Positions 1 to 64,000 of a stretch of 64,000 bases of DNA are shown here, in pieces. The position numbers and the translations under genes are program-made. This stretch comes from Branchiibius hedensis (GTDB lineage Bacteria > Actinomycetota > Actinomycetes > Actinomycetales > Dermatophilaceae), in the NCBI RefSeq assembly GCF_900108585.1, contig NZ_UESZ01000001.1, forward strand, positions 2,666,001 through 2,730,000. The letters are read 5' to 3'. The notes beneath the pieces are model-generated. The model worked only from the letters and a program-made list of their open reading frames with translations, was not told where the DNA came from and did not search any database. Every line of letters starts with the position of its first letter. The stretch's first letter is position 1.

Positions 1-2
1 TT

Positions 3-773
3 GCCGCCGGCGCCCTGGTCCTTCTCGGGTCGAACGTGCCAGCGCAGGTGTCGGTCGGCTCGACCAACTACCACTTCACAGATGAGGTGCAACAGTTCGG
101 AAAACCGACATTGACGACGGGGATCCCCACCGTGGCCATCCCGCCTCATCAGCACGCGTACGGCGCCTTCACCTCCAGCCTGGGGGCGGTGGCCACACCC
201 GAGACTGCGGCCCGGCTCGGCTGGGGCGACCATCTCACCTCCACGGCCCTCCTGGTCCGCAATCCGTCGGGAGCAATCCCGGCCGATGCTGAGAAGGCGA
301 TCAACGATCAGCTCACCAACAGCTCGTTCACGGTCGAACAAGGTTTCCAGAGCCAAATCGGCAACCTGGTCATGATTCTGCTCGGCTGCCTCCTGGCCCT
401 GCTGCTGGTCACCACACTGACGTCGACTGCCTTGGCAATGGCCGAGCAGCGCGCGGATGACGCAACGATGGCAGCGGTCGGTGCCACTCGGCGTACCCGA
501 AGGTCCATGGCAGCGGCACACGCCTACTGGCTCGCGCTCCTGGCCGCCTTCTTTGGGTCACTTGCTGGTCTGGCCATCGGGCAGGCGCTGGCCAAGTTGA
601 CCGTTGGCAGCCGGGCGGGCTCCGATGCCAGTTTCGCTCCGGACGCCACGGTATTCATCACCATTCCCTGGCTGCCGATCGCCGCCATCGTGCTGATCGC
701 TCCCTTGGTGGCTGCAGCGTTGGCGTGGTTGGCGATTCGCAAGGCGCCTAAGGTCACCCGCCGCGCGACGTGA
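3..773 (+). CDS. ABC transporter permease, FtsX-like, 3' part (partial)
   Basis: C-terminal about 257 residues of an FtsX/MacB-type permease; the reading frame is open to the left edge, so the true start lies outside the window (the GTG at 36 is internal). Visible are the end of a hydrophobic segment, an extracellular stretch, a TM helix (GNLVMILLGCLLALLLV), a cytoplasmic loop with QRADDATMAAVGATRRTRRSM, which is the typical 'rarelallralGas' motif of the family, and two more TM helices near the end. Such permeases pair with an ATPase that would lie upstream. Substrate cannot be told. The next gene starts 43 bases downstream with its own -10 box, so the two are probably separate units. Confidence 0.8.
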   Translation, partial: AAGALVLLGSNVPAQVSVGSTNYHFTDEVQQFGKPTLTTGIPTVAIPPHQHAYGAFTSSLGAVATPETAARLGWGDHLTSTALLVRNPSGAIPADAEKAINDQLTNSSFTVEQGFQSQIGNLVMILLGCLLALLLVTTLTSTALAMAEQRADDATMAAVGATRRTRRSMAAAHAYWLALLAAFFGSLAGLAIGQALAKLTVGSRAGSDASFAPDATVFITIPWLPIAAIVLIAPLVAAALAWLAIRKAPKVTRRAT

Positions 774-803
774 GCAGGCAACAGCCCCGAAACACGAGTC
801 GTC

Positions 804-809
804 TAGCGT
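804..809 (+). promoter_or_regulatory. -10 box TAGCGT of a leaderless transcript
   Basis: TAGCGT lies exactly 6 bases before the GTG at 816, so transcription would start at or next to the start codon. No Shine-Dalgarno sequence is present. The same TAnnnT-N6/8-start layout recurs at about ten other genes in this window. Confidence 0.5.
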
Positions 810-815
810 GGCGGT

Positions 816-1883
816 GTGGATGTAGCGGTGATCGGAGCGACCGGTGACATCGGACGACAGATCTGCGCGCAATTGATCGAACGCCGGGTGGTGCCGACGA
901 CCTCGCGGCTGCAACTGGTCGGCCGCCGCGGGGGTTCGTCGCAGACCGCCGCGCACGGGTTGCGGGCCGATCTGCGCGACGCCTACTCCGAGCACGCACC
1001 GCTGATCGACGTGGCCGTGGCCCCTGAGGATGTCGTGGCCGACGTCATCATCATGGCCGCCGGCGCCACCCCGCCCGCCGCGCCGGGGGCCGTGGTGGAC
1101 CGCCGCGAGTTGGCCGCCGTCAACGCTCGTGTCTTCACCCAGTACGCCGAGCGGCTGGCTGAGCACGGCGCCGGCCACGAGGTCATCATCGTGGTCTCCA
1201 ACCCGGTCGAACTCGCCGTCGGGATCCTGGCCAAAGCCCTGGGGCGCCACCGCGTCATCGGGATGGGCGCCTGGTTGGACACGCTGCGCTTCCGCCGCGA
1301 GATCGCCTCGACCCTCGGCTTCCCCCGGCAACGCATCGGTGGCTTCGTCGTCGGCCCGCACGGCGACGATCTGGTGCCCCTGTGGTCAACCGTCCGCGTC
1401 ACGGGTTTGACTGTGCCAGAGCGCAAGTCGGCTGTCCGAAGGGCGCGGGGTGACCGCTCCCTCGATGACTTCGACGGTGAGATCGCGGCGGCCAAGACCC
1501 GGATCGGCGAGGTCGCCTCCGTCGACATGACCGCCGCGTTCGCGGAGGTCTACGACTGGCCGCCGGATCTGCGCACCGTCACCCGACCGTGGCTGACCCA
1601 CCAGAGCGGGGCCAAGACCGCGTCCGGTACGGCGAACGCGACTGTCGAGTTGATCGACACCTTGTTCGACGGTCGGGAGATCGTCGTTGCTGGCCAGGTC
1701 CGCCTCGATGGCGAGATTTCGGTGGCCGGCCAACCGGTGCGTTCGGTGACGGGAGTACCGGTCGTCCTGGGACCAGAAGGCTGGAAGCAGGTGCTGCTGG
1801 ATGATCTCGCCCCCGATGAAGAACGTCGCTTCCGGGCCAGCCTCGACAAGACCGACGCCATGCTCGCGCAGTGGGAGTTGTGA
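816..1883 (+). CDS. malate/lactate dehydrogenase-like NAD-dependent oxidoreductase
   Basis: 355 residues. The Rossmann glycine motif GATGDIG is at residues 7-13, followed by IIMAAGATP and VVSNPVE, which match the LDH/MDH fold. GAWLDTLRFR gives the catalytic Asp and substrate Arg, and GPHGDD holds the catalytic His. It should oxidise a 2-hydroxy acid such as malate with NAD(P), in the cytosol. The C-terminal part is less typical of classical malate dehydrogenase, so substrate is uncertain. The GTG start is fixed by a -10 box 6 bases upstream. The stop is directly abutted by the ATG of the next gene, implying co-translation with the small ACT-like protein. Confidence 0.8.
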   Translation: MDVAVIGATGDIGRQICAQLIERRVVPTTSRLQLVGRRGGSSQTAAHGLRADLRDAYSEHAPLIDVAVAPEDVVADVIIMAAGATPPAAPGAVVDRRELAAVNARVFTQYAERLAEHGAGHEVIIVVSNPVELAVGILAKALGRHRVIGMGAWLDTLRFRREIASTLGFPRQRIGGFVVGPHGDDLVPLWSTVRVTGLTVPERKSAVRRARGDRSLDDFDGEIAAAKTRIGEVASVDMTAAFAEVYDWPPDLRTVTRPWLTHQSGAKTASGTANATVELIDTLFDGREIVVAGQVRLDGEISVAGQPVRSVTGVPVVLGPEGWKQVLLDDLAPDEERRFRASLDKTDAMLAQWEL

Positions 1884-2378
1884 ATGGACACCGACGAGAT
1901 CGGCTACGTCGCCTTCGTTCGCGGCGTCGACCGCACCGGCACCCTGACGTCCATCGCGACAGCCATCTCCACCCGGGGCATCAGCTGTGATTCTTTTGCC
2001 ACCAACGACTTTCGCAGTGGCACCGCTGCGATCACCGCGGTGTTCCGGACCTCAGAGCGACTCCAGCGGGCCTTGGCGCGCACGCTCGAGCGGCTACCCG
2101 CCGTACATCAGGTGACGATTCTGCCCCTCGCCGACGAACGGGTGCACGCCAGCGCCGTCCTTGCCTTCCCCGAAGGCCAGACCTTCTACCCGCCCGCGGA
2201 TGTGACGCTGCGCTGGTCCGGCGACCCCACCCGCGGTCAGCCGGTGCTGATGGAGGGGCAGTTCAACCAGGTGCAGGCCACCGTGGAGGCGGCCACCGCG
2301 AACGGCGCGAGCGTGGTGGCGACGGTGATCCTCCCTCCGCACGATCTCGAGGATCACGACGGTTCTGAGGATCTGTAG
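1884..2378 (+). CDS. small ACT-domain-like protein
   Basis: 164 residues. The first 75 or so residues (GYVAFVRGVDRTGTLTSIATAIS, then a beta-rich stretch) look like an ACT ligand-binding domain, the fold used by amino-acid regulated enzymes. The C-terminal half has no motif I recognise. It starts on the base after the stop of the dehydrogenase at 816-1883, so the pair is almost certainly one operon, and the ACT-like protein may modulate that enzyme. Function beyond the fold is inference. Confidence 0.65.
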   Translation: MDTDEIGYVAFVRGVDRTGTLTSIATAISTRGISCDSFATNDFRSGTAAITAVFRTSERLQRALARTLERLPAVHQVTILPLADERVHASAVLAFPEGQTFYPPADVTLRWSGDPTRGQPVLMEGQFNQVQATVEAATANGASVVATVILPPHDLEDHDGSEDL

Positions 2379-2453
2379 CCCCGGGCCGCTCCTCAAAAAC
2401 CTCGATCTCCTCAGAATCGGTGACCCACCTCGTGGACCCCGGCCTCCGTGTGT

Positions 2454-2481
2454 CATCATATGAAGACTTCTTCAAGTGATG
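2454..2481. promoter_or_regulatory. 28-bp near-perfect palindrome, probable ArsR operator
   Basis: Arms of 13 bases (CATCATATGAAGA at 2454-2466 and TCTTCAAGTGATG at 2469-2481) match at 11 of 13 positions around a 2-base centre. This is the 12-2-12 style of ArsR/SmtB operators. It ends 26 bases before the ArsR start at 2508. Confidence 0.75.
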
Positions 2482-2507
2482 AAGGCTGCGATCACAGGAG
2501 GCGGCGC

Positions 2508-2840
2508 ATGTCGGTCCCGCTCTATCAGGCGAAAGCCGAGTTCTTCCGCACGCTCGGCCACCCGGTGCGCATCCGGATCCTGGAGTTGCTGTCCGAACGC
2601 GAGCACGCGGTCCACGAGTTGCTCGCCGAGATCGGTGTCGAGGCCTCCAGCCTGTCCCAGCAGTTGAGTGTGCTGCGGCGCTCCTCCCTGGTCACCTCGC
2701 AACGGCGAGATGGCGAGGTCATCTACGCGATCGCCGTACCCGAAGTGAACGATCTGCTCCAGGCCGCCCGGCAGATCCTCTCGGCGGTCGCCGCAGAGCA
2801 GGCCGACCTCATTGCCCAACTCGCCCGCACCACCCACTGA
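2508..2840 (+). CDS. ArsR/SmtB-family winged-helix regulator
   Basis: 110 residues. The frame is open from 2448, but the ATG at 2508 is chosen because AGGAGG lies at 2496-2501 with good spacing and the upstream palindrome then falls in the leader. Typical ArsR features: FFRTLGHPVRIRILELL at the start, a recognition helix in EASSLSQQLSVLRRSSLV, then the beta-wing GEVIYAI. I see no Cys-rich metal motif of the CxC type, so the signal is unknown and may not be a metal. It precedes a SulP transporter by 7 bases and likely represses itself and that transporter. Confidence 0.85.
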   Translation: MSVPLYQAKAEFFRTLGHPVRIRILELLSEREHAVHELLAEIGVEASSLSQQLSVLRRSSLVTSQRRDGEVIYAIAVPEVNDLLQAARQILSAVAAEQADLIAQLARTTH

Positions 2841-2847
2841 AAGCGTT

Positions 2848-4563
2848 ATGAGCACCACCGCTGAATCCGTCACGCCGCTGCGTCGCGTGACCCGCCTGCT
2901 CCCCACCCGCGCCGACCTGGAGGCGATGCGAACCAACCCGCGCCGCGACCTGCTCGCCGGCCTGATGGTTGCGCTCGTCGCGCTGCCGCTCGCCCTCGGT
3001 TTCGGAATCAGCTCCGGAGCCGGGGCCGCAGCCGGAATCGCCACCGCGATCATCGCCGGACTCGTCGCAGCCGTCTTCGGCGGCAGCAACCTGCAGGTCA
3101 GCGGACCGACCGGGGCCATGACCGTCGTGCTCGTCCCCATCGTCGCAACGTACGGCGTGCCCAGCGTTCTGGTCGTCGGTGTCCTGGCCGGTGTCCTGCT
3201 CGTGATCCTGGCGCTGGCAGGGGCCGGGCGCGTCATGCGCTACGTGCCGGTCCCCGTCATCGAGGGCTTCACCATCGGGATCGCGTTGATCATCGGTCTG
3301 CAGCAGATCCCGGGCGCGCTCGGCGTACACGTGAAAGCCGACGGGGTCATCGCGACCGCGGTGCGCTCGGTGCAGGAGTGGTTCAAACACCCGCACTGGG
3401 CTCCGGTGCTCATCGCGCTCGCCGTGGCGGCGGCGATCCTGCTGCTGGCCCGGCTCCGACCGGGGATCCCGGTCGCCCTGCCCGCCATCATCGTGGTCAC
3501 CGTCGCCAACCTGCTGATGCACCTGGGCGCCGAGCAGATCGGCAAGATCCCCGCGGGTCTGCCCGCGCCGAGTCTGCCGGACCTGTCCCCGGGAACACTG
3601 AAGCAACTGGTGATCCCGGCGATCGCGGTGGCTGCCCTTGCCGCCCTGGAATCCCTCATGTCGGCCAGCGCGGCAGACGCGATGACGGTCGGGCAACGGC
3701 ACGATTCGGACCGTGAACTCTTCGGGCAGGGGTTGGCCAACATCGCCGCGCCGCTGTTCGGTGGCGTGCCCGCGACCGGCGCGATCGCCCGCACTGCCGT
3801 CAACGTGAAGACCGGTGCGCATTCCCGCCTGGCCGCCATCACGCACTCACTGCTGCTGCTCGTGGTGGTCCTGGTCGCGGGTGGCCTGGTCGGCAAGATC
3901 CCGCTGGCAGCGCTCGCCGGAGTGCTGATCGCCACGGCCGTCAGCATGGTCAGCGTCTCCAGCGTCCGCACCCTGCTGCGAGCCACGAAACAGGACGCCG
4001 CGGTCCTGGCGATCACCGCCATTGCCACCGTCGCCCTGGACCTGGTCGAGGCAGTCATCATCGGCATGATCGTGGCCGGCGGCCTAGCCCTGAAACAGGT
4101 CGCTGCGAGCGCCGCGGTCAGCACCGAAGACGTTGCCACCCTTGCGGATTCGCGCGCCGACGATATGGAGCGGGAGCACCTGCTCGATGAGCACATCGTG
4201 GTCTACCGCTTGGAAGGACCGCTGTTCTTCGCCGCCGCCCACGACTTCCTGCTAGAGCTGACCCGGGTCAGCGACGTGCGGGTCGTGATCCTGCGAATGG
4301 CGCACCTGACGGCGATCGACGCGACCGGCGCCGCGACCCTGTCCGATGTGATCACCCGCCTGGAACGTCGTGGCATCACGGTGATGCTGTCCGGCGTGCG
4401 ACCCGAGCACGCCGCGATCCTGCAGGGGCTGGGGGTCTACGACACCATCAGCCACGAGCGGCACATCTTCGACACCACTCCCACCGCGATCGCGCACGCC
4501 CGGCTGCACGCCTCGCGGGTCCCGCACGATCCGGGCTCTGCAGTGGAGAACGTCACCGCCTGA
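2848..4563 (+). CDS. SulP-family anion transporter with STAS domain
   Basis: 571 residues from the ATG at 2848. An N-terminal hydrophobic region of about 10-12 TM segments carries SulP motifs (LPLALGFGISSGAGAAAGIATAIIAG, GPTGAMTVVLVPI, ATGAIARTAVN). The C-terminal 110 residues form a STAS domain (VVYRLEGPLFFAAAHDF, VILRMAHLTAIDATGAATL). Family members move sulfate, bicarbonate or other anions across the membrane; the substrate cannot be set from sequence. It follows the ArsR gene by 7 bases without a clear Shine-Dalgarno sequence, so translation is probably coupled. A bicarbonate or sulfate role is inference only. Confidence 0.88.
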   Translation: MSTTAESVTPLRRVTRLLPTRADLEAMRTNPRRDLLAGLMVALVALPLALGFGISSGAGAAAGIATAIIAGLVAAVFGGSNLQVSGPTGAMTVVLVPIVATYGVPSVLVVGVLAGVLLVILALAGAGRVMRYVPVPVIEGFTIGIALIIGLQQIPGALGVHVKADGVIATAVRSVQEWFKHPHWAPVLIALAVAAAILLLARLRPGIPVALPAIIVVTVANLLMHLGAEQIGKIPAGLPAPSLPDLSPGTLKQLVIPAIAVAALAALESLMSASAADAMTVGQRHDSDRELFGQGLANIAAPLFGGVPATGAIARTAVNVKTGAHSRLAAITHSLLLLVVVLVAGGLVGKIPLAALAGVLIATAVSMVSVSSVRTLLRATKQDAAVLAITAIATVALDLVEAVIIGMIVAGGLALKQVAASAAVSTEDVATLADSRADDMEREHLLDEHIVVYRLEGPLFFAAAHDFLLELTRVSDVRVVILRMAHLTAIDATGAATLSDVITRLERRGITVMLSGVRPEHAAILQGLGVYDTISHERHIFDTTPTAIAHARLHASRVPHDPGSAVENVTA

Positions 4564-4596
4564 GTGACCAATCCCGCACCAGCGCTGATACGTTCA

Positions 4597-4672
4597 ACTC
4601 ACGACACGGGGTGCCCCGCCGGGGCTGAGATCACACCCGTCGAACCTGATCGAGTTCGTACTCGCGAAGGGA
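4597..4672 (+). ncRNA. TPP riboswitch (THI element)
   Basis: Contains the conserved THI elements in order: ACACGGGGTGCC, GGCTGAGATCACACCC, GAACCTGATC, then GCGAAGGGA closing the structure. It lies directly upstream of thiM. The AAGGGA at the 3' end is also the best ribosome-binding sequence for the ATG at 4682, so ligand binding can plausibly hide it and block translation. Confidence 0.93.
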
Positions 4673-4681
4673 TTGTCCACG

Positions 4682-5521
4682 ATGTCCGTGCATTCGCGCA
4701 CCCCACTGTTCGACGCCACTCCCCCACCCGGCGAGGCCCTCAGCCGGCTGCGCTCGACGCGTCCGCTGACCCAGTGCATCACCAACGCGGTGGTCACGAA
4801 CTTCACGGCGAACGTGCTCCTCGCCCTCGGCGCGACCCCGGCGATGACCGATGTCCCGACCGAGGCCGGGCCGTTCGCCGCCATTGCCGATGGCGTGCTG
4901 ATCAATCTGGGTACGCCGCACGCCGAGCAACGGGCCGCCGCCCGGGAGGTGCCGCCGGCCACCCGCCGGTGGGTGTTGGACCCGGTCGCCGTCGGCTCGC
5001 TGCCGGTCCGGACTGCGCTCGCTGCTGAGCTACTCGACCAGGGACCGGCGATCATCCGCGGCAATCCCTCGGAGATCCTGGCGCTCGCCGGTGCCGGTAC
5101 GGGTGGCCGCGGCGTGGACTCCATCGACACACCCGACGCTGCTGCCGAGGTCGCAGTGCACCTTGCGCGCCGCTCGGGCGCAGTCGTCGCGGTCTCCGGA
5201 CCGATAGACCTGGTCACCGACGGTGACGAGGTGGTCCGGGTGCACGGTGGCGACGCACTGTTGACGCTGGTGACCGGCGGTGGCTGCTCGCTCGGAGCGA
5301 CGATGGCCGCCTTCCTCGGGGTCGCCGCACCGCTCACCGCAGCGGTCACCGCGTCGCTGGTGCATGCGGTGGCGTCGGAGACCGCGGCACGCAACAGCCA
5401 CGGCCCGGGTTCGTTCACGGTGGCCTTCCTCGACGCTCTCTGCGCCCTGGACCCGACGGAGCTCGACGCAGAAGGTCGGCTCACGCGCGGTCGGACCCTC
5501 GTCGCTGGTGGTGCGCGATGA
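4682..5521 (+). CDS. thiM: hydroxyethylthiazole kinase ThiM
   Basis: 279 residues. ThiM phosphorylates 4-methyl-5-(2-hydroxyethyl)thiazole, salvaging the thiazole half of thiamine. Family motifs: [27 protein letters not shown] near the N-terminus, [29 protein letters not shown], and the ATP-site/catalytic loop TGGGCSLGA. The ATG at 4682 is preferred over a TTG at 4673 because the purine-rich AAGGGA at 4667-4672 has normal spacing only to the ATG. It is the first gene of a thi operon under a TPP riboswitch and overlaps thiE by four bases (ATGA). Confidence 0.95.
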
Positions 5522-6174
5522 AGGCCGATCTGTCGTTGCACCTGGTCACCGACGACCGTTTGCCGTTGGCGCGCCTGCTCGAGGTCGCCGAGCAGGCCGT
5601 GGCGGGCGGCGTGACCGTCGTCCAGCTACGCGCGAAGTCGGCGTCCGCCCGCGACCAGGTCGCTGCGCTGGTCTCCTTGTCGGCGCTGCTGCGCGGGTCG
5701 GCAGCGTTGATCGTCAACGACCGCGTCGACGTTGCACTGGCTGCTCGCGACGCCGGTGCGCAGATCGACGGCGTGCACCTGGGTCAGCAGGACGTGTCCC
5801 CCGTGACCGCTCGACGTCTTCTCGGCAGCGGTGCGCTCGTGGGCTGGAGCGCCTCGCGGACGAGCGAACTCACCGCCCTTCCGGCGGGCACCGTCGACTA
5901 TCTCGGGGTGGGCGCCGTGCACCCGACCTCCACCAAACCGGACCATCCACCGGCTCTGGGAGTCAACGGTTTCGGCGCGTTTGCGTCGGCTGCGTCGCCC
6001 GTGCCGTGCGTCGCGATCGGCGGGATCGGCACCGCCGATGTCGGCCCCCTTCGCGCAGCCGGCGCGGCTGGTGTGGCCGTGGTCAGCGCCATCTGCTCCG
6101 CAGACGATCCGCGGGCGGCGGCAACCGCACTGCGATCCCGTTGGGACGCAGCGGCTTTGGCGAGTGCACGGTGA
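5518..6174 (+). CDS. thiE: thiamine-phosphate synthase ThiE
   Basis: 218 residues. Joins the pyrimidine diphosphate and thiazole phosphate to thiamine phosphate. TIM-barrel motifs are clear: [27 protein letters not shown]-type segment (here [19 protein letters not shown]), [35 protein letters not shown] and CVAIGGIG. Start overlaps the thiM stop (ATGA) and the stop overlaps the next start (GTGA), so translation of the three genes is coupled. Confidence 0.95.
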
Positions 6175-7643
6175 CCGCCATCCCCCGGGTCCTGAGCATC
6201 GCCGGTACCGACCCCACCGGCGGGGCAGGCTTGCAAGCTGACCTCAAGAGCATCGGTGCGCTTGGCGGCTACGGCATGGGCGTGGTGACCGCACTGGTCG
6301 CGCAGAACACCTGCGGGGTGCGCGCCGTGCACGTCCCGCCGGTCTCGTTCCTGGCCGAACAACTCGACGCGGTGTCCGATGACGTCACCATCGACGCGGT
6401 CAAGCTGGGCATGCTGCACTCGGCGCCCCTGATCGAGGTCATCGCCGCATGGCTCGCCCGGGTCCGGCCACCTGTCGTGGTGCTCGACCCGGTCATGGTC
6501 GCCACCAGCGGGGACCGGCTGCTCGACGCAGAGGCGGAGGACGCCGTACGTCGATTGTGCAACCTGGCGGACCTGGTCACTCCCAACCTGCCCGAGCTGG
6601 CGGTGCTCGTCGAGCAGGAGCCCGCAAGCACGTGGGCGGACGCGATCGACCAGGCGCGCTTCCTGGCGTCCAGCAGCGACACCACAGTGCTTCTCAAGGG
6701 TGGCCACCTCACCGGCGACGGTGCCTGCCCCGACGCGATCGTCACGACTGACGGAGTGCATGAAGTGCTGGGTCGTCGCGTGACGACGACGAACACACAC
6801 GGCACGGGCTGCTCGCTGTCATCGGCGATGGCGACCCTGGCCGCGTCCGGCCTGTCGTGGTCGTCGGCGCTCGACCGAGCCAAGGAGTGGCTCACCGGTG
6901 CGCTCGAGAATGGTGCTGCGCTCGATGTCGGACACGGACATGGTCCCGTGGATCACTTCCACGAACTGCGTTCCCAGCCAGCGGGTTTCGACTCGTGGAC
7001 CGAGTCGCGTTGGGCGGCGACCGCACCCATCCGGGCGGCTGTCGATGCCTGCGCGTTCGTGGTCACGCTCGGCGACGGAACCCTGGATCGCGACCAATTC
7101 CATTGGTACCTCGCGCAAGACGCGTACTACCTCGGCGAGTATTCGCACCTCCTGGCCCGGGCCAGCACGCTGGCGCCGACCCGTGAGGAGCAGGTGTTCT
7201 GGGCGCGGGGAGCCGCCGCCGCGCTCGAGGAGGAGGCCGCCCTACACCGTTCCCATGTTGGCGACGGACCGGTCGCGGCGTCGGCGACCACGTTGGCGTA
7301 CGTGGGTCACCTGCACGCAACCTCCGGGGAGTACGCCGAACTCGTGGCCGCGCTGCTGCCGTGCTACTGGCTGTACGCCGACGTGGGTGAGCGCTTGCGC
7401 GCCCTGGACCACGAGGGGCACGCGTTCCACGACTGGTTGGGCACGTACGGCGATCCCGCCTTCGCGCAGGCCGCGCGCCAGGCGACGGCGATCGTCGAGC
7501 GCGCCGCCCAGGAGGCGCCCGCCGCCGTCCGGCAGCGCATGGTCGATGCGTTCGACCGGTCGATGGCGCACGAGCTGGCGTTCTTCGAAGCACCGCTCAA
7601 CCAGGCGCCCACGGCAGAAAAGGTGCTCACCGCCCACCACTAG
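6171..7643 (+). CDS. thiD: fused HMP(-P) kinase ThiD and thiaminase-II-like TenA
   Basis: 490 residues, two domains. Residues 1 to about 260 are ThiD: LSIAGTDPTGGAGLQADLKSI, VKLGML, VVLDPVMVATSG, TPNLPE and the anion-hole loop THGTGCSLSSA; it phosphorylates hydroxymethylpyrimidine twice. Residues about 275-490 are TenA, with FVVTLGDGTLDRDQFHWYLAQDAYYL, the catalytic-Cys segment LLPCYWLYADVG and MAHELAFFEA; TenA hydrolyses damaged pyrimidines to HMP for salvage. The fusion therefore links pyrimidine recovery with its activation. The GTG start overlaps the thiE stop. No thiC or thiG is in view, so the operon reads as salvage. Confidence 0.93.
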   Translation: MTAIPRVLSIAGTDPTGGAGLQADLKSIGALGGYGMGVVTALVAQNTCGVRAVHVPPVSFLAEQLDAVSDDVTIDAVKLGMLHSAPLIEVIAAWLARVRPPVVVLDPVMVATSGDRLLDAEAEDAVRRLCNLADLVTPNLPELAVLVEQEPASTWADAIDQARFLASSSDTTVLLKGGHLTGDGACPDAIVTTDGVHEVLGRRVTTTNTHGTGCSLSSAMATLAASGLSWSSALDRAKEWLTGALENGAALDVGHGHGPVDHFHELRSQPAGFDSWTESRWAATAPIRAAVDACAFVVTLGDGTLDRDQFHWYLAQDAYYLGEYSHLLARASTLAPTREEQVFWARGAAAALEEEAALHRSHVGDGPVAASATTLAYVGHLHATSGEYAELVAALLPCYWLYADVGERLRALDHEGHAFHDWLGTYGDPAFAQAARQATAIVERAAQEAPAAVRQRMVDAFDRSMAHELAFFEAPLNQAPTAEKVLTAHH

Positions 7644-7667
7644 CGCTGGTTGCGCCGCAAACGGGGG

Positions 7668-8771
7668 TCAGCCGAGCACCTCGGTGAGTGATCGGCGTAT
7701 GTCGGCCGCCAGCTTCTCGTCGCCCATCCCCTGGGCGGCCAGCCACTGATCGTCGTCGTACGTCGAGGTGTAGCGATGCCCGTCGTCGCACAGCAACGTC
7801 ACGATCGAGCCTTCGACCCCGGATGCGGCCATCTCGGCGGCGAGCACCGCGGCCGCGACCAGATTGGTCCCCGTCGACGGTCCGGCCACCCGGCCCATCC
7901 GGGAGCGCAGATAGCGCATCGCTTCGACGGACGCGCGGTCCGGCACCCGGATCATCCGGTCCACCACCGACGGCAGGAAGCTCTCCTCCATCCGCGGCCG
8001 GCCGATTCCTTCGATCCGCGACGCCGTTCCGGTGGTCGCCGGATCGTTGCGCGACCAGCCCTCGAAGAACGCCGATCCTTCCGGATCTGCGACGCACAGC
8101 TTCGTCGCGGCGCCGGTGTAGCGCAGATAGCGTCCGATCGTCGCACTCGTGCCGCCGGTGCCCGCACTCACCACGATCCACGTCGGCTCAGGGTGTGGCT
8201 CACGCACCATCTGCCCGAAGATCGACTCCGCCACGTTGTTGTTGCCGCGCCAGTCGGTGGCCCGCTCAGCGAAGGTGAACTGGTCCATGTAGAACCCACC
8301 GGTTTCCTGGGCCAAAGCCCGGGCGGCGGCGTAGATGTCACCGGCGGAGTCGACGCGATGGCACGCCCCGCCGTACTGCTCGATCAACGCCAACTTCGCC
8401 GGCGACGTCGAGGCCGGGACCACCGCAATGAACGGCAGACCGAGCAGTTGCGCGAAGTACGCTTCGCTGACTGCCGTTGAGCCACTTGAGGATTCGATGA
8501 TCGTCTGACCCTCGTGGATCCAGCCGTTGCACAGCGCGTAGAGGAACAGCGAGCGCGCCAGCCGGTGCTTCAGACTGCCCGTGGGCAGGGTGGACTCGTC
8601 CTTCAGATAGAGATCGACGCCGCGGCACCGGGGCGAAGGGAAGCGCAGCAGGTGAGTGTCCGAGGACCGCGTCGCGTCGGCCTGGACCGCGCGCACCGCC
8701 TGGCGCACCCACGCCCGGTTGCTCTCGTCGTACCGATCGATGTCCTGCACCAACTCACCAAGGCTCCCCAC
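7668..8771 (-). CDS. Cds1-like PLP-dependent cysteine desulfhydrase/synthase-family enzyme
   Basis: 367 residues, fold-type II PLP enzyme. The Schiff-base Lys is in [11 protein letters not shown] near residue 65, followed by the Ser/Gly-rich [12 protein letters not shown] and the phosphate loop [12 protein letters not shown]. The overall layout resembles mycobacterial Cds1, which releases sulfide, ammonia and pyruvate from cysteine, rather than a biosynthetic CysK; this assignment is from memory of the family. The GTG start has GACAAT 6 bases upstream on the same strand, fitting a leaderless mRNA. It is convergent with the thi operon and divergent from lutA. Confidence 0.78.
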
Positions 8772-8777
8772 CCGATC

Positions 8778-8800
8778 ATTGTCTCAGCCGGGCGTACAGT
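8778..8800. promoter_or_regulatory. back-to-back leaderless promoters of the Cds1-like gene and lutA
   Basis: Only 37 bases separate the two start codons. On the minus strand GACAAT (8778-8783) lies 6 bases before the GTG at 8771; on the plus strand TACAGT (8795-8800) lies 8 bases before the ATG at 8809. No ribosome-binding sequence fits either gene. Confidence 0.45.
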
Positions 8801-8808
8801 GACAAACA

Positions 8809-9543
8809 ATGCGGATCGCGATGATGACTACCTGCCTGGTCGACGCCCTCTTCCCCGACGTCGGCAAGTCCGTCGTGACCGTGCTCGAACGGTTGGGCCA
8901 CGAGGTCGTCGTGCCGCGGGGCCAGGCTTGCTGCGGTCAGATGCACATCAACACCGGGTACGTCGATGACGCGCTTCCCGTCGTACGCAACCAGGTCGCA
9001 GCCCTGACTGAGGTCGCTGCTGACGCAGTCGTCGCACCGTCCGGGTCCTGTGTGGGCTCGGTACGGCACCAGCACGTGACTCTGGCCCGCAACGCCGGCG
9101 ACGACGCCTTGGCCGACCAGGCGCAGGCGCTGAGTGACAAGACCTACGAGTTCTCCGAACTCCTCGTCGACGTCCTCGGTGTCACCGACGTGGGCGCGTA
9201 CTTCCCGCACACGGTGACCTACCACCCCACCTGTCACTCACTGCGCATGCTGCGGGTCGGCGACAAGCCGCTGCGCCTGCTGGAAGCCGTCGATGGTTTG
9301 GACTTGGTGGAACTGCCTGGCGCACAGGAGTGTTGCGGTTTCGGTGGCACCTTCGCTCTCAAGAACGAGCCCGTCTCCAGCGCGATGCTCGCCGACAAGG
9401 TGGCCGCCGTGCAGACCACCGGAGCCGACATCTGCTCGACCAGCGACTCCTCCTGCCTGATGCACATCGGCGGTGGTCTCTCGCGGCTGGAAACCGGTGT
9501 GGGGACACGGCACCTGGCGCAGATCCTGGCGAGCACCCGATGA
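8809..9543 (+). CDS. lutA: L-lactate utilisation protein LutA, Fe-S oxidoreductase subunit
   Basis: 244 residues with two CCG-type cysteine-rich domains: CLVDALFPDVG with GQACCGQM in the first half and TYHPTCHSLR with AQECCGFGGTFALKN in the second. This is the LutA/YkgE family subunit of the LutABC complex that oxidises L-lactate to pyruvate in the cytosol and passes electrons on through Fe-S clusters. It starts a three-gene operon with overlapping ends and is preceded by a likely leaderless -10 box. Confidence 0.92.
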   Translation: MRIAMMTTCLVDALFPDVGKSVVTVLERLGHEVVVPRGQACCGQMHINTGYVDDALPVVRNQVAALTEVAADAVVAPSGSCVGSVRHQHVTLARNAGDDALADQAQALSDKTYEFSELLVDVLGVTDVGAYFPHTVTYHPTCHSLRMLRVGDKPLRLLEAVDGLDLVELPGAQECCGFGGTFALKNEPVSSAMLADKVAAVQTTGADICSTSDSSCLMHIGGGLSRLETGVGTRHLAQILASTR

Positions 9544-10979
9544 GCGCCGTTGACCTGCCCGACCCGACCTGGCCGTTGCGCGGGAAGGAGCCGTTCCCCA
9601 GGGCCGCCGCGCACGAGCTGCAGAACGCCCAACTGCGTCGAAATCTGCGGCATGCCACTCACACCATCCGCGACAAGCGCCTGCACGCCGTCGGTGAACT
9701 CGACGACTGGGAGCAGCTGCGCGAGGCCGGTGAGGCCCTCAAACAGGATGTGCTGCAACGACTTCCGGAGTTGCTCGAAGAACTGGAGCGCAACGTCACC
9801 GCCCGCGGCGGTGTCGTGCACTGGGCCCGCGACGCCACCGAAGCCAATGAGATCGTGACCGGTCTGATTCGCGCGACCGGCAGCCAGGAAGTCGTCAAGG
9901 TCAAGTCGATGGCCACCCAGGAGATCGGCCTCAACGAACACCTCGAGGCCGCCGGCATCACCGCCATCGAGACGGACCTGGCCGAGTTGATCGTCCAACT
10001 CGGCCACGACACCCCCAGCCACATCCTGGTGCCGGCCATCCACCGCAACCGCGACGAGATCCGCGACATCTTCCGCCGTGAAATGCCCGGTGCCCCAGCA
10101 GATCTCAGCAACGAGCCCGCGGACCTCGCGGCGGCCTCGCGGCACTATCTGCGCCACAAGTTCCTGCACACCAAGGTCGCGATCAGCGGGGCCAACTTCG
10201 CCGTCGCCGACACGGGCACGCTGGCCGTGGTCGAATCCGAGGGCAACGGCCGGATGTGCCTGACCCTGCCCGAGACCCTGATCACCGTGATGGGCATCGA
10301 GAAGATCATCCCGACGTTCACCGACTTCGAGGTCTTCATGCAACTGCTGCCGCGCAGTTCGACGGCCGAGCGGATGAATCCCTACACCTCGATGTGGACC
10401 GGGGTCCACGACGGCGACGGACCCCAAGAGTTCCACCTGGTGTTGCTGGACAACGGCCGCTCCCGGGTGCTGGAGGACCCGGTCGGTCGGCCCGCGCTGC
10501 GCTGCATCCGCTGCAGCGCCTGCCTGAACGTGTGCCCGGTCTACGAACGCGTCGGTGGTCACGCCTACGGCTCGGTCTACCCCGGCCCGATCGGCGCGAT
10601 CCTGACCCCGCAACTGACCGGCCTCGACGGCCCCGATGACCCGAATGCCACTCTGCCGTATGCCAGTACGCTCTGCGGGGCGTGTTTCGATGCCTGCCCG
10701 GTGCGGATCGACATCCCCTCGATTCTGGTGCACCTGCGGGCGAAATCGGTCGCGGCGACCAAGCATCCGGTGGAAGAGACCGCGATGAAGGCGATGAGTA
10801 CGGCGATGAGTTCCGGATCGCGATTCCGTCGGATCATCCGACTGGTCCCGTTGAGCAAACTGGGTGGTCACGGTCATCTCCTGGGGCACCTGCCGCTGCC
10901 GGGCGCCGCGTGGGCCAAGCACCGCGACCTGCCGAAGTTGCCGACCCGATCCTTCCGCGATTGGTGGGCGAAGCGATGA
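9540..10979 (+). CDS. lutB: L-lactate utilisation iron-sulfur protein LutB
   Basis: 479 residues. The N-terminal two thirds is the LUD domain (NEIVTGLIRATGSQEVVKVKSMATQEIGLNEHLE, TGTLAVVESEGNGR). The C-terminal part carries two [4Fe-4S] motifs, CIRCSACLNVCPVYE and CGACFDACPVRID, as in bacterial LutB. The ATG at 9540 overlaps the lutA stop; longer frames upstream run through lutA and are not used. It should form the lactate oxidation complex with LutA and LutC. Confidence 0.93.
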   Translation: MSAVDLPDPTWPLRGKEPFPRAAAHELQNAQLRRNLRHATHTIRDKRLHAVGELDDWEQLREAGEALKQDVLQRLPELLEELERNVTARGGVVHWARDATEANEIVTGLIRATGSQEVVKVKSMATQEIGLNEHLEAAGITAIETDLAELIVQLGHDTPSHILVPAIHRNRDEIRDIFRREMPGAPADLSNEPADLAAASRHYLRHKFLHTKVAISGANFAVADTGTLAVVESEGNGRMCLTLPETLITVMGIEKIIPTFTDFEVFMQLLPRSSTAERMNPYTSMWTGVHDGDGPQEFHLVLLDNGRSRVLEDPVGRPALRCIRCSACLNVCPVYERVGGHAYGSVYPGPIGAILTPQLTGLDGPDDPNATLPYASTLCGACFDACPVRIDIPSILVHLRAKSVAATKHPVEETAMKAMSTAMSSGSRFRRIIRLVPLSKLGGHGHLLGHLPLPGAAWAKHRDLPKLPTRSFRDWWAKR

Positions 10980-11590
10980 GCGCCAAGGACGACATCCTGG
11001 CCCGCCTGCGCAACGCCCTGGAGGACGACCCCGCTCCGGTCACGGTGCCGCGGGACTATGAGCATGCCCCGCTGACCGGGATCGCTGATCTGGAGCTGTT
11101 CGCCGAGCGGGTGGCCGAATACCGGGCCAACGTGTACCGCGTCGACGAACCCGGACTGGCCGAGCTGGTCACGAATCTCGTCGGCGAAGGATCCATCGTC
11201 GTCCCGCATGACCTGCCGGACACGGTCACCGGCGCACTCGACGTACGACGGGATGGGCCAGGTACGCGGCTGTCGGTCGCCGAGTTGGACGGCACAGCGA
11301 CGGTTGTCACCGTAGCGCGCCTCGGGATCGCGCTCACCGGAACGATCGTGCTGGATGCCGGCCCGGGGCAGGGCCGACGGGCCCTCAGTTTGGTACCGGA
11401 TCACCACGTCTGCATAGTGCGGGATGACCAGGTCGTCGACACGGCGCCGCAGGCATTCGCCGCGCTGGACACCGCCGGGCCGCTCACCTTCATCAGCGGA
11501 CCCAGTGCGACCAGCGACATCGAATTGAACCGGGTCGAAGGAGTGCACGGCCCCCGCCGGCTCGACGTCGTGCTGGTCTCAACCCGATAG
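10976..11590 (+). CDS. lutC: L-lactate utilisation protein LutC
   Basis: 204 residues, LUD-domain protein of the LutC/YkgG family. It begins MSAKDDILARLRNAL, has the middle IVVPHDLP and ends with FISGPSATSDIELNRVEGVHGPRRLDVVLV, a hallmark of the family. The ATG overlaps the lutB stop (ATGA). No LutR-type GntR regulator or lactate permease is adjacent, so control of the operon must come from elsewhere. Confidence 0.92.
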   Translation: MSAKDDILARLRNALEDDPAPVTVPRDYEHAPLTGIADLELFAERVAEYRANVYRVDEPGLAELVTNLVGEGSIVVPHDLPDTVTGALDVRRDGPGTRLSVAELDGTATVVTVARLGIALTGTIVLDAGPGQGRRALSLVPDHHVCIVRDDQVVDTAPQAFAALDTAGPLTFISGPSATSDIELNRVEGVHGPRRLDVVLVSTR

Positions 11591-11681
11591 GACGTATCGG
11601 CCACCGACCCTGAGTGCCACCCTGAAACGAATGTCCGTGGGTAAGGGCGGCCCAATGGCTACCTTCCTGAAGCCGCGCTTT

Positions 11682-11712
11682 ACATTGTGGGCAATTTGAT
11701 TGCCCACAATGT
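11682..11712. promoter_or_regulatory. 31-bp perfect palindrome, OhrR-type operator
   Basis: ACATTGTGGGCAAT at 11682-11695 and its exact reverse complement at 11699-11712 surround TTG. The core CAATTTGATTG resembles OhrR boxes. It ends 2 bases before the likely -10 box TAGCCT (11715-11720), so bound repressor would cover the promoter of the MarR gene at 11728. Confidence 0.85.
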
Positions 11713-11714
11713 GC

Positions 11715-11720
11715 TAGCCT
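11715..11720 (+). promoter_or_regulatory. -10 box TAGCCT of the ohrR-like gene
   Basis: TAGCCT lies 7 bases before the GTG at 11728, which has no Shine-Dalgarno sequence; this fits leaderless transcription starting at the gene start and repressed from the adjacent palindrome. Confidence 0.5.
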
Positions 11721-11727
11721 GACGAAT

Positions 11728-12201
11728 GTGAGCACGCACGTGGACGACAACGTCGATGTAGACGAGTTGTTGTGCTTCGCGATGTACAACGCATCGCGTG
11801 CGCTCACGGGTCGCTACCGGGAGTTGTTGACGCCGCTCGGTCTCACGTATCCGCAGTACCTCGTGCTCCTGGTGCTGTGGAACGAGTCGCCGTTGGCGAT
11901 CGGCGAACTCGGCCAGCGGCTCTACCTGGACTCCGGGACCTTGTCGCCACTGCTCAAACGGTTGCAGAGCCTTGGTCTGATCGACCGAGCCCGCAGCCAG
12001 GACGACGAACGGGTGGTCCTGGTCAGCCTCACCGACAGTGGCAAGGAGATCCGCCAGCAACTAGCTGACGTCCCCGAAACCATTTGCGAGGCAACTGGTC
12101 TCAGCCGCGACGCTCTCGCAGACCTGCGAGACCAGGTCGAGGCAGTGGCCAGCCACGTGCGCGCAACTGCCCATTCCACACCCCACCCCACGACGCTGTA
12201 G
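11728..12201 (+). CDS. OhrR-type MarR-family organic-peroxide sensor
   Basis: 157 residues. Cys16 in ELLCFAMYNASRAL is at the position of the peroxide-sensing cysteine of OhrR proteins. The winged helix follows (YPQYLVLLVLWNESPLAIGELGQRLYLDSGTLSPLLKRL, then DDERVVLVSLT). Oxidation of this Cys by organic hydroperoxides normally releases DNA. It is followed after 8 bases by an OsmC/Ohr-type gene and preceded by a perfect palindrome, the standard ohr regulatory layout. The GTG start is set by the -10 box and by a stop in the overlapping ATG frame. Confidence 0.9.
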   Translation: MSTHVDDNVDVDELLCFAMYNASRALTGRYRELLTPLGLTYPQYLVLLVLWNESPLAIGELGQRLYLDSGTLSPLLKRLQSLGLIDRARSQDDERVVLVSLTDSGKEIRQQLADVPETICEATGLSRDALADLRDQVEAVASHVRATAHSTPHPTTL

Positions 12202-12209
12202 GAGGCACG

Positions 12210-12647
12210 ATGCCCACCCGTACCGCACGCACCGACTGGACCGGAACCCTCGAAGAGGGCTCTGGCAAGGTCGAACTCACCAGCTCCAAGCTCGACACCT
12301 TCGAGGTGTCCTTCCCCAAGCGGGCGGCTGACGACGCTGGCGGGGCGACCAGCCCCGAGGAACTCATCGCAGCGGCGCACTCCTCCTGCTACGCGATGCA
12401 GTTGTCCGCGCTGATCGCCGAGGCTGGTGGCACTCCGCAGGCTCTCGACGTGCAGGCTGACGTCTCGCTCGGCCCGGACCCGGCCGGCGGTTTCCGACTC
12501 AGCGGCATCAAGATCACCGTCCGCGGTGAGGTGGACGGCCTGGACGCCGACGGTTTCGCCAAGGTGGCCGCGGACGCCAAGGCTTCCTGCCCGGTCAGCA
12601 AGGCGCTCACCGGTGTCGAGATCACCCTGGACGCCGCGCTCGACTGA
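12210..12647 (+). CDS. OsmC/Ohr-family peroxiredoxin
   Basis: 145 residues. Cys60 (AAAHSSCYAM) and Cys127 (KASCPVSKAL) are the redox pair of the OsmC/Ohr superfamily, which reduces organic hydroperoxides with thiol cofactors in the cytosol. The TSPEELIAAAHSSCYAMQLS helix and the length fit. The ATG at 12210 is chosen for GGAGG at 12201-12205. The upstream MarR-type sensor supports an organic-peroxide role; within the superfamily it looks closer to OsmC than to classical Ohr. Confidence 0.9.
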   Translation: MPTRTARTDWTGTLEEGSGKVELTSSKLDTFEVSFPKRAADDAGGATSPEELIAAAHSSCYAMQLSALIAEAGGTPQALDVQADVSLGPDPAGGFRLSGIKITVRGEVDGLDADGFAKVAADAKASCPVSKALTGVEITLDAALD

Positions 12648-12663
12648 GCCGATCGACGTACGC

Positions 12664-12697
12664 CGAGGGGCCCGGTCCGCGTGGACCGGGCCCCTCG
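12664..12697. terminator. bidirectional terminator hairpin
   Basis: A 15-bp perfect stem (CGAGGGGCCCGGTCC and its complement) with a GCGT loop lies between the convergent OsmC gene and putA. There is no T-run, as is usual in high-GC actinomycetes. Confidence 0.8.
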
Positions 12698-12708
12698 TCG
12701 TGCCTGGG

Positions 12709-15700
12709 TCAGATGAGTCCGTCGGACAAGTGGTTCGGAGTACCGAACCGGTGCGCCGTGATGCTGACCGCCTGCTCATGCAGGAACGGCAACATCTCGA
12801 TGCGCCCCGCTGCGGTGACCGGTTGGTCGTAGACCGCGATGTCGGGACGACCGTCGGTGGCGGTGGAGATGGCCTGCGCTGAACCACCGATCAACCGGAT
12901 CCGTCGGGCCGGGCCGCTCGCCAGGCCGCCCAACCAGTCCTTGTCGGACTGCACCTGGATGGGGACCCCCGCAGCCTTCGCCGCCTCAACCACAGCGTCG
13001 GGAAGGGCTGTGGCACAGGACAACACGCCGCGCACACTGGATCCTTGCCAGGCTGTCGTCGCCGCCGACAGCACCCGCAGCACCTGCGCCGGATCGGCAT
13101 CTTCGCCGGCCCGGATCACGGTTGGCACCGGCCGGTACCGGAAGACGTTGCGCTCCGCGGTCAACCCGCTGACGTCACGGGCCTGGCTGAACTCAGCGGT
13201 CCAGGCTTCGGCGTCCGATGCGGCTCCTGCCGCCAGGTCGACGGTCGGCCGCCACCCGGTCAGGCCGATTAGATAGTTCGGCCCACCCGCTTTGGTGCCC
13301 GGCCCCACGGCGGACTTCTTCCACCCGCCGAACGGCTGGCGACGCACGATCGCGCCGGTGATGTGCCGGTTGACGTAGAGGTTGCCCGCTTGCACCCGAT
13401 CCAGCCACAACGACAGTTCGTCCCGCTCCAGCGAATGCAGCCCGGCGGTCAGGCCGTACTCGACGGCATTCTGCAGTTCGATTGCCTCCGAGAGGGTTTC
13501 GGCAGTCATGATCGACAGGACCGGACCGAAGAACTCCGTCAGGTGCGAGGTCGACCCGGGCTTGACGCCCTTCTTGACCCCCGGCGACCAGAGCTGGCCG
13601 GTGTCGTCGAGCCGGCGGGGTTGGACGACCCACTCCTCGCCCTCGTCGAGCGTGGTCAGCGCGCGCAGCAGCTTGCCCGACGCGGGCTCGATGAGCGGCC
13701 CCATCTGCGTGTTCGGGTCGCTGGGATAGCCGACGGTCAGCGACTGCACCGCGTCGACCAGCTGCTGGTTGAACCGCCGCGAGGTGGCCACGGACCCGAC
13801 CAGGATGACCAACGATGCGGCCGAACACTTCTGCCCGGCGTGCCCGAAGGCCGAGGAAACCACGTCCTTTACGGCGAGGTCGAGGTCAGCACTCGGAGTG
13901 ACGATGATGGCGTTCTTGCCGCTGGTCTCGGCGTGCAGACGAAGCTCCGGCCGGAACGAGCGGAAGAGCTCGGCAGTCTCGTAGGCGCCCGTCAGGATCA
14001 GCTGATCGACCCGTTCATCGCTGACCAGCTTTGTGCCCAAATCGTTTTCGGCAACGTGCACCAGCCGCAGGACCTCCCGCGGCACACCCGCCCGCCACAG
14101 TGCGTCAACCATCACCGAACCACAGCGCGCCGCCGACGGTGCCGGCTTGATGATGACCGCCGAGCCCGCGGCCAGAGCCGCGAGCGTCGAGCCGGCGGGG
14201 ATGGCGACCGGGAAGTTCCACGGCGGGGTCACGACCGTCAGTGCGTACGGCGATCGGCTGGCTCCCTCGACCGAGTCCAACCCCTCCGCGAGATCGGCGT
14301 AGTAGTTCGCGAAGTCGACCGCTTCGGAGACCTCGGGGTCGCTCTGGTCGATCGTCTTACCGGCCTCGGCACCCATGACCTCGATGAGCTGGTCGCGGGC
14401 GCGCTGCAATTCGACCGCGGCCTGGCGCAGAATCGCGGCCCGCTCCACCCCGGAGCGAGCGCCCCACTCCTGGCCTGCGGCAACGGCACCGGAGATCGTC
14501 TCCTCCAGCACCGCAGCGTCGGTGATGGTGTGTTCGTGCACCAGGTCGGCACCCAGGTCACTAGTGGCGATCCGCTCCTGGATCGCCCGCCCCCACGACC
14601 GGTTACCCGGCGTCGAGGGGTCGGTGTCCGGCACGTTGGCGAACTCGACTGCGGTGTCGATCACCTCGGTGCTGCGATCCTGCACCCGGTTCGGCGGCGG
14701 CACGGACTCGTCCAACGCGTGCAGCGACGCGATGAACCGCTGCCACTCGCGCTCGAACAGTGCTGAGTCGGAATGCAATTCGAAGACCGCCGACATGAAG
14801 TTGTCCTGGCTGGCGCCCTCCTCGAGCCGGCGGATCAGGTAGGCGATCGCGACGTCGAACTCCCCCGGGTGGACCACCGGGGTGTAGAGCAGCAGGTTGC
14901 CGACCTCGCGGCGCACCGCCTCGGCCTGGCTGGTCGCCATCCCGAGCAACATCTCGAACTCGATGCCGTCGCGCACGCCCCGCTGCCCGGCGAGCAGCCA
15001 CGCGAAGGCGACGTCGAAGAGGTTGTGCCCCGCGACGCCGACGCGCACGTTGGCGATCCGCTCCGGCTGCATCGCGTAGTTCAGGACCCGTTTGTAGTTG
15101 GTGTCGGAGTCCTGCTTGCTACCCCACGTCGCCAGCGGCCAGCCGTGCAACGACGCCTCGACCTGCTCCATCGGCAGGTTGGCACCCTTGACCAGTCGCA
15201 CCTTGATCGGCGCACCCCCGCGGGCCCGTCGGGCACCCGACCACTCCTGCAGCCGGATCATCGCCGACAACGCGTCCGGCAGATACGCCTGCAGCACGAT
15301 GCCAGCCTCCAGCGAGGCGAATTCGGGGCGATCCAGGATGGTCGTGAAGACCGCGATCGTCAGGTCGAGATCGTGGTACTCCTCCATGTCCAGGTTGATG
15401 AACTTCGCCGGGCTGCTCTGTGCCGCAAGCTGATACAGCGGCAGCAGCTTCTCGACGACATGCTCAACAGCCTCGTCGAACGCCCACTCCGGATGCGGTG
15501 CCACGGTCGAAGACACCTTGATCGAGACGTAGTCGACGTCGTCGCGACCCAGCAGCTTCACGGTGCCGGCCAAACGCCGATCGGCCTCCTGCTCCCCCAG
15601 CACTGCTTCGCCGAGCAGGTTAAGATTCAACCGGACGCCATCGCGCTTGATCTTCTCGATCGCCTTACCCAAGCGGGCGTCACTGGCGTCCACGATCAGG

Positions 15701-16065
15701 TGACCGACCATCTGACGCAGCGATCGGCGTACGACGGGGATGACGGCGGACGGGGCCACGGACCCGGCCCGGGCACCCAGCTTCACCGCGGACCGCAGAT
15801 ACCAGGGCAGGAAGCCGGGCACGTCGGCCGCGAGCGCCGCGAAGTTCTCGGCGGCCACGGCTGGGTCCTCCGGACGGATGACGCCGTCGACGAACCCGAC
15901 CGTGAACGGCAACCCGTCCGGGTCGCGCAGGACGTCGGCCAACTGTTGGGCCGATCGGTCCGTCGGCAGCGCGGCCGCCGCTTCCAACCAGCGTTGCACC
16001 AGGGCACGGGCCTGGTCGGCGAGCGCGTCGAGTTCGGCGCGGGTGGGTACTTCGATGTCGGTCAC
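12709..16065 (-). CDS. putA: bifunctional proline dehydrogenase / glutamate-semialdehyde dehydrogenase PutA
   Basis: 1118 residues. The N-terminal half is the FAD-dependent proline dehydrogenase barrel (VSIKVSS, FINLDMEEY, GAPIKVRLVKGANLPMEQV, then QRGVRDGIEFEMLLGM near residue 360). The middle is the aldehyde dehydrogenase domain with HAETSGKNAIIV near 711 and the catalytic Cys in GQKCSAASL near 746. A further C-terminal ALDH-like domain follows. There is no ribbon-helix-helix, so it is not a self-regulator. The GTG at 16065 is chosen over the in-frame ATG at 16077 because AGGAG sits 5 bases before it. It follows the CorA-like gene closely. Confidence 0.93.
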   Translation of the reverse strand: MTDIEVPTRAELDALADQARALVQRWLEAAAALPTDRSAQQLADVLRDPDGLPFTVGFVDGVIRPEDPAVAAENFAALAADVPGFLPWYLRSAVKLGARAGSVAPSAVIPVVRRSLRQMVGHLIVDASDARLGKAIEKIKRDGVRLNLNLLGEAVLGEQEADRRLAGTVKLLGRDDVDYVSIKVSSTVAPHPEWAFDEAVEHVVEKLLPLYQLAAQSSPAKFINLDMEEYHDLDLTIAVFTTILDRPEFASLEAGIVLQAYLPDALSAMIRLQEWSGARRARGGAPIKVRLVKGANLPMEQVEASLHGWPLATWGSKQDSDTNYKRVLNYAMQPERIANVRVGVAGHNLFDVAFAWLLAGQRGVRDGIEFEMLLGMATSQAEAVRREVGNLLLYTPVVHPGEFDVAIAYLIRRLEEGASQDNFMSAVFELHSDSALFEREWQRFIASLHALDESVPPPNRVQDRSTEVIDTAVEFANVPDTDPSTPGNRSWGRAIQERIATSDLGADLVHEHTITDAAVLEETISGAVAAGQEWGARSGVERAAILRQAAVELQRARDQLIEVMGAEAGKTIDQSDPEVSEAVDFANYYADLAEGLDSVEGASRSPYALTVVTPPWNFPVAIPAGSTLAALAAGSAVIIKPAPSAARCGSVMVDALWRAGVPREVLRLVHVAENDLGTKLVSDERVDQLILTGAYETAELFRSFRPELRLHAETSGKNAIIVTPSADLDLAVKDVVSSAFGHAGQKCSAASLVILVGSVATSRRFNQQLVDAVQSLTVGYPSDPNTQMGPLIEPASGKLLRALTTLDEGEEWVVQPRRLDDTGQLWSPGVKKGVKPGSTSHLTEFFGPVLSIMTAETLSEAIELQNAVEYGLTAGLHSLERDELSLWLDRVQAGNLYVNRHITGAIVRRQPFGGWKKSAVGPGTKAGGPNYLIGLTGWRPTVDLAAGAASDAEAWTAEFSQARDVSGLTAERNVFRYRPVPTVIRAGEDADPAQVLRVLSAATTAWQGSSVRGVLSCATALPDAVVEAAKAAGVPIQVQSDKDWLGGLASGPARRIRLIGGSAQAISTATDGRPDIAVYDQPVTAAGRIEMLPFLHEQAVSITAHRFGTPNHLSDGLI

Positions 16066-16076
16066 AGGGCTCCTCA

Positions 16077-17075
16077 TCAGATCCAGTCACGGTGGCGTAG
16101 GAAGGCGTACAGGCCGACGCAGACGACCACGATCGAGACGGTGCTCAACCACAGGCCGAAGGTGTTGCCGAATCCCCAGTAGGGGATGTTCTGTCCGAAC
16201 CAGCCGGTGATGGCGGTGGGGACGGCGATCACCGCGGCCCAGCCGGCCAGTTTCTTCATGACGGTGTTCAGGTTGAGATCCTGCAACGACAGGTTGGTCT
16301 CGAACACCGAGGAGACCATGTCGCGCAACGACTCCGTCCACTCAGCGGCGCGCAGGCAGTGGTCGTAGAGGTCCTGGTACCAGCCCTCCAGGTCGCGGGA
16401 CATGTTGCGCGAGAGGTGTCGCATGAGACCGCCGACGATCTCGCGCATCGGGGTGATGATCCGGCGCAGCCGCACCAGATCCTTGCGCCGGCCGAAGATC
16501 TGCCGCTGGAAGTCCCGAGTGGTGCGTCGCTCCTCGAACAGTTGCCCCTCAAGGGATTCCAGCTCGTCGTCCATCTGCTGGATCGTGTCGAACTGGCTGT
16601 CGACGATCACGTCGAGCAGCCCGTGCACCAGAGCAGGGACACCCTCCTTGGCGATCTCCGGGTCGGCGTCCCAGGCCTTCTCCACCGCGCTCATGTCGAA
16701 GCCGTCGCCGCGGCGCACCGTGACCAACAGCTTCTCGAACATGAAGACCGAGACGCGGTGCAACCGCAGCCGGCCGTTCTCCGGCGACGACGCGTCGCCG
16801 TCCAGATCGGTCGCGTAGGCCATCAGGAACAGGTGATCACCGTGGCGGGTCAGCTTGGGCCGCTCGTAGGGCGCCAGGGCGTCCTCGATCGAGGTCGGGC
16901 TGAGGCGTACCCGGTGGCTGAGTTCGGCCAGGTCCTGCTCGCTGGGATCGATCAGGTCGACCCACGCCAGCCCGTCCGGAGCATCCAGGAGTTCTCCGAT
17001 CTGCGCGCGAGGTACGTCGGACAAGGGCTCCCCGCCGCGCCACCCCCGGACGGTGATCGGGCAGGTGATTTCCAC
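16077..17075 (-). CDS. CorA-family divalent cation transporter-like protein with GQN motif
   Basis: About 332 residues from the GTG at 17075; frame is open to a TTG at 17111 and the exact start is unsure. The N-terminal cytoplasmic domain (AWVDLIDPSEQDLAEL, SPTSIEDALAPYERPKLTRHGDHLFLMAYA) and long helices lead to two C-terminal TM helices, ending in the basic tail RHRDWI. The family selectivity motif GMN before the last helix reads GQN here (GWFGQNIPY), so ion choice may differ from Mg/Co. Its stop overlaps the alternative ATG of putA, so the two genes are probably cotranscribed. Confidence 0.85.
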   Translation of the reverse strand: MEITCPITVRGWRGGEPLSDVPRAQIGELLDAPDGLAWVDLIDPSEQDLAELSHRVRLSPTSIEDALAPYERPKLTRHGDHLFLMAYATDLDGDASSPENGRLRLHRVSVFMFEKLLVTVRRGDGFDMSAVEKAWDADPEIAKEGVPALVHGLLDVIVDSQFDTIQQMDDELESLEGQLFEERRTTRDFQRQIFGRRKDLVRLRRIITPMREIVGGLMRHLSRNMSRDLEGWYQDLYDHCLRAAEWTESLRDMVSSVFETNLSLQDLNLNTVMKKLAGWAAVIAVPTAITGWFGQNIPYWGFGNTFGLWLSTVSIVVVCVGLYAFLRHRDWI

Positions 17076-17295
17076 CCGCCCATTGTGCGCCGCCACACCG
17101 GCCGCGCCCAATCGCCCGTTGCGGATATGCGGGCCCGACCTGCGGCGGGAGACAATGACGGCAAATGAGTGTCGCCGTCACCCCTGCCCTGAACCGTCAG
17201 TCGTTCGCCGTCTACGCCCTCTTCCTGCTCAACGGGGCCGCCTTCGCCAGTTGGGCGTCGCGGCTGCCGGACATCCGCAGCGCCCTGGGCCTGTC

Positions 17296-17301
17296 CCTAG
17301 C
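17296..17301. repeat. target-site duplication CCTAGC, left copy
   Basis: The 6-base CCTAGC abuts the left end of the IS and is repeated at 18402-18407 after its right end. It fits the NCTAGN target preference known for IS481 elements. Confidence 0.9.
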
Positions 17302-18286
17302 TGTAGTGCCCCGCCAGGTTGGGTACGCGGTCTGCGGGTGAGCCACCTTTGAGCGCGGTGTGTGCGCGGTGGTGATTGTAGATGTGCAGGAAGTCCTCGT
17401 ACGCGGCGGCGCGTTCGGTCTCGCTGGTGTAGGGGCGGGCGTAGGCCCACTCCTCGGTCAGGGTCCGGTTGAACCGCTCGACTTTCCCGTTGGTTTTCGG
17501 GGTGTAGGGGCGGGTGCGTTTATGGGTGATCCCATGGTCCTGCAGCATGTTCCGGAATAGGTGGGAGCGGTAACAGGACCCGTTGTCGGTCATCACCCGG
17601 TCCGTGGTGATCCCGACCTGCGCGAAGTGCGCCACCGCCCGTTGCATGAACGCGGTCGCGGTCTCCTTCTTCTCATCGGCCAGGATCTCTGAGTAGGCGT
17701 ACCGGGAGTGGTCATCGACCGCGTGGTGCAGGTAGGCATACCCCCGCCCACTGCTGGAGGTAGCACGGGAGTTAGCTTTCCCCGCAGCGCGGCCATGGAC
17801 CCGGTGTCCACCCCCATCGGGGATGCGGCCCAGCTTCTTGATGTCCACGTGGACCAAATCACCCGGGGCGTCGCGTTCGTAGCGCACCACCTTTCGACGA
17901 CCGGCCCGTACCGGGGCACCAGTGGCCGGGTCCGTCCAGGACAACCGAAGACACCGGTACCGGGTCAGGATGCGGTGCACCGTGGCCGGATTCATCCCCA
18001 GGTGGTAGGCGATCCGGGCCGGCCCCCACCGCCGCGAAACCCGTAACCCCAGGACTCGCCGTTCCCGGCGCCTACTGGTGCGGTGCGGACATGACTGGGG
18101 CCGGCTGGGACGATCGCACATCCCCGCCGCACCATGCTGGCGGTACCGGGCCGCCCAGCGGTGCGCGGTGGTGACCGAGACCCCGAACCGGTCTGCGGCC
18201 CGCCGCAACGGCCACCCATCGTCCACCACGCACCGCGCCAGGCGCAGGCGACCAGTCGCAGAAAGCGGGGCATTAGCGTGGACCAT
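17297..18286 (-). CDS. IS481-family DDE transposase
   Basis: 329 residues. N-terminal helix-turn-helix (RRAADRFGVSVTTAHRWAARYRQHG) and a second one near residue 90, then an rve integrase core with DDE residues in LVHVDIKKLGRI, VMTDNGSCYRS and NGKVERFNRTLTEEW. ATG at 18286 has GAGG upstream. The frame runs over the left end of the element: the last Ser codon spans the junction and the TAG stop comes from the CTAG of the target duplication. Confidence 0.95.
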   Translation of the reverse strand: MVHANAPLSATGRLRLARCVVDDGWPLRRAADRFGVSVTTAHRWAARYRQHGAAGMCDRPSRPQSCPHRTSRRRERRVLGLRVSRRWGPARIAYHLGMNPATVHRILTRYRCLRLSWTDPATGAPVRAGRRKVVRYERDAPGDLVHVDIKKLGRIPDGGGHRVHGRAAGKANSRATSSSGRGYAYLHHAVDDHSRYAYSEILADEKKETATAFMQRAVAHFAQVGITTDRVMTDNGSCYRSHLFRNMLQDHGITHKRTRPYTPKTNGKVERFNRTLTEEWAYARPYTSETERAAAYEDFLHIYNHHRAHTALKGGSPADRVPNLAGHYS

Positions 18287-18401
18287 GAGGACCTCCGGGT
18301 TTGGGGATGTGTTTGCTTCGTCGCTTCACACCTCACCCGGAGGTCTTCCTCAAGTCACGCCGACAGGCCGAGAACCGTTCCTAACGTCCCGGGGCAGTAC
18401 A
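17302..18401 (-). mobile_element. IS481-family insertion sequence, 1100 bp, complete
   Basis: Ends are imperfect inverted repeats: TGTAGTGCCCCGCCAGGTTGGG at the left and, read inward from the right, TGTACTGCCCCGGGACGTTAGG (about 17 of 22 matching). Both ends carry the terminal TGT/ACA. It is flanked by 6-bp direct repeats and holds one transposase gene on the minus strand, opposite to the MFS gene it interrupts. Intact ends, intact transposase and exact duplication suggest a recent insertion. Confidence 0.93.
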
Positions 18402-18407
18402 CCTAGC
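18402..18407. repeat. target-site duplication CCTAGC, right copy
   Basis: Matches 17296-17301 exactly and directly follows the terminal ACA of the IS. Confidence 0.9.
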
Positions 18408-19464
18408 CCACCTGGGTCTGCTGTTGCTGGTCGCCTCCCTGGCGAGCGTCTGCACCTTGCCGCTGTCCGGTGCGGTGATCCGGCGCCTGGGGCCACGGCG
18501 TACCGAACGGATCGGCTTGATCCTGGCCTGCGCGGGTCTGATCGGTGCCGGCGCCGCCACCTCGCTCAGTGGCGAGGTCGCGCTCGTCGTACCCGCGATG
18601 GTGCTCATCGGGGTCGGCATCTCGCTGTGGGACGTCACGATGAACCTGCAGGGTGCGACCGTGGAGAAGAAGCTCGGCTACGCGATCATGCCGCGCTATC
18701 ACGCCGCGTTCAGCGCCGGGACCGTGCTGTTCGCGCTGATCGGAGCCGCGATGACCGGGCTGCACGTGCCGGTCGGCGTACACCTGTTGATCACCTCGGC
18801 GGTGGTCTTCGTCGTCGGCTGGGCCTACTCCGCACGCTTCGATGCCGACGCGGACGAGGCTGCCGACGACGAGGTCGTCAGTGCCCCGGCGAAGTCGGCG
18901 TGGCTGGAGCCGCGCACTCTGGCGATCGGGGTCGTGGTGTTGATCGCTGCCTTCACCGAGGGCACCGCCAACGACTGGATCTCCATCGCGATGGTGGACG
19001 GACACGGGGTGCCGCACTGGGCCGGCGTGCTGGGCTTCGCGATCTTCCTGGGCTTCATGACCCTCGCCCGGATCTTCGGAACGCACCTGCTGGACCGGTT
19101 CGGCCGGGTGACGATGTTGCGGATCCTGTTCGCGATCGCCCTCGTCGGCAGCCTGCTGGTCGTCTTCGGCAACACCCCGATGGCCTATCTCGGGGCGATG
19201 CTGTGGGGTATCGGCGCCTCGATGGGGTTCCCGGTGGGGATCAGCGCCGCCACCGACGATCCGTCACGGGCCACCGCCCGACTGTCGGTGGTCTCCACCA
19301 TCGGGTACACCGCCTTCCTCGGCGGCCCGCCCCTGCTCGGGCTGCTCGGGGAACACGTTGGCATCCTGCACGCACTACTCGTCGTCGGGATCGCGGCCGT
19401 CCTGGCGTGGCTGTGTGCACCGGCGACGGCGCAACGCAGCACGCACGCGGGCTGATCCCGGACA

Positions 19465-19498
19465 CACGAAAGCCCCGCCGGTTGGCGGGGCTTTCGTG
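19465..19498. terminator. bidirectional terminator hairpin
   Basis: A perfect 15-bp stem (CACGAAAGCCCCGCC with its complement) and GGTT loop sits between the convergent MFS remnant and the NlpC/P60 gene. Confidence 0.88.
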
Positions 19499-19513
19499 AT
19501 GCGCGGTACTGCC

Positions 19514-20431
19514 TCAGGGGCGGCCGTAACCAGAGGGCGCCTGGTAGATCGGCTGCAGCTTGACGACCGTGCCCGGGTGCGGCGCGGCGATCATCATGCC
19601 GTTCCCGGCGTAGATGCCCACGTGGTAGGCGGGGTAGCCGAAGAACACCAGGTCGCCGACCTGCGGCGTGCTCACCGACGGCACCGAGGCCTGCTGGGCA
19701 GCGGCGGTGCGGGGCAGCGAGATGCCCAGCTGACGGTAGACGTAGCTGGTCAGACCGGAGCAGTCGAAACCGCTGGGGCTGGAACCGCCCAGGATGTAGG
19801 GCACACCCAGGTAGCGCTGGGCGATCGCGATGGCGGCGCTGTTGCCGCTACCGCTGGGCAGCGACACCGAGCTGCCACCGCTGTTGCCCGAGTCGCTGGA
19901 GCCGGAGTTGCTGGAACCGGAGTTCCCCGAGGAGTTGCTCGAGGCGGAGTTGTTCGAGGGCGTGGCCGCCGCAGCGCTCGGGCGGGTAGCCGACCGAGAC
20001 GTCGAGGACGTGGTGGTGCTCTGCTGGCGAGTCGCCGTGGCGCGAACCGGAGCGGTGTAGGTCTTGGCGGCGACCGACTCCAGCAGCGGCTTGGCAGCCG
20101 GCGCGGCAGCAACCAGCTTGCTCAGGTCGAGCAGCGTGCTCTGCTGCGCGGCGGTGTCGGCCACCGTGGCAGACACCTGCGCGGAGTTGCTGCTGAGCCC
20201 GAGGTTGACGAAGGCGGCCGACTCGGCGTGGTTGTTGCTGGCGGTGGTCACCTTGGCGGCAGACGGCGAAGCCGACGCGACCTGGGGAACGGCAACCGCG
20301 GCGACGATTCCGCCGGAGACGGCAACTGCGGCAGACACCCGCGCAGTGGAGTTCATAGTGGTGGCGAGCTTGCCCGGCGCACGATGGCGGCCCTTGGCGC
20401 GCGAGAAAGAAGCAGGAACGAGTCCGGTCAC
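19514..20431 (-). CDS. secreted NlpC/P60 peptidoglycan endopeptidase
   Basis: 305 residues. N-terminus with basic RAKGRHRAPGK followed by a hydrophobic signal region ending in ASA near residue 54; then a helical/low-complexity region and a Ser/Gly/Asn linker (about residues 155-185); then the NlpC/P60 domain from about 190. Catalytic residues are Cys224 (GFDCSGL), His270 (YHVGIY) and His285 (APHPG). Such enzymes cut the stem peptide of peptidoglycan during growth and division. The GTG at 20431 follows GAGAGG and the downstream edge of a c-di-AMP riboswitch, a layout known from actinobacterial rpf and NlpC genes. Confidence 0.92.
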   Translation of the reverse strand: MTGLVPASFSRAKGRHRAPGKLATTMNSTARVSAAVAVSGGIVAAVAVPQVASASPSAAKVTTASNNHAESAAFVNLGLSSNSAQVSATVADTAAQQSTLLDLSKLVAAAPAAKPLLESVAAKTYTAPVRATATRQQSTTTSSTSRSATRPSAAAATPSNNSASSNSSGNSGSSNSGSSDSGNSGGSSVSLPSGSGNSAAIAIAQRYLGVPYILGGSSPSGFDCSGLTSYVYRQLGISLPRTAAAQQASVPSVSTPQVGDLVFFGYPAYHVGIYAGNGMMIAAPHPGTVVKLQPIYQAPSGYGRP

Positions 20432-20446
20432 TGTGGGTAATACCTC

Positions 20447-20632
20447 TCATGGATGCCTGCGAGGTGAGCTGTCGGGCTCGGGTCAAGAGGTCCCCGGACT
20501 CCTGGACGCTCCCCGTTGCGTCAGTCGTCTTCGCCCCGAGACCGTCATCACGACGGTCAGAGGTGGGTCCCCCGCTCCTGCCATGCGGACACGCGTTGTG
20601 CTCATCATCCGGCGGCAGGATTCGGCATGCCG
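20447..20632 (-). ncRNA. c-di-AMP riboswitch (ydaO/yuaA motif)
   Basis: Read on the minus strand, conserved blocks of the ydaO motif appear in order: CAGGAGCGGGGGACCCAC, GGGGCGAAG, then CCCGACAGCTCACCTCGCAGGC with GAGAGG just after. It lies in the 5' leader of the NlpC/P60 gene. In the family, c-di-AMP binding lowers expression of wall-remodelling genes. Exact ends are approximate. Confidence 0.88.
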
Positions 20633-20691
20633 GCTGACGAGGCAGCCACCGGTTGGCGACTGCCGGAACAACGTACATCAGACTTGGGCGT

Positions 20692-20709
20692 AGATCACAA
20701 ACAGATCAC
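20692..20709. repeat. phased AGATCAC direct repeats upstream of the NlpC gene
   Basis: AGATCAC occurs at 20692-20698 and 20703-20709, 11 bases apart (one helical turn), with the inverted form GTGATCT at 20750-20756. They lie upstream of the riboswitch and resemble CRP half sites (TGTGATCT read on the other strand). Confidence 0.4.
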
Positions 20710-20749
20710 GGACTCTTGGGGAAAGTCCCAGAGTGTTACCAGATTGGCC

Positions 20750-20763
20750 GTGATCTACGTCAC
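20750..20763. promoter_or_regulatory. CRP-type site GTGA-N6-TCAC
   Basis: GTGATCTACGTCAC is a perfect GTGA-N6-TCAC dyad, followed by A, close to the CRP consensus. It lies about 120 bases above the c-di-AMP riboswitch and next to the ideR stop. Mycobacterial rpfA has both a CRP site and this riboswitch, which makes the match more credible. Confidence 0.5.
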
Positions 20764-20764
20764 A

Positions 20765-21466
20765 TCACTGCTGGACGAAGACGTGATACGCCACGTCGCG
20801 GGGCAGTGAGAGGCCCTCGGCGTCCTCGTCGGCGGCCTTCACGCGCACCAACACGCGGCCGTCCGCCTCGCGATGCGCCGTCACCTGTGCGCCGGGGGTG
20901 ATGCCTGCACCGGTCAACAACGCCAACGTTTCGTACTCCGCCTGGGCGGGTTCACCGATCCGCCGGACCAGCAGATCCGTCGGCTCCAGACCGACGACCT
21001 CGGTCAGCGACGCCACCCCGTCCCGGAACCGTTCCGGGGTCTCCGGCAGACCAAGCTCGTCGAGGCCGGGGATCGGGTTGCCGTACGGCGACACGTGCTG
21101 CTCGTCCAGCAGACCCAGGATCTTGCGCTCGACCCGCTCGCTCATCACGTGCTCCCACCGGCACGCTTCTTCGTGCACGTACTGCAACTCCAGACCGATC
21201 ACATCGACCAGGAGCCGCTCGGCGATCCGGTGCTTACGCATGACCCGGGTCGCCAACTCCCGGCCGTGGTCGGTGAATTCGAGGTGCCGGTCGCCGGCAA
21301 GGGTCAGCAGGCCGTCCCGCTCCATCCGGGCGACGGTCTGCGACACGGTGGGCCCGGAGTGACCCAATCGCTCGGCGATCCGCGCCCGCAACGGCACGAT
21401 GCCTTCTTCCTCGAGGTCGAAGATCGTCCGTAGATACATCTCGGTGGTGTCGATGAGGTCGCTCAC
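20765..21466 (-). CDS. ideR: IdeR/DtxR-family iron-dependent repressor
   Basis: 233 residues, closely following mycobacterial IdeR: LIDTTEMYLRTIFDLEEEGIVPLRARIAERL, GPTVSQTVARMERDGLL, GDRHLEFTDHGRELA, MRKHRIAERLLVDVIGL, then the metal-site region HEEACRWEHVMSE (Cys, Glu, His ligands of site 2 and His/Glu of site 1) and PYGNPIPGL. The C-terminal SH3-like domain is present. With Fe(II) it represses siderophore and uptake genes and can activate storage. The GTG at 21466 is the family start position. Confidence 0.94.
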   Translation of the reverse strand: MSDLIDTTEMYLRTIFDLEEEGIVPLRARIAERLGHSGPTVSQTVARMERDGLLTLAGDRHLEFTDHGRELATRVMRKHRIAERLLVDVIGLELQYVHEEACRWEHVMSERVERKILGLLDEQHVSPYGNPIPGLDELGLPETPERFRDGVASLTEVVGLEPTDLLVRRIGEPAQAEYETLALLTGAGITPGAQVTAHREADGRVLVRVKAADEDAEGLSLPRDVAYHVFVQQ

Positions 21467-21824
21467 GGTGCTGATTGTTCCTTACCCAACGAAGGTTCGC
21501 CTATCCCTACACCAGCCGAACAAATTCCAGCGGCCAAACATGCCCCGCCGAAAAGTGGTTGCCGCGGCAGCGACCGCCTGCCTACCGTTGCCCTACACGA
21601 GAGAGGAGGTGGTCCTGCAGTGATTTCAGCAAGGACGCGTGAGGTGGTTGCGCGCTAGCGCAAGTCATCGAAGTACGACGCGGCCCCGCCACGTCGCATG
21701 ACTCGATGGACGCCGCGCCTGCGAATTCCTCGCAGCCGCCGCAGCCCGCGGGCGGATGCCTCGTCCAGCATCCACGTCGACCACCTGGTCGACAGCCCGC
21801 GGGCTGTTCCACGCCCAGAATTGG
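21467..21824. other. 358-bp stretch without a convincing gene
   Basis: Holds the ideR upstream region and the 3' side of pdxH. Short frames exist but none has a ribosome-binding sequence or family resemblance. It contains two adjacent perfect palindromes, GTCGACCACCTGGTCGAC (21776-21793) and CAGCCCGCGGGCTG (21793-21806), and CAGCCCGCGGGC is present a second time at 21742-21753. The palindromes may form a terminator for pdxH. Confidence 0.5.
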
Positions 21825-22532
21825 TTACGGCTGGCGCCGCTCGATCCGCCAGGCGGCGTGGTCGGCCAAGGTGCCGGGCGCCGTACGCACATAGACGAGC
21901 CGGTCGTGCTGGCGACTGTGCCGCCCGGCCCACAACTCGATCTCCTGGCATCGGATCAGGTAGCCGCCCCAGAAGTCCGGCAACGGTACGTCGTCTGGTT
22001 GCCCCCGGTCCGGCCACCGATGCGCGAAGTGCTCGGTGCGCTCTTCCAGCACCGCCCGCCGTTCCAGCGGCTCGGACTGCGCCGAGGCCCAGGCGCCGAT
22101 CCGGGAGCCCCAGGGCCGGGACTGGAAGTAGTCGGTCACCACATCGCGCGGCAACTCCTCGGCGGTCCCGGTGAACCGGATCGCCCGGAACATCGGCGGC
22201 CAGGTCAGGGCGGCCGCGATCCGCGGATTGGCGGCCAGGTCACGGCCCTTGAGCGACTCCAGGTTGGTGTAGAACCCCGGGCCGTGCGGGGTCAGGTAGC
22301 GCATCAGCACGGTCCGCACGTGCGGCTGGCCCTGCGCATCCGCGGTCGCCACGCTGAGGGCGTCCGGCTCCGGGACGTCGTCGGCGGACAACGACCGCTC
22401 GCGAGCCGCCTCGATCCAACCAGTGATCGCCGTCCACGGATCGCCCGGCAGCATCGCTTCGTCGATGCCCTCACCGTCGTAATCCCAGCGGGCCACCTGG
22501 ATCAGTTCTTCTCGCCCTTCGACATCACCCAT
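21825..22532 (-). CDS. pdxH: pyridoxamine/pyridoxine 5'-phosphate oxidase PdxH
   Basis: 235 residues. Oxidises PNP/PMP to pyridoxal phosphate with FMN. Motifs: DALSVATADAQGQPHVRTVLMR, GFYTNLESLKGRDLAANP, AALTWPPMFRAIRFTGTAE, YFQSRPWGSRIGAWAS, then FWGGYLI and the C-terminal WRIERRQP that closes the PLP site. The ATG at 22532 is preferred to a TTG two codons upstream because TAGATT lies exactly 6 bases before it. Divergent from serC, itself a PLP enzyme. Confidence 0.93.
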   Translation of the reverse strand: MGDVEGREELIQVARWDYDGEGIDEAMLPGDPWTAITGWIEAARERSLSADDVPEPDALSVATADAQGQPHVRTVLMRYLTPHGPGFYTNLESLKGRDLAANPRIAAALTWPPMFRAIRFTGTAEELPRDVVTDYFQSRPWGSRIGAWASAQSEPLERRAVLEERTEHFAHRWPDRGQPDDVPLPDFWGGYLIRCQEIELWAGRHSRQHDRLVYVRTAPGTLADHAAWRIERRQP

Positions 22533-22538
22533 AGTCAA

Positions 22539-22544
22539 AATCTA
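22539..22544 (-). promoter_or_regulatory. -10 box TAGATT of leaderless pdxH
   Basis: On the minus strand TAGATT is followed by 6 bases and the pdxH ATG at 22532; no Shine-Dalgarno sequence is present. Confidence 0.5.
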
Positions 22545-22567
22545 CGACGCTGGCACACTTCTGACCC

Positions 22568-23674
22568 ATGGCCGAGTTGGTGATCCCCCAGGAGCTACGC
22601 CCCGTCGATGGGCGCTTCGGCTCCGGGCCGAGCAAGATCCGCTCCGCCCAGTTGGACTACTTGGTGACCATCGGCCAGTCGGTGCTGGGCACCTCGCACC
22701 GGCAGGCACCGGTCAAGGCGCTGGTCGCCGAGATCCGGGAGCGCCTCGCGACGTTCTTCGCCCTGCCCGACGGCTACGAGGTCATCCTCGGGATGGGCGG
22801 CTCGACGACCTTCTGGGACGTGGCCGCCTTCAGCCTGGTGCGCGAACGCGCCGCCCACGCCGTCTTCGGGGAGTTCACCGCCAAATTCGCGGCGGCCACC
22901 GGTGGCGCGCCGTGGCTGACCGACCCGCTGATCGTGCAGGCGCCTGCCGGTTCGGTCGCACTGCTGGCCCCCGCCGAGGTCGACCTCTACGCGACGGCCC
23001 ACAACGAGACCTCGACCGGTGCGGCCAGCCCGATCCAGCGCCCGGCCGACAACGGCCTGTTCCTGGTGGACGCGACCTCCGCAGCCGCCGGGATGGCGAT
23101 CGACGTCGCGCAGACCGACGTCTACTACTTCGCCCCGCAGAAGAGCCTGGCCTCCGACGGTGGCCTGTGGATCGCGTTGATGTCACCGGCGGCGCTGGAG
23201 CGCACCGCGCAGCTGGCCGCCTCGCAGCGCTACATCCCGGCAAGCCTGAGTCTGCAGACGGCCGTGGAGAATTCGCGCCTGGAGCAGACTCTGAACACTC
23301 CTGCCCTGGCCACGTTGGCGCTGCTGCTGGACCAGCTGCGCTGGCTGGACTCGCTGGGCGGACTGACCGGAGCGGCCGCGCGGACGAGCGAGAGCAGTGG
23401 GCGCCTTTACGCGTGGGCTGATGCCTCGGCGTACGCCGATCCGTTCGTCTCCGACCCCTCGTTGCGTTCCCCCGTGGTCGGCACGATCGACTTCGACGAG
23501 GGGATCGACGCCAAGGCGCTGGCCGCCGCCCTTCGCGCCAACGGGATCGTCGACACCGAGCCGTATCGCAAGCTCGGTCGCAACCAGTTGCGCATCGGGA
23601 TGTACCCCGCGGTCGACCCCGAGGATGTCTCGGCGCTGACCGCCTGCATCGACTACGTCATTGACCGGCTCTGA
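22568..23674 (+). CDS. serC: phosphoserine aminotransferase SerC
   Basis: 368 residues, actinobacterial-type SerC that makes 3-phosphoserine from 3-phosphohydroxypyruvate and glutamate. Starts with FGSGPSKIR and has GTSHRQAPVK, VILGMGGSTTFWD, FGEFTAKF, AHNETSTGA, LVDATSAAAGM and the PLP Lys at about residue 192 in FAPQKSLASDGG. The C-terminus (KLGRNQLRIGMYPAVDPEDV) is standard. Other serine genes are not adjacent. Confidence 0.94.
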   Translation: MAELVIPQELRPVDGRFGSGPSKIRSAQLDYLVTIGQSVLGTSHRQAPVKALVAEIRERLATFFALPDGYEVILGMGGSTTFWDVAAFSLVRERAAHAVFGEFTAKFAAATGGAPWLTDPLIVQAPAGSVALLAPAEVDLYATAHNETSTGAASPIQRPADNGLFLVDATSAAAGMAIDVAQTDVYYFAPQKSLASDGGLWIALMSPAALERTAQLAASQRYIPASLSLQTAVENSRLEQTLNTPALATLALLLDQLRWLDSLGGLTGAAARTSESSGRLYAWADASAYADPFVSDPSLRSPVVGTIDFDEGIDAKALAAALRANGIVDTEPYRKLGRNQLRIGMYPAVDPEDVSALTACIDYVIDRL

Positions 23675-23692
23675 CCACCGCGCGATCCGCGG

Positions 23693-26278
23693 ATGGTTGA
23701 CTGGACTCCCGTGACCGACGCGCTGAACCTGACCCAGTCCGAATGTGCGCAGCGTGCGAGCGTGGTGCACGCCCCGGTGTACGCGATCAGCATCGACCTC
23801 ACGCACGCCGCCGATCCGACCGCGACGACCTTCACCTCGCACACCACGTTGATCTTCGACGCCACCGGCGAGTCGACCTGGCTGGACCTGGTGGCTGACT
23901 CCATCGAGTCGGCGACCCTGAACGGCCAGCCGATCGACACCAGCGGGTACGACGGTGCCCGGCTCCCGCTCGAACCGCTACTGCCGCACAACACGGTCGA
24001 TATCACGGCTCGCTGCGCGTTCCGCAACACCGGCGACGGCCTGCACCGGTTCACCGACCCGCAGGACAACAACACCTACCTCTACACGCATTTCGAGCCC
24101 ACCGATGCGCGTCGGATGTTCGCCTGTTTCGAGCAGCCGGATCTCAAGGCGCAGTTCGAGGTGAGCGTGACCGCGCCCAGCGACTGGCAGGTGCGCAGCA
24201 ACCAACCCGCCGTCGCCTCCCCGGCGCAGGGCGACGTCACGGTGACGCGGTTCGGGCGGACTCCGCTGATGTCGACCTACCTTGTGGCGCTCGCGGCCGG
24301 ACCCTACGCGACGACCTCCGACCTGCACGTCATCGAACGCGCCGACGGCAGCCGCCAGGAGATCGCCCTGGGGTTGCTGTGCCGGCAGACGATGCGCGAA
24401 TACCTCGACGAACAGGACATTTTCACGGTCACCAAACAGGGGCTCGACTTCTTCGACGAGCACTTCGGATTCCCTTACCCGTGGGGTAAGTACGACCAGG
24501 TCTTCGTGCCGGAGTACAACATCGGCGCGATGGAGAACCCGGGCTTGGTGTCCTGGAACGAGAACTTCCTCTATCGCGGCGGAGCCACCAAGGCCCAGCG
24601 TGGGCAGCGGGCCGAGGTGATCCTGCACGAGATGTCGCACATGTGGTTCGGGGACCTGGCCACCATGCAGTGGTGGGATGGCCTGTGGCTCAAGGAATCC
24701 TTCGCCGACCTCATGGGCTACCAGGTGGCGCAGGCAGCGACCGACTATCCCGACGGTTGGGTCCAGTTGGCGCTGGGTCGCAAGCAGTGGGCGTACACCG
24801 AGGACCAGATGCCCACGACGCACCCGATCGTGGCGACGATCCCCGACCTCGAAGCGGCGCGACAGAACTTCGATGGCATCAGCTACGCCAAGGGTGCGGC
24901 CACGTTGAAACAACTGTCGACGTACGTCGGGACGGATCAGTTCTTCGCCGGGGCTCGCGCCTATTTCGCCGAACATGCCTACGGCTCTACCACACTCGAT
25001 GATCTGTTGACCGCGATGGAGGGCGCCAGCGGCGAGGATCTGCGCGACTGGGCGCGTGCGTGGTGGCAGACCTCAGGACCCAGTCACCTCACGCCGGTGG
25101 TCACCCGCGATGGCGACGGCGCGATCACCGCGCTGCGCATCGAGCAGCACGGGGTGGACCATGTCACCGGCCAGGGCATCCTGCGTCCGCACCGGTTCAC
25201 CGTCAGCCTCTTCGCCCTCTCGGACGGTTCGCTACAACTGCTCACCGATCTACCGGTGACCCTCACTGAGCGCTCGGTGGCGCTGCCGGAGGCAGTGGGG
25301 CTGTGCGCAGACCTGATCGTGTTGAACGCCGCCGATGAGACGTACGCCGTGACCGCCCTCGACGAGCGCTCGCTGGCAACCGCGGGGGTCGCGTTGGCCC
25401 AGGTGACCCCGGATCTGACCCGCGCGGTGGCGTGGTCGACGTTGTGGGGCATGGTGCGTGACGGTGGACTGTCCGCGGCCACCTTTGCGGATGTCTTTGC
25501 GACCCAGACGATTTCAGAACCCAACCCGTCCATCCTCACCGTGCTGGCCTTCCTCGGCGCGGAGGCCGTCGGCACGTATACCCCGCAGGCGGATCGACCC
25601 GGGCAGGCAGCGCGGTTGTTGCAGGTCTGCCTCGATCAGGCGGCCCGGACGGCTCCGGGCTCGGACGAGCACCTGATCTGGGTCCGCGGCGTTGCCGGAC
25701 TCGCCGCGCTCACCGACGCTTGTTCCGACGAGGTCGCCGCGCTGGCGACCCTCGAGGACCTCCCGACCGATCTGCGTTGGCGTCTGACCAATTCCCTTGC
25801 GGCAACCGGGAGTTGGTCGGTTGCAGACCTGGACGCCCAGTTGGCCGGCGACGACACGATGACTGGCCGCACGGCGTACGCGCAGGCCATTGCTTCCCGC
25901 CCCGGACGTGCCGTCAAGGAACAGGTCTGGAAGGCCCTCACCGACGGCTCGCCCATGTCGAACGACCATCGGCGGGCGTTGCTGGCCGGCTACCGGCAGC
26001 CGTTCAGCGCGGCAGACACCCGCGCCGACCTGCCGGCGTACCTGGACGGTCTGGAGAAGTGGTGGAAGACCCTGGGGCAGACCGACGCCGAGCGGATGAT
26101 CGCCGGCCTCTTCCCGCTGGTCGATGTCGCCGACGGTGACCTGGCCACCCACCCGGTCCTGACGGCCGTGCGAGCGTGGCTGCTGGAGCATCAGGACGCA
26201 CCCAGCGCGCTCTATCGGACGGTGCAGAAGGCGCTGGCGACCGCGGAACGATCCATCAACGCCCAGAGCGCCTACTGA
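23693..26278 (+). CDS. pepN: aminopeptidase N (M1 metallopeptidase)
   Basis: 861 residues. Removes N-terminal residues from peptides with zinc. The exopeptidase motif GAMEN is near residue 278; the zinc motif HEMSH is near 312 with the third ligand Glu in WLKESFAD. N-terminal beta-sandwich and C-terminal helical domain are both present and length matches actinobacterial PepN. A GTG at 23711 is an alternative start six codons in; neither has a strong ribosome site. It follows serC by 18 bases on the same strand. Confidence 0.95.
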   Translation: MVDWTPVTDALNLTQSECAQRASVVHAPVYAISIDLTHAADPTATTFTSHTTLIFDATGESTWLDLVADSIESATLNGQPIDTSGYDGARLPLEPLLPHNTVDITARCAFRNTGDGLHRFTDPQDNNTYLYTHFEPTDARRMFACFEQPDLKAQFEVSVTAPSDWQVRSNQPAVASPAQGDVTVTRFGRTPLMSTYLVALAAGPYATTSDLHVIERADGSRQEIALGLLCRQTMREYLDEQDIFTVTKQGLDFFDEHFGFPYPWGKYDQVFVPEYNIGAMENPGLVSWNENFLYRGGATKAQRGQRAEVILHEMSHMWFGDLATMQWWDGLWLKESFADLMGYQVAQAATDYPDGWVQLALGRKQWAYTEDQMPTTHPIVATIPDLEAARQNFDGISYAKGAATLKQLSTYVGTDQFFAGARAYFAEHAYGSTTLDDLLTAMEGASGEDLRDWARAWWQTSGPSHLTPVVTRDGDGAITALRIEQHGVDHVTGQGILRPHRFTVSLFALSDGSLQLLTDLPVTLTERSVALPEAVGLCADLIVLNAADETYAVTALDERSLATAGVALAQVTPDLTRAVAWSTLWGMVRDGGLSAATFADVFATQTISEPNPSILTVLAFLGAEAVGTYTPQADRPGQAARLLQVCLDQAARTAPGSDEHLIWVRGVAGLAALTDACSDEVAALATLEDLPTDLRWRLTNSLAATGSWSVADLDAQLAGDDTMTGRTAYAQAIASRPGRAVKEQVWKALTDGSPMSNDHRRALLAGYRQPFSAADTRADLPAYLDGLEKWWKTLGQTDAERMIAGLFPLVDVADGDLATHPVLTAVRAWLLEHQDAPSALYRTVQKALATAERSINAQSAY

Positions 26279-26308
26279 GCCACTCGACTGCCCGGGCGTT
26301 TGCAGCGC

Positions 26309-26395
26309 TCAGTGCAGGATCGCGGCCAGCACGGGTACGCCGATCAGCGCGACCAACGCGACGATCACGATGATCCGCCGCGCCCGGGGCGACAT
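26309..26395 (-). CDS. 28-residue single-TM membrane miniprotein coupled to an MFS gene
   Basis: MSPRARRIIVIVALVALIGV followed by eight more mostly hydrophobic residues ending in LH. Four arginines/positive residues at the start and one unbroken hydrophobic stretch give a single TM helix, N-terminus inside. Its ATG overlaps the MFS stop as TGATG, so it would be made by ribosomes ending on the MFS gene. It could be a small subunit or stabiliser of the exporter. Nothing is known of function; coding status rests on composition and the coupled start. Confidence 0.6.
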   Translation of the reverse strand: MSPRARRIIVIVALVALIGVPVLAAILH

Positions 26396-27681
26396 CATTG
26401 CGGCGCACCCACCAGCTCACGAGTGTGCGCGGAGACTTCCAGGTGCGGCCGCGGCGACCGCTCGATGTGCACCTCTACCTCGTTGATCCGCATGAGGTAC
26501 ACCATCGCACCCACCACCGCGATGCCGACAGCGATCGCACCGATACCGATCGTCCAGCGCGCCCCGAACGTGCCACCGATCCAGCCGACGACCGGCGCTC
26601 CGATCGGCGTACCGCCCATGAAGATCGCCATGTACAGCGCCATCACCCGACCGCGCATTTCCGGTGAAACACTCAGTTGCACCGTGGCGTTCGCGGTGTT
26701 GAGCGCGGTGATCGCGAACAGCCCGCACGGCACCAACGCGATGGCGAAGGTGAGGTAGGAGGGCGCAATGGCTGCGGCCAGAGCCGAGATGGTGAAGCCC
26801 GCCAGCGCCGCCAGCAGCACCCGCAACCGGGGCCGCGCGCGACGAGCCGCCATCAGGGCCGCGGCCAGTGAACCTACGGCCATCACCGAGCCCAGGGCGC
26901 CGTACTGCTCGGCACCCTTGCCGTAGACGGTCGTGGCCATCAGCGCGATGGTGATCTGGAAGTTCATGCCGAACGTGCCGAGCATGAAGACGATGACCAT
27001 GATCAGTTGGATGTCCGGCCGACGCCGCACGTAGGCCAGCCCCTCGCGCACCCCACCGCGACCCTTCGCCCGCGGGGCCGGCGTCAACTCGTGCACCCGC
27101 ATGGCCGTCAACGCCAGCACCACCGCGGCGAACGACACCGTGTTGAACACCAGGGTCCAGCCGGTCCCGATGGCCGCGATCAGCAGACCGGCGATGCCGG
27201 GGCCGATCAACCGCGCGGAGTTGAACGAGGTGGCGTTCAGACCGACCGCGTTGGACAGCCGCTCCGGCGGCACCATCTCGGACACGAACGCCTGCCGGGC
27301 CGGGTTGTCCAGGGCCGTCACCGCGCCCTGCAGCAGGGCGATCACGTAGACCTGCCAGAGCACGGCCCATCCCCCGATGACCAGTACGGCGAGCAGCAGG
27401 CTGGTCACCGCCAGACCGACCTGGGTGCCGATCAGGATCCGTCGTTTCGCGAAGCGGTCCGCGACCGCACCGGCCAACGGGGCCAGCAGGACAACCGGCG
27501 CGAACTGCAACGCGGTGACGATGCCCAGGGCGGTCGCGTCGTGGTTGGTCAGTTGGGTCAGGACCAGCCAGTCCTGCGCGACCCGGCCCATCCAGGTCCC
27601 GACGTTGGAGGCCAGGCCGCCCAGAAAGAACAGCCGGTAGTTGTAGTGCTGCAGCGACGCGAAAGTCTTGCCCCCGCTCAC
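26395..27681 (-). CDS. MFS exporter, MarR-operon member
   Basis: 428 residues, about 12 TM segments, of the enterobactin-exporter/macrolide-efflux-like MFS group: YRLFFLGGLASNVGTWMGRVAQDWLVLTQLT, DRFAKRRILIGTQVGLA, DNPARQAFVSEMVPPERLSNAVGLNATSFNSARLIGPGIAG. The GTG at 27681 overlaps the stop of the MarR gene (GTGA), fixing the start; a longer open frame lies inside marR. Likely exports a toxic or signalling compound that inactivates the adjacent MarR repressor. It is followed by a coupled miniprotein. Confidence 0.88.
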   Translation of the reverse strand: MSGGKTFASLQHYNYRLFFLGGLASNVGTWMGRVAQDWLVLTQLTNHDATALGIVTALQFAPVVLLAPLAGAVADRFAKRRILIGTQVGLAVTSLLLAVLVIGGWAVLWQVYVIALLQGAVTALDNPARQAFVSEMVPPERLSNAVGLNATSFNSARLIGPGIAGLLIAAIGTGWTLVFNTVSFAAVVLALTAMRVHELTPAPRAKGRGGVREGLAYVRRRPDIQLIMVIVFMLGTFGMNFQITIALMATTVYGKGAEQYGALGSVMAVGSLAAALMAARRARPRLRVLLAALAGFTISALAAAIAPSYLTFAIALVPCGLFAITALNTANATVQLSVSPEMRGRVMALYMAIFMGGTPIGAPVVGWIGGTFGARWTIGIGAIAVGIAVVGAMVYLMRINEVEVHIERSPRPHLEVSAHTRELVGAPQ

Positions 27682-28121
27682 GCAGCAACCACCCGGCCCA
27701 GGATCTCCTGCGCCTGCTCCAGCACCGCGCATTCCTGTTCGGACAGCGCGGAGAGCCGCTCCAACATCCACTCGTCACGCTGGGCACGCACCCGCGCGAT
27801 CGTCGTACGCCCCTCATCGGTGATGAACAGCCGCACCTGGCGGCCATCGCTCGGGTCCGCCTCCCGGCGCACCAACCCCTTGTCGACCAGGCAACCCACG
27901 GTGCGGGTCATCGACGGGGCGCTCACGCACTCGATATCCGCCAATTCCCGTGGCGTCAGGACGTTATCGGTGAGTTTGCCGAGCACGGAGGCCTGGTGCG
28001 GCGGCACCAGCGCCTCCTTGGCGAACCGCGTGCGCCGGCTGACCCGCATGCACACCGCGCGCAACTCCGCAGCCAACTGCCGGCGGTCAGCCGCCACCGC
28101 GATTCCACTCACCTCAGACAT
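27678..28121 (-). CDS. MarR-family transcriptional repressor
   Basis: 147 residues from the ATG at 28121. The in-frame ATG at 28139 is rejected because it lies inside the operator and because TATGCT is 6 bases before 28121. Winged-helix motifs: LTPRELADIECVSAPSMTRTVGCLVDKGLVRREADPSDGRQVRLFITDEG. It probably represses its own operon, which also includes the MFS exporter and the miniprotein. The ligand is unknown. Confidence 0.88.
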   Translation of the reverse strand: MSEVSGIAVAADRRQLAAELRAVCMRVSRRTRFAKEALVPPHQASVLGKLTDNVLTPRELADIECVSAPSMTRTVGCLVDKGLVRREADPSDGRQVRLFITDEGRTTIARVRAQRDEWMLERLSALSEQECAVLEQAQEILGRVVAA

Positions 28122-28123
28122 AT

Positions 28124-28153
28124 AGTTAGCATATCTCATTAGCAGAGCTAACT
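28124..28153. promoter_or_regulatory. MarR operator and leaderless promoter
   Basis: AGTTAGC (28124-28130) and GCTAACT (28147-28153) are inverted copies, and an inner perfect dyad TTAGC-AGA-GCTAA spans 28139-28151. The minus-strand -10 box TATGCT (28128-28133), 6 bases before the MarR ATG at 28121, is embedded in it, so repressor binding would block the promoter. Confidence 0.7.
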
Positions 28154-28215
28154 AAAACCCACAGAATCCACCCAACATTCAGGAAACTTCCAGTAAAGCG
28201 GTCCACGCTAGTGCC

Positions 28216-28914
28216 ATGGACGCTCCCGAGGCCCGCCTGCTCGTGGTGGAAGACGAGACCAACATCCGCGAACTGCTGGCCACCAGCTTGAAGTTCGCGG
28301 GATTCGAGGTGCACACCGCTGCCAACGGCGGCGATGCCCTGCGGCTGTTCGAACAGCACCCGATCGACCTGGCCGTTCTGGACGTCATGCTCCCGGACAT
28401 GGACGGCTTCGACGTGACTCGCAAACTGCGCGGCGGCGGTCACGATCTGCCGATCGTCTTCCTCACCGCCCGCGACGCGGTCGAGGACAAGGTGAAGGGC
28501 CTGACCGTCGGCGGTGACGACTACGTCACCAAACCGTTCAGCCTGGAGGAGGTCGTGGCCCGGATCCGCGCCGTGCTGCGCCGCGCCCAGCAGAACGACG
28601 ACGGCCAGTCGGTGATCACCGTCGCCGACCTGGAGTTGGACGAAGACTCCCATGACGTACGCCGAGCGGGCGCCATCATCGAGGTCTCACCGACCGAGTT
28701 CAAACTGTTGCGCTACCTCATGCTGAACAACGGGCGCGTGGTGTCCAAGGCCCAGATCCTCGACCACGTGTGGGACTACGACTTCCGCGGTGAGGCCGGC
28801 ATCGTCGAGAGCTACATCTCCTACCTGCGCCGCAAGATCGACATCGAGGGCCTGCCACCGCTGATCCACACCAAACGCGGCGTCGGCTACGTGCTGCGCG
28901 CACCGCGCGACTGA
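28216..28914 (+). CDS. OmpR/PhoB-family response regulator
   Basis: 232 residues. Receiver domain 1-120 with acidic pair Glu12-Asp13, phospho-acceptor Asp56 (AVLDVMLPDMDGF), Thr in FLTARDA and the Lys in YVTKPF. Winged-helix DNA-binding domain about 135-230 (EVSPTEFKLLRYLMLNNGRVVSKAQILDHVWDYDF, IHTKRGVGYVLRA). Paired with the histidine kinase 64 bases downstream. Resembles mycobacterial TcrA/TrcR-type regulators; the stimulus is unknown. Confidence 0.92.
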   Translation: MDAPEARLLVVEDETNIRELLATSLKFAGFEVHTAANGGDALRLFEQHPIDLAVLDVMLPDMDGFDVTRKLRGGGHDLPIVFLTARDAVEDKVKGLTVGGDDYVTKPFSLEEVVARIRAVLRRAQQNDDGQSVITVADLELDEDSHDVRRAGAIIEVSPTEFKLLRYLMLNNGRVVSKAQILDHVWDYDFRGEAGIVESYISYLRRKIDIEGLPPLIHTKRGVGYVLRAPRD

Positions 28915-28978
28915 GCTGCGACCCGAGCGACCCACCCAGGGCTGACCCACGAGGGTCGGCATCTAGTAGACCTGCCTC

Positions 28979-30478
28979 ATGCCGCTGCGCGCCCGACTAA
29001 CCGCCCTCCTGGTCGCCTTCCTGACGATCGCGACCATCGGGGTGGGCCTGACTGCAACCCTCCAACTGCGGTCCTTCCTCATGCAGCGCCAGGACTCGGA
29101 GTTGCAGGCCGAAGCCAACCTGATCGGCGCTACCTTGACCACGGCCCTGGACAACCAGCGCGAGATCAGCACCGACACCCTGAAGTCCCTCGTACCCTCC
29201 AGCACCTACGTCGTGTCCGTGACCCACGACGCCGCAACGCTCCAGACCAATCTGGTCGGCACCAATCCGCCTGACCTGAAAGACCTTTCAGCCCGCAAGC
29301 ACGGCACACCGATCACGGTGAAGTCCGTCGACGGCACCGAGCGGTGGCGCGTCGTGACCGGCAGCGCGGGGGACGGATCCACGAAGTACGCCATCGCGGT
29401 GCCGATGTCGCGCGTCAACGACATCATCGAGCGGCTGATCATCGTGGTCGCGGTCGGAACCTTCGGGGTGGTGCTGGTCGGGGGAATCCTCGGCTGGTTC
29501 GCGGTCCGCCGCGCAATGGCCCCGCTGCGCCGCATCGAGGACACCGCCCGGGCGATCGCCGATGGAGATCTGGCGCGCCGGGTGCCCGAGATCGGCACGC
29601 GCGATGAGGTGGCGAGCCTGTCACACTCCCTGAACGTGATGCTCTCGCGCATCGAGCAGTCCTTCGCGGTCCAGCAGCGCTCGGAGGATCGGATGCGCCG
29701 GTTCGTCGCCGATGCCTCCCATGAGTTGCGTACGCCGCTGGCGACGGTGCGCGGGTACGCCGAGTTGTACCGGCAAGGGGCGATCGGCCCCGACGACGTG
29801 CATTCGGCGATGAGTCGCATCGAAGGCGAGGCCACCCGGATGGCCGCGATGGTGGACGACCTGCTGCTGCTCACCCGGTTCGACAACCGGGAATCCCGCC
29901 ACGGACAGCCGGCGCCCCGACGAGACGCGGTCGACCTGACGGTGCTGGCCGCCGATGCCGTGCAGGATGCTCTCGCGGTGGCCCCGGATCGCACCATCCG
30001 CCTGATCGGCGAGCACGGCCCGTTGGACGCCACGCTGGTGACCGGTGACGAATCCAGCCTGCGTCAGGTGCTGAACAATCTGGTCAACAACGCGCTGCGC
30101 TACACCCCGCCCGGCAGTCCGCTGGAGGTGCAGGTCGGCAGCGACGACACCGTCGCCGTGATCCGGGTGATCGACCACGGTGCGGGCGTGCCCGAGGAGT
30201 CCCGCGAGCGCATCTTCGAGCGGTTCTACCGGGCCGACTCCTCCCGCAACAGCGCCGACGGCGGTAGCGGCCTTGGTCTGGCGATCGTGGCCGCCATCGT
30301 CGCAGCCCACGACGGGACAGTCGGTGTGACCAGCACGACCCCGGGACCGGGTGCGACGTTCACCGTCACCATGCCGGTCAGATCAGCGAGTAACCAACAG
30401 TCCGCACAGGACGAAAATCCCTACGATGAGGACGTGACCGTACCCAGCGACCTGCCTGCACAGGATTCGCACAGCTAG
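28979..30478 (+). CDS. sensor histidine kinase
   Basis: 499 residues. TM1 at about 10-30, an extracellular domain of about 120 residues, TM2 at about 155-178 (VAVGTFGVVLVGGILGWFAV), HAMP linker, dimerisation/phosphoacceptor helix with His248 (ASHELRTPLATVRGYAELY), and catalytic domain with N box LRQVLNNLVNNALRYTPPG, G1 DHGAGVPEE and G2 GGSGLGLAIV. Membrane-bound partner of the upstream regulator. The C-terminal tail after the ATPase domain is acidic. Confidence 0.92.
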   Translation: MPLRARLTALLVAFLTIATIGVGLTATLQLRSFLMQRQDSELQAEANLIGATLTTALDNQREISTDTLKSLVPSSTYVVSVTHDAATLQTNLVGTNPPDLKDLSARKHGTPITVKSVDGTERWRVVTGSAGDGSTKYAIAVPMSRVNDIIERLIIVVAVGTFGVVLVGGILGWFAVRRAMAPLRRIEDTARAIADGDLARRVPEIGTRDEVASLSHSLNVMLSRIEQSFAVQQRSEDRMRRFVADASHELRTPLATVRGYAELYRQGAIGPDDVHSAMSRIEGEATRMAAMVDDLLLLTRFDNRESRHGQPAPRRDAVDLTVLAADAVQDALAVAPDRTIRLIGEHGPLDATLVTGDESSLRQVLNNLVNNALRYTPPGSPLEVQVGSDDTVAVIRVIDHGAGVPEESRERIFERFYRADSSRNSADGGSGLGLAIVAAIVAAHDGTVGVTSTTPGPGATFTVTMPVRSASNQQSAQDENPYDEDVTVPSDLPAQDSHS

Positions 30479-30549
30479 GGCGTACGGGTCGCCTAACTCG
30501 ATCCGGGTTAATGGGGCCCAGACTACGACCGTCAACGTGAGGGAGACCC

Positions 30550-32046
30550 GTGAGCAACGACCAGTACCGCCCCGAAGGTGAAGGCCACGACGCCGGGGCG
30601 GCACCCGTGGACAGCACCCAGCCGATCTACGGCCAGGGTGAGCACACCCAGAGCGTGCCCGTTGATCAGAACGCGCCGGCCGCACCCACTGGTTACCAGC
30701 AGCCGCAGGGTTCCTACGCGCCGCATCAGCAGGGCGCCTTCACCCCGCCCGGCGGCTACCCGGCGTACGGCACCGGTCAGTACCCGTCGGTCGCCGGTCA
30801 GTACCCGGCGCAGGGCGCCGAGTACCCCGCGCAGGGTCAGCAGTACGGCTTCGACGCCACGAACCAGCCGAACACCACGACCCCGGCGACCACGAATCGG
30901 TCGTCGCGCAAGGCGCCGTGGATCGCCGTACCCCTGGCTGCACTGGTCGCTGCGGCACTGGCCAGCGGTTCGACGTACGCGCTCAGTCACGGCTCGAACT
31001 CCTCGGCGAGCGGCTCCTCGGCGGGCGGCGTGACCAGCACCAACGTCACCGTCACCGACGGCGGTCAGGAAGTGCAGAGCTGGGTGACCACGGCCGCGAA
31101 GGTGTCCCCCAGCGTCGTGTCGATCACGGTGACCAACGGCCAGTCCGGAGGCGAGGGCTCCGGTGTGATCCTCGACAAGGAGGGGCACATCGTCACCAAC
31201 AACCACGTGGTGACCCTGGACAGCAGTAGCAGCGACGGCGACTCCATCACGGTGACGCTGAACAACAACACGACGTACAAGGCGACGATCGTCGGCACCG
31301 ACCCGAGCACCGACCTGGCCGTCATCAAACTGACCGACCCGCCGAGCGACCTGCAGCCGATCGCGATCGGTGACGTGAGCAAGGTCGTCGTCGGCCAGCC
31401 GGTCATGGCGATCGGTAACCCGCTCGGTCTGTCCGGCACGGTCACCAGTGGCATCGTCAGCGCCCTGAACCGGCCGGTCACCACCAGCGGCGCGGACTCC
31501 CAGAACCAGTACGGCCAGCAGACCGCCAGCGACGCCGTCTACACCAACGCCATCCAGACCAGTGCCGCCATCAACCCGGGCAACTCCGGTGGCGCCCTGG
31601 TCAACGAGGCGGGCGAACTGATCGGCATCAACTCCTCGATCGCGACTCTCGGCGGAAGCTCAGAATCCTCACAGTCCGGATCCATCGGGATCGGGTTTGC
31701 TATTCCTGCCACCGTGGTCTCGAACGTCACGGAGCAGTTGATCAGCAACGGCAAGGCGGTCCACGCCCAGTTGGGGATCAGCGCACAGAACGGCTCGGTC
31801 ACGACCGGCGGAGCCACCGTGGCGGGGGCCAAGGTGGGACAGGTCGTCTCCGGGAGCGCGGCGGCAGACGCCGGGCTGAAGCAGGGTGACGTCATCACCG
31901 CGTTCAACGGTGCGGCCGTCACCTCCTCCGATGCTCTGGTCGGCTTCGTGCGGGCCCAGAAAGTCGGGGACAAGGTCACTCTGACCGTCTACCGCGACGG
32001 GCAGAAGATGGACGTCACGGCGACGCTCAAGGAGGCTTCCTCCTAG
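30550..32046 (+). CDS. HtrA/DegP-family membrane-anchored serine protease with PDZ domain
   Basis: 498 residues. A cytoplasmic Pro/Gln/Tyr-rich tail of about 115 residues with loose repeats (GQYPSVAGQYPAQGAEYPAQGQQYGF region), one TM helix (about 125-145), a Ser-rich spacer, trypsin-like domain with His219 (NNHVV), Asp255 (STDLAVIKL) and Ser346 (NPGNSGGALV), then a C-terminal PDZ domain (VVSGSAAADAGLKQGDVITAF). Acts outside the membrane in protein quality control. GTG start with GGGAG 4 bases upstream. It follows the two-component pair, which may control it (inference). Confidence 0.93.
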   Translation: MSNDQYRPEGEGHDAGAAPVDSTQPIYGQGEHTQSVPVDQNAPAAPTGYQQPQGSYAPHQQGAFTPPGGYPAYGTGQYPSVAGQYPAQGAEYPAQGQQYGFDATNQPNTTTPATTNRSSRKAPWIAVPLAALVAAALASGSTYALSHGSNSSASGSSAGGVTSTNVTVTDGGQEVQSWVTTAAKVSPSVVSITVTNGQSGGEGSGVILDKEGHIVTNNHVVTLDSSSSDGDSITVTLNNNTTYKATIVGTDPSTDLAVIKLTDPPSDLQPIAIGDVSKVVVGQPVMAIGNPLGLSGTVTSGIVSALNRPVTTSGADSQNQYGQQTASDAVYTNAIQTSAAINPGNSGGALVNEAGELIGINSSIATLGGSSESSQSGSIGIGFAIPATVVSNVTEQLISNGKAVHAQLGISAQNGSVTTGGATVAGAKVGQVVSGSAAADAGLKQGDVITAFNGAAVTSSDALVGFVRAQKVGDKVTLTVYRDGQKMDVTATLKEASS

Positions 32047-32065
32047 AGCACGTCGTGGCGAGGGT

Positions 32066-32097
32066 CTCGCGACACACCCCTTCCTCCGCGTCGCGAG
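32066..32097. terminator. possible terminator hairpin after the HtrA gene
   Basis: CTCGCGAC (32066-32073) pairs with GTCGCGAG (32090-32097) over a 16-base loop, 20 bases after the stop. The long loop makes it a weak call. Confidence 0.35.
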
Positions 32098-32220
32098 TCT
32101 CTCCCCGGACGTACGGCTTGTGACGGGGCCGGAACGTCCAGCCGGGCGCCTCGTGGCGGTCGCGGTCGAGCTTTGCTCCCGCACCCCACGGGGCGCCCGC
32201 ACCTTTCTCAACCAGTTGCA

Positions 32221-32272
32221 TCGCCGGCGGGCGCTATTCGGTTGCGTCGCCGGCGGGCGCTATTCGGTTGCG
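32221..32272. repeat. exact 26-bp tandem duplication covering the stop of the ABC permease
   Basis: The 26-base unit at 32221-32246 is repeated without change at 32247-32272. It contains the last codons and TAG stop of the minus-strand permease (stop 32260-32262), so a second copy of the gene end lies just past the real stop. Confidence 0.95.
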
Positions 32273-34797
32273 ATGGCGGCCAGCGGCGGCAACCCGGCCG
32301 CGCGGCGCGCCGGCCACCAGGCGGCGACCACCCCGGCGGCCACTGCGATCACCAGGGCCCCGAGCAGTTGCAGCCAGGGGATGTCCAGCACGCTGATCCC
32401 ACGGTTCGCCTGGGATCGCTGGAGCAACCAGCCGAGGAGAACGCCGGTGCTCAGTCCGATCACCGAGCCGAGGACGCAGATGGCCAGCGCTTCCAGCCGG
32501 ATCATCCGCCGCACCTGGCCACGGGTCATGGCAACCGCGCGCAACAGACCGATCTCCCGACGTCGCTCGGCAACCGACAGCACCAGCGTGTTGACGATGC
32601 CCAGGAACGCGATCAGGATCGCGAGCCCCAGGAGTGCGTAGATCACCCGGAGCAACTGATCGATCGGCTCGCGTTGTTGCGCGGCGAACTCGTCCTGATT
32701 CTTGACCGTCACCACCGAGTTGCCGCCGAGGGCGGCGACGAGGCCGGCCCGGACGGCCGCGGGTTTGGCCGACGGCTCGCGGGAGACGAAGACGAGGCGG
32801 TCCTCGGGTCCCCCGCCCATCGCGTTGAACTGCTGCGTCGTGGTGATGACGTCGACCACCGCCAGGGGGCTCTGGGCCATGATGCCGGCCACCTTGACGG
32901 CGTACGGCTTGCCGAGGAAACCGATCGTCACGTCGCGACCGACCCGCAGACCGTGCTCTTGGGCGAAGGTGCGGGACACCACGACGCTGGCGCCGCGCCA
33001 GTCGGCCGAGGTTCCAGCGTCGAAGTGCAGATCGACCAGATCAAGGAACGGCACCGGGTCGGTCGCCGCAACGGTGATCTGGATCTGCTGACCGCCCGCT
33101 TCCAGGTACGCCCCGCCCTGTCGGACTCGCGCCACGTCCTGGACGCCGGGCACCTTCTCGATGCGCTCGGCGATGGTTGGCGAGAACGGTGCGCCGTACG
33201 ACGCCGACACGATGTAGTCGCTGCGGAAGGTATCGGCGATCAGCTGATCGACACTGGCCCGGGCGGACATCGCGAAGACCCCCATCATGGCCACCAACGC
33301 CGTACCCATCATCAACGCCGTGGCGGTCACCCCGGTGCGACGCGGATTGCGCAGCGCATTCGTGCCCGCAAGCCGCGCGACATCACCCCACAACAGCCCC
33401 GCCGCGCGGGCGGCGACCCGGATCACGGGCCTCGCCAGGACCGGCGTCAACACGACCACCCCGACGAGGGCAAGGACGATGGCTACCGCGAGCAACACGT
33501 TCGTCGACGCCCGCGCGCGGACCGGGGGCGCCAGGGCGAGTGCGGCCAGCGCGAGTACGCCGATCCCCACCCCCGCTCGCAACCGCAGCGAGCGCTCGAC
33601 CGGGGTGGGGTCGTCGCGCAACGCCGCCGCCGGCGGCACGCTACTGGCCCGACGAGCGGGCAGGTACGCCGCCAGCACGGTGACCACGACACCGAGGGCC
33701 GCAGCGATGAAAGCGCCGGTCCACGGCACGACCAGCGGCGTCGCGGACAGGTCGTACCCGAACCGGCGCAGCAGACCGCGGATCAGCCGGGCCAGGAGGT
33801 AGCCGCACCCCAGCCCGAGGGCCGAGCCGACGATGCCGATCACGAGCGCCTCGAGCAGCACCATCCGCCGGATGTCGGCCTTACTCGCACCGATCGCTCG
33901 CAGCAGCGCCAGTTCGCGGGCCCGTTGGGTCACCAACATCGCGAAGGTGTTGGCGATCAGGAATCCGCCGGCGAGCAACGAGGTCGCGGCGAAAACCCAC
34001 AGCGCGGCGGTGATGAAGCGCAATGCCTTGTTGATGGTGCTGGCATCCACGTCCGCTGCCTGCGCCCCGGTGAGCGCCGCCATTCCGGCGGGCAGGACCG
34101 CGTTGATCCGGTCCCGCAGCGCCGCGGGACTCACGCCCGGTTTCGCGACCACCCACAACTGCTGGAAAACGTTCCCGTTGTCGGCGAAGATCTTCTGCGC
34201 GGTAGCCGTGTCGACGGTGACCAGCGTTGCCCCCGGGGTTCCGCCTGCGCCGTACGTCACCAGACCGACCAGTTTCTTGGTCACCACGGGGTTGTCGCCG
34301 GTGGTGACGATGGTGACCATGTCACCGAGCCGGTAGCCGCCCTCGGCGGCGGCTTTGGGGTCGATGGCCACCTCGCCGGCGGAGGCAGGGGCGCGACCCT
34401 CGAGCACGACCAGGCCGGGCAGGCCACCGGCGGCACGTCCGTTGTGGAAGTTCGTCCCGCTGCCGGGGACGTTGGCCGCACCCAACACCTCACCGTTCTT
34501 GCCCAGCAGGTAGACACCGTTCTCGAGCACCTGGCCGTCGACCTGGGCGACGCCGGGGACCGCCTCGACGCGGGGGATCAGCGAGGCATCCACCTGGCCC
34601 TGTCCGGAACGGACACCGGCTTGGCGGACGACGACGTCACTGACTGTCCCCGACTGCACTGCGGAGAACGCCCGGTCCAGAGTGCTGATGAAGATCAGCG
34701 ATCCGAAGGCGAAGCTGACGCCCAGCAGGACGGCGAGCAGTGACATGACCAGCCGTGCCCTGCGGGCGATCAGGCTGCGCACAGCAGCGGTGAGCAA
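32260..34797 (-). CDS. ABC exporter permease, two FtsX domains
   Basis: 845 residues. Layout: TM1 near residues 15-37, a large extracellular domain, a 3-TM FtsX core at about 265-400 (LLAGGFLIANTFAMLVTQRARELALLRAIGASKADIRRM), two extra TM helices about 415-465, a second extracellular domain, and a second FtsX core near the end (AERRREIGLLRAVAMTRGQVRRMIRLEALAICVLG). This is the macrolide-exporter/lipoprotein-release-like permease in one chain. The TTG at 34797 starts one base after the ATPase stop; a GTG at 34782 is an alternative. Exports an unknown substrate with the ATPase encoded upstream. Confidence 0.9.
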   Translation of the reverse strand: MLTAAVRSLIARRARLVMSLLAVLLGVSFAFGSLIFISTLDRAFSAVQSGTVSDVVVRQAGVRSGQGQVDASLIPRVEAVPGVAQVDGQVLENGVYLLGKNGEVLGAANVPGSGTNFHNGRAAGGLPGLVVLEGRAPASAGEVAIDPKAAAEGGYRLGDMVTIVTTGDNPVVTKKLVGLVTYGAGGTPGATLVTVDTATAQKIFADNGNVFQQLWVVAKPGVSPAALRDRINAVLPAGMAALTGAQAADVDASTINKALRFITAALWVFAATSLLAGGFLIANTFAMLVTQRARELALLRAIGASKADIRRMVLLEALVIGIVGSALGLGCGYLLARLIRGLLRRFGYDLSATPLVVPWTGAFIAAALGVVVTVLAAYLPARRASSVPPAAALRDDPTPVERSLRLRAGVGIGVLALAALALAPPVRARASTNVLLAVAIVLALVGVVVLTPVLARPVIRVAARAAGLLWGDVARLAGTNALRNPRRTGVTATALMMGTALVAMMGVFAMSARASVDQLIADTFRSDYIVSASYGAPFSPTIAERIEKVPGVQDVARVRQGGAYLEAGGQQIQITVAATDPVPFLDLVDLHFDAGTSADWRGASVVVSRTFAQEHGLRVGRDVTIGFLGKPYAVKVAGIMAQSPLAVVDVITTTQQFNAMGGGPEDRLVFVSREPSAKPAAVRAGLVAALGGNSVVTVKNQDEFAAQQREPIDQLLRVIYALLGLAILIAFLGIVNTLVLSVAERRREIGLLRAVAMTRGQVRRMIRLEALAICVLGSVIGLSTGVLLGWLLQRSQANRGISVLDIPWLQLLGALVIAVAAGVVAAWWPARRAAGLPPLAAIATE

Positions 34798-34798
34798 G

Positions 34799-35587
34799 TC
34801 AGACCCCGGCCCGTTCCGATCGATCGGTGGCCACGACGACGCTCTGGCCGAATCCGGCGTCGAGTCCCTTCATCCGCTCCAGGACGGTGGCCGCGGTTGG
34901 CTGACTCATCTCATCAACGATCCGGCCGTCGGAGAGGAACAGAATCCGGTCGGTGAAGGCCGCGGCCGCCGCGTCGTGCGTCACCATGACCACGGTCTGG
35001 CCGAACTCGTCGACGGCTTGACGGAGCAACGCCAGCACCTGCCCGCTGGCGGTCGAGTCGAGGTTGCCCGTGGGTTCGTCGGCGAAGATGACGTCTGGCC
35101 GCGTGATCAGGGCCCTCGCGCAGGCGACCCGCTGTTGCTGACCGCCGGACAGTTGCGCCGGGCGGTGTTGCAGGCGATCTGCCAGCCCGACCGACTCGAC
35201 GATCTGATCGAACCACCGGCCGTCGGGTTTCCGGCCGGCCATCGCCAGTGGCAGCAGGATGTTCTCCTCGGCGGTGAGCGTCGGGACGAGGTTGAAGCTC
35301 TGGAAGACGAAACCGATGCGCTCGCGGCGCAGCCGGGTCAGTTTGTTGTCGCTGAGCCGAGCGAACGTGTCCCCACCGAACCGAACCTCGCCCGAGGTCG
35401 GGGTGTCCAGGGCCGCCAGGCAGTGCAGCAGCGTTGACTTGCCGGATCCGGACGGCCCCATGATGGCGGTGTACTGACCCTGGCGGATCTGGACGTCGAC
35501 ACCATCCAGCGCGCGCACCGTGGAATCGCCGGAGCCGTACTCTTTCACCAGCGTCACTGCGCTGACGGCGACCTGCGGTTCCGGCAT
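34799..35587 (-). CDS. ABC exporter ATP-binding protein
   Basis: 262 residues of the MacB/LolD ATPase group: Walker A GPSGSGKST, Q-loop FVFQSFNLVPTLTAEENI, signature LSGGQQQRVACARAL, Walker B VIFADEPTGNLDS and H-loop MVTHD. The ATG at 35587 is chosen because the frame upstream is low quality and TAGGAT lies 7 bases before it. It forms the transporter with the FtsX-type permease gene one base downstream and is divergent from an SGNH lipoprotein gene. Confidence 0.94.
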   Translation of the reverse strand: MPEPQVAVSAVTLVKEYGSGDSTVRALDGVDVQIRQGQYTAIMGPSGSGKSTLLHCLAALDTPTSGEVRFGGDTFARLSDNKLTRLRRERIGFVFQSFNLVPTLTAEENILLPLAMAGRKPDGRWFDQIVESVGLADRLQHRPAQLSGGQQQRVACARALITRPDVIFADEPTGNLDSTASGQVLALLRQAVDEFGQTVVMVTHDAAAAAFTDRILFLSDGRIVDEMSQPTAATVLERMKGLDAGFGQSVVVATDRSERAGV

Positions 35588-35594
35588 AGCCGCG

Positions 35595-35600
35595 ATCCTA
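35595..35600 (-). promoter_or_regulatory. -10 box TAGGAT of the ABC exporter operon
   Basis: Minus-strand TAGGAT is 7 bases before the ATPase ATG at 35587, a leaderless arrangement. Confidence 0.45.
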
Positions 35601-35659
35601 CTGCCGCGTAAACCTCGCTGTGGCGCGTCTCGCACGCTGTGTGTGATGAGGTGGTGACC

Positions 35660-36607
35660 GTGACCGCGCGTACCCGCTCCCTGGCGGCGGTGGCCGTGTT
35701 GTGCGCCGCTTTGGCCGGCTGCTCCTCGACGTCCGGCGAGCCGCGATCCACCTCCGCGGGCACGGCGCCCAGCGCGTCGTCGAGCACATCGTCCGGCACG
35801 GCGTCGAGCACCTCTTCGGACGACCACCTCGTCGGGGGCCGGATGGTCAGCTTCGGCGACTCGTACACAGCAGGCACCGCCACCGGCGCCACCCAGCCCT
35901 CGCCCGCGTCGTTCTGCGCGCAGGCGGCTGACAACTACCCGCGGCAGGTGGCCAAAGCTCTGGACGTGACGTTGGCTGACCGATCCTGCAACGCAGCCCG
36001 CACCACGAACATCGGCACGCCGCAGTCGTTCCAGGGCGAGACGGCGCCGCCGCAGATCGACGGCCTGACCGCGGACACCCGCCTGGTGACGATCGCGCTC
36101 GGCGTGAACGACAACGGTTTGTTCGGCACGCTGGTCGGCTGCAGCCACTACGCCGCTGTGTCCACCTCAGCCACCCCCTGCAAGGACAGCGTTCTCGGCT
36201 CGACGCCGAACGCGGTCAGTCAGATTCCCGAGGTGACGTCCTCGCTGGTGGCCGCGGTGCGCACGATCAAGGCCGACGCACCCCGGGCGCAGGTCGTTCT
36301 GTTGGGTTACCCCCAGGTCCTGCCCGAGGGCGCACAGTGTCCGTCCCGGTGGCCGATCACCGAAGGCGACGCGGCGTGGGTCAACGCCACCCTCGGCAGA
36401 CTCGACGATGCAATCAAAGCCGCTGCAGTGCAGACTGATTCGAAATTCCTGGACCTTCGTCCGGTCACCGCTTCGCACACCGCCTGTGCCGCGGAACCGT
36501 GGTTCAACGGCTCCCACGTGGCCGATGGCGACGGTTCGAGCTATCACCCCCGCTCTGGGTACATGACCGGAGTAGCCCGTGCTCTCGTCGCCGTGCTCCA
36601 GCCCTGA
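35660..36607 (+). CDS. SGNH/GDSL-family secreted lipoprotein hydrolase
   Basis: 315 residues from the GTG at 35660 (GAGG upstream; in-frame starts exist at 35639 and 35654). Lipoprotein signal with lipobox LAGC near residue 21, then a Ser/Thr-rich spacer. SGNH blocks: I FGDSYTAG with the nucleophile Ser, III GVND, and V-like YHPRSGYM with the catalytic His. Several Cys pairs suggest disulfides. Expected to hydrolyse an ester or acetyl group outside the cell, similar to SEST-type esterases; substrate unknown. Confidence 0.87.
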   Translation: MTARTRSLAAVAVLCAALAGCSSTSGEPRSTSAGTAPSASSSTSSGTASSTSSDDHLVGGRMVSFGDSYTAGTATGATQPSPASFCAQAADNYPRQVAKALDVTLADRSCNAARTTNIGTPQSFQGETAPPQIDGLTADTRLVTIALGVNDNGLFGTLVGCSHYAAVSTSATPCKDSVLGSTPNAVSQIPEVTSSLVAAVRTIKADAPRAQVVLLGYPQVLPEGAQCPSRWPITEGDAAWVNATLGRLDDAIKAAAVQTDSKFLDLRPVTASHTACAAEPWFNGSHVADGDGSSYHPRSGYMTGVARALVAVLQP

Positions 36608-36663
36608 ATCGCCCTGTGGACAAACCGATTCGGGTGCTGTTGGCCGCCTAGCGTGAACCTATC

Positions 36664-36680
36664 GCGCCCACATCCGGTGG
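36664..36680 (+). other. small leader hairpin before the WXG100 gene
   Basis: GCCCAC and GTGGGC form a 6-bp stem with a short loop in the region between a possible -10 box TAGCGT (about 36650) and the gene start at 36708. Confidence 0.25.
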
Positions 36681-36707
36681 GCCCGTCGTCACCAGGGGGA
36701 CGATTCC

Positions 36708-37001
36708 ATGAGCAACACCTTCGCCGTCAACACCACCGAGATCGCTCGACACAGCAGCGACCTCAACCTCATCGCCGGGCAGATCCAGGATGCGATGGGC
36801 GCCATGCGACGCAAGCTGGAGGTTCTCCAGGGCACCTGGACCGGCTCGGCATCCGGGCAGTACGCCGCGCTGCAGCACGAGTGGGAGGGCCAGCAGGAGA
36901 ACGTTCGCCGCACCCTTGAGTCCATCTCCGGGGCCCTGGGCCGGGCCGGTTCGTCCTACCAGCAGACCGAGCAGGACGTGTTGGCCACCTTCCGGCACTG
37001 A
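36708..37001 (+). CDS. WXG100-family (ESAT-6-like) secreted protein
   Basis: 97 residues, two-helix hairpin with the turn WTGSASG (WxG-type motif) and a C-terminal YQQTE fitting the YxxxD/E export signal of type VII secretion. AGGGGGA lies 6 bases before the ATG. No EccC ATPase, EccB/D/E or second WXG100 gene is within reach, so it depends on a secretion system elsewhere and may act as a homodimer. Confidence 0.88.
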   Translation: MSNTFAVNTTEIARHSSDLNLIAGQIQDAMGAMRRKLEVLQGTWTGSASGQYAALQHEWEGQQENVRRTLESISGALGRAGSSYQQTEQDVLATFRH

Positions 37002-37049
37002 GGGATCTGACTGGGGGACAGAGCAGTTCGGGTACGCCGATCGGAGTGC

Positions 37050-37865
37050 TCAGCCGATCGCGGCAGTCACGGCTCGCAGCTGGCCGAGCACGATCACGTC
37101 AATCTGGCCCGGGTGCAGGCGGAGCTCGAGGTTCTCCACCCCGGCCCAGGTGTCCAGATCGGCGTACCCGAGCGCCGAGAGCCGGGTCGCGACTTCGTCG
37201 GCCAACTCGCCGTCGAGCGGCAACAGGTCGGTTGACTCACCGAAGAGCAGGTCGTGCACCTGCAGCAGTCTGGCCAGTTCGGGGATCGGCGCCACGTGGT
37301 CGTCGACCCGCAGGTCGTAGATCACGTCGTCGCCGGGGGTATAACTGCCGGTCTTCGAGACCACGAGCAACGCCGCGGATTGCCGGCCGCGCGAATCGCC
37401 GCCGGCAACGTCACCGGCCTCAAGGGATCGCAACAGGCGTTGCACCAACGGGAGGTCCTCGGTGGCCAGCCACTCGTCGTACATCGCATCGACCACGTCG
37501 GGACCGGTGAGGATGTTGCCCTGGATGGCCACGTTCGGCCCGGTCCGGCCGCCGGCCCACGGCAGCGCCGAGGTGCCGGTGAAGGTGGCACTGCCGCCGC
37601 GGGAGTCGACCATGCCCGCCTGGCGGGTCTCGCGGCGGTCGTCAGCGGCGGTGAGGGCGGCGAGCGCGTCGGAGGCACTCAGCCCTTCGGCGAGGCGGGC
37701 CAGACCGTCGCGTTTGTAGAGGGTGTTGCACAAGGCCTGGGTGGCGACGGCGCCGATGCCGAAGCGGGCAGCGGGCACAGCCGCGCCGACGGCCAGGAAT
37801 TTGGACGCGACAGCGACCCCGAGATCACCGGTCGCCGCATCCCGCGCCACGATGGAGAACGTCAT
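37050..37865 (-). CDS. DUF1028-family protein
   Basis: 271 residues. The whole N-terminal 200 residues match DUF1028 (MTFSIVARDAATGDLGVAVASKFLAVGAAVPAARFGIGAVATQAL, GMVDSRGGSATFTG, AIQGNILTGPDVVDAM, DRGRQSAALLVV-like). The family has an Ntn-hydrolase-like fold and no settled function. A C-terminal extension of about 60 residues (LLFGESTDLLPLDGELADEVATRLSALGYADLD) resembles a putative peptidoglycan-binding tail. Its start lies 15 bases from the ECF promoter box that drives the divergent sigma gene. Confidence 0.87.
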   Translation of the reverse strand: MTFSIVARDAATGDLGVAVASKFLAVGAAVPAARFGIGAVATQALCNTLYKRDGLARLAEGLSASDALAALTAADDRRETRQAGMVDSRGGSATFTGTSALPWAGGRTGPNVAIQGNILTGPDVVDAMYDEWLATEDLPLVQRLLRSLEAGDVAGGDSRGRQSAALLVVSKTGSYTPGDDVIYDLRVDDHVAPIPELARLLQVHDLLFGESTDLLPLDGELADEVATRLSALGYADLDTWAGVENLELRLHPGQIDVIVLGQLRAVTAAIG

Positions 37866-37880
37866 GCCTCACTGTCACAC

Positions 37881-37916
37881 AACCTTTTCGGTGGCTATGA
37901 CGTAGGTACCGGTATG
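37881..37916 (+). promoter_or_regulatory. ECF-type promoter 1, AACCTTTT-N22-GGTATG
   Basis: -35-like AACCTTTT (37881-37888), CGT at 37901-37903 and GGTATGA at 37911-37917. The same three elements occur with identical spacing at 39517-39553 ahead of the second sigma gene, while the DNA between them differs. Confidence 0.7.
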
Positions 37917-37936
37917 AGTGGTCATAGGGAGCGGGA

Positions 37937-38431
37937 ATGAGCGGGCGCGACGACGCTGCGTTCACCGAGTTCGTCGCCGCCAGTTCGCCGTCGTTGTTGC
38001 ACACCGCCTGGCTGTTGTGCGGGGACGCACACCGGGCCGAGGACCTGGTGCAGGAGACCTACGTGCGGCTCTACCGCAAGTGGCGCTCGATGAACGGCCA
38101 GCCGTGGTCCTACGCGCGCAAGACGTTGGTCAACCTGAACACCGATCGGTGGCGTTCGACGAGGCTGGAGGTGGTCTCCGGCTCCCTTCCCGAGGCTGGT
38201 GCCGAGGGTGACGAGGCGCAGGTCGATGCCCGCCGCGCGCTGATCGACGCGCTGAGCACACTGCCCCGCCGCGAGCGCGACGTGGTGGTGCTGCGGCACT
38301 ACGCGGACCTGTCCGAGCTTCAGGTGGCCGACCTGCTCGGCATCGGAGTGGGGACGGTCAAGAGCGCCGGGTCCCGTGGATTGGCCCGGCTCCGAACGCA
38401 ACTCGACCCAGCATTGGAGGGACAGTCATGA
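37937..38431 (+). CDS. SigE-family ECF RNA polymerase sigma factor (module 1)
   Basis: 164 residues. Region 2 (FTEFVAASSPSLLHTAWLLCGDAHRAEDLVQETYVRLYRKW) and region 4 (ALSTLPRRERDVVVLRHYADLSELQVADLLGIGVGTVKSAGSRGLARLR) are typical of the actinobacterial SigE-family ECF group. ATG at 37937. The stop overlaps the start of the membrane-protein gene downstream (ATGA). Its paralogue is encoded 1.15 kb downstream. Confidence 0.93.
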   Translation: MSGRDDAAFTEFVAASSPSLLHTAWLLCGDAHRAEDLVQETYVRLYRKWRSMNGQPWSYARKTLVNLNTDRWRSTRLEVVSGSLPEAGAEGDEAQVDARRALIDALSTLPRRERDVVVLRHYADLSELQVADLLGIGVGTVKSAGSRGLARLRTQLDPALEGQS

Positions 38432-39513
38432 GCATCGACGTCGAAGAGCTGCTGCGGGAGACCTCCGCGCCGCCGATGAGCCTGTCCCCCGCGACGGTCC
38501 TGGGCGCCGCCAAGCAAGACGTGGTACGCCGACGCCGCCGGTTCGCGGGGCTGGCGACGGCTGGGGTCGCGGCGGCTGCCGCCGTCGCGATCACGGTGGG
38601 TGTGGTCGGCGGCGAACAGAGCGCACCCAGGCCGATGCCCGCGCAGACCAACACGCTGGATCTGAATGATCCGCAGAAAGCGGACTTCTTCGGGCCGAGC
38701 GCTGGCCTGCCGCTCGGTCAGATCGCCTCGAGCGCGATACCGATCGCGTCCGATCCATCCGGTGCTGCGCGGACGCCAATGACCAAGTACGTCGTGACCC
38801 GGCAGGACGGCGTACTGCGACTCAGTCGCCTCGACGGCAGCCGCCAAACCCTGCTGCCGCTGGCGGAAAAGTTGTCCGACGGCGGTTCGGTGACCACCGA
38901 TCGGAAACAAACGTTGATGGTGCATCCGTTGCCTGCCGACGTCAGGTCCGCGGCGCAGGTCATCTCGGCTCAGGCAATGGTCGAAGGTGGCGGGACGACC
39001 CTGTCGGATGGCAGCACAGTGGGCGTCTTCTGGACCAGCGATCCGGTCAACGTGTCCAACGTCGGACTGGCCTGGTGGCGCACTACCTCCGGCAGCCTGG
39101 GCTCGTCTACCGCTGAGACCGCGAAGACAGTGACGCTGACTGCTGGCGGAAAGAAGGCGACCTACTGGGAGTTCACCAAGAGTTCCTTCTGCGGGTTCGA
39201 TGATGAGACGGGAGCGTTCGCGACCCCAATGACGAACGAGCAGTGCCCGACGGATCTCTCTGGCTCGGAGGACCACGTCGGGTGGATGCAGACGGTTTAT
39301 GGGCCGATCAGCAACCTGCACAGCGTTACCGCGCCTGGTGTGACGGACCAGGCGATCGTGTCGGCGAGTATCCCCGGCACCTCGCGAGTGGTGCTGTGGG
39401 GTTCGGGGACTCTCGCCGCAGGCAGTGGCGCCGGATCGGACGCACCCTTCAGCAAGGTCACGTGGACCGGTCCCGACGGGAAGACTCACTCCTGGGATGC
39501 GCCGACTCCCTGA
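38428..39513 (+). CDS. ECF partner membrane protein, putative anti-sigma factor (module 1)
   Basis: 361 residues. A 40-residue cytoplasmic N-terminus (MSIDVEELLRETSAPPMSLSP, then VVRRRRRFAG), one TM helix (about 41-62), then a 300-residue external domain with two Cys (SSFCGF and NEQCP). No HxxxCxxC zinc anti-sigma motif is present. Translationally coupled to the sigma gene. It is homologous to the product of 40087-41166: both have KY/TY-V-DGVLR, DGGS, P-PAD, an AWW/SWW-T motif and a C-terminal PF..xWT/SPDGK. A role as anti-sigma factor or sensor is inferred. Confidence 0.75.
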   Translation: MSIDVEELLRETSAPPMSLSPATVLGAAKQDVVRRRRRFAGLATAGVAAAAAVAITVGVVGGEQSAPRPMPAQTNTLDLNDPQKADFFGPSAGLPLGQIASSAIPIASDPSGAARTPMTKYVVTRQDGVLRLSRLDGSRQTLLPLAEKLSDGGSVTTDRKQTLMVHPLPADVRSAAQVISAQAMVEGGGTTLSDGSTVGVFWTSDPVNVSNVGLAWWRTTSGSLGSSTAETAKTVTLTAGGKKATYWEFTKSSFCGFDDETGAFATPMTNEQCPTDLSGSEDHVGWMQTVYGPISNLHSVTAPGVTDQAIVSASIPGTSRVVLWGSGTLAAGSGAGSDAPFSKVTWTGPDGKTHSWDAPTP

Positions 39514-39516
39514 GTC

Positions 39517-39552
39517 AACCTTTTGCGCCTGCTGTGCGTCTGTTTCGGTATG
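39517..39552 (+). promoter_or_regulatory. ECF-type promoter 2, AACCTTTT-N22-GGTATG
   Basis: AACCTTTT at 39517-39524, CGT at 39537-39539 and GGTATGA at 39547-39553, same spacing as at 37881. It starts 4 bases after the stop of module 1, so module 2 has its own promoter. Confidence 0.7.
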
Positions 39553-39583
39553 ACCATGACAGCAGGACGGACATCGGGGCGAC

Positions 39584-40090
39584 GTGGACGCGGCTGAGCA
39601 GGCGCGGTTCGTCGAATTCGTCCAGGCCAGCAGCCCGCACCTGCTGAAGACCGCCTGGTTGCTGACCGGCGATCCGCACGTTGCTGAAGACCTCGTCCAG
39701 GAGGCGCTGGCCCGCGTCTACACCAAATGGGGCAGCGCCCAGAAGGCGCCGTGGGCCTACACCCGCAAGGTCATGCTCAACCTGCGCACGGACCGCTGGC
39801 GCCGGACCGGGGCCGAGATCGTGACTGCGGACGTTGCGGACTCACCCACCCGCGACGCGGGCGGCACAGTCGATGCCCGGGCCGACCTGGTGCGCGCCCT
39901 ACGGCAGCTGCCGCTGCGCGAGCGGCAGTGCGTCGTACTGCGCTACTACGCGGACCTGTCCGAAGAGGAGACCGCGAACGCACTCGGTGTCAGCCTCGGG
40001 ACCGTCAAGAGCTCGGCCTCCCGCGGCCTGGCCACGCTGCGCACCCTCGTCCATTCCGACACCACCTCTTCGAAGGGAGCGGCGTCATGA
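39584..40090 (+). CDS. SigE-family ECF RNA polymerase sigma factor (module 2)
   Basis: 168 residues, close paralogue of the protein at 37937 (FVEFVQASSPHLLKTAWLLTGDPHVAEDLVQEALARVYTKWG; ALRQLPLRERQCVVLRYYADLSEEETANALGVSLGTVKSSASRGLATLR). GTG start at 39584 with GGGG upstream. Overlaps the partner gene by four bases. Similarity in gene order, overlap and promoter shows that the two modules arose by tandem duplication. Confidence 0.93.
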   Translation: MDAAEQARFVEFVQASSPHLLKTAWLLTGDPHVAEDLVQEALARVYTKWGSAQKAPWAYTRKVMLNLRTDRWRRTGAEIVTADVADSPTRDAGGTVDARADLVRALRQLPLRERQCVVLRYYADLSEEETANALGVSLGTVKSSASRGLATLRTLVHSDTTSSKGAAS

Positions 40091-41166
40091 GCGTCGAACT
40101 CGAAGAACTCTTCCACGACCTGGACCCGGCCGCGCCGACCATGAGCGTGTCCGCGGACTCGGTGGTCGCCTCCGGCCAGCGCAAGGTACGCCGCCGCCGA
40201 GCCCTGTGGGGCGCCGGCACCGGGGCGCTCGCCGCGGCCGCCGCTGTCGCGATCGCAGTGGGTACGGCGCTGCCGGACTCCTCGTCCCCCTCACCGATGC
40301 CCGCGCACAGTTCGACGCCCCCACTCGGCCAGTTCTTCCAGCGCGACGGTGACGACGCCGGACTCCCCCGCGATGAGGTGACCTCGACGCCGATGGGCAA
40401 GGCCGACGGCAAACCGGCCACCCCGTCCACGACGTACCAGGTGTATCGCAAGGACGGCGTTCTGCGGATCCGCCGGATCGACAAGACAGGCTCGGTCGAC
40501 CTGCCCGAGGTTGCCCAGTACAAGGACGGCGGTTCGGCGACAAACGACCGGGACCAGACGGTCATCGTTCGCCCGGTGCCAGCGGACACCGACACCGCCG
40601 ATCTGTGGATCGATCCCCGGTCCGACTACTCCATGCTGGGCGGTGCCGGCGTTGTCCTTCCCGACGGCACACCTGCCGCCGTTTTCTGGACCGGCCAGCG
40701 CATCGACGCCGCGAAATACGTGGGATACGCCTCGTGGTGGACGACCGCTGGCACTCTGCATGCTTCGAACGGCGCCACCGCGACGCTGGTGCCACTCACC
40801 ACGACTGCCGGATCGGCTACCACCTTCTGGTCCTTCGAATCGTTGGGCACGTGCGGCGTCCGGGTGCTCACGAAGGGCGGTACGAACGGCGGAACCAACG
40901 ACGTCGCCGCCGACGGCGTGTGCGCGACCACCATCACCGGCGGAGCCCCGGCCCACCAGGTCGTCGCGATCCTCGCACCGGGGCCCGTGACCAAGGTGAC
41001 CACCACGGCAACGACCGGCGGCGCCGCGCCAGCGCTGCACACGACGCCGGTGGGCGACGGTCACGTGTTGATGTGGCTCGACACCACCGAGGTGGACCAC
41101 CTGCCGTTCCGGGAGATTTCCTGGACGTCGCCAGACGGTAAGCGGCTGACCTGGCCCCAACAATGA
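40087..41166 (+). CDS. ECF partner membrane protein, putative anti-sigma factor (module 2)
   Basis: 359 residues. Cytoplasmic N-terminus (MSVELEELFHDLDPAAPTMSVS, KVRRRRALWG), one TM helix about 40-62, external domain with Cys in LGTCGV and DGVCAT. Shares a colinear set of short motifs with the module 1 partner but is clearly diverged, more so than the sigma factors. No zinc anti-sigma motif. Coupled to the sigma gene by ATGA. Confidence 0.75.
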   Translation: MSVELEELFHDLDPAAPTMSVSADSVVASGQRKVRRRRALWGAGTGALAAAAAVAIAVGTALPDSSSPSPMPAHSSTPPLGQFFQRDGDDAGLPRDEVTSTPMGKADGKPATPSTTYQVYRKDGVLRIRRIDKTGSVDLPEVAQYKDGGSATNDRDQTVIVRPVPADTDTADLWIDPRSDYSMLGGAGVVLPDGTPAAVFWTGQRIDAAKYVGYASWWTTAGTLHASNGATATLVPLTTTAGSATTFWSFESLGTCGVRVLTKGGTNGGTNDVAADGVCATTITGGAPAHQVVAILAPGPVTKVTTTATTGGAAPALHTTPVGDGHVLMWLDTTEVDHLPFREISWTSPDGKRLTWPQQ

Positions 41167-41208
41167 GTCCCGCTGCCACGGTCGGGCCAGCAACACGTTG
41201 TCCCGACG

Positions 41209-41214
41209 TAGCAT
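41209..41214 (+). promoter_or_regulatory. -10 box TAGCAT of leaderless pepC
   Basis: TAGCAT lies 6 bases before the GTG at 41221; no Shine-Dalgarno sequence. Confidence 0.5.
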
Positions 41215-41220
41215 CGATGG

Positions 41221-42549
41221 GTGACTGCTGAACTGACACCTGACTTCACCGAACAGCTGACCAAGAACTTCGACGCGGATCCGACCGCCCGGTTGCTGCA
41301 GAACGCCGTGGCCACGACCCCGATCGACAAGGTCGCGATCGACCGCCGCGTCGTCACGTCAATCGACCACTCGGTCTCCGAGCTGCTCGATGACTGGAGT
41401 GCCACCAATCAGGAGAAGAGCGGCCGCTGCTGGCTGTTCGCCGGCACCAACCTGCTGCGGGCCGGCGCCGCGAAGAAGCTCGACGTCAAGGACTTCGAGT
41501 TCTCGCAGAACTACCTGCTCTTCTGGGACAAGTTCGAGAAGGCCAACTTCTGGCTGGAGTCGATCATCGAGACGGCCGGCGACGACGTGGACGACCGCAC
41601 GGTGGCGCTGCTGTTGGACCGGTCGGCCGAGGACGGCGGCCAGTGGAACATGTTCACCGCCCTCGTCGAGAAGCACGGCTTGGTGCCGAAAACCGCCATG
41701 CCGGAGACGAATTCTTCGAGCAACACGCACCTGATGAACCGCGACCTGTCCGTCGTCCTGCGACAGGCGGCCCGTGATCTGCGGAAGCGGGCAGCGGACG
41801 GAGCGTCCGGCGAGGAGCTCGGCCAGGCCAAGGCCGACGTACTGACAACGGTCCACCGGCTGCTATCCCTGCACCTGGGCACTCCCCCGGACTCCTTTGT
41901 GTGGCAGTGGAAGGACAAGGATTCCGGCTTCCACCGCAAGGGCACGATGACTCCGCAGGAGTTCGCCGCCGAATACGTCACGATCCCGCTCGAGGATTAC
42001 GTGTGCGTCGTCAACGACCCGCGCCACCCGTACGGCCAGACCTTCACCGTCGCGCACCTGGGCAACGTGGTGGGCGCGCGCCCGGTCACCTACCTCAACA
42101 TCGAGGTGGATCTGATGAAGAAGCTTGCTGTTGAAGCGATCTCGGGCGGTGAGCCGGTGTGGTTCGGTTGCGACACCTCGCAAATGTGCGACGCCAACCT
42201 CGGCATCTGGGACGCCAAACTCTTCGACTACGACGCGATCTACAACGTGACGTCCGATCTGAGCAAGGCGGACCGCCTGTTGCACCACGAGTCGTTGATG
42301 ACCCACGCGATGCTCTTCACCGGCGTCGACCTGCTGGACAACGCGCCGCGCCGTTGGCGCGTCGAGAACAGCTGGGGTTCGGAGAAGGGCGACAAGGGCT
42401 TCATGACCATGAACGACAACTGGTTCGGCGAGTACGTGTTCGAAATCGCCGTACGCCGCGACGCCCTCCCCGCCGACCTCCAGGCCGCGCTCGAGCAGGA
42501 GCCGACCGTGCTGCCTGCGTGGGACCCGATGGGCGCCCTTGCCCGCTGA
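41221..42549 (+). CDS. pepC: aminopeptidase C / bleomycin hydrolase (C1B cysteine peptidase)
   Basis: 442 residues, cytosolic papain-like aminopeptidase that forms hexamers in this family. Catalytic Cys70 (NQEKSGRCWLFAG), His362 (MTHAMLFTGV) and Asn383 (VENSWG). Other family blocks: FEFSQNYLLFWDKFEKANFWLE, DGGQWNMF, YVCVVNDPRHPYG, FGCDTSQM. Length is normal. The next gene overlaps its 3' end by 11 bases. Confidence 0.94.
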   Translation: MTAELTPDFTEQLTKNFDADPTARLLQNAVATTPIDKVAIDRRVVTSIDHSVSELLDDWSATNQEKSGRCWLFAGTNLLRAGAAKKLDVKDFEFSQNYLLFWDKFEKANFWLESIIETAGDDVDDRTVALLLDRSAEDGGQWNMFTALVEKHGLVPKTAMPETNSSSNTHLMNRDLSVVLRQAARDLRKRAADGASGEELGQAKADVLTTVHRLLSLHLGTPPDSFVWQWKDKDSGFHRKGTMTPQEFAAEYVTIPLEDYVCVVNDPRHPYGQTFTVAHLGNVVGARPVTYLNIEVDLMKKLAVEAISGGEPVWFGCDTSQMCDANLGIWDAKLFDYDAIYNVTSDLSKADRLLHHESLMTHAMLFTGVDLLDNAPRRWRVENSWGSEKGDKGFMTMNDNWFGEYVFEIAVRRDALPADLQAALEQEPTVLPAWDPMGALAR

Positions 42550-43249
42550 GTCGGCAGACCGGGAGCGCGCCAAAGAACACGGCTACGACGTTCTCGCCCC
42601 GATCGACGCGGCGTACGCCAGCGGCGAGATCGACTCCGGCGAGTGGCACCGACGCGTTCTCGCCATCGTTGAGCCGGCCTACCTCGCCGGCGACGAACGG
42701 ATGGGCTCCGGTCACTCCGGGACCGCGCAGGAATGGGAGCGCTCCCGGTCGATCGTGATGGAAGCGATCGACCGGGACGGCACCTTCCTCGACGTCGGGT
42801 GCGCCAACGGACTGCTGATGGCCTCGGTCCACCGTTGGTCGGCCGAGCGCGGACTGCGGGTCGAGCCCTACGGCGTTGACATCTCGGCCGCCCTCGCCGA
42901 ATTGGCCCGATCGCGCTATCCCCGATGGGCGCAACGCATTTGGACCGCTAACGCCGCGTCCTGGCGACCACCGATGCGGTTCGACGTTGTCCGCACCGGA
43001 CTGGAATACGTGCCCGCTGATCGACGACTGGCGTTCGTGCAGCACCTCGTCGATCACGTCGTGCGACCCGGCGGCCGGTTGATCATCGGCAAGACCAACG
43101 AAGACCGCCGCGCGCCTGGCGAGGACGGTACCCCAGGCGTCGCAGCAACCGTCCGCTCCTGGGGTTGGCCGGACGTGCGCGAAGTACGCCGCCCGCACGA
43201 CCACCCGGAGGTCGAGCAGACGCTCGCCTGGTTCGACCTGCGTAGCTGA
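42539..43249 (+). CDS. class I SAM-dependent methyltransferase
   Basis: 236 residues. SAM motif I TFLDVGCANGLLM, then motif II-like EPYGVDISAALAELA, and DVVRTGLEYVPADRRLAFVQHLVDHVVRPGGRLIIGKTNE (motifs IV-VI). N-terminal 75 residues are helical cap. The start is taken as the TTG at 42539 inside pepC because no later Met or Val fits before the conserved region. Co-transcribed with pepC; substrate unknown. Confidence 0.8.
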   Translation: MPAESADRERAKEHGYDVLAPIDAAYASGEIDSGEWHRRVLAIVEPAYLAGDERMGSGHSGTAQEWERSRSIVMEAIDRDGTFLDVGCANGLLMASVHRWSAERGLRVEPYGVDISAALAELARSRYPRWAQRIWTANAASWRPPMRFDVVRTGLEYVPADRRLAFVQHLVDHVVRPGGRLIIGKTNEDRRAPGEDGTPGVAATVRSWGWPDVREVRRPHDHPEVEQTLAWFDLRS

Positions 43250-43333
43250 TCCACCATCCGGGGCCGCCGTTCTACCCCATCAGACCCGTTCCCATTGGTA
43301 CACCTCGCCTCCGGACCGCAGACCAAATCCACG

Positions 43334-43446
43334 GTCACCGCGCGAGCGGGCCCGCGGTTGCACAGTCACCGCGCGAGCAGGCCCGCGGTTGCACAGTCAC
43401 CGCGCGAGCGGGTCGGCTGCACGTATCACCGGGCGAGCGGGCCGAC
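43334..43446. repeat. tandem repeats of about 30 bp at the 3' end of the DUF222/HNH gene
   Basis: Two nearly identical 31-base units (43334-43364 and 43365-43395, one difference), a shorter third (43396-43424) and a fourth that holds the true end of the gene. Each carries, on the minus strand, a copy of about 18 bases encoding PLAR-stop. Confidence 0.9.
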
Positions 43447-45051
43447 GCGCCACCGGTTGTTGCTTCGCCATTCCTTGGGGCCACCGCCTCTGGGCGCCAC
43501 GAAGAACTCCAGGACCCCGTCCCGCAGCCGGGCAGGAATGTGTTCGTAATGAACCCGGCGGTGATGCGAGGCGCACAGCGGTGCCAGATCATCCAGGTTC
43601 GTGGTGCCACCAGCAGCCCACGGTTCTCGCCAGTGATGCCCCTCGGTCCACCCCGGTGGCCGATCACACCCGGGAAAAGCACACCCGCCGTACCGGTTTT
43701 CCGCCGCCCGTCTCTGATGATTCGTGAACAACCGCCTCGCCCGGCCAAGATCCAACGGCAACGACTTCCCGTCGAAAACCTGCGGGATCAAAGAGGCGCC
43801 GCACGCCAGTCGCCGCACTTCACCAGCACTGACCCTGCCCCCGGTAGACAACGTCGCCGCCCGCACACCCACAGCCAACGTCTCATAGTCCAGGTTCACC
43901 GTCAGCACCGCCGAGATACCCCCGGCACCCGGGAGCTTGTCCAACGGCAAGTGCTCACACAACTGCGCCAGGGCGCGACCTTCGCGGTGTGCGGTGTCCA
44001 TCGGCAACCCACCCGCCTCCGCCAGTTCAGCGGCGTCGATCTCGGCGTCCGCCTGCGCCCCGGTCCGCGGCCAGCCGCCACGCGCCGGCTCCGCGACGGC
44101 ATCCTCGCTGCCGCGCGCCCAGTCCGGCGGAACGGGTCCGCCTTCGTGACCCTCGCCGCCCGCAGCCCCCGAACCCGTGGCCCGACGACCGTTGGCGCGA
44201 CCACCGCTGGCCCGAGCGCGACCAGCACCGCCACCGTGGTTGCCAGTCTCCAGATGGAACCGGCGGGGCGCACTGATCCCCTCCAACATGGTCTTGAGCA
44301 TCTGCGCTTGAAGCTCGGGCAGCGTGAACCCGCCCTTGAACAGCCCCGGTTTGTGTTCACGCATCCAGAACGACGCCTGCGCCCACGCAGCCTGCTCCTG
44401 ATCCACCAACACCGCGTCCTCGTGCGCGTCGGCCTGCGCAACGTCTTCGAACGCCTCCCGCATCCGCGTCGCCCGCCGCCGCAAATCCACCAACGTCATC
44501 GTGGGTGCCGCCTCCAACAACGCCCGTTCCGCCGCGTCCCGGTCCGCTTGCGCCACACTGTCCGGCAACGCCGCCAGCCCCCGGGCGATCACCCCCGCCT
44601 GCTCCCGAGACACCCCACCGCTACTCAACCTTGATCCGGTCGCGGGCGCGTGCTGCAACTGCTCCCCCAGGTTGACCAATGCCTGCGCATCCCGCCGGTC
44701 CCCACCGAACTCACCCGACATGATCGAGGACACCTCAGCCACCGAACCACCCGCCGACGTCACCGCCGACCGCAACGCCGACGCCACCGACACCAGCACC
44801 CCATCGATCCGCGCCTTCGCCGACGCCAACCGACCCGACGCCCGACGCGCATCCTCCACCGAAGACCCGTCCCACGAATCCAACGCGGCGAACCGGTCCA
44901 GCACGTCGTGCAACTCATCCAACAATGCGCCCACCGGATCACCAGCGGCATCCGAGCGTCGTACCACCCTCGACGGAGCACACGCCACGACCACAGGCCC
45001 ACCGAGTTGCCCACTGCCCGAACGGCTTTCATCGATCTTCACGCCCGCCAC
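43426..45051 (-). CDS. DUF222 protein with C-terminal HNH endonuclease domain
   Basis: About 541 residues from a GTG at 45051 (GTG at 45042 is the alternative; GGGGAGGGG precedes both). The long DUF222 region covers most of the protein and includes a Gly/Ala/Arg-rich low-complexity insert near the middle. The HNH motif is at the end: CAFPGCDRPPGWTEGHHW, then GGTTNLDDLAPLCASHHRRVH with zinc-type Cys residues. These proteins are multi-copy in many actinomycetes, behave like mobile or selfish elements, and have no proven role. Expected to cut DNA in a metal-dependent way. Confidence 0.88.
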   Translation of the reverse strand: MAGVKIDESRSGSGQLGGPVVVACAPSRVVRRSDAAGDPVGALLDELHDVLDRFAALDSWDGSSVEDARRASGRLASAKARIDGVLVSVASALRSAVTSAGGSVAEVSSIMSGEFGGDRRDAQALVNLGEQLQHAPATGSRLSSGGVSREQAGVIARGLAALPDSVAQADRDAAERALLEAAPTMTLVDLRRRATRMREAFEDVAQADAHEDAVLVDQEQAAWAQASFWMREHKPGLFKGGFTLPELQAQMLKTMLEGISAPRRFHLETGNHGGGAGRARASGGRANGRRATGSGAAGGEGHEGGPVPPDWARGSEDAVAEPARGGWPRTGAQADAEIDAAELAEAGGLPMDTAHREGRALAQLCEHLPLDKLPGAGGISAVLTVNLDYETLAVGVRAATLSTGGRVSAGEVRRLACGASLIPQVFDGKSLPLDLGRARRLFTNHQRRAAENRYGGCAFPGCDRPPGWTEGHHWREPWAAGGTTNLDDLAPLCASHHRRVHYEHIPARLRDGVLEFFVAPRGGGPKEWRSNNRWRVGPLAR

Positions 45052-45151
45052 ACCCCTCCCCGGCGCCCCGAACCCTGCCCCTGAAAACCACCCTACGACC
45101 CAGCACCGACAGCCAACCGGCCACGAACAAATCTGTGGATAGAGCCGACGG

Positions 45152-46198
45152 TCAGGTCGCTCGAAGGGTGAAGTACTGATAGTGCTCGCCATCGTCGTAC
45201 CACTGACCCGTCTCGAACGTCTCGACCGAGCCGATGCGCGAAAGAGCCTGCCGTACTTGTGAATCCGAGCGTCGCACGAAGAGTCGACCATGTTCGTCGA
45301 CGCGTCGGCGAGGGGGCTCGGAACCCCAAAGACCGACCGCAACCAGACCACCTGGACGTACGACGCGCCCCACCTCCGCGACCGCCCGAGAGAAGCCGTC
45401 GCCGTCCAGGTGCATCAACGTACTCATCGTCCAGAGCGCGTCGAACGAGTCGTCCTCGAACGGCAGATCCGCCGCACTCGCGACCGTCACCGCCAGACCG
45501 TGCTCGGAGCAAATGTCGATCGCCTCGGGCGTGAGATCGACTCCGCGGTAATCGAATCCAGCTTCCTGCAACGCCACGCCGTCCCGGCCGCCGCCACAGC
45601 CGACCTCCAGGATCGTCGCGAGCTCAAGGGCTTCACACTGCGCTATGAACGCCGCCAACTGCCGCTGCCGGTCAGGCGACGCAGGGCGGTTGGCCCGGTC
45701 GGCGAGTTCCGTTGCGTAGTAGGCAAGGTGGCGCCGTGCGGCTGCAGAAGCGTCCGTGCCCAGGCTTTGCTTCGAACCGCCCGTCGTTGGCCCAAGCGTC
45801 ACCCCTGCCGGCATCGGCGACGGCTCACCACGGACCGGCGGCACGACAGCCACCTGGAAATCGTCTTCGTACACGATCTCGCCCGGGTCATCGGACTCAC
45901 TGATTGACCACGGCACGCCGTACTTGCTCAGTAGTCCCGTCGCGACCTCGACCCGACGCTGCATCGCAGCGGGCAGCGGCGGCTTAAACCACGTCACGAC
46001 GCCGGCGGTGTTCCCATCGGAATACTGCGGCGGCTCAGGCAGATTCGCGATGAACCAATCGTCGACGGTCAGCCACAGCGCCTCATCGTCCGGCGAGAGC
46101 CGACCAGCCCGGCGCAGATGGTCCACGGCCACGAAGAGACCGACCGGCACACCCAGCCGGCCGTTGTAGGACACGTGGATCCGCTGGTATTCCGGCAC
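45152..46198 (-). CDS. two-domain protein with C-terminal SAM methyltransferase
   Basis: 348 residues. Residues 1-115 form an unfamiliar domain (SYNGRLGVPVGLFVAVDHLRRAG, LSPDDEALWLTVDDWFIANLPEPPQYSDGN, TWFKPPLPAAMQRRVEVATGLLSKYGVPW). Residues 150-348 are a class I methyltransferase: TILEVGCGGGRDGVALQEAGFDYRGVDLTPEAID, SFDALWTMSTLMHLDGD, VVRPGGLVAVGLWG. The GTG start is 6 bases after TAGGGT. It is divergent from the AraC gene. Substrate unknown. Confidence 0.82.
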   Translation of the reverse strand: MPEYQRIHVSYNGRLGVPVGLFVAVDHLRRAGRLSPDDEALWLTVDDWFIANLPEPPQYSDGNTAGVVTWFKPPLPAAMQRRVEVATGLLSKYGVPWSISESDDPGEIVYEDDFQVAVVPPVRGEPSPMPAGVTLGPTTGGSKQSLGTDASAAARRHLAYYATELADRANRPASPDRQRQLAAFIAQCEALELATILEVGCGGGRDGVALQEAGFDYRGVDLTPEAIDICSEHGLAVTVASAADLPFEDDSFDALWTMSTLMHLDGDGFSRAVAEVGRVVRPGGLVAVGLWGSEPPRRRVDEHGRLFVRRSDSQVRQALSRIGSVETFETGQWYDDGEHYQYFTLRAT

Positions 46199-46204
46199 CA
46201 GGTC

Positions 46205-46210
46205 ACCCTA
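46205..46210 (-). promoter_or_regulatory. -10 box TAGGGT of the two-domain methyltransferase gene
   Basis: Minus-strand TAGGGT, 6 bases before the GTG at 46198; leaderless layout. Confidence 0.5.
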
Positions 46211-46256
46211 GTGGGCTGCGCGCAGAGCACGTGGCGAGTTCTGAGCACGGCAGACT

Positions 46257-46691
46257 GTGATCGTGGGCCTGCCGATCGAACGTCACCTGCTACGAGCCCG
46301 CGACCTCGCCGATCACCGGTACGACGAGCCGATCGGGGTGGCGGACATGGCCGCAGCCGCCGGGCTGAGTCAGGCGCACTTCTCCCGCGCGTTCCGGGAG
46401 ACATTCGGCATCAGCCCGCACGGCTACCTGCTGACCCGTCGCCTCGAACGCGCCGCCACCTTGTTGCGCAACACCGACCACGATGTCGCACGGGTCTGTG
46501 CCGAGGTGGGGCTCACCTCGGTCGGCAGCTTCACGACCAGTTTCAAGCGAATGTACGGCCAGACGCCGACCCAGTACCGGGCCGAGTTCGCGCAGACGCC
46601 GAGGTTCGCGATCCCCGGCTGCGTCGTCCGCCGAGAGGCCCGACCCCAACTGCGCACGTTTCGAGAAGACCCGGCGACTCCCACCTCGTAG
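46257..46691 (+). CDS. AraC-family transcriptional regulator, DNA-binding domain only
   Basis: 144 residues. Two helix-turn-helix units of the AraC/XylS type: PIGVADMAAAAGLSQAHFSRAFRETFGISPHGYLLTRRLERAATLL and DVARVCAEVGLTSVGSFTTSFKRMYGQTPTQYR. There is no N-terminal ligand-binding domain; the C-terminal 25 residues are Arg/Pro-rich. GTG start. It lies 36 bases before a VOC-family gene, the usual AraC-glyoxalase pairing. Confidence 0.87.
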   Translation: MIVGLPIERHLLRARDLADHRYDEPIGVADMAAAAGLSQAHFSRAFRETFGISPHGYLLTRRLERAATLLRNTDHDVARVCAEVGLTSVGSFTTSFKRMYGQTPTQYRAEFAQTPRFAIPGCVVRREARPQLRTFREDPATPTS

Positions 46692-46727
46692 CGTCGTGGG
46701 CACCGAAACCGCTACAGGAGGAAACCC

Positions 46728-47150
46728 GTGAGCATCACCATCTCCAGCATCAACGTCTGGGTCCACGACCAGGAGGTCGCCCTTGACTTCTGGACCACCA
46801 AGGTCGGCTTCGAACTGCGCTCGGACTGGAGCTTCCCCGAAATGCCCGGCTTCCGCTGGCTCACCGTCGGCCCGAAGGACCAACCGGACATCGAGATCGT
46901 CCTGATGAGCATTCCCGGCGCCCCCGTCTTCACCGATGAGCAGCACGACCTGGTCGAGAAGGCCATGTCCACCGGGCTGATCGGCGCGGTCTTCCTGGTC
47001 ACCGACGACGTCCGCCGCGACTACGCGGAGCTGTCCGCCAAAGGCGTCGAGTTCTACGAGAAGCCCGAGGAGCGCCCCTACGGGATCGACTGCGGCTTCC
47101 GCGACCCGTCCGGCAACATGATCCGCCTGGCCCAGATGACCATCAGCTGA
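46728..47150 (+). CDS. VOC/glyoxalase-family protein
   Basis: 140 residues, one vicinal-oxygen-chelate module pair: ITISSINVWVHDQEVALDFWTTKVGFELRSD and IGAVFLVTDDVRRDYAELSAKGVEFYEKPEERPYGIDCGFRDPSGNMIRLAQ. Strong AGGAGG before the GTG. Members include glyoxalases, dioxygenases and resistance proteins; the exact reaction is unknown. Probably regulated by the AraC protein encoded just upstream. Confidence 0.85.
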   Translation: MSITISSINVWVHDQEVALDFWTTKVGFELRSDWSFPEMPGFRWLTVGPKDQPDIEIVLMSIPGAPVFTDEQHDLVEKAMSTGLIGAVFLVTDDVRRDYAELSAKGVEFYEKPEERPYGIDCGFRDPSGNMIRLAQMTIS

Positions 47151-47181
47151 CCTGGCCGAGTCCCAACACATTCAACGTACG

Positions 47182-47217
47182 GCGAAGGCCGCCCTCCCGT
47201 GGGAGAGCGGCCTTCGC
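47182..47217. terminator. bidirectional terminator between the VOC gene and groL
   Basis: GCGAAGGCCGC pairs with GCGGCCTTCGC (11 bp), with an inner CTCCC/GGGAG stem, between convergent genes. Confidence 0.85.
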
Positions 47218-47230
47218 TTCGTGCAGGTTT

Positions 47231-48958
<1,728 letters not shown>

Positions 48959-49008
48959 TCATCCACCCGCTGAGGCCCTCGCCCTGCGGCCACTTGTCTT
49001 ACTGAGTT

Positions 49009-49052
49009 TTGTCACTCTCAAGGCGAGAGTGCTAATGCCATTATTGGCACTC
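49009..49052. promoter_or_regulatory. CIRCE element (HrcA operator) with an extra half site
   Basis: On the minus strand TTAGCACTC (49027-49035), 9 bases, then GAGTGACAA (49009-49017) form CIRCE with two mismatches to consensus. A further arm, GAGTGCCAA on that strand (49044-49052), pairs with the same TTAGCACTC across 8 bases, so the middle half site could take part in two dyads. Confidence 0.88.
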
Positions 49053-49125
49053 TCGGCCTGTGAGTGCAAACGATTCGGACCCCCGATCGTGCTTGGATGG
49101 GTGGACGTCGCCTGGGAGGGGTCCG

Positions 49126-49728
49126 GTGCAAGGTCTGTACGCGCTCAAACCGTGGTACGCCCGTCGTCTGCAGGTCATCACCGATGACGCAGTACGCCGT
49201 GGCATCTCTCCCGACGTCTTCACTCTGATCGGCGTACTGGGTGCCGTCGCCGCCGCCCTGGTGATCTGGCGCGGCTGGTGGTGGGCTGCGCTGATCGCCC
49301 TGGCCATCCGCCTGGCCGGTGCCAACCTCGACGGGGCGGTCGCGCGCGCCCGCGGGGTGAGTCGGCCGTGGGGATTCGTGCTCAATGAGATCGGCGACCG
49401 GCTCAGCGACCTGTTGATGTTCGCCGGACTGACCGCGTTGGCTGCCCGTGAGTACGCCGGGTGGTCCAGTCCGCAGGTCGGTTACGTTCTCGTGGCCGCA
49501 GTGGCCGCCACCCTGCCCACCTTCGCCTCCCTGGCCGCCGCCGGCGCGGGCGCCACCCGGCGCAACGGCGGACCCTTCGGCAAGACCGAGAGGTGCCTGG
49601 TCGCCGTACTCGCCACTGCCTTCCCTGGCGCCCTGACGTTCTGGGCGGCCCTGATCGTCATCGGCTCCTTGGGTACGGCGATCGCCCGGCTGAGCGCGAC
49701 CCACCGGGAGTTGGTGGCCGCCTCGTGA
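49126..49728 (+). CDS. CDP-alcohol phosphatidyltransferase-like protein with altered motif
   Basis: 200 residues from the GTG at 49126 (GGGAGGGG about 7 bases upstream; the frame is open from 49060). Several TM helices. The family motif DxxDGxxAR-x8-GxxxDxxxD is readable at residues 66-91, but Asp66 is Ala and Asp87 is Asn (ANLDGAVAR ... GFVLNEIGD). Asp69 and Asp91 remain. Normal members join a CDP-activated lipid to an alcohol. Overlaps the CdsA-like gene (GTGA). It may have altered metal binding or a different reaction; role unknown. Confidence 0.8.
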
Positions 49729-50648
49729 AACTTCCCGACGCTCTGGTCGACTGGTACGTCGAACTGCTGCACCTGGACCGCAGTTCACTACGGCTCGACC
49801 TCGATGCCGGACCGTTCTCCATCCATCTGGGCGGCCGGGGCGTTTTCTACCTGATCGTCACGGTCGCGATCCTGGCGCTCGCCGGTGTCGCAGTGCTCCT
49901 CTCCGGCAAGCAGGAGCTGCGCCAGAAGTGGCTGACGTGGGTCTTGATCCTGCCGGTCGTCGGCATCCCGATCTGGTTGGGCAAGGGCACCACTGCAGCG
50001 CTGGCGATCGTGTTGGCGGTGATCGCCAGCGCCGAGTACTCCCGGATGATCGCGCTGCCCCGGCCGGAACGACTCATCCTGTTGGCGTGCGCCATCGCCT
50101 ACCCGTTGCTGGCGTGGCTGCACCCGGCCTATCTGGCCCTTGTCCCCCTCGTGGTCCTGCTGTGTGCGTTGCCGTCGATCTTCGAGGGCGATCTGAGTGA
50201 CGGGGTGCGTCGGACGGCGTTCGCCGGGTTCGGCACGGTGTGGATCGCGTGGTCGCTGGCCCACCTGGTGATCCTGTGGGAGAACGCGTTCCTGGTCTGC
50301 TTCGCCGCGGCTGCCACGGATGTGGCTGCGTGGTGCGGCGGGAAGGGATTCAAACGGTTCGCCTGGGGTGCGCGCCCGCTGTCTCCGCTCAGCCCGAACA
50401 AAACCGTCGGTGGTCTGGCGGGGGCCGTGATCGGCGCGGTGGTCGTCCTCACGCTGCTGGGCACCATCTCCGTCGGCCTGGTGATCGCGGTCGCCTTCGG
50501 CGGGGTGCTCGGTGATCTGTTGGAGTCGATGTTCAAACGACAGGCTGGAGTGAAGGACGCCGGCGACTGGTTGCCTGGTTTCGGTGGGCTGCTGGATCGG
50601 ATCGATTCGCTGCTTCTGGTGCTACCGCTGGCGGCGGTGCTGTCATGA
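49725..50648 (+). CDS. CdsA-like phosphatidate cytidylyltransferase paralogue
   Basis: 307 residues, about 8 TM segments. C-terminal CdsA signature is recognisable: SPNKTVGGLAGAVIG, then GDLLESMFKRQAGVKDAGDWLPGFGGLLDRIDSLL. The His of the usual PGHGG is Phe (PGFGG). CdsA makes CDP-diacylglycerol from phosphatidate. GTG start overlaps the upstream transferase stop, and the stop overlaps the acyltransferase start. Given the change and the context it is more likely a paralogue than the housekeeping enzyme. Confidence 0.82.
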   Translation: MKLPDALVDWYVELLHLDRSSLRLDLDAGPFSIHLGGRGVFYLIVTVAILALAGVAVLLSGKQELRQKWLTWVLILPVVGIPIWLGKGTTAALAIVLAVIASAEYSRMIALPRPERLILLACAIAYPLLAWLHPAYLALVPLVVLLCALPSIFEGDLSDGVRRTAFAGFGTVWIAWSLAHLVILWENAFLVCFAAAATDVAAWCGGKGFKRFAWGARPLSPLSPNKTVGGLAGAVIGAVVVLTLLGTISVGLVIAVAFGGVLGDLLESMFKRQAGVKDAGDWLPGFGGLLDRIDSLLLVLPLAAVLS

Positions 50649-51841
50649 GGTTGCTCCCCAACCAGCGGATCCACCTACCGAGCCGGTTGCGTCGCGGGCT
50701 CTGGCGGGGTGCCTGCGCGCTGGCCGGTGGCCTGACCGTGTCCGGGCAGCTTCCAGCCAGCCCTGATGGTCGCGGCCGGATCCTGGTCGCCAACCACTCC
50801 TCGCACGCCGACACCGCCGCGTTGATGGCCGGTCTGCCGCCGAGCGGCAAACCGGTGTTCGCGGCAGCCGCCGATTACTGGTTCGACGTGTGGTGGCGCC
50901 GAGCGTTGATCACGGGACTAGCTGGCGGGTTGCCGGTGCGCCGGCACGAACATGGCGCGTACGCCGGTCTGCTGGCTGCCGCTCGCGAGGCCGTTGACGA
51001 TGGCCGCACCGTGGTCCTCTACCCCGAGGGGACCCGCAGCACGGACGGTTCTGTCGCCGAATTCGCTTCTGGGGCATCCCGACTCGCCCACGATCTCAAC
51101 GTCCCCGTCGTACCCGTGGCGCTCTTGGGCACCGGTGACGTGCTCCCCAAACGCGGCCGCTTCCGCCCGGCGCCGATGCAGATCCGGATCGGCGCGGCGA
51201 TGCACGAACCAACACCGGAGCAACTGCGCACCCGGGTCAGCGCCCTCCTGGGGCTCGGCCCAGCAGAGACCAAGACGTCGCGGACCTGGCGCGCCGTGCA
51301 CTCCTTGGTCGAGAGCCGGTGGGGCCTGCTGCTCGCCGGTGGCTGGGGTTTTGCTGAAGCGATCAGCTGGCCGGTGATGGCCGAGATGTCGCTGGTGTTC
51401 TTCGCCGCCGCCGAACCGTCGCGCATTCCGAAGTTCTCCGGCGCGCTCATCGCCGGCTCGCTGACCGGTGTGCTGGTCAACACGGTCGCCGCCCGCAACG
51501 GCCGGACCTTCCCTGCGCCGTGGACCACACCGCGGATGTGGCAGACCGCTGCGCGCGACCTGCGCGAGGAGGGTCCGCGGGGCATCCTGCATCAAGCGCT
51601 CAACGGGGTGCCGGTGAAGGTCTACGCGCGCACCGCTGGTGAACTGCGTTGCAGTCTGGTGCCGTTCACCGGCTGGGTCGCGGTGGAGCGCGGTGCCCGG
51701 CTCGGTGCGATCGCGGTCGGTGTCTACGGTGCGTCGGTCTTTCTGAACCCGTGGTTGCGCCGGCTCTACGGCCAGTACCTCACCGCCACCGGGGTCGGGT
51801 TCACCGTCGTGATCCGGCAGATCATCCGCGCCTGGTCCTGA
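50645..51841 (+). CDS. PlsC-like acyltransferase with C-terminal membrane domain
   Basis: 398 residues. Residues 1 to about 215 are a lysophospholipid acyltransferase: NHSSHAD (His51, Asp56), then LYPEGTRS near 125-132. Residues about 225-398 are an extra region with hydrophobic helices (GLLLAGGWGFAEAISWPVMAEMSLVFFAAA, GALIAGSLTGVLVNT, LGAIAVGVYGASVFLNPWL) recalling YqaA/DedA-type proteins. ATG overlaps the CdsA-like stop. A two-domain acyltransferase in an operon with CDP-lipid enzymes points to membrane lipid modification. Confidence 0.82.
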   Translation: MRLLPNQRIHLPSRLRRGLWRGACALAGGLTVSGQLPASPDGRGRILVANHSSHADTAALMAGLPPSGKPVFAAAADYWFDVWWRRALITGLAGGLPVRRHEHGAYAGLLAAAREAVDDGRTVVLYPEGTRSTDGSVAEFASGASRLAHDLNVPVVPVALLGTGDVLPKRGRFRPAPMQIRIGAAMHEPTPEQLRTRVSALLGLGPAETKTSRTWRAVHSLVESRWGLLLAGGWGFAEAISWPVMAEMSLVFFAAAEPSRIPKFSGALIAGSLTGVLVNTVAARNGRTFPAPWTTPRMWQTAARDLREEGPRGILHQALNGVPVKVYARTAGELRCSLVPFTGWVAVERGARLGAIAVGVYGASVFLNPWLRRLYGQYLTATGVGFTVVIRQIIRAWS

Positions 51842-51853
51842 CCGGCAGCAGGT

Positions 51854-51888
51854 CGCGGGCTTCATGACTCGGGGTCATGAAGCCCGCG
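51854..51888. terminator. bidirectional terminator hairpin
   Basis: Perfect 15-bp stem (CGCGGGCTTCATGAC with complement), 5-base loop, between the convergent acyltransferase and MerR genes. Confidence 0.9.
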
Positions 51889-51894
51889 AAATGC

Positions 51895-52692
51895 TCACGC
51901 CACCGGTTGCTGCAAGTCGACGACCCAGCGGCCGCTACCGCTCTGCGGTGTCTCCAGGTAGACCTCCCGGCACACACCGTTCGGGGTCAGCCCGCGCGCT
52001 TCGACCTCCCGGACCAGGTCTTGCCATGCGCCGACGATGTCATCGATGACCTCCGACTCGAAGCGCGTCGTGACGGCCGATGGCACGGCCGTGAGCGTGA
52101 CCGCCGACGTGCCCGCCGGAGCGGAGCCATCCGGGATCGGGACAGCCGCCGCGATCTCCATCTCATCCCCGTGCACGGTGTAGGTGGCCAGCGCCGGACC
52201 CGCGATGGGTACGCCAGCGGAATCGACCGCTGCCGTGACCAGTTCGAACAGCGGACCTATCCGGTCGCCGATCTCACTGCGGCCACTGACGGTGTCGCTC
52301 ACCTGGGCGAGAGTGACCTGGGCAAGCGAGGTCAGAACGTAATCAGACATGGCATTCTCCTTCTCGATCATTCGGAGCCTCGCCTCGATCTGCCGCAGCC
52401 GCACGCCATCGGCCTCGATCTGATCGCGTAGTTGATCGCGTCTGAGGCGCAATCGATCGCCGAGAGTGGCTTCGTCGGTCGTGTCCAGCAACTCCCGGAC
52501 CGTGGCCAACGAGAACCCCAGTTCCTTCAAGGCAACCAGTCGGTTGACTCGATCGAACTGGCTGGCGGAATACGACCGATAGCCCGACGACGGGTCGACG
52601 GACGCAGGGTGCAGCAGACCCAGCTGGTCGTAGTGCCGCAACATCCGCACGGACACCCCGGCCACCCGGGCGAACTCTCCGATACTCAACAT
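51895..52692 (-). CDS. MerR-family regulator with GyrI-like effector domain
   Basis: 265 residues. N-terminal MerR domain (MLSIGEFARVAGVSVRMLRHYDQLGLLHPASVDPSSGYRSYSASQFDRVNRLVALKELGFSL), a coiled-coil linker (about 75-112), and a C-terminal GyrI-like small-molecule-binding domain (about 120-265). This is the BmrR/TipA-style arrangement used to sense drugs. The ATG is 9 bases after the predicted -10 box. No adjacent efflux gene is seen. Confidence 0.88.
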   Translation of the reverse strand: MLSIGEFARVAGVSVRMLRHYDQLGLLHPASVDPSSGYRSYSASQFDRVNRLVALKELGFSLATVRELLDTTDEATLGDRLRLRRDQLRDQIEADGVRLRQIEARLRMIEKENAMSDYVLTSLAQVTLAQVSDTVSGRSEIGDRIGPLFELVTAAVDSAGVPIAGPALATYTVHGDEMEIAAAVPIPDGSAPAGTSAVTLTAVPSAVTTRFESEVIDDIVGAWQDLVREVEARGLTPNGVCREVYLETPQSGSGRWVVDLQQPVA

Positions 52693-52701
52693 GGTGTGTT
52701 C

Positions 52702-52732
52702 ACCTGACCGTCTGACACCGTGTCAGAGTCAA
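52702..52732 (-). promoter_or_regulatory. MerR-type promoter with 19-bp spacer and dyad
   Basis: On the minus strand TTGACT (52727-52732), 19 bases, then TCAGGT (52702-52707). The dyad CTGACA-CGG-TGTCAG (52712-52726) fills the spacer. This over-long spacer with the dyad between -35 and -10 is the hallmark of MerR-activated promoters and implies autoregulation. Confidence 0.65.
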
Positions 52733-52745
52733 CACCCCAGCTGGA

Positions 52746-54887
52746 TCAGACGAAGGTTTCGTCCCGATCAGCCATCTCCTGCAGCAGCGACGGGACTGCG
52801 AACCGGTCGCCGTACGTGTCCTGCAACTCACCGGCCCGGGCAATGAAGCCCTTCAATCCGTGCTCGTAACCGTTGATGTACTGCAGCACCCCGCCAGTCC
52901 ACGCCGGGAAGCCGATCCCCATGATCGAGCCGATGTTGGCATCGGCAACCGAGGTCAGCACGCCCTCCTGGACGCACTTGACGCTCTCCAGCGCCTCCAC
53001 GAAGAGCATCCGCTCCTGCACGTCCTCGAAGGGGATCGGGTCGGCCGCCGGGAACGTCGTCGCCAGTCCCGACCACAACGAGGTACGGCGACCGCCCGAG
53101 TAGTCGTAGAACCCGGCTCCCGCCTTCTTGCCTGCGCGATCCTGGGCCAGCATCGTGCGGACCACACCGGTCCCTGGGTGCTCGACGTACCCCTCGCCCG
53201 CCGCGGCAGCCGTCGCGTCGGCGATCTTGGCCATCAGTTCCAGGTTGAGCTCGTCGGACAACTGCAACGGCCCGACCGGGTAACCCGACTGTGTCGCAGC
53301 GCGTTCCAGTGACACCGGCGAGACACCTTCGGCCAGCATGGCCAGACCCTCGTTGACGAAGGTGCCGATCACCCGGCTGGTGAAGAAGCCGCGCGAGTCG
53401 TGCACGACGATCGGAGTCTTCCTGATCGCCAACGTCAGATCGAACGCCCGCGCCAACGCCGAGTCCGAGGTCTGCTCGCCGCGGATGATCTCCACCAGCG
53501 GCATCTTGTCGACCGGGGAGAAGAAGTGCAGTCCGATGAAGTCGGCCGGCCGGTCAACGCCCTGCGCCAGCAACGTGATCGGCAGCGTGGAGGTGTTGGA
53601 GCACAACAGCGCATCCGGCGCGATGAAGGGCGCCACCTCCGCGAAGACCTGCTGCTTCAACTCCGGCGACTCGAAGACCGCCTCGATCACGGCGTCACAG
53701 CCCGCTGCGTCCTCGGCCGTCCCGGTGGGCGTGATCCGCGCCAGCAACGCGTCGGCCGCCTCCTGGGTCATCCGCCCTCGCGAAACCGCCTTGGTCACCA
53801 GACCCTGCGAGTAGCCCTTCCCGGTCGCTGCCGCCTCGACGGTCACGTCCTTCAACACCACGTCGATGCCGGACTTGGCCAACTGGTAAGCGATTCCGGC
53901 GCCCATCATGCCGGCACCGAGCACCACGACCTTCGACACTCTCCGCGGCTCGATCCCGGCCGGTCGCGAACCGCCCTTCTTGATCGTCTGCAAGTCGAAG
54001 AAGAAGGCCTTGATCATGTTCTTGGTGATCGGACCACTGGCCAGTTCGACCAGGTAGCGGCTCTCGATGCGGGTCGCCGTGTCGAAGTCGACCTGCGCTC
54101 CCTCGACCGCCGCCGACAGGATGGCCCGCGGCGCCGGGTAGGGCGCACCCTTGAGCTGCTTGACCAGGATCGCCGGGAACACCGCCAACTGGTCGGCGAT
54201 CTGCCGCGGGAACCCTCCCGGCATCCGGTATCCCTTTTCGTCCCAGGGCTGTACGGCGTGCGGGTGCTCCGCGATCCACGTCCGCGCCGCGCGCAGCCCG
54301 TCCTCGACCGTGGGCACCACCTCGTCGACCAGACCCAGCTCCAGCGCCTTCGCCGGCGGGAACGACTTGCCCTCGAGCAACACGTTGGTCACAGCATTGG
54401 CGATCCCGAACATCCGCACCGTGCGGGTGACTCCGCCGCCGCCGGGCAGCAGACCGAGGGTGACCTCCGGCAGACCGAAGACCGTGCCGCGGCCCTCGAC
54501 CGCGATCCGGTGGTGGCAGGCCAGCGCGATCTCCAGGCCACCGCCCAGGGCTGTCCCGTTGAGTACGGCGACCACGGGCAGACCGAGCGTCTCCAGTTCG
54601 CGCAGATCGGCTTTGACGGCCTGCGCGGCATTGAACGCGTCGACAGCGGTCTCCGGGGTGATCTGCGACAGCATCGAGAGGTCACCGCCGGCGAAGAAGG
54701 TCTTCTTCGCGCTGGTGACGATGACACCGGCGAGTTGGTCGCGCTCCTCGGCCAATCGGCGTACCGCACGGTGCATCGATTGGGTGTAGGCGTCGTTCAT
54801 CACGTTGGCCGACCCGCTCGGGTCGTCCAGGATCAAGGTGACGACGTCGTTTTCGTCGCGCTCGTAGCGAACTGCTTCGGAAGTCAT
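52746..54887 (-). CDS. fadB: fatty-acid oxidation bifunctional enoyl-CoA hydratase / 3-hydroxyacyl-CoA dehydrogenase
   Basis: 713 residues. N-terminal crotonase domain (about 1-190) with AGGDLSML oxyanion region, [17 protein letters not shown] and [12 protein letters not shown] carrying the catalytic Glu residues. NAD-binding domain begins near 320 with [20 protein letters not shown]; the dehydrogenase domain has [29 protein letters not shown] and the C-terminal helices. Catalyses two steps of beta-oxidation. Six bases separate it from the thiolase gene upstream, the classic alpha/beta pair. Confidence 0.94.
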
Positions 54888-54893
54888 GGTGGC

Positions 54894-56105
54894 TCAGACC
54901 CTTTCGATGATCGTCGCGATGCCCATTCCGCCACCGACGCAGAGCGTCGCGAGGCCGGTCTGCAGGTCACGGCGCTCCAACTCGTCCAGCAACGTGCCCA
55001 GGATCATCGCCCCGGTCGCACCCAGCGGGTGACCGAGGGCGATGGCGCCACCGTTGACGTTGACCTTGTCGTGCGGGATGTCCAGATCCTTCATGAAGCG
55101 AAGCGGCACCGCGGCGAACGCCTCGTTGATCTCGTAGAGATCAATATCGGAAGCCGAAAGGCCTGCGCGCGCAAGGGCTTTGCGGGCCGCGGGTGCGGGA
55201 CCGGTCAGCATGATCGTCGGATCCGCACCGGAGACCGCCGTCGCCACGACCCGCGCCCGCGGCGTGAGTCCGAAGCGGGACCCGACCTCGGAGGTGCCGA
55301 TCGCGACCAGCGAGGCGCCGTCCACGATCCCGGAGGAGTTGCCCGCGTGGTGCACGTGATCGATAGCCGGCACCCAGTGGTACTTCGTCAGCGCCACGTC
55401 GTCGAAACCGGCCTGCGAACCCAGTTGCGCAAACGACGGTTTCAGCCCGGCGAGCGACTCGACGGTCGTGCCCGGTCGCGGGAACTCGTCCTTCTCCAAC
55501 ACCGGCAGACCGGCGTTGTCGCGCACCGGCACGACCGACCGGTCGAAGAGTCCGTTGGCGATCGCCTTACCGGCCCGCTCCTGGCTCTCGACCGCGTAGG
55601 TGTCGACGTCGGTGCGACTGAAACCCTCGATCGTCGCGATCAGATCGGCACCGATGCCCTGCGGCACGAAACCCGTCGCGAGCGCCGTCTCCGGGTCCTG
55701 CGCCCAGGCGCCGCCGTCGGAGCCCATCGGCACCCGGGACATCGACTCGACGCCGCCGGCCCACACCATGTCGTACCAGCCGGAGCGAACCTTCTCGGCG
55801 GCGATGTTGACTGCCTCCAGGCCGCTTGCGCAGAACCGGTTGAGCTGCAAACCCGCTGTCGTGTAGGGCAATCCGGCTTTCAGCGCCGCTGTCTTGGCGA
55901 TGTCAGCGCCCTGGTCGCCGATCGGGCTGACCACCCCGAGGATCAGGTCGTCGACCACCTCGACGTCGAGCGACGGCATCCGGGTGCGCAGCTCGTCGAT
56001 CAGTCCGGTCACCAACTTCACCGGTTTGATCTCGTGCAGCGATCCATTCGCCTTGCCGCGGCCGCGCGGCGTGCGGATCGCCTCGTAGATGAGGGCTTCG
56101 CTCAT
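54894..56105 (-). CDS. fadA: acetyl-CoA acyltransferase (thiolase)
   Basis: 403 residues. Active-site Cys92 ([13 protein letters not shown]), His in NEAFA region, [16 protein letters not shown] and the second Cys in LCVGGGMG. Cleaves 3-ketoacyl-CoA in beta-oxidation. ATG at 56105 overlaps the stop of the CoA-transferase gene by four bases. Forms the beta-oxidation complex with the bifunctional enzyme downstream. Confidence 0.94.
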
Positions 56106-57214
56106 GATCGATCCTTCGATGGGGTGCTGTCCCAGCCGATTTCGGCCAGGATCTTCTCGGTCTCATCTTCCCCGCCGGCGGAGTGCAGTTGCGTGGGGGT
56201 TGCAGAGAATCGGGGCGCAGGGGCGGGGTGCTGCACCCCGTCCTGCTCGACGTACGTCGATCGGCTGGCCAAGTGGGCATCGGCCAATGCCTCACCCGGC
56301 TCCAGGACCGGCGCCACACACGCGTCGGTGCCGCCGAAGACGGCCATCCACTCATCGCGGGTGCGCTCGGCAATCCGGCCCGCGACCCGGGTGCGCAGCA
56401 GCGGCCAGGTGGACTGGTCGTTCTGGGTCGCCGGGTCGACATCGGTCAAGCCGAGACCGTCCAGCAAGAGCCGGTAGAACTGCGGTTCGATCGCACCCAC
56501 CGACAGGAACTTGTCATCGCGAGTGCGGAAGACGCCGTAGTAGGGCGCACCGCCGTCGAAGAGGTTGTGCCCGGGCGGGGCCGACCAGGCACCGATCGCC
56601 CGCATCGCCTGGTGCATCGCGGTCAGCAGCGCAGCCCCGTCGACGATCGCGGCGTCGACCACCTGACCCTCACCGGTGGCCCGCGCGTGCTGCAAGGCCG
56701 CGAGCACGCCGACCGCGAGCAGCATTCCGCCACCACCGAAGTCGCCGAGCATGTTCAGCGGCGGCACGGGCACCCCGTCGGATCCGACCAGCGGTGCGAG
56801 CGCGCCGGACAGCGCGATGTAGCCGATGTCGTGCCCGGCAGCCGTGGCCAGCGGTCCGTGCTGGCCCCAGCCGGTCATCCGCCCGTAGACGAGCGCGGGG
56901 TTGTCCGCCAACAGCTCCGCGGGACCGATGCCGAGCCGTTCGGCGACACCCGGCCGGAAGCCCTCGGTGAGGATGTCGGCGGACTGGGCCAATCGGCGTA
57001 CGACGGAAACACCCTGCGCACTCTTGAGGTCCAGGGTCATTCGCCGGCGGCCGCGGTTGAGCACCGAGTGCATGGCTTCGTAGCCCGGGTCCGGCAACGG
57101 TCGGTCGATCCGGATCACTTCGGCTCCCAGGTCCGCGAGCAGCATCCCGGCAAAGGGCGCCGGACCGATCGCGGCCAGCTCGATGACGCGGACGCCCGCG
57201 AGGGGGCCGCTCAC
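56102..57214 (-). CDS. CaiB/BaiF-family CoA transferase, AMACR-like
   Basis: 370 residues. Type III CoA-transferase/racemase fold: [119 protein letters not shown]. These last motifs, with His and Asp, are typical of alpha-methylacyl-CoA racemase, which lets branched fatty acids enter beta-oxidation. GTG at 57214 overlaps the enoyl-CoA hydratase stop; a longer open frame upstream lies inside that gene. Confidence 0.9.
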
Positions 57215-57975
57215 TGGACCGGCGGCTGGTCGCGGAAGACGGCGGCCCGCTTGTCGTAGAACGCGGCAACCCCTTCGGCGAAGTCGTTCGAGCCGAGTAA
57301 CCGGACCTGCGCGGTCGATTCCCGGTCGAGCGCGCCGTCCAGTTGATCGAGGGTGGCGGCGTTGATCGCCCGCTTGGTCTCGGCGTACGCCGCGGCGGGG
57401 CCGGCGCTGAGTTGCTCGATGATCTCGGCGGTGCGCGCGTCGTAGGAGCACTGCTCGTAGACACCGGCGATCAGACCCTGCCGGTAGGCGTCGCGCGCAC
57501 TGAGCTTCTCGGCCAGCAGCGCCATCCGCATGGCCCGGGCCCGACCGATCGAGGCGGCCACCAGTGCGGTGGCGCCGCCGTCGGGCATCAGGCCGATCCG
57601 GGTGAAGGCCAGCAGGAAGTAGGTGTCCTCGTCGGACAGCACCAGGTCAGCGGCCAGCGCGATGGAGACGCCGACCCCGGCGACGGCTCCTCTGGCGAGG
57701 GCGACGACGGGACGAGGTACGTCGCGGATCGCGTGGATCAGCCGCTCCACCGCATCCAGGGTGGCGGAGCTGGCCGGGTCCTCCTGCCCGGACAGGTCGG
57801 CGCCCGCACTGAACGAGCGCTGGTCGCCGTGGATGACGATGACCCGCACCTGCGGATCCTTGCCCGCGCGTTCGATAGCGTCAGCGACGGAGTGCAGACT
57901 GTCGGCGGTGACCGCGTGCAAGCGCTCCGCGTTGCCGAAACTGACGCGCAGGATGGTGGCCGCCGACACGTTCAT
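57211..57975 (-). CDS. enoyl-CoA hydratase/isomerase-family protein
   Basis: 254 residues, crotonase fold: FSAGADLSGQE oxyanion hole, ARGAVAGVGVSIALAADLVLSDEDTYFLLAFTRIGLMPDGGATALV. The usual catalytic Glu in the second motif reads Gly-Val/Asp, so the reaction may be isomerisation or hydration of a special substrate rather than standard hydration. First gene of a four-gene fatty-acid operon; divergent from an SDR gene. Confidence 0.87.
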   Translation of the reverse strand: MNVSAATILRVSFGNAERLHAVTADSLHSVADAIERAGKDPQVRVIVIHGDQRSFSAGADLSGQEDPASSATLDAVERLIHAIRDVPRPVVALARGAVAGVGVSIALAADLVLSDEDTYFLLAFTRIGLMPDGGATALVAASIGRARAMRMALLAEKLSARDAYRQGLIAGVYEQCSYDARTAEIIEQLSAGPAAAYAETKRAINAATLDQLDGALDRESTAQVRLLGSNDFAEGVAAFYDKRAAVFRDQPPVQ

Positions 57976-58029
57976 GTGACGCAGCTTACTTGTCGGTACC
58001 TATTTTCAAGCACGGGAGATTGATTTTTT

Positions 58030-58779
58030 ATGAGCACCCATGACGGGAAGACGGCCATCGTCACCGGCGCCAGCCGCGGGATCGGACTGGCCATCGCGCA
58101 GCGACTGATCGACGACGGCGCCAACGTGGTCATCACCGCGCGCGGCGAGGACGCCCTGATCGAGGCGGTCGATGCGCTGGGGCCCGAGCGGGCGGCGTAC
58201 GTCGCGGGCAAGGCGGACGACCCGCAGCACCAGGCCGAGACGATCGCCCTGGCGATCGAGCGCTTCGGTTCGCTGGACCTGCTGGTCAACAACACCGGCA
58301 TCAACCCGGCGTACGGGCCGCTGCTGTCGCTGGAGCCGCGTGCGGCGCAGAAGATGTTCGACGTCAACGTGCTGTCCGGGCTGGCGTGGGTCAAGCTCGC
58401 GCACGAAGCCTGGATGGGTGCGCACGGCGGCGCGATCGTCAACGTCGCCTCCGTCGCCGGCCTGCGTCCTGCGCCGGGCATCGCGATGTACGGCGTGACC
58501 AAAGCCGCCGTCATCCACCTCACCGAGGAGTTGGCGGTCGAGTTGGGTCCCTCGATCCGGGTGAACGCCGTCGCACCGGCCGTGGTGAAGACGAAGTTCG
58601 CGACTGCTCTCTACGAGGGCCGCGAGGAAGAGGTCGCGGCGCCGTACCCGTTGAAGCGGCTCGGCGAACCGACGGATATCGCCGGAGTGGTGTCGTTCCT
58701 GCTGTCCGAGGATGCCGGTTGGATGACCGGTCAGACGGTCACGATCGACGGCGGGGTGCTGCTGCGCGGCGGCGTCTGA
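58030..58779 (+). CDS. short-chain dehydrogenase/reductase, FabG-like
   Basis: 249 residues. NAD(P) motif TGASRGIG, NNTGI in LLVNNTGINPAYG, catalytic Ser in VNVASVAGL, and YGVTK (Tyr/Lys). C-terminal MTGQTVTIDGG is standard. Probably a 3-oxoacyl or hydroxyacyl reductase acting with the divergent fatty-acid operon, but substrate cannot be read. The ATG at 58030 has GGGAG about 13 bases upstream across a T-rich run, which is unusual for this genome. Confidence 0.88.
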   Translation: MSTHDGKTAIVTGASRGIGLAIAQRLIDDGANVVITARGEDALIEAVDALGPERAAYVAGKADDPQHQAETIALAIERFGSLDLLVNNTGINPAYGPLLSLEPRAAQKMFDVNVLSGLAWVKLAHEAWMGAHGGAIVNVASVAGLRPAPGIAMYGVTKAAVIHLTEELAVELGPSIRVNAVAPAVVKTKFATALYEGREEEVAAPYPLKRLGEPTDIAGVVSFLLSEDAGWMTGQTVTIDGGVLLRGGV

Positions 58780-58780
58780 C

Positions 58781-59089
58781 TCAGCTGGGGTCGTCGAAAC
58801 CGAGGCGACGGGCGGTGCGCTGGCGCATCCGGGAGGAGCGCAAGCGCTGCAGCCGCTTCACCAACAGCGGGTCGGCTTCGAGCGCTGCCTGCTGGTCGAT
58901 CAGGTCGTTCAAGATCTGGTAGTACCGCGTCGAGCTCAGCCCGAAGGTCTCGCGAATCGTCTGCTCCTTGGCGCCCGGCTGACGCCACCAGTCGCGCTCG
59001 AAAGCCAGGATCTGCCGGTCGCGCTCGGACAAACCGCTCGTGCTGGTCGGCTCCGGGGACGGCGTCGGGGCGTGCAGCGGCTCACTCAT
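58781..59089 (-). CDS. DUF3263 protein, helix-turn-helix
   Basis: 102 residues. After a Pro/Ser-rich 20-residue start, the DUF3263 region SERDRQILAFERDWWRQPGAKEQTIRETFGLSSTRYYQILNDLIDQQAALEADPLLVKRLQRLR is present; it looks like a small DNA-binding HTH domain common to actinomycetes. ATG 7 bases after TACGAT. Function unproven. Confidence 0.88.
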   Translation of the reverse strand: MSEPLHAPTPSPEPTSTSGLSERDRQILAFERDWWRQPGAKEQTIRETFGLSSTRYYQILNDLIDQQAALEADPLLVKRLQRLRSSRMRQRTARRLGFDDPS

Positions 59090-59096
59090 GGCACCG

Positions 59097-59102
59097 ATCG
59101 TA
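59097..59102 (-). promoter_or_regulatory. -10 box TACGAT of the DUF3263 gene
   Basis: Minus-strand TACGAT, 7 bases before the ATG at 59089; leaderless layout. Confidence 0.45.
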
Positions 59103-59121
59103 GTCGCGAACTACACCGATG

Positions 59122-59595
59122 TCATTCAGGATCGGAGCAGACTTCGATCGACTGGCCGCCAGAAATGAGCGGCCGGTTCCCGCGCGGCTCGGAGAGATGA
59201 ACAATGCGATCCTGGAGTGAGGCCGAAAGGATCCCGTCGTCGAGGAAGACATTCTCCAAACCTGTCGCGGCGACGTCGATCGCGGCGGGCGTCTCGCTGC
59301 GCACCTGCGCGTCGACGTCTCTCACGTTTGCTCCGGTTGTGACGACCACCTGGACCTCGTCGGTGCCGGGGATGTCCTTGAAGCAGCTGACGGTTTGCGC
59401 CCGCGTCACCCAGTAGTCGCCCACCGGATGGGTCAGCGCCGCCGCACCGATGACGAACCGGCCGGTGAACAGCAGAAACCCGATATAGAGAGCGGCTTGA
59501 ACCACCACGACCACGAGGGCGACCGCGAGCCACTCCCGCATCCGGCGAGGCGGATCGTCCGGGGTCGAAGGGCGTAGCTCGGCTCCGACCGTCAT
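59122..59595 (-). CDS. single-TM protein of unknown function
   Basis: 157 residues. Cytoplasmic Pro/Arg-rich start, one TM helix (about 20-45: WLAVALVVVVVQAALYIGFLLF), and an external domain of about 110 residues with two Cys (QTVSCFK and IEVCSD) that could form a disulfide. No family recognised. It is followed on the same strand by the decarboxylase upstream in map order and precedes DUF3263 by 32 bases, but no clear operon link is visible. Confidence 0.65.
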   Translation of the reverse strand: MTVGAELRPSTPDDPPRRMREWLAVALVVVVVQAALYIGFLLFTGRFVIGAAALTHPVGDYWVTRAQTVSCFKDIPGTDEVQVVVTTGANVRDVDAQVRSETPAAIDVAATGLENVFLDDGILSASLQDRIVHLSEPRGNRPLISGGQSIEVCSDPE

Positions 59596-59623
59596 CCCAC
59601 CAGTAGACCAGCGCAGCAGCCGC

Positions 59624-60964
59624 TCAGGCCATCGAATCCAGGATCGCGTCGATGTCGGCCTCGGAGGTCTTCGGATTCACGATCGCGAACCGCGCCAACG
59701 TCTCCCCGGCGTGCGAGGTCGGCACCACGAAGCCCTGCTGCGACTCCAGCAGCGTGTCCGACCAGGCGTAGTAGTCCGCCGGCTCCCAACCCAGCCGCCG
59801 GAAGACCAGCACGGTGAGATCAGCAGCCCGCACCGCCTCGACGTACGGGCGCTGCGCAACTTGCGTTTCGGCGTACCTGGTCACCTCCAACGTCCGCTCG
59901 ATCGCGGCGGTGTAGGCGGCCGTCCCGTTGGCGACCAGGGAGAACCAGAACGGCAGTCCGCGCGCCCGTCGGGTCAGCCCGATGCTGTAGTCGGTGGGGT
60001 TCCAGTCCTCGGCGTCGTTGAGGACATCGAGGTACGACGCGTGCTGGGTGTGCGCCGCGCGCGCCAGGTTCGGGTCGCGATAGAGCAACGCACAACAGTC
60101 GAACGGCGCGAACAGCCACTTGTGCGGGTCAACGATGAAGGAGTCGCACCGCTCGATCCCGGCATACCGCGAACGCACGGATGGAGCGGCCAGCCCGGCG
60201 CCGCCGTACGCACCGTCGATGTGCAGCCAGAGGCCGTATTCCTCGCACACGTCGGCGACCGAGGCCAGGTCGTCGATGATCCCGAAGTTGGTGGTGCCGG
60301 CGGTCGCGACGACGGCGAAGAAGTCCTCGGTGCCCTCGGCTTCCAGGACGGCCCGCAGATTGTCGCCGGTCAGGCGCCAGTCTTCGACGTCGACGGGCAC
60401 CAACTCGGCGTCCATGACATCGCACGCGGACTGGATGGAGGAGTGCGCGCCGGCGGTCGCGGCCACACGGTAGGGGCGCCGACCGGTGCGGGCGCGGGCC
60501 GTCGCGCGGGCGGCCACCAGCGCCGACAGGTTGCCGATGGTGCCGCCCGGGACGAAGACTCCGCCGGCCGATGCAGGCAGCCCCACCAACGAGGCGATCC
60601 AGTCCAGCGCCTGGTTCTCGGCGTACACCGCGCCGGCCCCCTCCAGCCACGACCCGGCGTAGATGGAGGACGCACCCACGATCAGGTCGAACATCGCCGC
60701 CTCACGCGTGGGCGCACACGGGATGAAGGACAGATAGCGGGGGTGGTCGATGGACAGGCAGGCGGGGGCGAGGTCCTCTTCGAACAGCCGCATCGCGGCC
60801 AGCCCACCGATCCCACCAGCGGAGATGGCGCCGGCGGCAACGGTGTCGAGTTCGGCCTTGGTGCGCGGGAAGTCCAACGGCACTGGATCCAGGGCCAGAC
60901 GTTCCTTGGTGTAGCGCAGTACCTCGTCGCCGAGCGCTCGGGTGGTCTCGTCGAATTCGTGCAC
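59624..60964 (-). CDS. PLP-dependent amino-acid decarboxylase (group II)
   Basis: 446 residues. Aromatic-L-amino-acid/glutamate decarboxylase family: HPRYLSFIPCAPT, VFVPGGTIGNLSAL, ATAGAHSSIQSA with the PLP-stacking His, VVATAGTTNFGIIDD, WLHIDGAYGGAG and the PLP Lys282 in VDPHKWLF. Forms an amine from an amino acid; substrate not decidable between Trp, Tyr, Phe, Dopa or others. The GTG at 60964 is set by its -10 box; the frame continues further up but through ung. Confidence 0.9.
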   Translation of the reverse strand: MHEFDETTRALGDEVLRYTKERLALDPVPLDFPRTKAELDTVAAGAISAGGIGGLAAMRLFEEDLAPACLSIDHPRYLSFIPCAPTREAAMFDLIVGASSIYAGSWLEGAGAVYAENQALDWIASLVGLPASAGGVFVPGGTIGNLSALVAARATARARTGRRPYRVAATAGAHSSIQSACDVMDAELVPVDVEDWRLTGDNLRAVLEAEGTEDFFAVVATAGTTNFGIIDDLASVADVCEEYGLWLHIDGAYGGAGLAAPSVRSRYAGIERCDSFIVDPHKWLFAPFDCCALLYRDPNLARAAHTQHASYLDVLNDAEDWNPTDYSIGLTRRARGLPFWFSLVANGTAAYTAAIERTLEVTRYAETQVAQRPYVEAVRAADLTVLVFRRLGWEPADYYAWSDTLLESQQGFVVPTSHAGETLARFAIVNPKTSEADIDAILDSMA

Positions 60965-60971
60965 GACGCCG

Positions 60972-60981
60972 AGTTTAGGTT
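60972..60981. promoter_or_regulatory. overlapping divergent leaderless -10 boxes
   Basis: Only 23 bases separate the start codons of the decarboxylase and ung. Minus-strand TAAACT (60972-60977) is 7 bases before the GTG at 60964; plus-strand TAGGTT (60976-60981) is 6 bases before the GTG at 60988. The two boxes share two bases. Confidence 0.5.
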
Positions 60982-60987
60982 TAGACC

Positions 60988-61665
60988 GTGACCACGACCG
61001 CCCTGCCGCCCGACATCGACCCGTCGTGGGCGCCCGCGTTGGAGCCGGTGGCGGACAAGATTGCCGGTTGCGGTGCGTTCCTGCGGGAGGAGATCGCTGC
61101 GGGTCGGGGCTACCTGCCCGCGGGAGACGCGGTGCTGCGCGCCTTCCGGGTGCCGCTACCCGACGTACGCGTATTGATCGTCGGTCAGGACCCCTACCCC
61201 ACACCCGGCCACGCGGTCGGTTTGTCGTTTTCCGTTGCGCCGCAAGTGAAACCGCTGCCCGCGTCGTTGCGGAACATCTACAAGGAACTCATCGACGACC
61301 TCGGCGTTGACGCCCCCAGCACCGGCGACCTGACCCCCTGGGCGGAGCAGGGGGTCATACTGCTGAACCGGGTCCTGACCGTGCGGCCGGGTGAACCGGG
61401 TAGTCATCGCGGCATCGGGTGGGAGCATGTGACGGCGGCCGCAATCGGCGCCCTTGCCCAGCGGGGCGGCCCGCTGGTGGCGATCCTGTGGGGGCGGGAC
61501 GCCCGCAACCTGGCGTCCCATCTCGGGCAGGTCCCCACGGTGCAGAGCGCGCACCCCTCTCCCCTGTCCGCGCACGGCGGCTTCTTCGGATCCAAACCGT
61601 TCAGCCGCACCAACGAACTACTCGCGGCGCAGGGCGCCGACCCGATCGATTGGAGCATCCCGTGA
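60988..61665 (+). CDS. ung: uracil-DNA glycosylase
   Basis: 225 residues. Removes uracil from DNA. Water-activating Asp68 in [18 protein letters not shown], uracil-binding [18 protein letters not shown], and the leucine-loop motif [18 protein letters not shown] with His189. GTG start with a leaderless -10 box. The stop overlaps the next gene (GTGA). Confidence 0.95.
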
Positions 61666-62465
61666 CCTGGTCCCGTTACGTCGCGATTGGCGACTCGTTC
61701 ACCGAAGGCATGAGCGACCCGTCACCGGACCAACCCGATACGTACGTCGGGTGGGCCGACCGTCTCGCCGCGCACCTGGCGTCGAAGGCGGCTGACGAGG
61801 GACGCGACTTCGGCTACGCCAACCTCGCGATCCGCGGCCGGTTGCTGGCCGACGTCGAGGGCCCGCAGTTGGACGCGGCGTTGGAGTTGCAACCGGATCT
61901 GGTGAGCATCGTCGGCGGTCCGAACGACTTGCTGCGACCGGGGACTGACATCGACGACCTGGCCGACCGGTTGGAAGCGGCCGTGGCGAAGATCCGGGCG
62001 ACGGGGGCCGACGTGCTGATGTCGACGACCGCCGATCCGGGATTTGCGCCGCTGCTCAGGAGGATTCGGCCGCGCACCTCCGTCTTCACCGCGAACATCT
62101 GGGGCATCGCACAACGGCAGGGTGCCTACGTGCTGGACATGTGGAACCTGCGGGTGCTGCGCGATCCGCGCCTGTGGGCCACCGACCGCCTACACCTGAC
62201 CACGGAGGGCCACCAGCGGGTCGCCGCCCAGGCCGCATGGGCGCTCGGAGACCGGGACACCGAACGCGACTGGGCGATACCGTTGCCGCCAGCACCCCCA
62301 CTGTCGCGGATTGCCGCCGTTCGTGGACACGCAGAATGGGCCCAGGAATACCTTGGACCCTGGGTGCACCGACGGCTCACCGGCCGCAGCAGTGGCGACA
62401 ACCTATTGCCGAAACGACCCGAGCTCGCCCCCATCGATCCGACACCCCCAGGAGACACCGCATGA
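61662..62465 (+). CDS. SGNH/GDSL hydrolase family protein
   Basis: 267 residues, no signal peptide, so intracellular. Block I IGDSFTEG with Ser12, block II-like ANLAIRG, block III GGPNDLL, block [11 protein letters not shown] with Asp and His. Likely an esterase or acyl hydrolase. A Pro-rich C-terminal tail of about 60 residues follows the domain. Overlaps both ung and modA at its ends (GTGA and ATGA), an unexpected mix of functions in one transcript. Confidence 0.87.
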
Positions 62466-63259
62466 GCTACCTGCCCACCCGTATCGCGGCGGCCGCTGCC
62501 GCTGGCACCGTCCTGCTCGCTGGCTGCAGTTCGACCTCGTCGTCGCCGTCCGCCACGACCGGCACTGGCACCAGCACGTCGAGTGCGACCGGCAAGAAGA
62601 CCGTCACGATCCTCGCGGCTGCATCCCTGACGGAGGCCTTCAAGAAGATTGCCGCCGAGGTGATGAAGGAGCACCCGGACCTGGACATCAAGATCAGTTT
62701 CGGTGCCAGCTCGACGCTCGCGACCCAGTTGAACAACGGTGTCGACGCCGACATCATCGCGCTGGCCGACGAGAAGTCGAAGACGACGATCACGCCGTCC
62801 CTGATCGAGGGCAAGCCGACGCAGCTCTTCGCGACGAACCGGTTGGAGATCGCCACTCCCGCAGGCAACCCGGCGCACGTGACCGGCCTTGCGTCGCTGA
62901 GCAATTCGTCGATCGACACCGTGCTCTGCGCCAAGCAGGTGCCCTGTGGCCGCGCCGCTCAGACCGTCCTGGCCAAGGCCGACGTGACCCCGCACGTGAT
63001 CAGCTTCGAGTCCGACGTGAAGGCCACGCTGGCCAAGGTGAAGACCGGTGACGCCGACGCAGCGATCGTCTACCAGACCGACGTCTCCTCGGCCGGCTCG
63101 ACCGTCACGGGTGTCGTGATCCCCGAGGACCAGAACACCGTCACCAAGCTGCCCATCGTGCAACTGACCAACACCGAGGGTGCCAAGGAGTTCTACGAGG
63201 CTGTCACCTCCAGCGAGGGTCAGGACATCCTGAAGAGCCTGGGCTTCGGGCAGGTCTGA
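62462..63259 (+). CDS. modA: molybdate ABC transporter substrate-binding lipoprotein ModA
   Basis: 265 residues. Lipoprotein signal with lipobox LLAGC (Cys near 21), Ser/Thr-rich spacer, then the ModA domain: VTILAAASLTEAFKKIAAEV, SFGASSTLATQLNNGVDADIIALAD, PCGRAAQTVL, GDADAAIVYQTDV. Binds molybdate or tungstate outside the membrane and hands it to the permease. ATG overlaps the upstream SGNH gene. No ModE box or Moco riboswitch is seen in front. Confidence 0.93.
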   Translation: MSYLPTRIAAAAAAGTVLLAGCSSTSSSPSATTGTGTSTSSATGKKTVTILAAASLTEAFKKIAAEVMKEHPDLDIKISFGASSTLATQLNNGVDADIIALADEKSKTTITPSLIEGKPTQLFATNRLEIATPAGNPAHVTGLASLSNSSIDTVLCAKQVPCGRAAQTVLAKADVTPHVISFESDVKATLAKVKTGDADAAIVYQTDVSSAGSTVTGVVIPEDQNTVTKLPIVQLTNTEGAKEFYEAVTSSEGQDILKSLGFGQV

Positions 63260-63268
63260 CCTGCCGCT

Positions 63269-64000
63269 GTGGCTGGCAGCCACGGGCGCAGCCCCCTTCG
63301 CAGCCCACTAGCGCTTCTGGCGCTAGTGGGCTTGGCGTTGCTGGCTATTCCATTGGCGTCACTGCTGATCCGCGTCTCCTGGACGAGCCTGGGACCCGAT
63401 CTGCAGACCGCCGGCGCCAAGGACGCGATCTGGTTGTCGATCCGCACCACGTTGACGACCGTGGTGCTCTGCCTGCTCTTAGGTACGCCGCTCGCTTGGG
63501 TTCTCGCGCGTAGCGAGGGTCGGTGGGTGCCCTGGGTCCGCGCTGTCGTCACGGTGCCGTTGGTGCTGCCACCGGCCGTGGGCGGTGTCGCGTTGCTGCT
63601 GGCCTGGGGACGGACCGGGGTGATCGGCGGTCCGCTCTACGACTGGTTCGGCTGGCGGCTGCCCTACAACTGGACGCGGGTCGTCATCGCCGAGGTCTTC
63701 GTGGCGCTGCCGTTCTTCGTCCTCGCGGTGGAGGGTGCCATGCGGTCCCTCGACCCGCGCTACGACGACATCGCCTCAACGCTGGGCGCTACTCCGACAA
63801 GGACATTCAGTCGGGTCGTCATCCCGCAGGTGCTGCCGGGCATCGCGGCGGGGGCCATGCTCGCCTGGGCGCGCGCGCTGGGTGAGTTCGGCGCCACGAT
63901 CACCTTTGCGGGCTCCTTCCCCGGCACGACACAGACCGCTCCGCTCGCGGTCTACCAGGCGCTCGACATCGATCAGAACGCCGCGACCGCCCTGGCCGTG
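63269..64000 (+). CDS. modB: molybdate ABC transporter permease ModB, 5' part (partial)
   Basis: The first 244 codons are in the window and the frame is open at the right edge. Starts at the GTG 63269, 9 bases after modA. TM1 at about 13-36, then DAIWLSIRTTLTTVVLCLLLGTPLAWVLA, VPLVLPPAVGGVALLLAWGR and the EAA-type loop SLDPRYDDIASTLGATPTRTFSRVVIPQVLPGIAAG for contact with the ATPase, then GEFGATITFAGSFPGTTQTAPLAVY. Matches ModB. A 13-bp hairpin lies inside the codons for TM1. Confidence 0.92.
   Translation, partial: MAGSHGRSPLRSPLALLALVGLALLAIPLASLLIRVSWTSLGPDLQTAGAKDAIWLSIRTTLTTVVLCLLLGTPLAWVLARSEGRWVPWVRAVVTVPLVLPPAVGGVALLLAWGRTGVIGGPLYDWFGWRLPYNWTRVVIAEVFVALPFFVLAVEGAMRSLDPRYDDIASTLGATPTRTFSRVVIPQVLPGIAAGAMLAWARALGEFGATITFAGSFPGTTQTAPLAVYQALDIDQNAATALAV
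63302..63332. other. strong hairpin inside the start of modB
   Basis: AGCCCACTAGCGC pairs perfectly with GCGCTAGTGGGCT over a 5-base loop (TTCTG), about 33 bases into modB. It looks like a terminator or a translational brake between modA and modB. Confidence 0.6.

Follow-up and report, generated by a model that had tools for sequence, protein, structure and literature searches.

Two SigE-family sigma genes of Branchiibius hedensis, each preceded by the same promoter box and followed by a gene for a membrane protein, lie side by side in the window analyzed here (the whole 64,000-nucleotide stretch of DNA), and the locus raises the question of what such a duplicated arrangement does. The answer that we consider quite likely is that these are two paralogous, self-controlled ECF sigma/anti-sigma switches derived from an old tandem duplication.

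Two tandem modules and their promoter

Both modules are encoded on the + strand and show the order that the preliminary description had given, namely promoter box, SigE-family sigma gene, four-base overlap, and a partner with one TM-like segment. In module 1, the promoter (37881–37903) consists of AACCTTTT (−35), N12, and CGT (−10), and is followed by GGTATGA (37911–37917), sigma 1 (164 aa; 37937–38431), and partner 1 (361 aa; 38428–39513). The promoter of module 2 (39517–39539) repeats AACCTTTT-N12-CGT 3 nt past the partner-1 stop codon, with GGTATGA (39547–39553), sigma 2 (168 aa, GTG start; 39584–40090), and partner 2 (359 aa, a paralog of partner 1; 40087–41166) arranged behind it. The full box, AACCTTTT-N12-CGT-N7-GGTATGA, spans 37881–37917 and 39517–39553, and the sigma stop and partner start codons share ATGA in both modules. 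Membership of both sigma factors in the SigE family is confirmed by their scores for TIGR02983 (172.6 bits for sigma 1 and 173.1 bits for sigma 2, with a curated cut-off of 141.55); of the 10 matches that the genome contains, only these two exceed this value. A tree places both within one 11-member clade (support 96) without resolving the order inside it.

The proposal that selection rather than recent copying keeps the boxes alike agrees with the comparison of the two copies, which have identical spacing and the same letter at 18 of 18 box positions, but match at only 1 of 12 and 3 of 7 spacer positions; their upstream flanks match at 15 of 60 bases. A recent copy was ruled out by the unlike spacers and by the 52% identity between sigma 1 and sigma 2. 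Judged by these sequences, the modules represent an old tandem duplication with a selectively kept promoter.

The genome search that had been suggested found the exact box twice in 4,008,675 bases, both times in the modules, and the reversed-pattern control gave none. Allowing up to three mismatches adds a single site, located inside a gene. The looser pattern AACCTT-N14-CGT occurs at 16 sites, compared with 19 in the reversed control, and is thus not enriched. A crude coding test puts 12 of these sites in coding sequence; two others are the module promoters, and two (L079 and L080) have no clear target. For the strict box, this genome offers no further credible target; looser targets are conceivable. 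AAC and CGT elements stand at ECF spacing before the sigma gene, as AAC-N17-CGT, in both modules, which appear to switch on their own promoters.

The architecture is not peculiar to this pair. Among relatives, 164 of 243 sigma genes have AAC-N17-CGT or AAC-N18-CGT in front of them (N17 in 112 and N18 in 53, with 2–7 for any other spacing between 13 and 21), and tandem sets recur. Note that this count began with 285 loci, 29 of which were unused (L001–L004, L006–L013, L015, and the pattern sites L075–L090), and that sigma matches below 50 bits, those truncated by the end of a locus or beginning fewer than 130 nt away from it, and duplicates were dropped before the 243 were reached. Partner domain matches were present in 49 of 186 family genomes with a model made from the alignment of both partners, and in 130 of 297 order genomes with an N-terminal model; the genus itself is represented by one genome. 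A SigE-type sigma gene lies directly upstream in 133 of the 144 loci fetched by partner match, and among 110 modules fetched by sigma alone, the partner domain scores above 15 in 78 and gives no match in 20. For 77 further modules from named, more distant genomes, the corresponding numbers are 42 and 23, and the N17/N18 promoter is found in 24, so the promoter is weaker with distance from the relatives of the window. The shared promoter is nevertheless real and typical of many relatives, and the module type is likely a common actinobacterial envelope-sensing switch composed of an ECF sigma factor and a probable membrane inhibitor.

The AUG in GGTATGA

The preliminary description missed the point that GGTATGA, instead of being a box to which a protein binds, may mark where the transcript begins, with an AUG. 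The ATG of module 1 (37914–37916) would open a leaderless ORF of 8 codons (MSGHRERE; 37914–37940), whose TGA overlaps the sigma-1 ATG as ATGA, an RTGA overlap by sequence. The ATG of module 2 (39550–39552) would likewise open a possible leaderless ORF of 15 codons (MTMTAGRTSGRRGRG; 39550–39597), with a 14-nt overlap with the sigma-2 start rather than tight ATGA coupling. We find that GGTATGA is best read as a predicted transcription start region carrying an AUG, and not as a third binding box. The alternative that it reflects only an initiator preference of this sigma group, with an AUG that is not translated, has a probability not far short of even, and the loose arrangement of module 2 is in its favor.

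Data from relatives bear on this choice from both sides. The sigma start codon itself lies 9–10 bases past CGT in 9 of 164 related modules and at 1–8 or 11–14 bases in none, which argues against an initiator preference alone; start codons were picked by homology, which leaves the frame unaffected and may change the distance. At the position of the AUG, ATG is found 45 times versus 11.2 expected from other offsets, but GTG is enriched there as well (63 versus 14.8), as an initiator preference would have it, and TTG and CTG are not enriched at this position among the related modules. The GTGs show no preference of frame (20, 15, and 17 of 52 in frames 0, 1, and 2), whereas the ATGs are biased, with 24 of 37 in frame 2 and two in frame 1, which again speaks for translation.

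In the further set of named genomes, the sigma start is 9–10 bases past CGT in 3 of 24 modules, but also at 2 and 13 bases once each. All three leadered ATGs of this set, each from Nocardioides, are in frame 1, in line with the initiator alternative. Pooling by hand of 37 ATGs from related modules, three from the further set, and seven from new pattern sites gave 47, of which 25 are in frame 2, 15 in frame 0, and seven in frame 1 (p = 0.0039 for frame 2 and 0.0038 for frame 1, uncorrected for relatedness). The frame bias supports coupling within the family, though not in the small outside set. A final point against untranslated AUGs is that, among 29 pattern sites, nine that lie outside coding sequence open frames of 175–310 codons from the ATG; four of these are sigma genes, and the five others include a peptidase M48, a transglycosylase/G5 protein, and a DUF4232 protein. 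Across the class sample, the box with ATG at offset 9 is uncommon, occurring in 4 of 394 genomes.

Probable cross-action and the membrane partners

Cross-regulation had been predicted from the shared promoters, and cross-recognition is indeed likely. Sigma region 4.2, which we take to be the −35 recognition helix, is nearly identical (GTVKSAGSRG versus GTVKSSASRG), and because the box is the same, each module probably also switches on the other. It is rather unlikely that the modules are insulated, each sigma serving only its own promoter through specificity that resides outside the 18-base box (in spacer or discriminator) or in the partners: the box spacers differ almost wholly and the partners (37–41% identity) have diverged further than the sigmas, as insulation would allow, but the two promoters have the same −35, −10, and start-region letters, and the two sigmas hardly differ in region 4.2.

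The partners had been described as sharing only short motifs, whereas they align over their full length (E = 2.3e-47), and the named motifs (DGVLR, DGGS, PxPAD, and PF..WT/SPDGK) are present within this general similarity. In one alignment, identity is 37% between the two and no more than 26% between partner 1 and six other relatives, which suggests that they are each other's nearest. The zinc anti-sigma motif HxxxCxxC is absent from both, as had been noted. Neither scores above a curated Pfam or NCBIfam cut-off, and five full-length partner relatives likewise give no Pfam match above cut-off.

The last basic residue ahead of the TM segment is at position 38 in both partners. By the predicted topology, partner 1 would have about 38 cytoplasmic residues, an RRRRR cluster, a TM segment at about 42–60, and an extracytoplasmic part, and both partners would fall short of the cut of at least 50 residues for class I anti-sigma domains taken from the available portion of PMC7406223. 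This partner type (some 40 cytoplasmic residues, an arginine cluster, a single TM segment, and no zinc motif) is seen again in 206 relatives, which were selected by a model in which the arginine cluster is included; the cytoplasmic part has a median of 41 aa (5–95%: 36–49), the zinc motif occurs in 0 of 206, and the ATGA overlap in 139 of 206. An undescribed class, as had been suggested, would fit the lack of a match above a curated cut-off, but the N-terminal part is widespread and short non-zinc types (classes II and III) are known.

An AlphaFold2 model of partner 1 based on eight sequences (mean pLDDT 61.4) is all-beta outside the membrane, best at about residues 120–240, and has helices at 5–10 and 21–53 with a pLDDT of only 41–66 over residues 1–50. 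Foldseek against the PDB returned nothing at E ≤ 0.001 (best 0.094), and the best VIA-align Z of 6.5, among many Ig- or receptor-type rows, is below the trustworthy level of that tool; we make no claim as to the fold of the outer domain. Solved anti-sigma factors have no sequence similarity to the partner at E up to 10. A literature search of partial coverage found no paper testing sigma binding by such a partner, and we do not claim absence from print.

On sequence grounds, the partners are probable anti-sigma factors with a short domain, one TM segment, and no zinc motif. That they are instead signal-dependent activators or unrelated co-transcribed membrane sensors is improbable: it would agree with the absence of a known anti-sigma domain above cut-off and of an anti-sigma match among solved structures, but the constant position after sigma, start-stop overlap, one TM segment, and short basic N-terminus of the 206 relatives are typical of membrane anti-sigma factors in the available parts of PMC7406223 and PMC8103513.

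The proposed switch and known systems

In the mechanism that we propose, the cytoplasmic residues of each membrane-bound partner would hold its own sigma factor, and the domain outside the cell would sense an envelope signal. The signal would free sigma, and RNA polymerase carrying it would start at AAC-N17-CGT ahead of the module, yielding more sigma and more partner in a self-limiting loop, and probably also act at the promoter of the other module. The message would begin at GGTATGA, with the AUG at or beside its 5′ end.

A wider reading, which we regard as doubtful and offer tentatively, is that of a large actinomycete class of ECF switch that combines a non-zinc membrane anti-sigma domain of about 40 residues with an AUG-first, self-controlled message, wherein sigma translation either is linked to leaderless initiation at a mini-ORF or is itself leaderless. 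If true, sigma output would respond to ribosome state in addition to the membrane signal, and the two switches of this genome would make up a closed mutual loop that has no further strict-box targets. Beyond this reading, the analysis extends one curious pair to a testable rule for a common actinobacterial switch (promoter place, short inhibitor domain, and a start codon possibly first in the message), which would make promoter prediction and the use of such switches as parts possible.

Class I ECF sigma/membrane anti-sigma pairs such as RpoE-RseA, SigW-RsiW, and SigK-RskA (PMC7406223, in the portion available) are alike in having a membrane partner that holds sigma and an ECF-type promoter, which are predicted here. 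Their anti-sigma domains average 101 residues according to the same portion, whereas the partners of the window have about 38–41 cytoplasmic residues, no zinc motif, and no match above cut-off. Short, non-class-I anti-sigma domains, as predicted here, are also those of CnrH-CnrY (class II) and BldN-RsbN (class III), the latter with a membrane-anchored RsbN from an actinomycete (PMC8103513, as excerpted). Neither CnrY nor RsbN, whose domain has three helices, turned up when the partner sequence was searched to an E value of 10. The partner length fits a CnrY-like, two-helix domain around sigma, with helices modeled at the low pLDDT given above.

An AUG at the transcript start and a short ORF, predicted here from sequence, are also features of the coupled leaderless small ORFs of mycobacteria (PMC4633059) and the 5′-uAUG mRNAs of Escherichia coli (PMC4965119), as far as the available text of each extends. 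In one mycobacterial class, the small ORF terminates within an RTGA shared with the following gene and encodes a peptide that is not conserved (PMC4633059, same text); the ORFs of the window differ in lying at ECF sigma promoters and, in module 2, in the longer overlap. SigR/SigR′ of Streptomyces (PMC4921905, in the sections available) similarly has a self-controlled ECF promoter and a transcript with a different N-terminal product, but the product there is an in-frame extension of 55 residues, whereas the upstream ORFs of the window are out of frame with sigma.

Two tandem sigma/partner modules in the window

The preliminary description proposed two complete tandem modules, and both are present on the plus strand. 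In module 1, the promoter box (37881-37917) is followed by sigma 1 (37937-38431) and partner 1 (38428-39513); in module 2, the box (39517-39553) precedes sigma 2 (39584-40090) and partner 2 (40087-41166), and an ATGA overlap joins sigma and partner genes at both junctions. Against the SigE-family model (cut-off 141.55), sigma 1 scores 172.6 bits and sigma 2 scores 173.1; of the 10 matches in the genome, no others exceed this cut-off. Each partner carries one transmembrane (TM)-like segment, and the reported absence of the zinc anti-sigma motif (HxxxCxxC) holds for both. Pfam and NCBIfam searches with both partners gave no match above cut-off; an alignment of partner 1 with one NCBIfam anti-sigma model (E = 0.0042, 17.1 bits) lies below that model's cut-off of 100. 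The partner outer domain is all-beta in a predicted model, for which structural comparison yielded no reliable relative. A divergent gene upstream of module 1 (37050-37865, minus strand) encodes a DUF1028 protein with a peptidoglycan-binding-like C-terminus, and a gene downstream of module 2 (41221-42549, plus strand) encodes a Peptidase C1-like protein (PF03051, E = 1e-160).

All 18 letters of the box match between the two modules, whereas matching positions number 1 of 12 and 3 of 7 in the spacers and 15 in the 60 bases upstream. Sigma 1 and sigma 2 share 52% identity. The partners had been thought to share only short motifs, which is incorrect: they are 41% identical over their full length by pairwise alignment (38% in a search, E = 2.3e-47; 37% in an eight-member alignment). 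Because the box is unchanged while spacers, flanks, and proteins have diverged, the modules are paralogues of old origin whose promoter has been kept by selection, in agreement with the earlier proposal of selection rather than recent copying. The genome-wide search suggested at that time located the exact box only at the two modules (two copies in 4.0 Mb; none in the reversed control), and a search of the same genome for the strict box revealed no further site resembling a target.

Region 4.2 of sigma factors has a role in -35 recognition. Given the near identity of this region in sigma 1 (GTVKSAGSRG) and sigma 2 (GTVKSSASRG), together with the identical boxes, each of the two sigmas probably recognizes both promoters. 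By established ECF biology, the short N-terminus of the partner would tether the sigma to the membrane, and once released by an external signal the sigma would transcribe its own module. The observed parts of this mechanism are homology, gene order, overlap, promoter, and conservation.

Distribution of the module and its promoter class

Because the genus is represented by one genome, the search was extended to the 186 genomes of the family and to 297 genomes sampled from the order. An alignment of both partners matched in 49 of the 186 family genomes; the match continued past column 250 of 387 in four relatives, and nearly all other matches listed covered only the first ~60 to 120 columns, comprising the short cytoplasmic segment, the arginine cluster, and the TM. 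A search model built from this N-terminal part matched in 130 of the 297 order genomes. Partner matches were used to fetch 144 loci, of which 133 have a SigE-type sigma immediately upstream. In all, 243 sigma modules were extracted from the loci, 220 with a partner-domain match and 206 scoring above 15. This link is not an artefact of partner-based searching, because modules fetched by sigma alone carry the partner domain at a score above 15 in 78 of 110 cases (no match in 20). For the 206 partners scoring above 15, the cytoplasmic part spans 36 to 49 residues (5-95%), the zinc motif is found in none, and the ATGA overlap occurs in 139 modules.

The genera that carry related sigmas among the best 79 loci of a larger list include Metallococcus, Ornithinimicrobium, Serinicoccus, Knoellia, Phycicoccus, Nocardioides, Actinoplanes, Micromonospora, and Streptomyces. 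Among the matches listed, at least 13 genomes, including Branchiibius hedensis, have at least two partner domains on one strand within ~3.2 kb. Larger tandem arrays of the module are also evident from sequence. On one contig of a relative (G076:C1, ~1563283-1568492), four partner domains (L093, L122, L126, and L143) lie within ~5 kb on one strand.

For each of the 243 sigma genes, the preceding 130 bases were scanned for AACC followed by CGT. AAC-N17-CGT is present upstream of 112 and the N18 form upstream of 53, giving 164 modules (one has both); other spacings (13-16 and 19-21) occur two to seven times each. In an earlier subset of 145 modules, N17 was found in 80, against an average of 0.6 for shuffled upstream regions. 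The identical architecture of both window modules is thus the signature of a promoter class. Further away the promoter thins out, with N17 or N18 in 24 of 77 additional modules from named genomes.

GGTATGA as a putative transcript start

Offsets were counted as the bases between CGT and a codon, with sigma start codons chosen by homology. Among the 164 N17/N18 modules, nine have the sigma start at offset 9 or 10 (7 of 99 and 4 of 55 after thinning) and one has it at 15; none has it at 1-8 or 11-14, and in all others it lies at 18 or more. In the more distant set, 3 of 24 start at offset 9-10 and one each at 2 and 13. At offsets 7-10, ATG (45 versus 11.2 expected) and GTG (63 versus 14.8) are enriched, and TTG and CTG are not. 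One relative's locus, L200, carries GGGTATGACATTC, and its sigma gene begins at that ATG. The pattern AACCT-N15-CGT-N6-GGNATG, which requires offset 9 and so misses the window boxes (ATG at offset 10), has 29 sites in 26 of the 186 family genomes and one in the reversed control. Fourteen sites precede or start SigE-family sigma genes; at five others, frames of 204 to 310 codons open at that very ATG (a transglycosylase/G5 protein, a peptidase M48, a DUF4232 protein, and two without a Pfam match); a crude test places six within coding sequence, and four have no clear gene. A slightly stricter pattern has four sites in 394 genomes of the class. From the sigma starts at offset 9-10, the ATG and GTG enrichment, and the frames at pattern sites, GGTATGA within the family is best read as the beginning of the transcript, with an AUG at its 5' end.

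In two family genomes, the pattern ATG starts a peptidase M48 gene (L368:1533-2390) and a G5/transglycosylase gene (L366:1533-2405). Both are candidate envelope genes that sigmas of this class would transcribe as leaderless messages. In two genomes (L373 and L376), a box of this type is followed by short stretches that resemble each other (CGGCCTATCCTAGA); no SigE-family sigma begins within 170 nt.

The putative 5' AUG of module 1 would open an 8-codon ORF whose stop is the TGA within the sigma ATGA; the ORF opened in module 2 would have 15 codons and extend 14 nt into sigma 2. Among 37 leadered modules with such an ATG, 24 are in frame 2, 11 in frame 0 (in frame with sigma), and two in frame 1; with sigmas thinned to 75% and 60% identity, the counts are 15/6/1 of 22 and 9/4/1 of 14. 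The frame 2 excess over random leader lengths gives p = 0.0001, 0.0008, and 0.013, respectively. The ORF stops inside an ATGA or GTGA at the sigma start in 20 of 37; because frame 2 makes this stop easy to reach, the frame rather than the stop is the test. Counting against coupling, GTG in the same position has no frame bias, and all three cases in the more distant set, all from Nocardioides, are in frame 1. One report describes coupled leaderless small ORFs of the same form in mycobacteria, with unconserved peptides (PMC4633059), and another describes 5'-AUGs on leadered Escherichia coli mRNAs that can influence the downstream gene (PMC4965119). By analogy with these cases, the predicted coupling to sigma translation is plausible and would be of a known kind.

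Comparison with known anti-sigma classes

One account recognizes three anti-sigma classes, namely I, II (CnrY), and III (RsbN) (PMC8103513). As described in a coevolution study, class I domains average 101 residues, and domains shorter than 50 residues were kept apart as potential class II members (PMC7406223). The window partners differ from class I in both length and zinc motif. Overall, the pair of modules represents a known kind of system with an unusual predicted message start.
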